A stretch of DNA of 64,000 nucleotides from Asterias amurensis (taxonomy: Eukaryota; Echinodermata; Asteroidea; Forcipulatida; Asteriidae). The stretch's first letter is position 1, and each line of letters opens with the position of its first letter. A model generated the notes under the pieces. It did no database searches and was not told the origin of the DNA. It was given only the letters and a program-made list of their open reading frames with translations. Both the position numbers and the translations under genes were made by a program. The stretch covers positions 15,466,450 through 15,530,449 of the forward strand of contig NC_092648.1 of the NCBI RefSeq assembly GCF_032118995.1. The letters run 5' to 3'. Below, in pieces: positions 1 to 64,000 of the stretch.

Positions 1-1
1 G

Positions 2-172
2 CACGAGGTCGCTATTAAGAGTGTAAACTATCCGGTGGGGGTTTATAATGTTCAAATGAGTGGAACAGACCAAGTCATAAATAACCCATTCGAAGACCAT
101 TTTGAAAAGCTGAAGTTTACATCAGGAATTCCTGAATCCTTTGAAAATATCTTAGATTATTCTGTCTCATGA
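2..172 (+). other. open stretch cut by window start, unassigned
   Basis: A 56-codon frame is open from base 2 to a TGA at 170-172. The peptide is ordinary in composition (for example NNPFEDHFEKLKF, then a C-terminal ENILDYSVS). I do not recognise it. It could be the last exon of a gene to the left or part of the repeat that follows. No splice acceptor can be judged because the window begins here. Confidence 0.15.
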
Positions 173-198
173 TTTTGTTGGATCCGTTGCTACTCCTT

Positions 199-750
199 GT
201 CATGGCATATCCGAAAGTCTTTGAAAAGGTCGAACTTTGTTCCGTGAATTCCTCACACGAGGAAACTTCTCTTTTTAACAGAAGCAAAATTCCATTCTAA
301 AAATTTGTATATTATATTATTACCACTCGAATCAACAACTGATTTTTGTCCACTAAAAAGCACACAACTCTATGCTGATGATTTCTATTCCATGGCATAT
401 CCGAAAGACTTTAAAAAGGTCGAACTTTTTTACGTGAATTTCACACACGAGGAAACGTCTCTTTTTTAACAGAAGCAAAATTCCATTCTAAAAATGTGCA
501 TATTATATTATAACCACTCGAATCAATAACTGATTTTTGTCCACAAAAAAGCACACAACTCTATGCTGATGATTTCTATACACCCTATTGAGAATAAGTT
601 CATCCCGTTTTCAAACCCGCTGCTAAAAGATACCATAATTATAGGGCATCTTCCTTCACGAATATACACAGCAGCGTTCCACAGGGATCGATCATCGGTC
701 CTAAACCCATCCATTCCTCTCTGCCCTCAATCAATCTCAGCAGAGTGATA
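199..750 (+). mobile_element. scrambled non-LTR reverse-transcriptase fragments with a ~190-bp tandem duplication
   Basis: A ~190-bp unit is present twice head to tail, at about 201-391 and 392-580. Each copy encodes the peptide QLYADDFY (365-388 and 556-579), the catalytic YADD box of a reverse transcriptase. Further right, at about 671-700, another frame encodes SVPQGSIIGP, the conserved LINE motif that normally lies some 35-40 residues before YADD. Here it lies after it, so the pieces are rearranged rather than one intact domain. Family (RTE, CR1, Jockey or other) cannot be told from these motifs. Confidence 0.55.
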
Positions 751-1999
751 CGCATTATTCACGTCCCCCATGGGTGACTTGCCCCTCTTACAAAATGCAT
801 GACAGCATGGGTGCTTTCACTGCCCCATCACCGTGCCCCAATAAAATCAAACTGAATTTCAATTAGACCAAGATAAATTAAGTGCTAAATGGGTCGGTGG
901 TAATTAATCATACCGCACGTGCCGATTTGTGCCATGATGTGTATGTTGTTTTAAGCCAATGTTTTCACAGTGGACTTATATACAAGCTTAACGATGAGTG
1001 TGATTATATTCACTTGTCTAGTCTTGGTGCAAGACGTTCTTGTTGAGGCGTTAAACCTATGTCCCGTGCGGGGATTGAGTGATGGTGAATAACAACGTAT
1101 TGCACCCAGACTACTAATGACAAGCCGGACCCTAGAGATGATTTTGACGGAACTCGCGCTTGAATCGTTGAGATTCCCCTGTGCATGGAGCAATGTCTCC
1201 GTGCCATTAGGATTACAATTCACTAAACTATAAATAGAATTAGGGTATACCAGGAAGATTTGTCTAGCAGCCTCGGCTCCCAAGAAACCATGCAACAAAC
1301 GTCTTTCCCTTTTTATTGGATTTGGAATGGTAAAGAACCCTATAGTTTATCAGTAGACTTTTGTGTGGTTATTTTTGGTGGACAGACTGCACCAGGTTTC
1401 CAGGGATGTCAGGGCATAATGCAATGGTGCAGAATAACTCTAAAATTATAATACCTTAATTTGAGTGTGCTTATGTGCAGAACTGTATGTTTTTATGTAA
1501 ATGATATTGCAATGGAAAATTCATCGAAGGTTTATTGTGTGTTGTGAAACACAAAACAAATGATTTGTCTTTACAAAATAAACAATGTTCTAAAGACGGT
1601 AGTAAAATAATTATTTACAAAGAAACAGAAATATAACGAAGAAATACAGAGGGTCATTTCCCTATAACAAGAAAATAAGACTACATCTTCATTCGATCTT
1701 ACTACATGGCACTTACTTCCTGCAAATATAATTTATAAAGGTGGCATAAATAATTTAAAGCTAAAATGGATTTTGTGAACTCATTTTAGTTCACACCGAA
1801 AAACATCAGCCATATCCATCCAGGATTTAGTATAACCAGAAATGATCTGATTACTTCAACAGGATTATGGATCCTGGAAACACCCCCTCAAAAAAGTACA
1901 TCACTGCATTTCACTCCGGGGGCTTAAAATATGGGTTTTGTGTCTGTAAATTAGGACTCTGTAGCTGGGGGTGCCTTGGCACAAAGGGATCTTCATAAT
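751..1999. other. no gene seen
   Basis: AT-rich unique-looking DNA. Short open frames overlap on both strands, none with a recognisable motif or splice-site context. I see no repeat structure here. Confidence 0.5.
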
Positions 2000-2099
2000 A
2001 ATATAGATTTGTGCTTGGAGTGTCTGTCGACTGGACTGGTATGATCATCATCCATGTTATGAGATGGATGAGTCATGAACGGGATTGGAATCCTCGGGG

Positions 2100-2895
2100 C
2101 CGATCCGTCTCCCTTTCCCCCGGTCTCGGGAGATTCCAACCCGCCGTCTTAATATTAAAGGACTGGCATATGAGGATTATTGAACAAAAATATTGGGAAC
2201 GTATGCTAATGATGTCACAGTTTTGCATGTACACACACGCTGTGTTGTTGGGGACTTGAATAACAATGTCAATCACACTCAGATTAGAAACTACTATTAT
2301 TTAAATTATTAATTTCAAGAAGCGGGCCTACGACCATGGCCTGAATCCATATCATGTTAAAGGCCTGGCATACGGATTAAGAACAATTCAGCAACATACG
2401 TTAATGATGTCACAGTTTTTCATCTACACATACGCTGTGTTGTTGGGGACTTGAATAACAGTTTCGGGGCACACTTAGATTAGAAACTATTATTAATTTC
2501 AAGAAGTGTGCCTACGACCATGGCCTGAATCCATATAATGTTAAAGGCCTGGCGTTACGGATTATTAAAAACAAGTATGGGAACGTATGCTAATGATGTC
2601 ACAGTTTTTCATATACACACACACTGTGTTGTGGGGGACTTGAATAACAGTGTCAGGGCACACTCAAGATTAGAAACTATTATTAATTTCAAGAAGTGTG
2701 CCAACGACCATGGCCTGAATCCATGTAATGTTAAAGGTCTGGCGTAAGGATTAAAACAAGTATGGGGAAGGTATGCTAATGGTGTCACAATTTTGCATGT
2801 GCTGTTGGGGACTTGAATAACAGTGTCAAGCACACTTAGATTGTAACTAAATTATTAATTTCAAGAAGTGCGCCTAAACGACCACGGCCCGAATC
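2100..2895 (+). repeat. tandem repeat of ~190 bp, four copies
   Basis: Four diverged units follow one another. Landmarks are ATTAAAGGACTGG at about 2153, GTTAAAGGCCTGG at 2357 and 2540, and GTTAAAGGTCTGG at 2731, giving spacings of about 183 to 205 bp. Each unit carries a block reading ATGATGTCACAGTTTT, a GTGTTGTTGGGGACTTGAAT block and a TAATTTCAAGAAGTG block. The last unit ends near 2895. It looks like a short local satellite; no coding potential was recognised. Confidence 0.8.
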
Positions 2896-5800
2896 TATAG
2901 TCGCTTGTGGCTGAAAATATAACCGAAGAAGTTGATATGCTACGCCAAAAAAATGCTTTGAAGTAACATTAAAAAAAAAATAGTTGGGAGACAAGCTGTA
3001 CATGACCTGGTACCCGGACCTTTGTGTTTCTTGCGCAAGATTTTAAAATGTGCTGAATATAAACTCTTAAACATTGGCTTCACTTTTACACACAAAAGAG
3101 GCCTATGTTCAGTTGAGCTTCAAACTTTCAATTCATACTTTCAAATTTGAGGGAATGGAAAAGCAAATCTCTGTTTTGCTCACCCGTTTTAACACTCATG
3201 TGACCCTTCATGACACCATAACAGGGGTTATCTTCCCTTCTATGTTGGTTTCCGTGTGATATGATCAAGAAGGCCGCCACAGATAATAGTCTTAGTGTTA
3301 TTGCATTATATTGCAGCACTTCCCACTTCATCACACTTCAAGAGGTTGCCTCCTGGTTTTTGGCATCGATGCTCCTATTGTCATATTGGTTGTTGGCTCC
3401 AATGAGGCCATTGATCGTCAAAAATGGACTAGTCCCAACATACCATACAAACAAACTTTTTGAAATGCATGTGTACTTTTTGAAACGGATCTTTCCCGGG
3501 TTATTTTTCATGGGACAGGATTTTCTGGAAATAGGAGTAGGCCTACATACTTTAGAACCCGTGTTTGTTGTCATGTATATGATTATTCTTTCAAACGCAA
3601 GTTTCTTTTTACCCTTGCATAAGGATACATTATCATATCCCACATGTCGATTGAATATTAATATCATAAATGGCGGTTCCTCATCCAGATTATGTATACG
3701 CTCTTATGATGGCTGCCATCCAGCTGTTATGCAATAGCCCATTGAATTAAAGAAGTAATAAAACAGATATTGTGATTGTCTAAAAACAAAGTTGATATGT
3801 AAGCTTACGAGGTTGATATAACCCTAGAGTAAGGACAGAGATGTAATAGGTCATACTCTTATAGTAAGAAATATTTCTGTCTAAATTCATTGGCAGACAT
3901 TTTTGAAGTTGTTTTATTTGATTTGTCTATCCCCAGGCAATTTAAATGAATCTTAACATGTCTGAAACCGTAAAGGATATGAATAAGGAGTTTCTCAAAC
4001 TCGTGTTAAGCGCTTTCTTTGAAAATATTGTAATGTGACCCCAAAGTTTTGTCGAAATGATGACGTCATGAGAATGGTTGTTTCTCCGGCGTGCTGATTG
4101 GAAAACCGGCGCGTGGTGTTCCTTCCGAAAACTAATTATTCACAGTTTGAAACATAAATTGTAATGCTGTAATACCATACATGGACGGGCCGAGTTGCAT
4201 TTCATTTCGAATTTTATTTTCAAAATAATACCATTGAGTTACCATCACACCAACGCTCCAGGCCATCAGCCATTCTGAGGGTGGACATGTGCACTATTGG
4301 ATTGCGGTAAATTTGTTGTGTAGAAAATGCTAAAGATGTTGGCTTAAATTTAAAACACAATATCCAACAAACCGTCCCTTATCATCCACCAACACAGGCG
4401 TGTTTTAGCATTCATTTCGTGGGTGGACATGCGTTGGTTCACGCTAAAGCAGTCGTATTATAATGCTATATTGTCGATTGACGAGTGCCACACATCTGTT
4501 TCCAAACATCATATAACGTGCAGCAGTTGTAATTCAGAAAACAAAACTGCTTTTCTGAACATTGCACTTAAAGAGATAATAAGTCAGCGTTTTTTTTTCT
4601 TCAGAAGGATGAATAAAATCTTACTTTTTTGTTTTAATCACGCCATCTCAAACCAAGCAGTGAGAGTTTCATCAATACAGGAGGTCACGTTGCGTGAACA
4701 CATGTTTTTTGTTTTGCAGGGATTCGATCTCGCGTGTCTATTTCAATCGCTGTGATCAAAATAAGCGAAATAAGCAACGTTCATTTTTCGACTCTGCTCT
4801 GACCAACTATTTTCTTTGCCACCATCTTTGTCTTGTACCCTATGTCAACCATATCAATCGATCATGGCTAATGATTTTCAATATGCCAAAAAAGGACCTG
4901 ACTATTTTTCTTCCAGCATCTTTGTACCATTGGTTTGATGACTGCACCATTAAAAAGACATAACTGTAGGGGGAAATACTAACTAGGGACCTAGACTGGT
5001 ATGAAGTTTATAAGAAGTGAGCTTTCAGATTGGAACTATTCTGTAAGCGCAAGCATGTTTGACATTATCATTAACCAGTTCGATACTTTGCCTTTCAGTT
5101 CCCAAAGGCCTACTGCTGATTGTAATGCAACGAAGCTATCGGCTTACAGCCTTTCTAAATCTCCACTCCGCAAAATGTGAATCCATAATAAAGAAACTGA
5201 AATAACATTTCCTTCTAGTTCCAAATCGGCACAGGCTTGGTAATTAAGTGACACCGCAGCAAAGCTATATGAATGGATTTGGAAATTCGATGAATAATGA
5301 AAGTTTATGTTAATTATGTTGCGATATTTGGCTTTCTATACAATGGCTATTTGTAGTGATGGGAGATCAACATTATTGCGCACAATTCATTTCGTTCAAA
5401 ATGTGTTTAGCAACCATCTTTTCATGAATACAAAAACCTTTATGCATGTGTTCGACCATGGAGCAATGTGCTCCTTAGTTCGACAGTGCATTTCACTATT
5501 TAGGTACACAGCAATGGTAATTCAGGGCTTATGGTTCAACACCAATAAAAAAAAGGGTGCGGTTCGACAATGAACTTCACTATTTTTCAACTTTTATGCA
5601 ATGAAAAAATGTTCACCCAATGACCCATATTCACAAAATATAGACTACATACAAATAAACCCTCTTTCAGTATTGATTCATTTGCATAGTGTTGACTTTG
5701 TTGCCGTCAACCATGCTTCAAATCAAACGATACGGAAAATGACATGAGAGGTGTGGGGGAGAACCATAGAGCTCTAATGGGGAGAACCCAGTAAAATCAT

Positions 5801-5911
5801 GGCGACTAAAATCTGTTGCTTTATCTTGACGACCCGTGGCGTTTATGTAGCCTTCTTTACACATTCATGAGTGAGAGTACAAAAGGAATACATACGCCTC
5901 TAACCCTGTTC
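2896..5911. other. no gene seen; scattered open frames
   Basis: The longest frame is 158 codons (3261-3737, plus), with no recognisable domain and hydrophobic composition typical of AT-rich noncoding DNA. A full CRE palindrome TGACGTCA lies at 4061-4068, just before a GC-richer patch with a CCAAT-like ATTGG, but no downstream exon was identified. Nothing else can be supported. Confidence 0.4.
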
Positions 5912-6285
5912 AAAGGCAGTGGACACTATTGCTAAATATTCAAAATAATTATTAGCATAAAACCTTACTGGGAACGAGTAATGGAGAGGTTGATAGTATA
6001 AAACATTGTGAGAGACAGCTGCGTCTGAATTACAGTGGTTTTGAGAAAGAAGTAACTTTCCACGAATTTGATTTGGAGACCTCAGATTTAGAATTTGAGG
6101 TCTCGAAATCAAGCATCTGAAAGCATACAGCTTCGTGTGACAAGGGTATTTTTTCTTTCATAGTTATCTCGCAACTTCGACGACCAATGAGCTCAAATTT
6201 TCACAGGTTTGTTATTTTATGCAAATATGTTGATATACACCAAGTGAGAAGACTGGTCATTGACAAATACTAAGAGTGTTCAGTA
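5912..6285 (+). mobile_element. MITE family 1 copy (GGCAGTGGACACTATTGG ends)
   Basis: A nonautonomous inverted-repeat element of about 370 bp. The left end reads AAAGGCAGTGGACACTATTG and the degraded right end reads AGAGTGTTCAGT. The body carries the family hallmarks: ATAAAACATTGTGAGA, an internal inverted pair around GAGACCTCAGA and GAGGTCTCGAAATC, and CAAGTGAGAAGACTGGTC. At least six other copies lie in this window. It has no coding capacity, so mobilisation would depend on another element. Confidence 0.85.
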
Positions 6286-6825
6286 TACTTACAAAACATC
6301 GAGTTAAAAAAAATTGAAAGGGAGCAGCAAAAAGCTTTACATGAAATAGGACTACCGACCACTCAAAATAAGTGACCAGGGTCCAATAATTGGCAATTTA
6401 CCACCCCTTCTCTCTCGCCACAATCCCATCAAATTTCGTCATATCCGTCCTCACTTGACCTTGTGCTAGTCATTATGGGCTCACAAAAGCTCAGCCAAAT
6501 AACTCAGACGAACCTTCAACAATTGTATACAAACTCGTCAATTAAAATGAATGTCGCAACAATTCACTGTGGTTGCATGAAATTGACAGCTTACCAGCTA
6601 ATGAGTATTAATATTCCTTTTGTGCTGAAGGCAAGCTCAAACCCCACATGAGCTGAGCCATTGGGGTTGCTTTTGTTATAAGTGTATTATTGTGAAAGAA
6701 ATTCAAAGCAATAATAAGGGTCTATTGAAGAATGGACGCCAAAATAATATTTCAATGCACATTATACCTGGCTGTGCTCGGCTTACATGGCCGTTTAAAT
6801 GAGTCTCTTCAAAAGCTCTGATTAA

Positions 6826-7207
6826 AGGAACACGTTGCCTTGGATCGGTCGAGTTGGTCTTTGAAAAGCGTTTGTAACCGTTTTTTATAAAATGCATATG
6901 GGTAGAAAGATGTTGTAAAAGTAGAATACAATGATCCACACAAACATGCCTCGAAATTGCGTGGTTTTCCTTTTACCTTGTCGACTAACACGTCGGCCAT
7001 TTATGGGGGTCAAAATTTTGACTCCCATAAATGGCCGACCATGTTAGTTCGCACAGTAGAAGGAAAACCACGCAATTTGGAGGCAAACTTGTGTGGATCA
7101 TTGTATTCTACTTTTAAAACATCTTTCCAACCATATGCATTTTATAAAAAACGGTTACAAACGCTTTTGTTTTGACCAACTCGTCCGATCCAAGGCAACG
7201 TGTTCCT
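6826..7207. mobile_element. 382-bp fold-back element, copy 1
   Basis: The element is almost wholly palindromic: two arms of roughly 185 bp meet at a centre near 7015 (CCCATAAATGG and its complement). The ends are AGGAACACGTTGCCTTGGATC and its inverse, and TTAA lies directly outside both (6822-6825 and 7208-7211), consistent with a TTAA target-site duplication. A second copy of identical length is at 47689-48070. Open frames across it are mirror images of the arms and are not genes. Confidence 0.9.
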
Positions 7208-9554
7208 TTAATAAATAAACTCGGTTCACTGCCATACAAGTATTATCTTTTGGTAGTGTAAAGGCTTTTTAATTATGTTGTTTTAAATTAAAATGTATTT
7301 CACTTTCGGGATGAATCTTTCATTTTCCCCTATTAAGCATTTCGATTTTGTCTTCATGCAGTTCTTAAAATAGGGGTGAGAGTCACTGCTGACAAATAAG
7401 TTTCAAACTCTAGGATCCACATTTTCAGGAGGTATGATTCTTGCCAATGGCTTAGAAATCACAACAATATAATATATGCACATGAGGTCATTTGAACAGG
7501 GCGCCCTCGCATGGATATTCCATTGTTTCATTATCAGTTTACCTTTAAGATGGCGGTTTGATGACGTCAATGCATAAGGAATATACCCTACAAAATGCAT
7601 TATAAACGATGTCTCCAAACAGCACATCCACAATTTCCCCTGTGTCATGATTCACAGAAATTGACAGACGTATACTATTACTTCCTGCTTATTATTTTCA
7701 AATTAAACCAAAAAAACATCATGGTAGCAAAAAAAAAGGTTTTAGATTCAAGGTGACGTGATGTACTTTCTATTCAGTAACCCTCCTCGGATCTTATTCA
7801 ATATTTTGTTGTGTAATTGTAACCATTACATCTGTTTGCGTACTTTTGGAAAGATCGGGGTGTAAGATAAATCATGCTGCGTTCTGTTGTTTTGTTTTGG
7901 GGTCTCTACTGGAATATTGCATTACAGTTGCGTTGATTGAGAATATGCACCACAAGTTGAGATGGATATCAGTATATTGCGTAACAGAGCCATCTACAAA
8001 ACTAAAGTATTCTGTGTAATGAAATGGTGCTATTGTTGTTTGGTCATGTTGTTATTGTTTTTAGTACTTGTAATTCAAACAGCCTTCTTGACAATCGTTT
8101 TGTTTCATTAGAGCTGTATACGGCAGGATGCTTGATAGGTTTAACTTCTAAAAAGCAACCCCTGGCATGTCTCTCATAACTCGACCTTAAGACAGCATTG
8201 CTGATATCCTGTTTCTCATGCAACCTTTTTTGTGGTAAGGAAACCAGTAGTAATGTACTGTTGTAGACGTGCATATAGACCTAAACATGCACATGTAGAT
8301 AGACCGCTCGTGCTTGTAAACCTTTAATTAAATTCGAGTGGACGAAAAACAAATGTACATGTACGTGGGTTACAATCTCAGTACAGATAAGATTAAGGCA
8401 TAATTAAACAAACAAACCAGTTGACAGTTAACACAACATGAGCTTTAGCTGTAAAACTGTATGGAGGTTCGGGAAGTGCTTGTTAAAAGACGAGAAAAAG
8501 GAAATACCACCAGAGCAATATCCGACAATATAAACCTCGAGCTCAGTTCCAAGTACTCTGACCGATCAAATAACAAACTGCAAAACAAGTCGAGGAAGCT
8601 CTTCATTTGAACCCAGTGATATCATCTGGTAATAGTAGGCCAACTGCATGTGTAAAGCAAGATCAGACTATCGGTGCCAATGTGCATAAGGGAAACAAAT
8701 CATCAAACAATTCAATATATATCATATCGAGTCGGTGGCTGATGTTATCCAAGCCTTTGCAGTCATGGATAGCTCCAGTCTTCCTCCATGGTACAGTCAT
8801 GTCAAAACTGCACTGTCTGGAATGACACGGCATTGGACAACTGCACTCCGTGCTTAGAATAACATTCAAGGGCAATATTATTCGCACTTTATTATTAAGT
8901 TTCTCTGCTGTCTCTTGCGTAATGAAAATGTAAAGTTTAGCAAGTATTGCATCCTGTATCTTTCAATTCATGTTCATATTTTGGTATTCTTTGTTTAAAT
9001 GCCCGCTATTATTCTCCTTTCTTAAAAATCGTATGGTAGGGCTGTATGGTTTATTGAATATCGGTTGACGACAAGTAGGTAAATGGATTTCCAAATTCAA
9101 AGCGAACCTCAAACAGGCATCGTGCACATGTATGCAAAATTCAACGGAACGATAAAAGCCCTGCAACCGTGTTACACTTAGAGTGTCGTCGAGATTTCTG
9201 AAGTCTGATTTGGATTAAACCAAAACTAGGTAATGATCTGAGATGTTCCAATAAATATGATACATTATTTATTCTAAAAAATGTTTTGTTTTAGATATTT
9301 TCTTTAATTTGGGGAAATTTTGAATAATCTAACGCATTATGTCACCATGGGATAATAACCAGACTGTGGTATTTAACATACAATCCCATCATAGACTGCA
9401 TAGCTTCATGTTCTCGGCATATAGCGCATTTTTTGTGTGGCCAGGAATAACTCAAGGCCGTTCCCAGGATTTCTAAAACACATTCCTAAGCCAGCTGTGT
9501 GATGTTCTCAAACAAGAAGACCCCTTAACGTGAGGTATCTTAAAAAACACTTAC
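7208..9554. other. no gene seen
   Basis: AT-rich DNA without a recognised exon or repeat family. A CRE palindrome TGACGTCA occurs at 7562-7569. I looked here for the missing exons 2-4 of the Arf first exon at 9555-9684 (the switch II WDVGGQ and NKQD blocks on the minus strand) and did not find them. Confidence 0.4.
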
Positions 9555-9684
9555 CGGCAGCGTCCAAACCCAGGATCAGTATCCGCGACTCTCTATCCCC
9601 ACTGATAGAAAACCGACAGTCCACATGTAAAAAGTCAGACAGTTTGCCCATGACGTGGCCCATCTTGGTCGATTTGGCACCCAT
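9555..9684 (-). CDS. isolated first exon of a fourth Arf-family GTPase (gene D)
   Basis: The minus-strand exon encodes an Arf-type N terminus ending RILILGLDAAG, the first strand and P-loop. It is cut by a GT donor (G|gtaagt) after the first base of the glycine codon, exactly where genes A, B and C have intron 1. From the Met at 9684 it gives 43 residues (MGAKSTKMGHVMGKLSD...). In-frame Mets at 9714, 9663 and 9651 are each also followed by Gly, so the true, possibly myristoylated, start is uncertain. No exon 2-4 was found in the 9.5 kb to the left. The rest lies beyond the window across a long intron, or this is an orphan relic. The stretch before GLDAAG is longer than in A-C. Confidence 0.6.
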
Positions 9685-11855
9685 GGTGAAAGTTGTATGT
9701 TCCCCCTTTCCCAAAACGAATAGCGGAATAAAGCAAAATCCTCTTTAGTCCGGGTTTAGATGTTTTTGTAGTCCACTTCCTTATCTCGTACGGGAGTAAA
9801 ATCAGCAGGTCGCAGAATCATGGTATCTTCCCATTCTGATGTTGAGGTTCCTGGTTTGTTGTCCAAAACACACTGTAACTATTTCTTCCAAACGGCTAAT
9901 ATTATAACACACAAAGCTTTTTCCAACTCTAACTCGTGCAGGAGTTTTGTCCTGATGTATTGAAGGGTAGATTGAAGAAAAATTAATACATGAAGTCACT
10001 GTGTTGTTGGCCTGTTACAGCTGATTCCCTGCCCCGTGTGTGCGCAGCAATCAAGAGTGGCGGCCGTTGATGGGCGAAGAGTAGTGTGTACTGTGTGAGA
10101 ACTTCCGCGTTGACCTCAATGCATTCACCTGCAAAATCGCATAGACCTGCGATGATTTTGATGAGTCGTTGAACACAAATCAACTCGGTTCTCTCTCATT
10201 TTATAGCCAAACATGAGTGTTTAAAACTAGCTTAGTTTGTTGTGACACGGAACAAGGTGTGTGATGAGGGTGTCACTTCCAGGAATATACCCCGAGATTT
10301 CTCGTGTACCGACGGCACCCGTACACGAGTGTATCCCTCCACGATGGGTCAATCAGCATGAATGAGCATAATCATAATGCCCTTATAAATTATCGCGATA
10401 TTAATTTGGAACTATCTTCAATTTAACCCGTGCAGTTCGTGCAACCGCCTTGTTACACTCGATGATGTTATCATTATGATGTTGTCTGTCTGGTGATTAT
10501 CAATCAAATCGTCACGTACACAAGATGCACAGAAAAGGATGACAGTGTCTTTCGAGAAATAGGTCCAACAAGGCTGGACATTGGTAACATCATCTACACG
10601 TTCCATGCTGCTGAAACAAAGTTCAACTTGTGTGATGTGTCATACTCGACTCTTGGTTGACGCTCCCACTAAACCACATCAACATCATGGCCAAGAGACA
10701 ACCGGATTTTTAATCCATGTTTAGTGCATGATCGGATACTTTTCTGAAAACAAAGAAGGACATTTCATGCGATACACTTTTTCCGCTGTTATTTTAAATG
10801 ACAGGGGCCAGTCGATGATTCAAACAAATAGGCCTGGTACGCCGCTACTCGGTGAACATTATGGGCACTCAAAGATACATCATAGTTTGTTAGACAGTCT
10901 TATGGAGATTTCTACCTCCATGGTTTGTCCTATGGGTAAATTTTAGGTCATCTGATCACTTTTACAAAAACAGCCATAGAGCTGGACTTCGATTTGTACA
11001 GAGTCAAGCGAACAAAAAACATAACATCTTATTTGGATTCCACTGTCTGATTTTATTAACGATATGATAAGAGGGCACATCTCAAAACTTGTGTATAATA
11101 CCTCGTGAAATAATGTGGAAATTATTACACAATAATTCCCTGACCAATGTATAGTATTCTCGCCTGTCGGGAAATGCTCTGGAACGACCAAGGTCACTCT
11201 ATTTGTAAACAAAGGTTACTTGGTTATTTTCCTTCCTCTTTTTCTTAGACCACATGGTTTGACCAAAAACTGTAATGGTATCGTCATTTCGTACAAGTTG
11301 GGTGGCCTCATAATGTGATACCTACAAAGCGTTTGGTGATACGTATGATTCAACCTTGGGGTTGTTTTCAATAATCATGTTCACTTTGACTCAGAGCGAA
11401 AAGTAATGATGTGATACAGGAAGTACATGAATGAATAAATCTTGACAGTAATGAAAAACATCGAAATAACAACGGAGTAGATCCGTGTTGTGCATCCCCT
11501 CTTGGCTTCATGTTTATATTTGGGTTTTGAAAACTTTTGAAAACTGAGTCATTGGATAAGATAAGATAAGATAAGAACATTATTAACCCACACTGGGGAT
11601 ATTAAAATAGGCATTTGCATTAAAATAGGCATAGGCCAATAGGTATTGTGGTTGTTTTAATTTGTTCGCCATGCGCGCTGCGGTCCATGGTATTCTACGG
11701 TCATTGCTTCATCCAAACCAAAAAAACCAATGAAGATTGAAGGGATCTCATTGTGGAAGCTCATGTGGAATGAATCATGATTTTACACACCGGAAAAATG
11801 TAAAACCGTTTCCAAAAAGTACGATTTTGACGCCCCTTTGAATAAAATAAATATC
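9685..11855. other. no gene seen; upstream flank of gene D
   Basis: No exon could be supported. A slightly GC-richer patch (about 10.0-10.35 kb) could hold the gene D promoter, but no convincing TATA box was found. A GATAA microsatellite (about four units) lies at 11557-11576. Confidence 0.35.
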
Positions 11856-12025
11856 TTTTTCATTGTGTACGTACACGATAAGTTAACGTGTACGTACTCA
11901 ATAAACTAAAAGTATAAATATTCCAAACTTATCGTGTAAGGACTTATCGTGTGATGTTTAGTTGTACGTACATACGACACGAAAGTTATTTTGTTTGTAT
12001 ACGAGTGGCGACAACACGCTTCCTT
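11856..12025. repeat. decayed GTACGTACACGATAAG palindrome cluster
   Basis: Several GTACGTAC and TTATCGTGTA blocks occur in both orientations, ending near 12025 with GTGGCGACAACACGCTTCC. The same blocks and a closely similar ending (GTGGCGGCAATATGCTTCCG) frame the better-preserved array at 13258-13655. This looks like a shorter, decayed relative of that element. Confidence 0.6.
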
Positions 12026-13257
12026 AAAAACTGAGTCTTCCGCCTCAATCTCATATTTTGGTATAATGATATAGCTTTAAAAAAATGTTCATTAAATTCC
12101 GGTTTAGTTCCTTTGAAGGTCAACTGTTCCCCTTTCTTATGAATTTATAACGAAGACAGATAATGGCTCATCTTGTGAGCCAAAACATGGAGATGAACCC
12201 GTCAGTAATAATCCTCAATTAATTTATAATGAATGGGCAGGGACGATTTCATCCTTGTGCTGGGCCTTTAACTCTCACTTCATGATACAAAAGTGAACTA
12301 ATTGGGAATGTTGTATTGCGGGCATCGTCGCGTACCTCCCTCATAGTGACCGTAATGCTCCCCCGAGTGTCAACATTTCCGTCATTGTCATTATACCCCA
12401 CCATCGTCCCTGTCACCCTGACGTCACCCTGGTGACCATTCACCACCATCACCACTCCCAATATTGATCATCACCAAGACCACACCCCTTGATTTGTTCC
12501 CACCAGTATTTCTTAATAGCGGTTACAACCCCACACTTTCCTTTGCACTGTAACTTTACTCAGCTCTATTAAAAAAAATGAGCAGTTCCGAATTAAACGT
12601 CTGGTCATTGTGTTCGGTACATTTACATGTTCTTTTATTACCTCATACAAATAAAAACAATTAGCTATCTGGTGAATCCATGAATGATATGAATACATTA
12701 AACAAAATCTATAAAACGCATTTACTTTAATCACACACTGTGGCCAAGGACCATTTAAACACAGCTAGTTTGAAATTAATACCATTTGAAAACAATAATC
12801 TACAAAAATACTCTACTAAAATATACATACTTTTCAAGGTTAAAATTAATAGATTCGTTGCATATAAAGAAATGAAACAAATAAAAAAAACTCCTGGGGA
12901 TTGTTGTTTTGTGCAATCAAAACTTCTGCTAGGTCAAACACTACAGACAGCCATATGCATAGGGAGTGGTTCAGTTCAACATTTTTATTTTCGATGTATT
13001 TTTGTATAAATGGTAAATTTTTAGTGTGTATTTTTATAAAACATATTTTTAGACACGCAAAACCAAGACGCATTTCACTGTACAATGTTATATTTTTGCA
13101 AGTGACAATAAAATATTAATAATAATAATAATAATATTCGATGAACCTTATGTAATTCACAATCATTTACTGTGCAGGATAACCATTATTTGCATAATTG
13201 TATTTCCTATAACTTTTGTCTTGACCCGAACAATTTTAAATGGGTTATGTGTACTTA

Positions 13258-13655
13258 TGTCTACGGAAGCGTATAAGTTTGGATTTATCGTGTACGTATA
13301 CGATAAGTTATCATGTACGTATTATCGTGTACGTACACGATAAGTTTTGATTTATCATGTATGTATATGATAAATTGTCAGGTACGTACACGATAAGTTT
13401 GGATTTATCGTGTACGTATGTAATAAGTTATCAAGTACGTACACGATAAGTTTGGATTTATCATGTACGTATATGATAAGTTATCATGTACGTACACGAT
13501 AAGTTTGGATGTATCATGCACGTATATGATAAGTTATCGTGTATGTACACGATAAGTTTGGATTTATCATGTACGTACATGATAAGTTATCGTGTATGTA
13601 CATGATACGGGATTACAAAATTATTCATGTGGCGGCAATATGCTTCCGTATTACG
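13258..13655. repeat. 53-bp minisatellite of nested palindromes
   Basis: The landmark GATAAGTTTGGAT or a close variant falls at 13339, 13392, 13445, 13498 and 13551, an exact 53-bp period, with a less regular unit before. Each unit holds two palindromes of the type TTATCGTGTACGTACACGATAA, some reading TCATGTACGTATATGA. The array is bracketed by TACGGAAGCGTAT on the left and ATATGCTTCCGTA on the right, which are inverted to each other, so it may be the inside of a small transposon. It lies about 0.2 kb downstream of the gene A stop. Confidence 0.85.
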
Positions 13656-13883
13656 TCCGATGAATTAAAACAAATAAATAATACATACATTTTTAATTTT
13701 AAGGAATGACTTGGTAATTAAAAATGTGTATGTTTTGTCTCTGTGATATCTCCCTTCGCTCTTTTAGCTCTCCACAGGACAGAAATGACCCTAACCCTTG
13801 CTTAAAATGTTTTTGTTTTTAAGCCATTAAACAGAATAAGTTTTGTGTCCTATATTCAAGTTAGTTACGTTTGTGAGACTTAA

Positions 13884-16128
<2,245 letters not shown>

Positions 16129-16316
16129 TCTGTATTATAAGTCGAAGAAGGCTCTAAATTCCTGGATAAAATACTCCTTAAATTTTCAACAGGTGTCCAA
16201 CACCACGAGTGATTGCTTTAAAAATGAGCTGATATTGTGTTGGTGTATCTTATATGCAAAATATAATGGTACACGTCCCTCTTGTTTACGTCTTTGACAG
16301 ATGATGTGGTTCAGTA

Positions 16317-16345
16317 CACGTGGAACTTGAGGAGTATATACACTT
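16317..16345 (-). promoter_or_regulatory. gene A core promoter: TATATA box and E-box
   Basis: On the minus strand GTGTATATACTCC (about 16333-16345) lies some 200 bp upstream of the gene A ATG, matching the TATA-to-ATG distance of genes B and C. A CACGTG E-box is at 16317-16322, downstream of the TATA box in the direction of transcription. The diverged copy of this stretch at 22.40-22.45 kb has lost the TATA motif. Confidence 0.5.
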
Positions 16346-16999
16346 CGTAATTTATTCATAATGCGACTGAAGAAGAACCAATCAGCTTACACGCGTAACA
16401 TTTACTTGGCAACCGCTGGGAAAACATTGGCCCCGATTGGGCAAAATCCTGTGACGGTTGATTATATTATGCTAATTTATTACAGAGTATTGGTTTTGTT
16501 AATTGGTCACAATACTTCCGCGTTGGTTCCACCACCATGCCAAGAAATCACTGGGAGGCAACAACAAAATACACGTGGTTGTTAATTATTTTTTAAATGT
16601 TTGTTTGATATTATTCCAGCCTCAGTTTTGTTATATTTTGTTTCGGATGAGGGACAACATGATAGTTTCCCCTTTCTTCGTCCGCCATGTTTATGTTCAC
16701 ACAATTAAAAAGTTGCACTATTATCATTCGGCCGTCCATGCCTACCAGTGCGGGTTGTTTATCAAATGAAAGATGTATACCTCCACGTTCGTTCTAAATC
16801 ATACCATGCCACTTTTAAATACACATTTAATAAAACATTAAACTCGTTTTGAATAAAGATTTGCTTGGGGGGGGGGGGGGTAGCAGAATAATTCTCAGAG
16901 ATGTTTAATTTTATGATTTTTGTAAAGTGATGTATCTATTGTATTCATTATGTTTTGTAGTGAAGCCTAACAAAGGTCTTAAGAAACTCCCTGGTCTAA

Positions 17000-18068
17000 A
17001 TTGTCACTGATTCCGGATCTCGTGGGGGCCTGTCCCCTTTATGGGTCAGTATTGACCCGGAATCGTTGTGAGAAACATACTTGGTCAAACTCACGCAGAG
17101 TCCGATTGTAAAACCCATGTTGTGGTCAGTCTGACCCAGGAATAGGTCATGCCTCCAGGGCCCCATATAGTCTTGGTCAGTTTTGACCCAGGAGTGTTCA
17201 GAGGGGGTATTTTTTTAATCCAGTCAATCGGTAATCTCTTTCTGAGAGAGTGTATGCATGCTACCAACAATCTTTGTATGAACTTTTGTAGTTTTTGTAT
17301 TATGATCGATGCAATTAAAATATCATTTCGAAGGGACACCTGTTCAGTAATGAATAACAATACTAAACATTTTAAATCCAATAATCTGTGTCTGATAAAT
17401 CAACAACTATGAAAGGAAAAACAAAATAATTTCCGAGGTACAATTTGAATGTTTCTTCTTGAAAAATATGTACACGTTTATTAATGTCACTACAACTCAG
17501 CTAATTTGTGCACACAATATTGCAATACAAAATGGTCTAAATTAAACATACTTCTTAAATTTTATGAAAAACATTAAGTGTTTAAAATCCTTTTCCCCTT
17601 TCCGATAAATTTGTTATGATAAAATCATTTTTGTAAAAATATTTTAAGTACCCTATCAGGTATGATAAAGTCATAAAGTAAAACAGTATTTGTACATTAT
17701 TTTATTTCGTTAATATTAATATAAACGTGGTCAATACCTTAAAGGTGAGTCTCTTTTTAATGTCTGTATGCAGCTTGTGTAAGGTTTCATTTGTACCATC
17801 CCTTTATTTCTGTGTCTGTACACTCCATAACTTGTCTCTCTAAAAAAAAAATAGGGGTAAAAACGTTCAGAGCCAACAATTTTTTTCTTAGTTTTCAAAC
17901 ATTATATTATTAAAATATAAATTTCGCAAAATGCTGTACACAAATCAACAGTGAACATAAATTCACAAGATTAATCCTTCAAACGGGCACAATTCAGACA
18001 TCAAAAATAAATATTAAACCACAAGAAAAACTCACTGGGTAAAATTTGTAATGATTTGGGGACTGTTC
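17000..18068. other. noncoding duplicated spacer between genes A and B
   Basis: No gene was seen. The stretch is the paralogue of 23.48-24.50 kb, and similarity remains clear despite no apparent coding frame. Its most striking part is GGGGGCCTGTCCCC with repeated TGACCCGG / TGACCCAGGA motifs at 17020-17200. Confidence 0.4.
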
Positions 18069-18465
18069 AAGGCACTGGACACTATTGGTATAATTACTCT
18101 ATAATTATAATAATAGCTAGAATACAAACTTTCTTGGTAACAAGCAATGGAAAGCTGTTGATAGTATAAAACATTGTGAGAAACGGCCCCCCCCCCCCGA
18201 AGTAACATAGTTTTCGAGAAAGAAGTTCCACGAATTTGATTTCGAGACCTCAGAATTATATTTTGAGGTCCCGAAATCAAGCATCTGAAAGCCCACAACT
18301 TTGTGTGACAAGGGTGTTTTTTCTTCGACTATTATCTCACAACTTCGACCACCAATTGAGTTGAGCTCAAATTGTTACAGGTTGTTAATTAGTTTGTGCA
18401 TAACATGTTGAGATACACCAAGTGAGAAGACTGGTCTTTGACAATTACCAAAGGTGTCCAGTGTT
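18069..18465 (+). mobile_element. MITE family 1 copy
   Basis: The left end is CAAGGCACTGGACACTATTGG and the right end is GGTGTCCAGTG. The internal GAGACCTCAGAATT and TTTTGAGGTCCCGAAATC inverted pair is present. It carries a C10 run where other copies read GGCTCCCTCTGAAG. It occurs only in duplication block 1, so it probably inserted after the duplication. Confidence 0.85.
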
Positions 18466-19120
18466 TTTCAGTCCCAAATCATTAATTATAAGTATAACAA
18501 TCATATACTTTCTGTCACAAATTTTGAATTAGCTTTGCTCGCTTTTGGATGGAAAAAGGAATGTAAACATTCTGTTCGTTTAAGCTACAATACATGCAAG
18601 TACAAAATAAACATGGGCCCCTATCCAACAACATTTTCAAATTTAACATTTGCATAAAATACATTTCCAAGTATATGTGTACAAAAAACTCCATGGGTTT
18701 AAGATACCCCCCCCCCCCTGCATTTCACCACAAATTCTTAAAAAAACAAAATATGTATTGGTGGAATTGATGAAGGCACTCTTCGTATAGTTTGACTGTA
18801 AGCATTTCCTTACACACACGAAAGTCTTTTTGGTCATGAGCGTATAAACTTCGAAAGACAGATGTCTCCCACGAGTCTTTATTTGGAAATTCTATGATTC
18901 CTGCTGTTTCTCGATGTCAAAACGATCTGAGAAACGTAATTAGTTATATGAACTCAAACTTCTCACAAGTGTTCGTGATTCCATCCTCACCGTCAGTCTA
19001 AAAACTATAGAGTTGAATCCAACACTTGCATGAGTTCGGTGAGTGAATACACTTTGAAAGTGTTGAGTCCAGCATTTTATATGTTAACTCCAGCATTTTA
19101 AAGTATTCAGTAAACAATTT

Positions 19121-19504
19121 AAAGACACTGGACACTATTGGTAATTGTCAAAGACCAGTCTTCTCACTTGGTGTATCTCAACATATGCATAAAATAACAA
19201 ACCTGTGAAAATTTGAGCTCAATTGGTCGTCTGAGTTGCGAGATAATAATGAAAGAAAAAACACCCTTGTCACACGAAGTTGTGTGCTTTCAGATGCTTG
19301 ATTTCGAGACCTCAAATTCTAAACTGGAGGTCTCAAAATCAAATTCGTTGAAAATTACTTCTTTCTCGAAAACTACGTTACTTCAGAGGGAGCCGTTTCT
19401 CACAATGTTTTATACTATCAACCTTTTCCCATTACTCGTTACAAAATAAGTCTTTTTGCTAATAATTATTTTGAGTATTTACCAATAGTGTCCACTGCCT
19501 TTAA
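19121..19504 (-). mobile_element. MITE family 1 copy nested in the 19012-19908 transposon
   Basis: A full-length copy reading in reverse. The ends are GACACTGGACACTATTGGTAA and TTACCAATAGTGTCCACTGCC, with TTTAA just outside both, consistent with a TTAA target. It shows the internal GAGACCTCAAATTC and GGAGGTCTCAAAATC pair. Confidence 0.9.
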
Positions 19505-19689
19505 GTGCCAGTTGAACGTTTAAAAAGCTCAGCCAACAATTCCATGGAAATGTTGAAATAACACTTGGGAAATGTTGAAATACCACTTAAATTGTCGAAT
19601 TAACCTTTTTTGCGTTGGATCAAAAATTGAAAATGCTAGATTGTACAAACAAAACGCTGGATTTAACACTTTTAATGTGTCGTCACTCA

Positions 19690-19867
19690 AGGTTTTAGCC
19701 AGGATTTGGTAAAAGGGTGTCCAAATTTGCTGGAAATTTTAAAACTGTGTGTCCAAATTGTTCTTTTACAATAATTGTACATGTAAATGACAGATGAAAC
19801 AGGGTGTCCAAATTAAAACAGGGTCACTCCAAAAGACACCCAGACACCCCTCTGGCTAACACTATAA
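19690..19867. mobile_element. 178-bp insert flanked by a 12-bp direct repeat
   Basis: TGTCGTCACTCA occurs at 19678-19689 and again at 19868-19879, a plausible target-site duplication. The insert interrupts the right terminal repeat of the surrounding transposon. Its ends, GGTTTTAGCCAGGATTT and CCTCTGGCTAACACT, are partly inverted to each other, and it repeats GGGTGTCCAAATT inside. Family unknown. Confidence 0.6.
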
Positions 19868-19872
19868 TGTCG

Positions 19873-21786
19873 TCACTCACCGAACTCATGCAAGTGTTGG
19901 ATTAAACTCTTTTCGTTTGGATTGTAACGCCAATTTGCGTACATGTACTCTTGGACCATCTTCCCTAAGACGCTAACTGCTTCGTAGATGCCTTCTCCGT
20001 TTGGAGCACACGTTCCTTGGATGTGCCAGGGATGTCCAGATAGATGATGAAGTTTTAAAGCTTGTGCTATGTCAGACGGTCCAAGGGAACCTGATTGGTG
20101 AAGGGAAAAACAACAAACCATTATTAAGAACACTTATTGTGTAAAGACAGCAAAGTTTACAAAGATTGTAATATTTTTGAACAGTTTACAAAATGCACAG
20201 CATCGCTTCGACCCTCATGAAATTGGAAAATATCGGGGGAGAATTGAAGAGTATTCAACTATTGTGCATCATGAATTGGGCACTCGTGTTTATGAGGGGG
20301 AAAAGAGTCACAATAAATGTGCATTTTGTTATAACTATAAAATATCTATTCTTTAAACAAAATTATCTTTCAACAAGTAAACAAGTATTGAGTCAATCTT
20401 ATTTTCTTTGTTTCCCCCTAATAATTACCTAAAAAGTAACAAACTAACAATTGTATATCCGTTCAAACTGTATGTTGAATATATAAAGCTATACTCCTGT
20501 TGGACCATGGAGGTAGGAACCAACTTTTAGAGGATGGGATAAATAAGCGGGTACATTTACTGGGTAAGTCTTGCTTGTTGGCGAGGACGACTACGGGTAC
20601 TGTGGAGGGGAGCTCTGGGTTATTGAGAATACCGAAGAGTTCGTCTCTTGATTCGGATAAACGTGCCTTATCACTGCTGTCGACTACATAGATCAGACCT
20701 GAAGATCATCAAGAAAAGAAGGGAAAACAATTTTATTTTTTTGAGTGGGGGGGGGGGGTTCAATTGTTCAACTTAAAAGTTACGAAAGTGGGCCTACATT
20801 TATTATTAATTTCCTTTTTTTGTTGTTGTTTGATGTTGAGTTATTACCCCCATTCACTGCATGAAGTCACTGGACTCAAAACAAACTTTTAGCCCCCTTC
20901 TTTTTCATGTTTCGTTATATTCTCGAAAAAGGTGATAAATTTTAACGACCTCGGACCATTTGTTTAAAATTTAAATAGTCCAACCGGTTGTCTTTAAAAT
21001 GTGTCTGCCAATCATTTGTTGGGGGAGGGGGTTAAGTAAATAAAGAGACTTTACCCTGGGTGCCTTGATAGGATAAATCCCTCCACATTTGCCGTACTTT
21101 CTGCTGACCGCCTACGTCCCACACTGTGAAGGTAAGTCCAGGCATTGGGGAAACCGTCTCTACGTTGAAACCTATCGTAGGGATGCTACTCATATTCAGC
21201 TTCAGCTTGTACAAAATTGTGGTCTTTCCTGATGGTGAAAAAGGGGGAAAATCTTCAATTGAAACTTTTGGATAGGGTCGTTTCTTACACTTCTGCATGC
21301 TCACTGCATTGTGTTCCTACGGAATAAAAATTGATATGGTGACGATTTAAAACTTTTTGCAATTTCAGACGGTCCAATTGGGAAGCGGTTGTGGTAAAAA
21401 AAAACGCATAATTTTTTTTTAATACACTTATTGTGAAGTCAGCAAAGTTTCCGATGATTGTTGTAATGTTTTTTTAACAGTTTACAAAATTCACAGCACC
21501 GCTTTGACCCTCATGAAATTGGAAAATCTTGACATGTAGATTAAGTGGCACGGGGTACATTGTGACTCTTTCATTTTCTGAGGACAAAACAAAATTAGTG
21601 TCTTTCCCATGGAAACGATCTGTTGCTCTGAAAAACTGATAAAATAATCGGGGGAAAAAAATGATTGAATCATACAACTAGTACATTCATACCTGCATCA
21701 TCGAGTCCCAGCATAAGTATATGGCTACCAGGACCGTAAGCCAGCTCGCTAAGCGCACTCGTCAACTTTGAAGACCATAGTCCCAT
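19873..21786 (-). CDS. Arf-family small GTPase, gene B (four exons, divergent)
   Basis: Minus-strand exons are 21786-21693, 21228-21055, 20698-20561 and 20090-19873, encoding 207 residues with the same three phase-1 introns as A and C. N terminus MGLWSSKLT (myristoylation site), WDVGGQQK and NKQD are intact and the frame is open throughout. Differences from gene C: the P-loop reads GLDDAGKT (Asp30 for Ala, a position equivalent to Ras Gly13); two residues are missing just before [16 protein letters not shown] has become MWRDLSYQG; and the C terminus is about 14 residues longer. The last 11 residues ([11 protein letters not shown]) and the stop are read from a transposon terminal repeat. Exon 3 differs from C at about 6 of 46 residues. 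It may be a functional neo-paralogue or a gene losing Arf activity. Confidence 0.85.
21357..21525 (-). pseudogene. relic of the intron 3/exon 4 junction inside intron 1 of gene B
   Basis: TTTCAGACGGTCCA at 21363-21376 resembles the start of exon 4 (GTCAGACGGTCCA), and the following ~150 bp (ACACTTATTGTGAAGTCAGC..., TTTACAAAATTCACAGCACCGC) matches the 3' part of intron 3 of gene B at 20090-20225. The order is exon-4-like then intron-3-like, as at the real junction. The matching relic in gene C is at 27737-27890. Confidence 0.7.
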
Positions 21787-21980
21787 CTTTAGGTCTATAC
21801 GGGACTCACTTTCTTTTGAAAAAAATACAAGATTTTATTGTTTTATCCAAGCAGTTATCTTAACCAAAAAGTGTGCAGAATTACTTGTTTCCCCCACTCT
21901 GTGTTTATTGCGAGCTCCAGTTTAGTAGTAAAGAATAACCATCGAGGAAAAATGAATAACCATGTGCTCGATGAGATCGC

Positions 21981-21988
21981 CTTTTATA
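21981..21988 (-). promoter_or_regulatory. gene B TATA box
   Basis: On the minus strand this reads TATAAAAG within GGTATAAAAGGCGATC, 195 bp upstream of the gene B ATG. The surrounding ~100 bp is nearly identical to the gene C promoter at 28320-28410. Confidence 0.7.
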
Positions 21989-22969
21989 CCACCAAGTTGT
22001 GGTGTGTGTTTTGGTACGTGGACGAATCCAGTCTTCACTTTTGTCAACTCCCCGTTTGTAATACTTTTGCTGATGACCAAAGCGTCAATCACTCCACATT
22101 GAAACCTCTATCACGATCAGCCGGCCTTGTAAACATAATAATTAATAACACTTTTAACTAAAAACGGAACCCTTTTTATAAAGCTGAATATTGTGACATT
22201 GATTTAAATCACATTTGCTGTTTGATGCTCCCAGTATTCTACTAGTACTATAAAAGTGGTTTCTTTTGTGCGAGTATGGTTAGACTACGTAAAGAAACCC
22301 CTTTAGTAGTATCCATGAGGAAGTACTTTTTAAAATGAGGTGTATCTTTTATGCAAAAAATAATGAAACACGTTCCCCTTGTTTAGTCTTTGACGTATGA
22401 TGTGGTTCAGTACACGTGGAATCTGAGGAGTAAACACTTCGTAATTTATTCATAACGCGACTGAAAAAGAACCAATCAGCTTATACGCTTAAAATTTACT
22501 TGGCAAGCTGGGAAAACATTGCCCCCGATTGGGCAATATCTTGTGACGGTTGGCGATCACAAAGTCTTGGTTTTGTTATTGATCTCAATACTTTCACGTT
22601 GGTTTCACCATCATGCCACAATCACAACACAGGGAGGCTAAAAAATACTACACGTATAATGGTTAACTATTATTTTGAAATGTTTGTTTGAAAACCTAGA
22701 GTGTAGGCTATCATGATAATTCTTACCGAACCATACATGCATATATGCAATACCAAGTATGGATAGACCGATTGATGCTCATACCAGACTGTTTTATATT
22801 TCAGCCTCAGTCTGGTTATACATTGTCTTTGATGAGAGAAACAAATATGGCTGCTCCTTTCTTGGCCACAATTTCTGTTTTATTCCTGTGTTTTCCAATG
22901 CATTACCTCCACGTTCAACACGTTTGGTTCCAAATCATGCCACGTTCCTTTTAAATAAAATACGGAATC

Positions 22970-23296
22970 TCAACATATGCATAAAATAACAAACCTGTGA
23001 AAATTTGAGCTCAATCGGTCGTTGAAGTTGCGAGATAATAATGAAAGAAAAAACACCCTTGTCACACGAAGTTGTGTGCTTTCTGATGCTTGATTTCGAG
23101 ACCTCAAATTCTAAACCTGCAGGGTCTCGAAATCAAATTCGTGGAAAATTACTTCTTTCTCGAAAACTATGTTACTTCAGAGGGAGCCGTTTCTCACAAT
23201 GTTTTATACTATCAACAGCTCCCCATTCATCGTAACCAAGTAGGTTTTATGCTAATAGTTATTTTGAGTAATTGCCAATAGTGTCCACTGCCTTTA
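22970..23296 (-). mobile_element. MITE family 1 copy, truncated at one end
   Basis: It begins inside the family body (CTCAACATATGCATAAAATAA) and ends with a good terminus CCAATAGTGTCCACTGCC followed by TTTAA. It is found only in duplication block 2. Confidence 0.85.
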
Positions 23297-23299
23297 AAC

Positions 23300-24920
23300 A
23301 AAGATTATGATTTGGTAGTTTTTGTTTTGGGTAGCACAATAATTCTCAGATATAAATGGTTAATTTTATAGTATTTTTTATTAGTGATAATTTATTTTTT
23401 ATTTATTCATCAATTTTATTTAAAACAAAAACAAAATTGCAGTAAGTCTTTACACCATGAAAAGTCCCTCTTCAGAATTTTCCCTGATTCTGGATCCCGT
23501 GGGGGCCTGTCCCCTCTCTGGGTCAATATGACCCGAAATCTGTGTCGATGACTCAGAAATGGATCAAACTTGAGCAAATTTCGATTGTAAAAAACATGAC
23601 CAAGAAACAGGTCATGCCACGGGCCCCATAACGTTGGTCAGTTTTGACCCAGGAGTGTTCAGAGAATGTATTATTTTGTCTCCTTTTATTATTCAGTCAG
23701 TTATCTCTTTCTACATTTTCTAAGAGAGTGTTAATTATGCTACCAAAAATCTTTGTATCAACTTTTGTAGTTGTTGTTGTACGACCGATGCAATTTAATA
23801 TCATTTCGAAGGGACACATGTTCATAATTATGAGTAACTACCGAACATTTTAATTCCAATATAGGGCCTACTGTGTCTAATGAATAAAAACTTTGAACGG
23901 ACAACAAAATAACTTCCGAGGTACAATGAATGTTTCTTCTTGAAAAATATATACACATTTATTAACTTCATCACAACTCAGCTAATTTGTGCAAACACTT
24001 GCAACACAAAATGGTCTAATTAAACATACTTCTTAAATTTTATGAAAGACATCAAGGCTTTGTTATTCTGAAAGTCTACTTTTTTCCCCCCTTTCCGATT
24101 TGTTAGGATGGAGTAAATTATTTTGTATAATTTAGGGACCATCAAGTATTGTAAAGTCACAATGCAATTTATAAGTAAGACAATATGTACATTATTTTAT
24201 TTCGTTAATATTAATATAATCGTGGGAATATCTTAAAGGTGAGTCTCTTTTTAATGTCTGTTGTATACGGCAAATGTTTTGTACCATCCCTTTATTTCTG
24301 TGTATACTCATAATGTGTCTCTCTAAAAATGATAGGGATAAAAAGCGTTCAGAGCCCACAGATGTTTTCTTCTAGTTTTCAAACAATATACATTATTAAA
24401 ATATAAATTTCTCAATACGCTGTACACAAATCAACAGTATAGATAATTTTTAAATTCACAAGATTATTCCTTCAAACGGGCACAACTTATACATCAAAAA
24501 CAAATATTAAACCACAAGAAAAACTTACTGGGTAAATTGAAAATGATTTGGGATAATTAGCCCCACAATTATACATGTACATTACAACAATTAACTTTAT
24601 GTCACACATTTTGAAAGTTTTCAAACATACATTTGCACAAAGTGCATCTCAAAGTATATATATACAAAATTCTCCATTGGTTTCAAGACCTCCCCCCCCC
24701 CCTCCGTCCGTTACACCAATGATTCTTAAATGATGAAGGCACTCTTTGTATACAGTTCGACCGGCAACATTTCCTTTGCACACATACAAATCTTTGTGGA
24801 ATATGCTTCAACCCACGAGTCTGTCATTTTGTTAGGCCTGCATGTTTCTGGATGTTCAAACATTTTGATAAACGCAATTATAATGAATTCATATACTTCT
24901 CACAACTGTTCGTGGTTCCA
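23300..24920. other. noncoding duplicated spacer between genes B and C
   Basis: Paralogue of 16.86-18.98 kb. No gene was seen. The GTGGGGGCCTGTCCCC stretch at about 23500 with flanking TGACCC repeats is kept in both copies. Confidence 0.4.
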
Positions 24921-24923
24921 TCC

Positions 24924-28144
<3,221 letters not shown>

Positions 28145-28340
28145 CTTTAGGTTTCTCTTGAATTACTTTCTTTTGAAAAAAGGATAAGATTTTATTGTTT
28201 TTATCCAAGCAGTTATCTTCCTTAAGCAAAGTGTGCAGAATTTAATGTTTCCCAAATCAGTGTTTATTGCGAGCTCTCTGCTGTAGTAGGAATAATAACC
28301 ATTGAGGAAAAATGAATAACCATGTGCTCGATGAGATCGC

Positions 28341-28348
28341 CTTTTATA
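28341..28348 (-). promoter_or_regulatory. gene C TATA box
   Basis: TATAAAAG on the minus strand, 197 bp upstream of the gene C ATG, in a region almost identical to the gene B promoter. Confidence 0.7.
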
Positions 28349-28583
28349 CCACCAAGTTGTGGTGTGTGTTTTGGTACGTGGACGAATCCAGCCTTCACTT
28401 TTGTCAACAACTAATCAGGGTAAAGTTACCGGGACTACCGGTTTGTAACACTTTGCTGATGACCAAAGCGTCAATCACTCCACGTTGGAACCCGCATCTA
28501 GCCCAGTAGCGATCAGCTGGCCTTGTAAACATAATTACTTATTCATATTGAGGATACCCCCAGCGATGCGTCATCCACGTCGT

Positions 28584-28650
28584 TGACGTCATGCATAATG
28601 CTATAAATAGATAAGGGAAAGGTCATTTTTCGTCCTTGTCCCGGAAGTGT
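28584..28650 (+). promoter_or_regulatory. RAB4 proximal promoter: CRE, TATA box, ETS site
   Basis: A full CRE palindrome TGACGTCA lies at 28584-28591, TATAAATAG at 28602-28610 and CCGGAAGT (ETS/GABP type) at 28641-28648, in that order and about 240-300 bp upstream of the RAB4 ATG. The arrangement is promoter-like, but the transcription start was not determined. The region is shared with divergent gene C. Confidence 0.5.
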
Positions 28651-28889
28651 ATTTTAAACACTTATACTTTATTCAATTGCTATCAATTGATACAATTAAA
28701 ACAATCAAAATAAACCAAATTGTGTGCCCACTTTTATTGTTGTAACTACGTTGTTTCTAAATTGTTATAAGTATTTCGATTGACTGGACTATTTTACATG
28801 CAATATTTGTACGCCATTTTGGAAAATTGACGGGCGTACGCAGTTGTGATAATCGACGTCGTCGTGTTGCCTTCCAAAAACACGATAAA

Positions 28890-34319
<5,430 letters not shown>

Positions 34320-36030
34320 ATATTCATGAGATGCAAGTATTCCTGGCAGCTAGCGATGGGAGTCAACAATATACAGATATTTCAGTGTTAGATGGGTTGC
34401 TCTATTATTACCGTGGGGGGTTTGTGTTTTAGTTCTTGTCCTTAATTGGATACTTAACATTCAGTTACGTTTTTGAGGTGATAATACGACTTTCAATGTC
34501 AATTTTTTTTTCAAATGTGAAACAGGATCTGGACACTGATATTTCACAGAACAAAATTTAAAGTAAAATTTTAATGTTGGTGGCACTTTTTACAGGTATG
34601 GTCAGCGAAAAATTTAGGATTTCTTTTCAAAAGTATTCAACTTCGAAAAAAACCTTTCACATTTTTGATGTCAGTAAAGGATTTGTGGCTACCGTTTCAC
34701 CATTATGATGGTTGTTTATTGATGTCGTATTGACAACGAAAAAAAGTGAATTTTCTGGTACCACGATATAAACAGACCCACGGTAATATGAGGCTTGACT
34801 ATACATAAGGATTGTGTTTCTGTTAATATGCAAGTTCAAAGGCCCTGTCAAAGGTAGAACAAAGCTTTGTTGTGCTGGAGAGTCTTTGTATGAAATACAA
34901 GGTCATCCATTGCGAGATCGTTAAAAAAAGAAAGGACAACATATTATCAATGTTCTCACGCTGAAGAGCTCAGTTTTATGCCAAGGAACTAATGGACCCC
35001 TCCCATAAAATATGTAAATTGCACATAGCACTTGCACACTTTCTTTTTCGTTTACAAACCAATAGGGTTTGTACGCAAGCGTGATTATAATTAGCATGTT
35101 TCATTGGAAGGGTCTATTGTTTATAGTAGGACTTGTTTGCTTTCATTTATTGCCTTTCAACCATCAACCTTCTTGCTGTTGGTAACATCTTTACGAGAGT
35201 TGACAAACGTTTTAAAACCATTCATGAATGTTCTGTGTAGATGCATTCAACACGTGATATTATATTGCAGGCTGGCATAGTTCATCTGTCGTTTAAAACC
35301 ACAGTGGATGATTTTGAATGGTCAGACAGTCGGAGGGTTTTAATGAGCAAAATGGTTTGAATGGTAAATGCACTATCGAAGCTCTGCTCAGTGCAATAAT
35401 AATGCAACAGGCATTAGATGATTGTGCAGTCCATTTTGTCCAACAGGGTGCCTGTTGTGGGTTGAAGGCAGAACTTTTATGTTTTAACGATTATGCCCAT
35501 ATCATGTTATGGAGAATGCTGAAATTGTCTGTATATTGTCCAAATCTAGAGAAGTAGAGCTTTATGTATATATTTTACTACCAGGGTTTACTAAACCAAG
35601 TTTATGTATTATCATTTTCCTTCCCCTATAGGGGGTGCCATGGTTCTCTTGTTGTTGTTGTTTTTCTTGGTTCTTCCTGTTCTTTTCACAGTCGTAGTTT
35701 TACGAAAAGGGCTAATGTCATCTGTCACTCGAGAGGAAAAGCATTGTGTAAAAAAATTTCTAGCCGTGATATAATATGTTGTGTATCTTGAAACACGGTG
35801 TTACATCATGGCCAACACAAATGTATTCAAGTTTACTTTGTTTGAAAATTAGCTCTGGTCATGTCGGCTCATTGTCACTGAAAAAGCTCACATTTGCAAA
35901 GCAGTCATAACATCTTCGCTCGATTTGAGTATTAAGCCATGCTTTATTAAATCAGGCATTGTTGCTTGGGTGGGTAGTTGGATGGCATGAATGGCTAGTG
36001 CTACCGCGATTAACACTTCCCCGCAGAGCC
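34320..36030. other. RAB4 3' flank
   Basis: Likely RAB4 3' UTR and flanking DNA. No canonical AATAAA was seen soon after the stop, so the transcript end cannot be placed. No other gene was seen. Confidence 0.4.
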
Positions 36031-36276
36031 CTGGGGCCAATTTCATAGAGCTGCTTAAGCAAAAAATGTTTGCAAGCACGAAAATAGCTTGCTTATTTTA
36101 CACATGTTACTGGCCAAAATTTCATGTCATATACATTGCTTGAGACTGGTATTTAGCTGCTGTTTACTTATAGCATAACAATCGAGTGGAGTCTTGGCCA
36201 GTAATCTGATTTTACTCAGCAATAAATTTTTTGCTTAAGCAAATTTTTTTGCTTAAGCAGCTTAGAAGTTGGGCCC
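36031..36276. mobile_element. GGGCCCAATTTCAT inverted-repeat element
   Basis: Left end CTGGGGCCAATTTCATAGAGCTGCTTAAGC; right end GCTTAAGCAGCTTAGAAGTTGGGCCC in inverse order. It belongs to the same superfamily as 32098-32323 but has a GCTTAAGC-based inner arm. Confidence 0.75.
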
Positions 36277-36582
36277 TAGTTCGATTCAAAACTGGGGCCG
36301 TACATGTAAGTAGAGTTTTGTATAAATGGTTCTTGCCATGAGGTTTTTCTCCGGACCCGCCAGCTTGGCTGGCTACTAAATGTGAACTTGCATACTTGCG
36401 GCTTGAACACAATGTAGCTGTGATGTTCAAAATTCAGCTACTCTGTTGCGAGTAAGGATTATTAGCCTTCCAAAATTATTCATTATTATTATAATAGAAT
36501 GAAGAATCTTTAAAGAGTTGCCCTGGGTATTTCTTCTTGAGAGCTCAGAAAGTACCTAGTAGATAGTTTTTTAATCATACAC

Positions 36583-36740
36583 AAGCCTGAATGCTTTACA
36601 GAAGCAGTGGAGGCATTTGCCTTAGTGCCCCATGAAACGTTCCAACAAATATTTACAACTTCCTCAAGGAGGTGCCCTTTACAGAAGGAGAAAATTACGT
36701 GGTGCCAATGCCCTTTCAGGAACAAAGAATCACGCCTGCA
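36583..36740. mobile_element. CAGGCCTGGAATT-type short element
   Basis: It carries AAGCCTGAATGCTTTACAGA, GCCTTAGTGCCCC, GGTGCCCTTTACAGAAGGAG and AATCACGCCTGC, in the family order. The ends are partly decayed. Confidence 0.6.
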
Positions 36741-38605
36741 TAAATTCTTAATAAACGAACTGGACATAATATTTGTGTTTCCATCATATTTTTACAAGAA
36801 CGAAAACCTTTCCATGTTTGACTCCATTTTGGTACAGAAACTGTAAAACAACAGCTTTTAAGAAAGCATTCAAAATGTTTACCAGAATGAGAAGTTCCTA
36901 GCTGCTCGGAAAGCTCATTTCATCATGTTAAAAAAAGTGTAAATAGTCCAATGTATAAATTAGTGTTACCACCAAGATGAATTGTTTTTTCTTCTACTTT
37001 CAATCACTTTCAGTTATTTACAACATAATTTGTATGTCACAAATGCATAGTGTAGGTAACACCCCAAAATCACCGCTGAGATTTTAGGTCCAATAAAAAT
37101 GAATGCAGGCGCAATAAATAAAGATGACGCTTTAATATATACTGAATGATGTTAACATTTTTGAAGGAATGAAATGGTGATAGCCGTGTACATGTTAATA
37201 TTAATACGAACAGTAGTTGGAATTGTGTGCTGAGGTGTATTTTTCTCTTTCAAAAAACATCGGAAGTCTTGAGAAAACGACTTCTAAAGCCTGGTTCATC
37301 CTGCGAATGCGAAGCCAATTTTGATGCCACAGCCCTGTTTTCAGAGCGAATGTTTTGCAAGTGTTGAGCAGTTTTCAACTGACACGATTATTTGTTGTGA
37401 ATTTGTGACGTCAAAATTCGTTTCGCATTTGCAGGAGGTATGAACCCAACTTGTTGCTTTGTTTGCTGATCAATGGTTTGGAAGTCATCGAAAAACACTG
37501 ACTTTCAAGGCTCCTCCCAGTGTCGAAACTGATACTTAAAATACTGTCAGATTGTAAGCAGTTGATGTGATACTGTCCAAATTCTGGTTAGCTGAAGAAC
37601 TGCTGCTGCTTGGATGCTTGTTTTTATAAACTATGCGTAAGGAGAGTATGGCCCGTTCCATGTGACGACTTCGGCTTTGGATTCGGCTCAGGCTAGCTTG
37701 GCCCTGCCGGTTGTTTTGACAATTGCGCGTGCTTTGCGTATGCGCACTCGGTCTCAGGGCTTCAGACGAGAGGACGGAGCCTCAAGCCGAATCTGAAGCT
37801 GTGGTTTTGAAAAGGGCCATAGTGTCTCAAGTTCTGAAGGCAGGCCCTTCTACATGTTCCATTACTTCATGTCCAGTCTTTAGCTTTACACAACTTCACC
37901 TCAACAACTTCACCTCAATACTTGCTAGGCTTGAAGTAACGTTATATGGCATTGTATATCACCTATAGGCCTAATCACCAACAATCTGTATCATGTAGAA
38001 ACTAACGTTACATTTGTTTACAGAGGGACTCCAAGGTCAAATTAAGTTTTGAAATGTACTCATTTGCCAATGCCAACAAATAGAGTCCTTGTTTAAGTTT
38101 AAACAATTGTTTAGTCTCTTTACTTCACGTTATAATTGTCATTGAATTTTATACTCGTCCACAGCGAAAATTAAAGCATGAAGTCATTTGGTGTCAACCA
38201 AAAAATAATGTTTTGATTTAAAATCATGGATATTCAGAAAGGAGTTTTAAAAAGAATTTGAAATTACCTCTTTGATGTGTTTGTATGTCAAAACATTTTG
38301 CACCGCAGGGGTATGAAACACGTGGTATTTTACACCGTTTAAATGTTTAAGACACTTGTAAGTGCTTAAATTTTTATGAGGAATTTATTCCTTGAAAATA
38401 AGTGAATCGCATATCTAAATTTGACCTCAGAGCCCCTCTTTAACTGTCATTGCTTTGCTAATTAATTGTCATATAATATGTGTAAATAGCCATTTTACTT
38501 GACCGTATGTACATGTATATCCAAGAGAATAAGCCTTCAATTGTAATCTTTCTTTGCATTCACGAAAAGAATGTATAAACTTAGTGAATCGATGAACCAG
38601 TGTCC
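36741..38605. other. no gene seen
   Basis: AT-rich spacer between RAB4 and CCSAP. A short GC-richer patch at 37.65-37.82 kb has an open frame (37723-37968) but no recognisable motif or splice context. Confidence 0.4.
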
Positions 38606-38799
38606 CGGGCCCAATTTCATAAAGCTATTAAGAAAAAAATACTTCTACTTGACAAATTTCTCTGCTAAGCAAAAATTGAGTGGGGCACCAGTGAGGACAA
38701 TGACAATTTTATGGAATTTCGGCTGGTTTTCTGTTTTTGTAAAGCAATGAGTTTCTGCTCTTAGCAAGTTTTTGTGCTTACAGGCTTTATGAAATTGGA
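38606..38799. mobile_element. GGGCCCAATTTCAT inverted-repeat element
   Basis: Left end CGGGCCCAATTTCATAAAGC, right end GGCTTTATGAAATTGGAC, with GCTAAGCAAAAATTG and CTTAGCAAGTTTTTGTGC inside. Confidence 0.75.
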
Positions 38800-39922
38800 C
38801 AAGATGGATGGCGCTGGCAAGTGTAACAAAACAAAATCAGCACTACTAAGTACAATTGCAGAAAAATCAGATTATTTGTGTGGATAAAAATGTACAGATT
38901 CGGTTTTTCAGTTATTAATGTCAAGATGTATAGCAATTTAATAATAATATTTAACTGTCTGATGCGTATGTGTTTGTAGACGATTCTTTTTTTTTTGTAC
39001 GAGATGCTCATGTCTGTTGCTAAGAATAGAGTACATATAAATGATGGCACCTATAATTCAATAAATTATAATATTTGATGAAAATGTGAAGCAATTAATT
39101 TTATTGAAATTTTTCGATGATTCAAATGATTCAGCTGTTAAAAAGAGGACATGTTGAATAGATGTAATGCATGTTTTGTATATTACATTATTCTTTCATG
39201 TGTATTGTTCAATGAGGAGCTTTTCTTTCCAAAATGCATATTAAGTTGTTTGTTTGTTACTATGTCAGTTATGGTGCGGTGATATGAATGGACAAATTTT
39301 GAGTGGTTTCACTGGTGTTTTCGAACTGAAATGGAGACGAATTTCTTTGTGATACAGTATTTAAAATAGGCACTCGAGCAATTTCTTTGTTGGGTAGTAT
39401 TGTTATTGTTAAGAAAGCTTAGAAAGGATGATGTAGGGTGGCTTACACTTGGAGTCGATCATAAAATGCAGAAACACAATTGAGAGTTGCAGCCTGTACT
39501 GTGTAGTCTCCAAAATGTCATACGCGAGTAACAATGAAATAATATCTGGTGGAATGACTTGCTCAGTCGCAAGTGACTGCTTCTTCCTCCGAGTCGATAC
39601 AATGGCTATGTCACATGGTTCTAGACAAGAAGTTGCGTAGTTTTGTAAAAGAAGACAAGCACCACAATCTGAATAAAGGTGTATGGCTCAATGGTACAAT
39701 GTACCGTTGCTATACAAAAGTGTGCCCGAGCCATGTGACTTAGCAACACTGTCTTTGAGTCGGGGGAACCCAATTTGAGTCTTGTGACAAATCATTCTAC
39801 CAAACTTTATTCTAAATGGAACCTCTTAGTGGCTGATGGCAAGGAATAGGGTGTACTTCTTGTTAACATTAGTTAAAATAAATGTACACATTAATTAAGT
39901 ACAGTGATTAAACCCTTGTTAA

Positions 39923-40035
39923 CCGGGGCCAAATTGCATGGGGCTGCTGAAGGCAGCATTCTGTGCTTAAAGTCACTGCTTAAAACATGTTAAACATCAG
40001 TCTCCGCTTACGGGGCTAGCGCTTTAAAATGGAAC
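39923..40035. mobile_element. GGGGCCAAATTGCAT element fragment
   Basis: Only the left end (CCGGGGCCAAATTGCATGGGG) and part of the inside (TTCTGTGCTTAAAG, CTCCGCTTACGG) are kept; it resembles the 32098 copy. Confidence 0.5.
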
Positions 40036-40468
40036 AGGAAAATGGTAAACAAAGTTTCAGCTGGTTCCTGAACCAAGGTTCAGAAAAAAGTTTTGGGTCG
40101 CTTGGAAATCACAAAATATCTTCAGATGCCATTGTAGGGGGAGTATTTTTTATTAAAGCTGTAACAATGTACTGTAGTTTGAACCGAGACGTTAAGATAG
40201 AAACCGTATGTACAGTGATGATGTGGCTGTTGTCCAAATAAAAATATTATTTACATAAAAAATGTCCAGTAATTGATTGATTCTCGGTATATCAACAATA
40301 TAGCCTCGTGAAATGAAGCAGTCCAAATTTCAACGAGTGATTTTATTCTGCAAATTGTACTCACATTTTTGGCATCCATTGTTCGGCAGTTATAGGTCTT
40401 GTAAAGGGAATTTCTGGTCCATTCAGTTCGGAGCTACAAAACATATGACAGATTTTATTTATTCAAGG

Positions 40469-40577
40469 CCCTGGGGTCGATTTCACAAAGAGTTCAGACT
40501 AGTCCTAAGTTAGGACTAGTAACTCGTCCTAACTCGAGATAAGACTAGTCTTAACTGTTTGTGAAATCCACCCCCGG
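40469..40577. mobile_element. 109-bp inverted-repeat element
   Basis: Left end CTGGGGTCGATTTCACAAAG and right end TTTGTGAAATCCACCCCCGG are inverted. The centre consists of alternating TAGTCCTAAGTTAGGACTAG and TCGTCCTAACTCGAGATAAG palindromes. Confidence 0.8.
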
Positions 40578-40980
40578 TGACTGCTCTTTTACTCCTTTCA
40601 ATTTAATTTTTTTATTTTTTTTTGAACAAGAACAAAAGTTACATGTACAACTTATTTGGTTACATCGTTAGTTGTATAGCTTTTTAATGTCCTTTCAAAT
40701 GTCGCACAGTAAACCTCTATAAAATGTAGCATATTTTATACAAGACAATAATTTCATCAAATCCTAACTTTTTCCCAAAGTGAAAGAATAATTTCCGAGA
40801 TGTTACTTTGTCCAAAGAATGCCTAAAACATTTCTATCTTTCATACAAGTATACTCATTCATACAAGTATTGCCAAAGCGCACTGACATTAAACTGGTCA
40901 CAACATCATCTGAATGGATAAACAATCATATTCTTAACTTTCATAACTTTCTGCAAAACTTTCTTTTCAGTAAAGATAGG

Positions 40981-41095
40981 GCTAGATAGCTCAGTAGGTA
41001 GAGCGCCAGCACGTTAATCCGGAGGTCATTTGTTTGAATCCCACTCAAGCTAATTTTTTGTTTAACCCCAAAAATCATTTGAAGTAAAACAATAG
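40981..41095 (+). mobile_element. tRNA-derived SINE
   Basis: The head has TAGCTCAGTAGGTAGAGC (D-arm and A-box) and TTTGTTTGAATCCCA (B-box). It could be mistaken for a tRNA gene with a GTT anticodon, but only about five of seven acceptor pairs and three of five anticodon-stem pairs form, and a repeat-like tail (TTAACCCCAAAAATCATTTG) follows without a terminator. Confidence 0.75.
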
Positions 41096-41949
41096 ACCTG
41101 TGTCAGAAAAAAAAATGGCCTGTGCGGAAGTGATTAACTATGTTACTGTTCAGCTGCAAAAGTGTAAAAATTCAACCTTATTTCATAAAATTAAGGCACA
41201 AGAAAGGTGAACTTTCCATACAAAAACTTAAAACCATAGTCCCTTATAATGTAAAATAATTTATATACATGTACAATAAAAAATCATCCATTTAAAAAAT
41301 AATTCAATACATTTTAATCTGGCATTAAGTGGTTGGCAACTACATTAATAACCATTCAAAATAGAGGCGTTAAAGACTCATGTAATACAAGGTTAATCAG
41401 CGAACTCAAGACACTGTTGATGACACTAGTTTTGACGAACCTGTGTGTGTTTTGTAAAATATTTTTTGAATGAAAAGAAACATACCTAATTATTGACTAC
41501 CCCTGCAAGGTTGTCAGCTGGACTAGTCAGCTTGTCATTTCACAAGTCTGTTGTCTTTTTCACTAGTCCATACTTAACACTCAGTAGGGATGCTTTTCAT
41601 CACTGAACTATCCTGCCAGACCACTTTGACTCAAATGAAGTTTGGCTGGTCATCAAGTGTTTTGACTGGCATTTGGCCAGCAGACACTGCCCTGCCTGGC
41701 TTTCTAAAGTAAAAAGCAACTTTGACTAAATAAAGTATTTTTTCCTACACTTAAATATCCCTCAAGACAGAACAAATATCCCCCAAGGACATAAATGTTT
41801 TAGCAATGAGAATTCAAAACAAAAATGATTAAATTTCAGTTTTGAATATCTACTGTCAACAATGCATAATTACCCTTGTGTATCTCGAAACAGTATCTAT
41901 AGCAAAACTAAGTATAATTGTGTGCACAATCTTGATAATCCCATGTGGT

Positions 41950-42215
41950 CCCATGTGTTTTGTAATGCATGTAAAAGAATCCAGTGCACTTATCAAAAAG
42001 AGAGGGGGGTTCACCCCGATGTTCCTGGCTGTGGCTACTGTATGCGCAGTAGCACCTTGTAAACCCTTTCAAGGTGCTAAATAACTGGGTCTCAGAGTTC
42101 ATCACTTCCATGACCTATCTTTCTGAAAGTTTGTATATACTCAGCGCCTTGAGTACATTGTTTGGGAGATATGTGCGCTATATAAGACTTTGATATTATT
42201 ATATTACTAATCATC
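41950..42215 (+). mobile_element. retroposon 3' end with ATT-rich tail
   Basis: Ends GCGCTATATAAGACTTTGATATTATTATATTA, the style of a LINE or SINE 3' tail. The preceding AAGGTGCTAAATAACTGGG and GCGCCTTGAGTACATTG blocks look like repeat-family sequence. Family not identified. Confidence 0.45.
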
Positions 42216-42312
42216 ATCTAATCGCAGACTGTTAAATACTGTTAAAGTTCACATGTTACAGATGGTAACAACATGTCTATGGCATCAGGTATACTGGTTA
42301 AATTTCCACCAG

Positions 42313-42318
42313 TTTATT
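42313..42318 (-). terminator. candidate CCSAP polyadenylation signal
   Basis: AATAAA on the minus strand (plus-strand TTTATT), about 500 bp after the CCSAP stop. If used, the tandem copies at 42430-42812 lie within the 3' UTR. Confidence 0.35.
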
Positions 42319-42429
42319 TTCACCTTCTACATTTAAGTCAGCTGCTATGTAGCATCTCAAAACTTCAATTCAAACCGCAGAACGGACCTAGCAAAGTTTT
42401 TTTCAACGAGTTCTCTTTGGGGTTTATAT

Positions 42430-42812
42430 AACTGTTTACAAGTTCTTGAGCATTCTTCATTGGATGGACTTGTTACCGCGATGGACCAATGAAGTTTTGT
42501 CTATACTCTGTTGTTCACCAATGAAGTTTCGCCTATAATCCGTTGTCCACAGAGTGTTGTACTTGAGCTCCTGGACGTGATGGACCAATGAAGTTTTGTC
42601 TATTCTGATGTCCACAGAGTGTCGTACTTGAGCTATTGGAATTCTTCATTGGCCCTGTTACCGTGATGGACCATTGAAGTTTTGTCTATACTCTGTTGTC
42701 CACAGAGTGTCGTACTTGAGCTCCTGGACGTGATGGACCAATGAAGTTTTATCTTTACTCTGTTGTCCACAGAGTGTCGTACTTGAGCTCTTGGAATTCT
42801 TCATTGGACCTG
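42430..42812 (-). repeat. tandem copies of the CCSAP C-terminal coding segment
   Basis: Reading the minus strand downstream of the CCSAP stop, the segment coding ACTCTGTGGACAACAGAGTA (peptide T-L-W-T-T-E) and AAACTTCATTGGTCCATCAC (N-F-I-G-P-S) recurs about five times: near 42725-42780, 42660-42715, 42575-42630, 42515-42560 and 42475-42515. Linkers alternate between a short GTCCAGGAGCTCAAGTACGAC and a longer one with CAATGAAGAATTCCAA. Copies differ in small changes and in whether the TAA after CGG is kept. They lie after the true stop and are not translated in the main frame. Confidence 0.9.
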
Positions 42813-44282
42813 TTACCGTGATGGACCAATAAAGTTTCGTCTATACTCCGTTGTCCACATCGTGTCGTCTCTTGGTTGGATATTGAACAAAGCTCTGAGC
42901 TTCTGCTCCTTGCGGCTTTGTTTGTCTTGTTCCTGTTGTCGTTGGATGTCTAGCTCCCTTCGTCGCATGGCTCTCAGGGCAGATGGGTAGATCTGTAGTG
43001 GCTAGGTGGAATTCAGAACAGAGTCCAATTTAATAAGTGGAAGTGGATTCCGCAGACATTTTACTTTGCTATTGTTAAAGGAAATGCAAAAGGTGTGCAT
43101 TGGAAACTTGGTAAATCAAAATACTGCATATGTTTTCCAATTTAGATTGACTCTTAATCAATTATGATTTAACTTCTTCAATCTTTTGAACTATGTAACG
43201 GCCACCATAATAAAAATTTATAAAATGAAATGGTCTAGAGGGAGATTCAGAAACTCAGAGCCCCAGTAAATACAAGATTCTCACATCTGCAGATGCCTTG
43301 ATATTGTGTGTCTTTTTGGATCCAGTTTTGAGTTCTCTATCGGCCCAACCAAATGCAATCATAGGTGCTCTCTCCTTCCCCACATCAACTCTCTTGCCTC
43401 CTGGTGCAGTATGAGGCCTGGCTGCTGCTGTTCTAACATCTCTCTGTGGCTTGGGCTTTTTGAGACGAAGTGGCTTCACTCGCTGTAAAACTGAGTTTAA
43501 AAAGGGGAACCACACTTTATGAAATTAGAATGGAAAGTTTCCAGACAAATTCAAGAATTCTTTACATGTAAGAATTAACATGCGATTCCTGGTTACAAGT
43601 GCATGATTCCTGGTTATGCATGATACTCAAAATGTGGGGCTAAACTTTGTCGCCCTGACCATGGGCCCAATTTCATAGACCTACTTAAGAAGTTGTGCTA
43701 ACCAGAAGGTCAATGGCCAAAACATACCACTTCACATGTCCCATCTGTAAATGGTCCTGCTCATTTTTGCTTAGAAAACAAAAACTCTGCTTAAAAACAG
43801 CCCTATTAAATCGTGACAAGATGTTTTCTTGTCACTATAACTTTTTATCAACTTCCAACAATACTTGTATAGGAAAAGTTTGAGCATTTATTTGAGTTGG
43901 AATTCAACAGTAAAGCTTGCGACAATATTGTAACATCAAACTACACTAAATATGAACCTTGGTCTGGCTGGGGTACATCTTGCTCTTGACGCATCTCAGA
44001 CTGTGTTTGTGGTTCATCAGTCCGATGTGGTGGTACTCTTCTTTCATATTCCTGTCCCTGGTTGTTGTTCTTGTTAGGGGCTGTACGGCTGTTGTTAGGG
44101 GCTGCTTCGATGTCACCCTGATCATTCTCACTGTCTGAAGAATCCCAGTCAAAGACCTCATGGTGATGTTCCATCCTACGGCGGTAGACTCGATAGTCGA
44201 CCTTCTCTTTGTAGTGCGGGAAGTGGCCATTCCATATGGGGTCTTTATACTGCTTTCTGTACTCACTCCTTGTGAACACCAT
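42813..44282 (-). CDS. CCSAP: centriole, cilia and spindle-associated protein (three coding exons)
   Basis: Minus-strand exons 44282-43958, 43490-43285 and 42992-42813 give 236 residues (human CCSAP is about 270). The N terminus MVFTRSEYRKQYKDPIW matches the vertebrate KSEY-x-YQEPRW block. Exon 2 has MIAFGWADRELKTGSKKTHN, matching the vertebrate ALYGWGEKQTDTGSQKTHN, and exon 3 has SALRAMRRRELDIQRQQ and ends MWTTEYRRNFIGPSR, matching the vertebrate SALRA and WMTEY blocks. The middle (WDSSDSEND, then N/Q/P-rich) is low complexity. The ATG at 44282 is chosen because it lies in CACCATGG immediately after a splice acceptor (tttactcacag), implying a 5' UTR exon upstream. In vertebrates CCSAP binds microtubules of centrioles, spindle and cilia. 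The gene is convergent with RAB4. Confidence 0.92.
43662..43805. mobile_element. GGGCCCAATTTCAT element fragment
   Basis: In CCSAP intron 1. Left end ATGGGCCCAATTTCATAGAC is clear; the inside has TTTTTGCTTAGAAAAC. The right end was not recognised. Confidence 0.6.
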
Positions 44283-46599
44283 GGTGCTGTGAGTAAATAA
44301 AATAAAAACATTGTAAATGCATGTGCAATTCTGTACACAACCAAGTGTTGGAGGTCTCGATCTCAAGGGATTGTGACATCTCCAAATGATGTGGTCTTGT
44401 CTTAGGCACAAGTCTCAGTTCGGCAGCCATTTTAATTTTTTTTAGACACACGGTACAATACTTGTGCAGCCAACCAAAGGTGATTTCAACACAATGGTTG
44501 AATTGAATGGAACTTATGAACAGATGAACATTACGAATGATACGAGACTACACTACAGCTACATTGTACAGTTCCTAGCTCTTTAGCTGGTCGTGTGTGT
44601 TGTGATTATTAGATCAGTTGTTAACATGTCAAAATTTCGAAAAAGGAATACAGCGCCCCAGTTACTGGCACTTACTGAATACTGGCATGACTGGGTCTAA
44701 CTAACAAAAACTCTAAGTTAGTGTAACTGATACTGTTTAAATAAAAATAACGTTACTTTTTATTATGGAGATTGCACGGTCAGATTGTTATCAACTTTGA
44801 TGTGAAGAAAGGGGCACACTTACGATTACTTAAATAAAACAAATAAAAATGGGATACTCACAGTCTCCACAGTCCCTTTGCAGCGAATGAAACTTCTTGG
44901 TTTAAATTGGAAGATTTGCATAGTACTGACTGCTTACAGTTACATTACATTTTACAATCACGCAATTAATTGCATGCAAAACATCGAGCGCACCCTCATC
45001 GCCCTCAATTTCAGTACAGTATACCGCCCTCTATGGTTTAAGTTTTTTTTTATATTTTGCTTATACTCCGGATCGTTTAATTTTATAATCTATTATTACT
45101 TTCTGCCTTCGGAAATGGAGACGGGACTATCATTCGAGAGAAAGTGAGCTGGCTACAAAATCTGGACGAATTAATCATTCTGTCGTGGAGTGAGATAAAA
45201 ACGGAACAGGATTGATACAGTTATGTGAGTATAATGTTTCATTTGGTTATGTTGCTATACATTGTACCTTGTAAAACATAAAATTTGTGAGATAGAACAG
45301 TGGATTGAATTTAAATTTGTGACGATGCCCACCAGACGACGGACGATCGGCATCACCATGCACAATAAGGTCGACAGGCCGGCCTGGGAGCTGGTTGCCT
45401 GCACTGCACATCAGTGTGTTTCACTTGTAATGTGGCCTGTGTTTATTCCTTGTTATCGAATGAGATTTACTAGTTTATAAGTTCATGTTAGTGAGAAAAT
45501 ATTGGAACAAATAAATAGGTTGTTGTAAAAACCAAAATAACGACAAGTTGACAAACAATTGTTGATATTGTCGTGTGTATGATTGGAGTTTTTACAAATG
45601 TACTTATGGCACACCACACTAGTACTACCATAGAGAGAGTAAGGACAGACTCTATGGTACTACATGTAGTACTCGGTAGTAGTAGACCTATTTTTTTAAG
45701 TACAATACTACAACCAAGTACACAATACAAACAATCTACATCATCGTGTATAACTGTGTTACCTTTTGGGTCTCACAATTCATGCATTGAAGTTGTTATA
45801 TATCAGAGAATGTTTATTTCATTTATGTTTAAAAAGGTTTTTAGTTTGCCTATCAGACTGTTGTATGGCCCTGGTGGTGTAGGCAATTGTTTAACTTAAA
45901 TTGTAGTTTGAACAATCAATTGTTGTAATGTAAGTTTGTGACTTTGTCACTGAAGAAGTGAATGTTAATTGTTTGCTGTTGTTGGTCACGTTTGACTTGT
46001 ATACTGTTGTTCTCTCCCTAAGCTAATTTTAGTGGTTTTAAAATCATGCTCAAAACATCATTGTTGAAAACTACGTACTTCAGACCAGGAATTTCATCTT
46101 TTGAGAATGCATTTTTTTAATTTTATTTATGGGCACCAATTCTAAAATCTTAAAGTCTGTGTGAACCCTCTGAAAGGGCACCAAGACCAAGTCCAGATAA
46201 CCTACATAGTGATGTTCCAAGCTTGGTACAATCATGGGTCTTGTCATGAACAAGAAATACAGTGTTGATAGATGGTGCTTTTAAAACAGTAGTTAAGACT
46301 TAAGTGTGCCCAGTACTAAAAGTGTTGACTGACAAGCAATTACCAGTCCCTCCCATCCTGTAATAATGATTGCCTTTATACCCATCTAGGCTAGTCAGCC
46401 TTATAAATTGGATTACATAACATGTTACAATGCTGGCCATGTGTGTGTGTTGTAATCAGTTCAAGATAATGAAGGGTTCTGTCAAACTGTGTTTAATACC
46501 ATGCATTTTAGACCTCATTAACTCTGCTGATGTTCTCACCACCAGAAAGTCAATCATTAGGGAGCTGTTATTAAATTGTCTTACACCATTGTTTCTGCT
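44283..46599. other. CCSAP 5' flank; no further gene seen
   Basis: The CCSAP promoter and noncoding first exon should lie here (probably 44.4-45.2 kb), but no unambiguous donor or TATA box was found. At 45605-45690 an imperfect hairpin pairs TACTACCATAGAG with CTCTATGGTACTAC. A degraded CAGGCCTGGAATT-type fragment lies near 46085-46175. Confidence 0.35.
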
Positions 46600-46990
46600 A
46601 TGAACCTCCCTTTACTTGATTGCCAGAACACGTGTGTAGATCAGGTGTATACGTTCAATCATGACACACATTGCATCGTTTGGCAGTCGTGCATTTTCTG
46701 CTTGTGCTCCTTTAAAACTTTGGAACGCTTTACCTAGTACTATCAGATGCTGTAGTTTTCTTCCATTGTTTAAAAACTTGCTGAAAACCTCATTTATTTA
46801 AATCCTCATACACTTAGCTTGTTACATGTCTTGACTTAGATTATTCATTGTATAACTTTTATTGTATTCTATATATATCTTTTGTTGTTGTAAAATGTAT
46901 ATATAATGTTTTGTTTTTTGTTCTCACCTCGGAATAGGGTCTTGTACACTAGATAAATGGCGCATTATAAATGCATTATTATTATTAAAT
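46600..46990 (+). mobile_element. 3' end of a LINE (reverse-transcriptase C terminus and tail)
   Basis: A frame from 46676 to a TAA at 46799-46801 encodes SFGSRAFSACAP, then LWNALPSTIR and LFKNLLKTSFI, the typical C-terminal end of LINE ORF2 proteins (RSFSYAAPKLWNSLP...FKSKLKTHLF). A 3' UTR follows, with a tail GCGCATTATAAATGCATTATTATTATT. Upstream, YEPP-like sequence is frame-broken. It is a 5'-truncated, dead copy of CR1/L2 or Jockey type. Confidence 0.75.
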
Positions 46991-47688
46991 GCATTACAAT
47001 GAATACTAATCAGGAAGAATAGAAATTGGTTGTATTTATTCCTGGCAATACTGTTGGCCTACACACTGTGAAATCATGGAGTTATAAAATACAGAGGGGC
47101 AAGGGTTCGAGGTTATGCTCCTGAATTTTGAAAATTTTAATCAATTTTTTTAGCAAGGTGTCGAGGGAGCCTTTTTCTGTACGTACGGACGAATAATGGT
47201 TTGAGATTAGTTGGGTGATCATAATAATATATGAATGGGTCTGTTGAGCAGACTACATCCGAATTGGTTCTGTCAATCATTCATTGCATATTTTTTGGAT
47301 AGAGGATCAAACTGGAAATTATGCATGGTGGTTGTGGAGTCAATGGCTAGCCTTATCAATGGTATTCCCCATGCTCTTGTTTAAAGTCTACACACATGCC
47401 CAAGGGCCAACTAAAATTATCATGTACAAGTTGCAACAACAAAAAAAGGGGCTATGTCCAATATACATGTTATAGGCCTATTACATGTATATGTCCAATA
47501 TACATGTAATAGGCCTAGATGTATTTCAATATTTTGACAATAATCATGCAAAGATTATGAATTGAACGTGAAGGGGAAGTGGAGTCAAAGGACTTTACCT
47601 CAAAAGGTTTTTGTTGTTACAAAATGTTGCTGTAAAGCAACAAAATATGCCGTGCCCATTACAAGAATGAAGAACCCCGCCTGCTTAA

Positions 47689-48070
47689 AGGAACACGTTG
47701 CCTTGGATCGGTCGAGTTGGTCTTTGAAAAGCGTTTGTAACCGTTTTTTATAAAATGCATATGGGTAGAAAGATGTTGTAAAAGTAGAATACAATGATCC
47801 ACACAAACATGCCTCGAAATTGCGTGGTTTTCCTTTTACCTCGTCGACTAACACGTCGGCCATTTATGGGGGTCAAAATTTTGACACCCATAAATGGCCG
47901 ATTATGTTAGTTCGCACAGTAGAAGGAAAACCACGCAATTTCGAGGCAAACTTGTGTGGATCATTGTATTCTACATTTAAAACATCTTTCCAACCATATG
48001 CATTTTATAAAAAACGGTTACAAACGCTTTTGTTTTGACCAACTCGTCCGATCCAAGGCAACGTGTTCCT
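47689..48070. mobile_element. 382-bp fold-back element, copy 2
   Basis: Same length and structure as 6826-7207, again with TTAA immediately outside both ends (47685-47688 and 48071-48074). I count only a handful of differences between the copies, so at least one is recent. Confidence 0.9.
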
Positions 48071-48074
48071 TTAA

Positions 48075-51030
48075 AAGCAATGAAAAACCTTGGATGACAC
48101 CAAAATCAGCACTGAAGCAGCTCAATGGATCTATAATGAGTAAGGGATCCCTTAATCATTTGATAAATGGTCCTAGTCTTACAGACCTACTTAAATTATT
48201 TGATAAAAATTTATATTAAAGCGCGGGACAGCTTAATAGACCACTACTTCATGTAAATGTCTAGACGTTAGAAGCTATCGGGATGCTGTCGCCACTCTTC
48301 ATGTCCAATAAGCCAGTCTGCTAATTTATATTTCATATTACAAGTACGTATCGCGCCAAGAAGAAACACATGTGACAATGTCTATTAAATGAAATGAGTA
48401 GACCTGCACTTCATAATGATCCCCTATGAATTATTCCAAATTTGTAGCTGGTGAGATTGTGAGTAATGTGACATACACATTACAATCTGTATATATGGAA
48501 CTTCACTGTGAGTAAAATTTTTCATTGTAATGAAACAACCTGACTTAAATGAAGAGTAGACCGTACTATGAAAAACATTCACTCTGTATTTTACGGTGAA
48601 AATGATCACATGTTGGAATTTGCGTTAAATGGTCTACTGATTTGTTTAATTTCACAGTTGTTTATATTCTTTGAAAACATGCAGTGGAACAGGTACAGTT
48701 GAGTAATTTTTCATTTTCCATTTTAACCTCAATTTTTAGCACAAATGATTTGTGTTCTTTACTCCTATTTATGGTACATGTATCAGGCTTCAGTCTACTA
48801 CAGATCGTTGTTTTTGTGCATAGGTGATTAAAAAGATTAACTATTTGTTACATTTCTGCAACTAAAGTACGATAACCTTGTATTGCTAGTAGTTTGGCTA
48901 CCTGCATATAAGTGAGTCATAAATGAATAATCGTTTGTTGATCATAAACAACTATTAAAAATGGTGTTCTGTTTTTTAAATACATAGTAAACCATATACT
49001 AATTTTTTTTCCAGTAGAGCTGGCAGCTTTCCATTGTCCATATTAAGCGAACACATCGATGCATAATTTTGTTTTTAAAATTTACACAAAAATTTCAATC
49101 ACAGTCTTCAATCACAGCTCCTGGACTTTTAATTTGTCTAGCTAGCTGAGTTGTATGGTGTGACAGGAACAAACAAGCCTGCAAAAGAAATTACATGAAG
49201 GACATTTTATTTTTTTATAAATTGGATTTTATTATGATGTAGTTAAATTGCATTTTACACCGTTTCAATGTGAGGTTAGAGACTCTAAGGTTATGAGGGA
49301 CTCTATCTATATTTGGAAAATGAGCGAGTTACCTAAACTAGAATTTGACCGACCTTGGAGCTCCTTTTCTTCTAATTATGTACAATAATGTGTACTCGGT
49401 GTTAATACAGAAACAACAAAACATGATCTATATTGTTCCTAGATACACTGACTGTGTAGTTTTTGAAAGACTGTTGTTAAAACTTGACAGTGTATTCTAC
49501 ACACTGTAACTGATTGTTTGCGAGGTCCAACATATCTGATTGAATATCTCCACTTTGAATCAAAACTTGACATTCCTTTTGTGTGGCATGTCTCATCTGA
49601 GAAATTATCGTTGTTGCTGGAGTACTTGATCTTTCATTGCCCCCATGAGCGAAACTTCAATATGAAGCAAGTTATTAGAATTGAATATTTTTTAACATGG
49701 GGAATTTGTTTGTTAATCAGAGGATGTGGTCAAATAAAGCTTGTGAAATATGGGTCAGATTACAATGTGATGATGAATTAGAGGTCCTTGTTGGGCGGCC
49801 CTACATTCAGACTCTGATCCTGATCTTTAGTTGATTATTGCCCAATACCCAGCAACCATAAACACTGGATTGTTTTTCGTAGAGTTGCACTGTGATTATA
49901 CAGTGTACTTTAATATTGGTTCAATTGTTATTGCCATCGTAGTGCGTCATCAGAAACATCTCATGTACATGTACGGGCTGTTTAAGTATTTGCCATTTTT
50001 TTATCAAAAATTATGGACAGGGGCATTGAAATGTAATAACTCTTTTACATTTATGTTCAAGATCCAATATCTTAGAGTTGCTTGTTAAAAAAAAAGAGAA
50101 AAAAAAGTAGATTGAAAGCACAAAACATGCAAATTAAAATGTGCTACATTATCCAGAATGAAGGTTACCAGCCTAAAAAAAGCACTAGTTACATTAACAT
50201 GTACCAACTGTGACTGATTTCCTGCTTATTTTTGCTTAGAGCAGAAAATTATTCAGCAAAGTGACCATTATTTTTTTGAATTTGGGCCCTAATGAAATAA
50301 CTATAGATAACAAGCCTCATACACCAGTGAGTACAGGTGTTCATGGTTAGGGTTTTATGGCATTTAGAGAATTTAGAGAAAGGTTAGGGTCATTGTGGTT
50401 TGTGTACAAGTGGAGGTTCTCTTTGGCAATTTTTTTTTTTTTTACCAAATCATGACACATTACAACATGCATACAGAGGTTGACTCTGATGAATTTAAAC
50501 AATACAGTCATTTTGTGTTTAGTATGATTTACTTTTTGGAGCAATGACTAATATTGTAACAATAAGTAATTATCTGATTTATAATGCGGTCATTTGCATT
50601 GAATCTGGTTGTGGCTTTTAATTTGAATATAATTGATCTGGAATAATATGAAAATTTAATCAAAGTAACAATTAGAAATTAAAAAGTTTCCTCGAAAATA
50701 TGATTGAAGAATGGGATGCTTTTGAAGATGAATTTTGGGTATAAAATCTATAATTTTGTTAAGTTCAACTTAGGTAAAGTGTTCATATAAAAGTGTACTT
50801 GGCGTTACATTTGAGACTAACATGTTGTGTAACCCTTTACATGTAGGCCTCAGGGGAGGTATGGAACTTCAAAATGTGCAGGAAGATGTAATGCGTCATG
50901 TTCTCTGGAGTGTTTTAAAACTGGAGGATAATAGCATCACAGAGCTTAAGTGACAAAGTTTAGTTTTTGTATTATGTCCAACTCCAATGCATACGTACAG
51001 CAATGTGTAACTTTTGAGTGGGATGGATAT
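48075..51030. other. no gene seen
   Basis: AT-rich DNA. A degraded element of the GGGCCC/GCTTAGCA group lies near 50160-50292 (TTACCAGCC, TTTTTGCTTAGAGCA, TTTGGGCCC). Nothing coding was recognised. Confidence 0.4.
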
Positions 51031-51400
51031 TAAAGGCAGTGGACACTATTGGTAACTACTCAAAATAAATATTAGAATAAAACCTTAGGTAATCGGTAAC
51101 AAGTAATGGGGAGAGGTTGGTAGTATAAAACATTGTGAGAAACGGCTCCCTCTGATGTGCCATACTTTTCGAGAAAGAAGTAATTTTCCACGAGTTTGAT
51201 TTTGAGACCTCAGATTTAGAACTTGGGGTTTCGAAATCAACCATCTAAACGCACACAACTTCATGTTACAAGTGTGTTTTTTCTTTCATTATTATCTCGC
51301 AAGTTCGATGACCGATTGAGCTCAAGTTTTCACAGGTTTGTTATTTTATGCATATGTTGAGATACACCAACTGTGAATGCTAGTCTTTGACAATTACCAA
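51031..51400 (+). mobile_element. MITE family 1 copy
   Basis: Left end TTAAAGGCAGTGGACACTATTGG is intact; the right end stops at GACAATTACCAA without the TAGTGTCC terminus. The GAGACCTCAGATTT and TTGGGGTTTCGAAATC pair is present. Confidence 0.85.
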
Positions 51401-51404
51401 GATC

Positions 51405-51560
51405 AATGCCTCGAATTAAAGGGAGCTGCGGATCAGCTTACCTAGTCTTTGCCTTGGTGCCCCCAAGTCACCGATAAAGGCCTATGAGACTTTAACATGT
51501 TCCAATGAAAGTGCCCTTTGCAAAATGAAAATATCCCTTTCCTCTCAAGAATTTGCATCA
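51405..51560. mobile_element. CAGGCCTGGAATT-type short element
   Basis: Directly abuts the MITE above. It carries TGCCTCGAATTAAAGGGAGC, TTGCCTTGGTGCCCCC and AAGTGCCCTTTGCAAAATG in family order. Confidence 0.6.
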
Positions 51561-53054
51561 ATAAAAAGATTGTTTGGAAAATTCATATCAATTGCCATAA
51601 AATATGAAAGTTAACACTGTCATGCCACACCTTCTCTGTGCGCTACACTGCCTATTTTACTACACCCACAAAATATCCTCCGATTCCCACCCCACTAACC
51701 AACCAGAACTGTTCATGCTGTGCTTCTCCTTTCCAAAGCGTAAAAAAAAAAAGCAGCTTGTCAGTAAAGATCGTATGCACACCTCCTACACATTATACTG
51801 AACGCCATTAATTACTTATTCACTGAACAATATAAATTTACACTTGCAATCACCTAGCATGAAATGCATAATTTGTAGCCAGTTTTTCCCATCAGATAAT
51901 TCTGATAGTGATCTAGAAAGACAGTTAGTGACTGTGGGTGTTAAAGATTTTAAGTGTCACTTCACCTGGTTCAGGAAAGCGGTCACCCCTTCCCATGTGA
52001 AGCTATGATATTTTTTCACAGCGGAGGGACTGCAGGTGCATCTTTAAAGTGTCTGACAACGTGTATGGATGAGTCATGCTGTTTGTCACACTCTATCCTT
52101 GGCCATGGAGAGGCTTGCATAGAGAGAGGCCTGGCTGGTGAGGCTAGCTGAGTCAATAGTCTAGGCTTATGTTGTAAGGAAGGAAAGGGGGGGGGAGTGG
52201 GAAGGTTAGAGGTGGGGGATTTTACATTCTGTTCACACTGGATGGTTTTTGATGTTTGCAGTTTGGGTCAGTGGAGATAAGATTAAGGAAAATATTCTTG
52301 AGGGTTGAATGTTGTTGCAGCGTGACAGATGGTTGGATTTGTCATCCATTGGCAGTTTTTGGTTTAGTTTAGGTGTACATGTAGGCCCACTTGGCCCATA
52401 TGCTTTTTGTCGCAGATGCAGGTGTGGTGAGGTGGATGATTTTCCTGAAGTGTTCACAAATTACAGAATTGGCACACAATACAAGATCTTTGTAGGCCTA
52501 CCTACATTACAAATGTTCGATACAGAAAGGAACAAACACACTGTAGCTGCGCACATTGTCTAGCAGTACGTATAAACCGTTGCAGCCCATCAGCCCCCCC
52601 CCCAACCTGACCAGGCGTACATTAATATAAGTAATATCCATTACTGGATGACAAGCACTTAAACCTGTAACACCACCCTGATTCAGTTGTCCATTGTGGA
52701 TTGACCATTGTCGTATTGGATGTCAGCCAAGTTATAACCCAAGATCTCATTTTCTTGGCTGGCCTGAGTATACAAGAGATCATTATTTGTTGCGTTTAGG
52801 TCAGGGGACAATTGAAGTGGACGAAAAACTTGAAGTCTGTCCCAGGTTGACATAAAATATTTGAACAGCAGTGAAAGATACTTGTCGGACCTTTTCATTT
52901 GGAAGATTGTAAGGTAATGTCAAGTATTGTTAGAAGCTTTGCATGGTGTGGATAAATAGGAAGAAATGAATAGTAAACTCGCGGGGTACAACCATGTGTA
53001 AATCTCTGTTGTTGGAGTGTTGGCTCTGTTGGCTCTGAAAAGAGCCTGTGTGGT
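51561..53054. other. no gene seen
   Basis: No exon could be supported. A G11 run lies at about 52185 and a C10 run at about 52596. Confidence 0.4.
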
Positions 53055-53092
53055 CTTGACGTTTCGGACAGTATACCCTGCTCGTCTTCAGG
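53055..53092 (-). other. hammerhead-like motif, probable retroelement relic
   Basis: On the minus strand CTGAAGA is followed 19 bases later by GAAAC GTC, the spacing and core of hammerhead ribozymes found in Penelope-like elements. The intervening stem II does not pair well, so this is at best a decayed copy. Confidence 0.25.
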
Positions 53093-53126
53093 TTTAATGT
53101 CAAGTACAGTAATTGGTACAGGAACA

Positions 53127-53223
53127 AGGCTCTGCTTACTGTGTAACTCTGCGCTTACAGCCTAAAGAATTACGCTCTGTTGTAAGTGTAGAATTCTGTG
53201 GTTGGCAGTGCGGTGAAATTGGG
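53127..53223. mobile_element. small inverted-repeat fragment related to 32098-32323
   Basis: GGCTCTGCTTACTGTG at the left and GGCAGTGCGGTGAAATTGGG at the right, with CTGCGCTTACAGCC inside. Confidence 0.5.
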
Positions 53224-55048
53224 ACTTGGTTACAAAATTCATGAGGTGCTCTAGGGCAGCCCTGAACAAGTGTGGTTGCCCCACAACTCACTACCAACCT
53301 GTGTAGAGTTACTTGATGATGTACATTAAGGCCATTTAAAGTGACTTAAGGGCTTCCCAGGGCAATGCTGGGTCTTGATTCAGGGTAAAAGATGCAGATT
53401 TTTAAGTACAGTGCATACTCAGTGCATTAGTGTGCATTGTAAGTAGGGAGTTTTAGATGGTTGTTGTATGAACGTGTGCAACTGATGTGAATTGTGAAAA
53501 GTTGCTTTGATTTCAAGACACATTGCACACCCTTGCATGTTCAGAAATGTTCGCTTTGTCAAATCTGGATGTCAAATATTAGTTTTTAGTAAACTACTGT
53601 GAAGTGAAAGTGCTTATGTGCATCTTTGAGTAATCCAATTGTCAGGAGTCAGAGCCTTGTCTCATCTGGTGTCATGAGGCAATGTACATGTATACAGACC
53701 ATCTGGACTAGTGGCAACCTCAATGTACACTACACAGCATAGAAGAGGAACACCTCAGTTACTCTCCCCAAGAACACATTACATGTGAAAATTTAAATGC
53801 AAATGTCAGTTTCTTTGCTTGTAACTGGTTGCCTGTTAAATGTCTCTGTGATAAGAACTGTCCTTAGTTTCTTTGTAAGTTACCATCACAGAACTCGTAA
53901 TCTGGATAATAAATTAACAATGTAAAAACATTTGATACAAGAATTATGAAACATTTTGAAATTTGTTAATAGAAAACCATAGTGTAAGACACACCCAGCC
54001 TCTAAATTTCTTTAAGATCATTAATTACTCAAAGAAGGAACTAAATAATATAACAACAATTTTGTTTCTTCTTTTAAGTGAAAAGCTATAAAGAAGAATG
54101 ACCATAATGCAAATTGGATCCTGGTATGGCTTAGAAGAAGTGAAATATCCCCGGAGCTGAAATATATTCAGCTTGGGAGAGGTTTTGGCGGATAACATGC
54201 CACGATGGACCCCAAGTCCACCCTAGCGTACAGTCGGTCACATCATGCATGTGATTGGGCCTTTGGCTCTACCATCTAGATCCTGTTGACAGTAAAAACA
54301 TTAAAGTGCACGCTGTCGGCTCGTTTTTTTAATCATCTATCCATTATAGCCACGTTTATGATATATATATCTTCTCTTTTTTCTTCTTCGGATGGGGGTG
54401 TTTGTGATTTGAGAGATTGAGACTGTTAAAGGGATTAAGCCCTCTGGACACGATTGTGCGTTGAAAGCCTTTGGAAAAATGGCAAACAAAGACTGCAATT
54501 AAGTAATGCAATATCTTTTGTACAGTGCATGGTAAAGAGCAGAGATAGACTATAATTTTTTATGTGCATTTTACACACTGCAGCCACCAGAACTGTGTCG
54601 TGTATCCATTGTTTTCTGCTGGTGTTCATTTTTAATGTATTAAAAAAATGAAATAATTTGAAAAGAGTGGAAAACCCCTACTTCACATGTTGACAGGATG
54701 CCAACCCTTTACTAACGCTCAAATTGGTCCCAGTTTTTTAACGACCTGTAATCAGTAGTAATCTTGATAAATTAATGACATGTCTGAGAACCGGTTCATA
54801 AACCTGTTTGTAAGTAAACAATTATTTCATTGTCAGTTGATTAATTTATGAGAATTTTAAATGTCATTATAACAAAGTCCAAACAGTGGATTGCATGATA
54901 TAAATTATCTTGCAGTTATCTTGTTTCATACAACGCTTTAAAATGTTTTTTAAAAAACCATATTTTATACCTGTTTAAAATGCGTCATGCACGCTCTTTA
55001 AAAATTCTTTGAACTTAATTGTTTTAATCTAATCTTTTACTGTTAGTA
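53224..55048. other. no gene seen
   Basis: No recognisable exon or repeat family; short frames only. Confidence 0.4.
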
Positions 55049-55121
55049 ATGTAAACCAAGGTCTGGCCACAAATGTAAACCAAGGTCTGGCCACAAATGT
55101 AAACCAAGGTCTGGCCACAAA
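55049..55121 (+). repeat. 24-bp unit repeated three times
   Basis: ATGTAAACCAAGGTCTGGCC followed by ACAA occurs three times head to tail, essentially without change, so it arose recently. Confidence 0.9.
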
Positions 55122-56333
55122 CAAGCACCAGTTGTGATTAATTGTTATTTGATCACTGGCCAGAGTCCAGTAAGTTTAGTGTTCCAGTGTTCGTAGCGTT
55201 TTTTTGTTGTGCTCAGCTGGTCAAATGTGAACACCTGTGTACCAGCCAATATTCTCTCCAAAAGGCTGGTCCGGCTGGATACATTGTAGTTCAGTTTTGG
55301 AAATCATCTCTAAATTATTGAATAGGTACTACCTAGTAAACACTGGGGCCTACATGTATAATAGTGAAATAACAAGCTTACATGTTGTCCTGCTGGCTGA
55401 AAAAGTTAAGGGCGAATTCTACAATGTAATCGCTTTTAAGTTTTAAATATCATCCGTGTGCTAATTTATTCTTAATCTTCTCAAAGTTCCCTTTTCAGCA
55501 AATTAAAGAAATATCTTATGTCAATTTTAAAATATTTCTTGTCAATTGATAGTGAAACCTGCAGATTAATGTAGCTGTGATTTTCTTGAAATTTTAGTCC
55601 AATGGATGGGCGATATATAATGGTCATTGCATTTAAAATAAGTCTGCACTCAAATAATTTTTTTGCAAGACCCGATGTTAATGTACATTGTGTACCTAGT
55701 GCCGATGACTAATGCATGGCGTGGGATGCCGCTCACAATTAATAATAATATTTTAACAAACAACAACATGAGACTGGTTGCCTCTGTTGAACCATGGAGG
55801 TACATGTACCTCCATGATTGAACTGAACTCAGTGGTGGAGATGAGGCAATCCATTTGACAATGCCACAACCTAGCTTTGTGCATAGGTAAACAAACTTAT
55901 CATCCTATACTGTATCACAGCTAGCTATAACATCTGTCTTTTTATAAAGTAAAGTATTGTTTTTGTAAGAAAGTATCCATTGAATCAGTGGTTGAAAATA
56001 GGGTTTTAATTCATTTTTATTGAATGTATTTGTTTCCTGTACAATGTTAGTAGTAATAATTATTGAAAAAGTAGGGTGGTACTTTGGTAATAACCTTTTA
56101 AAACAGAAATTGTGTAATTTCTATCTGAAAGCCTACTTGTTTTCTCAAGAAGGCACTGTGGTCAACTCAAATGTTAATAGGTGATAATTTTGCCTAAATC
56201 AGTATAAATATTTGCCAAAGAAAACCAAATGATTGACCGAAAGGATGATACAAAATTCAAGTTGAATTAAAATTTGTTGCAAATTATGGTTCCTGAATAT
56301 TCCCGTCAATGTCTAATTGCCAAATGCCTACCC
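55122..56333. other. no gene seen
   Basis: AT-rich DNA with a local palindrome CCATGGAGGTACATGTACCTCCATG at about 55792-55816. No gene was recognised. Confidence 0.4.
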
Positions 56334-56934
56334 AGGCCTGTATGCTTCGTTTTTGAGAGGGCAGGGACACCAAGTCACTTTCTCTTTGGTAAAAGGGCAC
56401 CCTGTGAGGATCTAGTCCTTTTTCTAGGATAATTGAGGTATTCCTTTACTATCATAAGATTAAAAAAGACAAAGTAACTGTGTTTTTCCTTGTAGGATGG
56501 TTGAGGCATTTCCTAAACCATCATAGGAATATAAAATACATAGTAACTGTGTTTTTCCTCCTAGGATGGTTGAGGCATTTCCTTAACCATCCTAGGAATA
56601 AAAAGGCATAATAAGTGTATTTTTTCTCCTATGATGGTTGAGGCATTTCCTTAACCATCCTGGGAGTAAAAAGACATAGTAACTGTGTTTTTCTCCTATG
56701 ATGGTTGAGGCATTTCCTTAACCATCCTGGAAATAAAAAGGACATGGTAACTGTGTTTTTTTCTCCTAAGATTGTTGAGGCATTTCCTTAAATATCCTAG
56801 GAGGAAAACGGGTACAATGACTATGTTTTTCCCCTCGTATGATAGTTGAGGCATGCTTTCCCTTTATACAGTTGACCAAGGGGGCATGGAGGCAATAGCC
56901 TTCGTTGCCTCTGTGAGGTGTCAGGCCTGTCTAC
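56334..56934. repeat. ~69-bp minisatellite (six units) between halves of a short element
   Basis: TTGAGGCATT recurs at about 56501, 56570, 56638, 56705, 56775 and 56846 (spacing 67-71 bp). Each unit contains an imperfect palindrome CCTAGGATGGTTGAGGCATTTCC / TTAACCATCCTAGG. The array is flanked by CAGGCCTGTATGCTTCGTTTTT...GGGCACC on the left (56334-56402) and GGAGGCAATAGCC...CAGGCCTG on the right (56879-56934). These are the two ends of a CAGGCCTG-type element, so the minisatellite grew inside it. Confidence 0.8.
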
Positions 56935-57474
56935 CACCTTCATGAACAAAGTTCAAGGGCTGTAAAAACATCCATACACCCATGTAACCAAGTAGAGGCA
57001 GAGGCTGATGTTGGAACGTGTAATCTCGTTTCATTTCTTGTGTAAATTTTGGTCCTATGGGTCTCTTATGCATGGCAGGCGGTGATCAGTGTTTCCGAGA
57101 AATCTCTCCAGAGTTCATGTTTGTTGGACTTTTGAATTGAATTAGCTTCCTCACCTCAGGCCTAGGGACCAGAGTGCAATTATCAGATTGTATGTTGATT
57201 GGCCAAATCCAAATTTTTAGGGCAAAATGTGTACGTTGTATGTGGAGCCTGCTTAGGATGTACAATCATTTCTTCATCCTCCTTGGTACATATGATTCAT
57301 GAAATAATCGAAAGATCAAGACTATCTTTGTAGTCTTATTGTGCCGTAAATTAAGAATGTATAGTTTTTATGTAATACGTTTTTTTAAAAGTTCATTTAC
57401 TGATCCACATTTATGTACACAATTTTTTATTTAACACAATTATCATGAACTGCTTTTGATTGTTTTTGTAACAG

Positions 57475-59792
57475 ATTTTGGCCAGACCTTCAGGATACCA
57501 CAAGTTAAATAGACAGCTTGATGCGAGACAAAGGTTCGTACTTCCCATATTTAAACATGAATAGTTTTAGTTTTGCTCGCACTTGATGGACTCTGAAAAA
57601 AAGAAAGATTTATTGCCCACCACTAAAATTGGTCTAGCTACAACCCTGGCCACCTGGCTGGTCACCATACAGCTTGCAAAGGGCGCCTGCACACCTTGGA
57701 AAACTGCTGATCAGGCACAACATCTTTCACGTTCAAAAATCTAAAATGTTACATATAAATCACTCATTACAACTTTAAACATGAGGAAAGAGTGCTGGCC
57801 ATTAAACACCTCTATGAATGTATACAGTGCGTAGATCATTGAGAAAATTATGCAGTTTGCGGTACAGTTTACATATTGTCCAGGTACCCACTGATGGTCG
57901 GTCCCCAAGTGTATTATTCATGCAAATTAACCACTTCTTGGACTGCCGGTTCAAAATTGAATTACAAACGTCTCTTCCTCTGCTAAGTGGTATTTTGCCG
58001 TCTCATCACATTGACATTTTCATATGATATTTCTTATAAGAGGGAGGCTGCTCCCCTTCAGAGATCAATATTCTGTTTTTTGCTGATAGAAAGCAGTTTT
58101 TTCTTAAAACCGTAATTGCAAGAATTCATGTGCTCTGTTGTAATTGAAGAAGTAATGAAATTTTCACAGATATTTGATTTTGACCCCTTGGTTAGGCCGC
58201 CATTACTGAGGTCAATTTATGGAAGCATGAACATGTGTGTATGCATAACACAACTCTCAGCCAATGAATTGAAAGGTGTTAACGTTGATTTCAGCGGGGC
58301 CACTGTTGCTGTTTGAACGAATCATTTGTGATGCCATGATTTGCTGCGACAACAAATGTTTTGCCTTTGTAGATGTGTTCCTTACAAATGCAGTTTATCG
58401 TCCAAGTATAATTTGTATTGTAATAATATGTGTGCTTCCATGGGATCCATTTGATTCCAAGCCGTGACCACAGATTTTGTAGAAGTTTCATTGGACCAGA
58501 AATATTTCCTGCAAAGTGTAAAACATTTCTTAATTTTGTATATTTGCTTCATTTTAGATAGAGGTTTTGAACTGAACAGCTTCAGAAGTGCAGGACTACA
58601 CTGCCCAGGTACGTATTTTGCAAATTTCATATTCCTTTAATGTGATGCGATAAGACACACTGTAAGACGTTTCCTTGACACATTAAGACAAGAGGAAATT
58701 TGCTCAATTATCACATCCAGCACGTTTCTTTGTCTTGGAGGAAGTTTCCCAATTGTCAGCAGTTATTGCAACGTAAATCTTATGGCAACAGTTTGTGAAC
58801 CTTGGCTTTGAGCTGCGTCAAGTGTTCCAATATTTTCTGTGCTGCCAAATGGTTCAGCTACCAATCATGCAGGGACTTTGATAGAACTCAGCTGCATGCA
58901 GCATGTGGTACTTATGTATGCATAACACACAGTTACTTGTTTTAAACTTGGTGACGTCAAGTGGGAATTGTCTATGTAAATACATCATACAAGTCTTATG
59001 CTGTGTGCAGGCGCGGGTTCAGGATTTTTTTTTAAACTAAGGTGTCCCTGCCCCGTCCTCTGGATCTGTACCTGGTGTGCCCATCCCATACCATGCCTTC
59101 AAATCAGAATACATACCTTGCAATCAAAATGGTTCCAGCATTTTTTTACCATTCGGATTGAGTAACAGAAGTACTTGTAATGAAATGAATAGATAGATGT
59201 ACAACGAGTATGTGATGCAAAATTTGATTTTACATTTTCAAATTAGGCCCTACATGTGTAGCAAACACCATACAGTGGTTTTGTGAAATGATATTTCAGT
59301 TCATGAACTTCAACACCTACAGGCCTACATGTATGATGAAGGCTAATAAAAAACACAGTTGGAGTCTCCTAAGACAATCCTGAACATTATTTATACTCTA
59401 GGTGCTAAGGAATTCAGGCCCTTTGACTCAATATTCTCCATCATAAATCAGTCAAAAACCTTATGAATAATTTGATCACCAGTACTACACAGTTCAGCAA
59501 GAACCATGTATGAATGCAGAATTTGTAGTCACAGGCCAGAGTGTAAGCATGTATGATGAGACTCAGAGTGGATGTTGGGTCAGCTCCTCTGGGGCTGTTC
59601 GGAATATTTATCGATGTCTGCTGAGGAGAGCAGGCAGGGCATAGAGAAAGGGGCAGTGAGAGCATGTACAGAGAGCAGGCGGAGCAGCCCCATCAGGAGA
59701 ACTATTACCACCTGAGCACCCCAGGGGACATTCCCACAGACAGGGACCAGAGCGTTGATGTACCTCCAGCCATACACCTGCTACAGCTATAA
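57475..59792 (+). CDS. possible three-exon gene, product unknown
   Basis: Candidate exons are 57475-57533, 58558-58608 and 59626-59792. The first is preceded by tgtttttgtaacag and followed by gttcgt; the second has ttcattttag before and CAG|gtacgt after; the third follows tgtctgctgag. Joined, they give one frame from an ATG at 57521 (with an upstream in-frame TAA in the same exon) to a TAA at 59790-59792, 76 residues. The peptide is hydrophilic (MRDKDRGFELNSFR..., QENYYHLSTPGDIPTDRD). The third exon is GC-rich against an AT-rich background. I do not recognise the product. It could be the 5' part of a longer gene, although no good donor was seen in exon 3. The opposite strand of exon 3 is also open. 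Confidence 0.35.
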
Positions 59793-60064
59793 TTAGTGTT
59801 GATACTGAGATCTTTGATAAAGGCATCAGTTACCTTGGGACTGGATGCTTGTTTTCAATGTTGTGTTTTTCTCCTGTGTGAGGATCAGTGGATTGGATGT
59901 TGTTTGTGTATGTTCATGAGACACATGGAAATGATATGTTCTTCCTTTTATGTTGCTTTATTATCTATTTTTATGTGTACCTTACACATTGTAAAAAATA
60001 ATGATAATACAACAATAAAACAAATCAAACGAGCACATCGTCCTATCCAGACCCCCCAAAAACC

Positions 60065-60117
60065 AAAACAAACAAACAAACAAACAAACAAACAAACAAA
60101 CAAACCAACCAAACAAA
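60065..60117. repeat. (AAAC)n microsatellite
   Basis: About eleven CAAA units, the last ones slightly degraded (CAACCAAAC). Confidence 0.95.
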
Positions 60118-60529
60118 GACACACAATCATTCCACAACTGTCAAACAGCAGCAGTTCTTACAATTCACATTTTATTTTACTTGTTAAACGTGTTTTATAA
60201 AAATACGCCTGGTGTGACTATTCCCCTTTCCTTTGCCTTTGTGGCCCTTGTAACATATTCTAGTCTAGGTATTTATTAAATGGAAGTGCTCTCTTCCCAT
60301 GCAGGAGACTTCCTCCTCTTCTTGAATAAATCTCCATACTGGAATAAAATAGTAACAGTAACTAACATAAATATACTATTTCATTCAGCACAACACATCC
60401 AAACAACATTCCTGCTTACAGGCATTTATTTATTTTCTTGCCATATTGAGTGTCCCCTGTTTTTAGCAACAAAAATACTTGATTCAATACACTAGACAAA
60501 GCGGACCTCCAGGTCCAATACATACGTAC

Positions 60530-60668
60530 AATCAGACAGCGTCTTGGCTGGTCCTTGCTGTAGGGGTAGACCCCAGCCTCCTCCTCCAGTCCTTGCCGTA
60601 TGTTCTCATGGGAGATGTAAGGCGACCTCACCTCTTTGTTGCTGGGACCCTGAGCTGCTGGGAGATCC
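60530..60668 (-). CDS. possible internal exon of an unidentified minus-strand gene
   Basis: The minus strand has tttactctgacag before 60668 and gtacgt after 60530. The only open frame encodes a natural-looking polar peptide (GPSNKEVRSPYISHENIR, then GLEEEAGVYPYSKDQPRRC). The frame stays open upstream to 60718 (Met), so the exon may be longer. GC is higher than around it. I do not recognise the protein. Neighbouring exons were not identified; a minus-strand frame at about 59.58-59.78 kb would join in phase but conflicts with the plus-strand model there. Confidence 0.35.
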
Positions 60669-60910
60669 CTGTCAGAGTAAAACGGAAGTTGAATGCTGTT
60701 GGGATATTGAGATGGCATTACTTGAAATAGTGCCCAAGGATATACATTTTGTACTGTTCCATGGATTGTGTTGGAAGGTTGGATGGTTGGAAGTACTCTA
60801 TGGGTCTTATACTGTATGCATATTTTTCTAAGCAGTATCAGCTAATTTGGAGGAATTGTGTTGTTGTTATTAAATTCTGTCTGGGCCATGTGGGAACTAA
60901 AACCACTTTT

Positions 60911-61003
60911 TTGCAACAGACATTGGCAGAAAAGGACTTGGAGAATTTAACAGAACAGTTTTGCAACAGACATTGGCAGAAAAGGACTTAACAAATTTAA
61001 CAG
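60911..61003 (+). repeat. ~48-bp direct duplication
   Basis: TTTTGCAACAGACATTGGCAG and AAAAGGACTT are repeated head to tail, giving two near-identical units. Confidence 0.85.
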
Positions 61004-61163
61004 CAGGCCTGGAATTAACATGCAGGTCATGGCCTCTGTTGCCCCTGGTCTTTGCCTTGGTGCCCCTTCAAAAGTTTTGCGTTGACTTTAAGATTTTCCA
61101 ATGGGAGTGCCCTTTTGCAAAATTAAAATGGCCTCACCCTTTCAAAGATGAAATTCCAGGCCT
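61004..61163. mobile_element. CAGGCCTGGAATT-type short element, best-preserved copy
   Basis: Ends CAGGCCTGGAATTAACATG and GAAATTCCAGGCCTA are inverted to each other. The inside reads TTTGCCTTGGTGCCCCTTCA and GGGAGTGCCCTTTTGCAAAA. This copy shows the family to be a ~160-bp inverted-repeat element. Confidence 0.8.
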
Positions 61164-61497
61164 AAAACACCGTACATAAATAGTACGTAAATTTATGATC
61201 ACCATCAATGAAGAATAGATTTTGGTATACAAATCTTGCAATACCTGGGTGGCCGCAACATCTGTAAATAGTAAAATATTATTCAATATTGTCCAGATGC
61301 AGTTTGTTTGCCAAAGAAACCAAACTATTAAGTGAGTTGTATCTTCTTGGCTCTTGTAGCAAGTCAGCCATCACTGACATGATTATTATCCATGTCTCCA
61401 TGATTTACATCCACCAGACAGCAGGCAGCTGCATCCAGAATATTTTATGGGGACAATCAGAATTGGCACTCAGTGGAGATTGTATGTCTCTCCTTGG

Positions 61498-61518
61498 TCT
61501 CTCTCTCTCTCTCTCTTT
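61498..61518. repeat. (TC)n microsatellite
   Basis: About ten TC dinucleotides in an otherwise unique pyrimidine-rich stretch. Confidence 0.9.
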
Positions 61519-62493
61519 TCCCTGCCTCTCTGTCTCCAAGGAGGTAGAAATCTGTGGCTGTTAATCTTTAGACATGGTCAGGCAACACCCATCCTGTTTT
61601 TATGTTGCTGTGAATGAAATAGTATGGGCTGTTTAAATGAGGTTTCCCGGCCGGTTTTCTTCACAAAAACACGGCAAAAACAAAACAGGAGATTGAAGAA
61701 TCCACGGCGATTGTTGCATGCAAATTTAACTGGACCCACATTTTTTCGCCAATCAGATCTTTAGTAGCCAACTTAAAAATAAAACATTTAAACCAAATAT
61801 TATACAGGCAAGATATTCTTCCTAACTTAAGTCTGATTTCCAATTATTATTTTTTTGCCCTTGAAAAATTTAGAAAAATTGTGAGAAATTGGCCAAAACA
61901 AAAGTTTATTGATTATAATAGCCTACACCATATGAGATCAACACTTGTACTCTATAAAAAAAATTGTCCTACTTTTTTCCAAGGATCAAATATCATGCCT
62001 GATTATACATTGTAATATACATTATACATTGTAGCTTGGAAAGCTGTTCAGGTGGAAACAAAGATATTCTGTTTAAAATACTGTAGGTTGTAGGGCTTAG
62101 CCAGATGATGCCATTGAAGGTAATTTATGCAAGTTGTTTTAACATCTCAGTTGATTCTCAAACAGAGTAGTAGGTCAGTCTTAAAACAAATTCCCTTTCA
62201 CCCTTGATCTGGGATGACTGGGCAGTGTCTACGTGTCCATACAGTAGACATTATGTGGATAGAAAGCCGCTTGCCTTGTTTGACATTGAATCTAAATCAA
62301 ACACGCTTTGTTGAACCACTCTACATTAAGGAGCAAAATCGCAGGGTACGTTGTACCAGACATTGGACAGTGGCACATATTACAGAGTACATACACACTG
62401 TTCCAAAGCGTCTGCATTTACATTATGCACACTTGTTTATAATACCTTTTTTTGTAATATCAGATCTTCTAATTACATGGGCCACTGTACTAA
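61519..62493. other. no gene seen
   Basis: AT-rich DNA without recognisable exons or repeat families. Confidence 0.4.
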
Positions 62494-62597
62494 GCTTTGC
62501 ATATTAAATATCCCCACATAGTGTGAGTGTTCACAATTGCATCAAATTGATGCTACTGTGAATCCCATACCGAAGATATTTAATATGCAAAGCTTAT
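62494..62597. repeat. inverted repeat, ~21-bp arms
   Basis: TAAGCTTTGCATATTAAATAT and its complement lie about 60 bp apart and could form a hairpin. No related copy was noticed. Confidence 0.7.
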
Positions 62598-62674
62598 TCA
62601 CTGATACACACTCTATCTTGTTAGTTGTGAAGCAGACTACGCAATGCATTGCATGTGAAGTGACCATGTGATAA

Positions 62675-62820
62675 CTCCAGCCTAGAATTACAACATGCAG
62701 GCATTGAAGGCCATGCCTATGTTGCCCCTGTCTTGGGCTTGGTGCCCCTTCAGAAGTTGCCCAAAGACTTTGCAAAATGAAAATGGGCCTGCCCTCTCAA
62801 AAATAAAAAATTAAGACCTG
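62675..62820. mobile_element. CAGGCCTGGAATT-type short element
   Basis: CTCCAGCCTAGAATTACAACA, GGGCTTGGTGCCCCTTCAGA and GCAAAATGAAAATGGGCC appear in family order; the ends are somewhat degraded. Confidence 0.65.
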
Positions 62821-63236
62821 ATAATTTTGCGCGTGATCTGTCTTTATGCATTTAAAATGTCTGGTATATTTTTTAAGGGGAAACGAGACATTGAATTGAA
62901 TGGGGATGCAGAAACTGAAAGAGGAATCAACCAGCGGAAACCCCATTTTACAGACAAACAGTAGTATTATTGAAATTATTGATTTAAAGTTTAGTGATGA
63001 TGTTATATTCAGAATGTTTTTCTGATTATTTGTATTTATATTTTTCAGTAGATATGGACAAGTCTTGCTTGGGTTTGAACAATTTTAGAGGACCTTGGGT
63101 TTCCCCATATACACAGCTTTAATTAATAGCTATTAAAGGGAAAACAAAATCATGTCTTTCATGCAACTGGGGCCCATTATTCAGTTAATGCATAAATTTT
63201 GCGTAGAAGTCTGTTCAATCAATCAAATATGTCACA
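62821..63236. other. no gene seen
   Basis: Unique AT-rich DNA; one GGGGCCCATTATTCAG remnant near 63171 may be the end of an inverted-repeat element. Confidence 0.35.
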
Positions 63237-63291
63237 TCCCCCCCCCCCCCCCCCCCCCCCCCCCCACCCCCCCCCCCCCCCCCCCCCCCCC
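63237..63291. repeat. 55-nt cytosine tract with one A
   Basis: All C except an A at 63266, followed by a T/C-rich stretch. The G-rich strand could form a G-quadruplex and the C-rich strand an i-motif. The exact length may be affected by sequencing or assembly. Confidence 0.9.
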
Positions 63292-64000
63292 GTTTTTTCT
63301 CTCTCTTTTGCATTTTGCTTAAATTTATTTATTATGATGATTATTATGTCTTTTCTTTTTTTCTTTGGGGGTTAGATGTGCAGTTTAGATTTTGTATTTT
63401 ATTTGTTTATTTATTTATTTATTTTATTTTTGTGGGGAGAAAGGTAAGGTGTAACCTTAATCCAGGATGTATTCATTTAGCGCAGACTTTTCAGAAATGC
63501 CAGCGTTTTGATGACAGTATAATTACACAAGGAATTCTCCACAGACAATACGCACCAGACACTGATTAATTCACAAGTGATGATGTGCAATGTATGACGG
63601 GTCTCTGACCTTCCCTGGTTGCTCGTAGCAACAACCTTCATCCTGAAGACACAACTAGACCACGACTTACAGGAATGAGGAGTTATTTTAAGAGTGATGT
63701 GCACGCATGTGTGGAATTTAATTGTTCCAAAGGAAGATCCTCTCCAAATTGAAGCAATGATCTATAGGGTGAGGGGTGCTAAAAATAAATGCAGTCCTGA
63801 CAGTCCTGAAAGACACACGTGTGTGTGCAGTCATTAAAAACATCCGGATTCCTGGCACACATTTTACCGTTCAGCTGCAATAAACAAGTATGTCAGAGAT
63901 TCATGTGGTAGACAGCTCACTTTTCATGTTGGATGAGCACTGACTGACACATGGCGACAACAAAACAACTCATAGATCTCCTTGTCATTTGAAAAATTTG
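63292..64000. other. no gene seen
   Basis: T-rich then mixed sequence to the window end; no exon could be supported. Confidence 0.35.

Follow-up and report, generated by a model that had tools for sequence, protein, structure and literature searches.

The CCSAP gene

The window (the whole stretch of Asterias amurensis DNA that was analysed, 64,000 bases) lies at 15466450-15530449 of contig C1. On its minus strand it carries a three-exon CCSAP gene, which codes for a protein of cilia and spindle and was located by a profile search of the genome and completed with GT/AG sites and phase; the exon joins are a model from these sites and phase, not from transcripts. Positions 2-100, 153-201 and 202-257 of the Pfam profile PF15748 (260 positions) were matched in order in the genome family search.

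43958..44282, minus strand: CCSAP exon 1, coding part (PF15748 positions 2-100; ends set by hand from the frames)
43285..43490, minus strand: CCSAP exon 2 (PF15748 positions 153-201; acceptor at 43490)
42813..42992, minus strand: CCSAP terminal exon, coding part and TAA stop (PF15748 positions 202-257; open reading frame 42813-43001)

Exon 1 opens with an ATG at 44282 and has a predicted donor AAG/GT. The donor of exon 2 is GAT/GTGAGA, and the exon end was assigned by hand. The terminal exon, which ends ...DTMWTTEYRRNFIGPSR-TAA, may alternatively begin at an in-frame acceptor lying 9 bases farther upstream (first base 43001).

The spliced 236-residue model scored 120 bits against PF15748 over residues 5-231 (cut-off 27, E 2.4e-34), which places it in the CCSAP family. 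In the 62-residue terminal-exon frame, the Pfam match extends to residue 57, which corresponds to profile position 257 of 260; the stretch WTTEY thus falls inside the profile, as expected from the sequence-only reading, which had assigned it to the conserved end of CCSAP proteins. No family matches outside this one gene were found in the genome family search, in which three of three candidates were scored. A match of the model to PF18783 was disregarded (E 0.027, 15 bits against a cut-off of 30.2), and the PDB search returned no relative of CCSAP, only four weak hits (best E 0.17). CSAP associates with polyglutamylated tubulin (PMC4642972); nothing on a function for the protein's own tail was found in the passages of that paper that were consulted.

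A six-unit array across the stop codon

A six-unit array runs on the minus strand from 42868 to about 42438. Its first unit lies inside the terminal exon and is followed by five more, not all of them complete.

42781..42868, minus strand: c1, A type, 88 bases (53 coding bases, the real stop and 32 bases of 3' UTR)
42714..42780, minus strand: c2, B type, 67 bases, with two nonsense codons in the exon frame
42626..42713, minus strand: c3, A type, 88 bases, with I changed to N and the stop retained
42561..42625, minus strand: c4, B type, 65 bases, with a 2-base deletion
42516..42560, minus strand: c5, cut-off unit, 45 bases, linker lost
42438..42515, minus strand: c6, 78 bases with an A-like linker, its far end merging into unique sequence

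Coordinates are positions in the window. The far edge of c6 (42438) was placed by hand and is approximate.

About five further copies had been noticed directly downstream of the terminal exon from the sequence alone, and five units do follow c1, in direct orientation and abutting the exon. The range proposed for them, 42430-42870, agrees with the array coordinates; the minus strand is a detail added here. The units come in two forms, A of about 88 bases, with the stop and a longer linker, and B of about 67 bases. B can be derived from A by deleting a single contiguous block of 21 bases that includes the stop; past base 46 this leaves one mismatch if c1 is taken as the source and two if c3 is. 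Tandem Repeats Finder (TRF) scored the array at 588 over 42517-42868, with a period of 155, 2.3 copies and 90% matches; the period is 155 bases because c1 to c4 are A and B units in alternation. When the last 57 coding bases were aligned with the sequence after the stop, the best local score was 74 against a maximum of 26 in 1000 shuffles, and the likeness between the CCSAP tail and the array is therefore not due to chance. With head-to-tail units of tens of bases at a single locus, the array is a minisatellite.

Each copy had been proposed to encode T-[ML]-W-T-T-E-Y-R-[RQ]-N-F-I-G-P-S-R. The alignment bore out the five downstream units, while the motif is intact and full-length in none of them. 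The second unit reads DTLWTTE*R*NF, c3 carries the I to N change, and c4 combines its 2-base deletion with a T to S change. In c5, E is changed to D, D is changed to N just before the motif, and the unit ends after IG; c6 is without the first motif residues, yet reads TTEYRQNFIGPS. Core identities between units range from 26/32 (c5-c6) up to 48/50 (c3-c4), and the identities of the like pairs are 80/88 for c1-c3 and 62/65 for c2-c4.

Locus specificity and direction of origin

When the 441-base region was used as a DNA query, one place was matched in the 491.5-Mb genome. The DNA search omits very common words and scores the best candidates only, and a genome pattern scan agrees with its result: the 36-base core, with up to 3 mismatches, was found at four sites, all within the CCSAP array. 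The 62-residue exon query (E up to 10) matched itself and two downstream stretches of the array, with no others. The unit was accordingly found at the CCSAP locus alone in the DNA, pattern and exon searches of the genome, and did not prove to be a dispersed satellite. Among viral contigs, 15 pattern matches to possible relatives were obtained, none of which was confirmed.

Because the unit was found at one locus only and the family profile matches this gene alone, we conclude that the gene seeded the array. The opposite direction, in which the terminal exon took up a pre-existing satellite unit instead of founding it, had been named beforehand as what a genome-wide dispersed repeat would mean. 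Tandem arrays are common in this genome, but no support for such an uptake was found; the tail lies within the CCSAP family profile up to position 257 of 260, and the unit is found nowhere else, even with three mismatches allowed. We regard uptake as exceedingly improbable. The derivation of the array from CCSAP coding sequence is upheld, and the array is real, gene-derived and locus-specific.

Coding status and the predicted 3' UTR

The CCSAP stop codon precedes all five copies, and readthrough would add only three residues (QVQ) before a second stop. The unit lengths (88, 67, 88, 65, 45 and 78 bases) are not multiples of three, except in the cut-short c5 and c6, and the frame shifts along the array. 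The frame-shifting units, the nonsense codons of c2, the deletion in c4 and the stop ahead of the array show that it is not a protein-coding internal repeat, and there is no sign that it alters the CCSAP protein.

Private changes in the copies were counted by hand; changes that a copy has in common with the exon were excluded, as was the junction between c5 and c6, which is ambiguous. The resulting numbers are very small: 4 missense, 2 nonsense, 1 frameshift and 2 synonymous. For comparison, the single changes that are possible number 103 (missense), 9 (nonsense) and 32 (synonymous). On such small numbers, the private changes show no apparent coding constraint. A point against a view of pure drift is that c3 and c6 have kept readable tails, which leaves room for some use.

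42313..42318, minus strand: AATAAA, the only AATAAA or ATTAAA from the stop to 41900

The sole AATAAA lies beyond the array, and the whole array would therefore sit in the predicted 3' UTR. A role in the RNA could in principle maintain it there, through hairpins formed around the stop by inverted CTTCATTGG and CCAATGAAG arms; these arms are 12 bases long, 92% complementary and recur in the array. Predicted folding was no better than that of shuffled sequence, neither over 601 bases (z -0.59, 5 of 20 shuffles as good) nor over 111 bases (z -0.27, 72 of 200 shuffles as good). The hairpin role was rejected on these values, and maintenance of the array for such a role is highly unlikely.

Exchange between units and a candidate alternative exon

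Growth or contraction of the array could, in principle, swap which copy supplies the stop. The effects of in-register exchange were reckoned from the sequence. Exchange with c3 or c6 would keep the 62-residue frame and a normal stop; exchange at the start of c2 or c4 would truncate the frame to 52, a late exchange in c2 or c4 would extend it to 75 (13 extra residues), and exchange with c5 would extend it to 78. The array might on this account be a hot spot at which unequal exchange or gene conversion swaps CCSAP tails and generates protein length alleles in the population. The dependence of the frame (normal, truncated or extended) on the copy involved fits this, as does the likeness of the units, which is sufficient for recombination (80/88 in c1-c3, 62/65 in c2-c4). 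Against it, several of the exchange outcomes would damage the CCSAP tail, and three core sites, the start aside, set the exon unit apart from all of c2, c3, c4 and c6. In the one assembly these sites are ACG in the exon and ACA in the copies (TCA in c4), CGA and CAA (TAA in c2), and TTT and TTC, the last found in all five copies; c5 has ACG and CGA in common with the exon. From the three differences it follows that the exon unit was not recently converted by c2, c3, c4 or c6. We consider tail swapping unlikely, although it is compatible with the array being a 3' UTR minisatellite and our confidences in the two overlap. The proposal that changes in the array make length variants of the protein was not supported, given units that are not multiples of three, nonsense and frameshift copies, and a readthrough product of QVQ only.

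Two sequences in the array could also serve as acceptors in phase 0 with exon 2. One is listed below; for the other, the first exon base would be 42570.

42714..42723, minus strand: candidate start of an alternative terminal exon, CAG/GAGCTC, phase 0 with exon 2

If a second terminal exon is emerging here, exon 2 would be joined to the CAG/GAGCTC before c3 (or c5), and the isoform would skip most of exon 3 while keeping a WTTEYR-like tail (ELKYDTLWTTEYRQNFNGPSR-stop). The sites at 42723 and 42570 have a pyrimidine fraction of 0.65, equal to that of the acceptor at 42992, and c3 runs open to its own stop. A fraction of 0.65 is nonetheless weak, the phase would match by chance in one case out of three, the two candidate sites are copies of one sequence, and the isoform would lose the remainder of exon 3, which is part of the family profile. 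Such an exon is very unlikely.

Arrays in the genome and at other exon ends

Arrays with a period of at least 30 were surveyed in 20 stretches of 10 kb, drawn from 20 contigs at a single fixed position in each, and 23 merged arrays covered 9735 of the 200000 bases. The window holds 8 arrays, including the one at CCSAP, over 2658 of its 64000 bases. Since arrays are common in the sampled stretches, arrays near genes are to be expected.

Several of the other repeats in the window were recorded. A minisatellite with a period of about 68 bases and 6 copies lies at 56424-56854, its unit holding CTAGGATGGTTGAGG and an inverted-like CCTTAACCATCCTAG. A cluster of short-period arrays, with motifs like CGATCGGCCGATCG in both orientations, occupies 25812-26629, and tandem arrays with a period of about 190 bases are found at 2305-2899 and 201-579.

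As controls, coding stretches with profile matches, taken from CCT, P450 and proteasome genes, were compared with their own flanks for self-copies. The sample comprised 43 of 58 CCT, 9 of 96 P450 and 8 of 21 proteasome matches; 102 mitochondrial carrier matches were left out. Of 63 tests, 15 covered the downstream side only, 40 covered both sides (350 bases) and 8 covered both sides, and they represent 60 distinct matches (3 in both sets). The score threshold of 40 was chosen by the analyst; control flanks may extend into further parts of the exon concerned, and a few matches lie in a common open frame.

Mitochondrial carrier matches lie about 88 kb apart on one contig in opposite orientation (C20, 6204897-6205652 and 6293657-6294412). 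Their scores are identical in two of three cases and near in the third (58.5 and 58.3 bits), and the arrangement looks as if it were a recent inverted duplication.

One of the 60 control matches passed the threshold, a rough rate from three gene families. It belongs to CCT8 (T-complex subunit theta, best E 2.8e-15).

Contig C14, 14158500-14159560, minus strand: CCT8 array (match L045), with full units beginning near 14159468, 14159347 and 14159242

The CCT8 array repeats the end of an exon together with its splice donor (LRVDQ/GTAA). It extends into the next intron and consists of two partial units and three full ones, one of which is the exon's own. It leaves two further intact GTAA donors, and the terminal exon of CCT8 (IIMAKQAGGPKPP...) lies farther downstream. 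Below the threshold, several scores lay slightly above the maximum of their 20 shuffles, among them those of the control matches L052 (inverted, 33 against 23), L050 (24 against 20) and L073 (25 against 21) and of the inverted upstream flank of CCSAP exon 3 (23 against 18). No self-copies were detected in the flanks of CCSAP exons 1 and 2 by the same two-sided test. None of the remaining terminal stretches in the sample carried an array across a stop codon, and the sole like case is the CCT8 splice donor.

CCSAP is thus not the sole amplified exon end in this genome, CCT8 being another. That starfish, A. amurensis at least, repeatedly amplify 3' exon edges together with their boundary signal (the stop in CCSAP, the donor in CCT8) is a broader proposition, to which we give a low probability. 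If it were true, recurrent edge amplification would set rows of decoy stops and donors beside the live ones, and new tails, terminal exons and introns could arise from it time and again. The CCSAP and CCT8 arrays suggest that exon-edge amplification is frequent enough here to merit a survey, and this is the more interesting lead.

Proposed birth and growth of the array

The array is very probably an ordinary, locus-specific 3' UTR minisatellite born from the coding end of CCSAP, whose founding segment happens to span the stop codon. We infer the steps of its birth and growth from its anatomy throughout. A segment of about 88 bases across the stop codon would have been duplicated in tandem, probably via slippage or unequal exchange between short repeats, CAAGA being present in both edge flanks of the unit. 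In the model of Haber and Louis (PMC6947457), minisatellites are born through slippage or unequal exchange that involves repeats of 5-10 bases. CAAGA has only 5 bases, and the junctions seen (CTCAAGTACGACAC) differ from the simple CAAGA expectation by about two bases; as they would have been altered since, a birth mediated by CAAGA is something that we infer. One copy may then have lost 21 bases, including the stop, to give the short B unit, after which the A and B pair (155 bases) could have been copied again by exchange between the longer homologous units. Provided that the AATAAA at 42318 is functional, the downstream copies would be transcribed as part of the 3' UTR; they would remain untranslated and drift without coding constraint. 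The CCSAP protein is preserved, since the first unit has retained both its frame and its stop.

The CCSAP array offers a clean case of a minisatellite that arose from coding sequence across a stop codon and whose founder unit is still in use, so that the constrained founder provides a reference for mutations in the free copies. For annotation, exon-end copies of this kind could mislead gene predictors.

Comparison with known systems

No case of a coding-tail array across a stop codon was found in the titles and abstract beginnings of open-licence PMC papers, and others may exist. The CCSAP array resembles the minisatellites of Haber and Louis (PMC6947457) in its CAAGA edge repeats, its unit of tens of bases and its later growth by a longer dimer; it differs in that the founding segment spans the stop and one unit is still functional coding sequence. 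With VNTRs in 3' UTRs, for example the one in the human dopamine transporter gene SLC6A3 (PMC8096271), it shares a tandem repeat in the (predicted) 3' UTR, but the first unit of the CCSAP array is the gene's own coding end, and the array is known from one assembly. The gain of an intron in potato RdRp (PMC4974935) is similar in that a short stretch was duplicated in tandem across a gene boundary, signals included. In potato the duplication involved a splice boundary and produced a new intron, whereas in CCSAP it involves a stop codon and no new product is known; the CCT8 array is nearer than that of CCSAP to the potato case.
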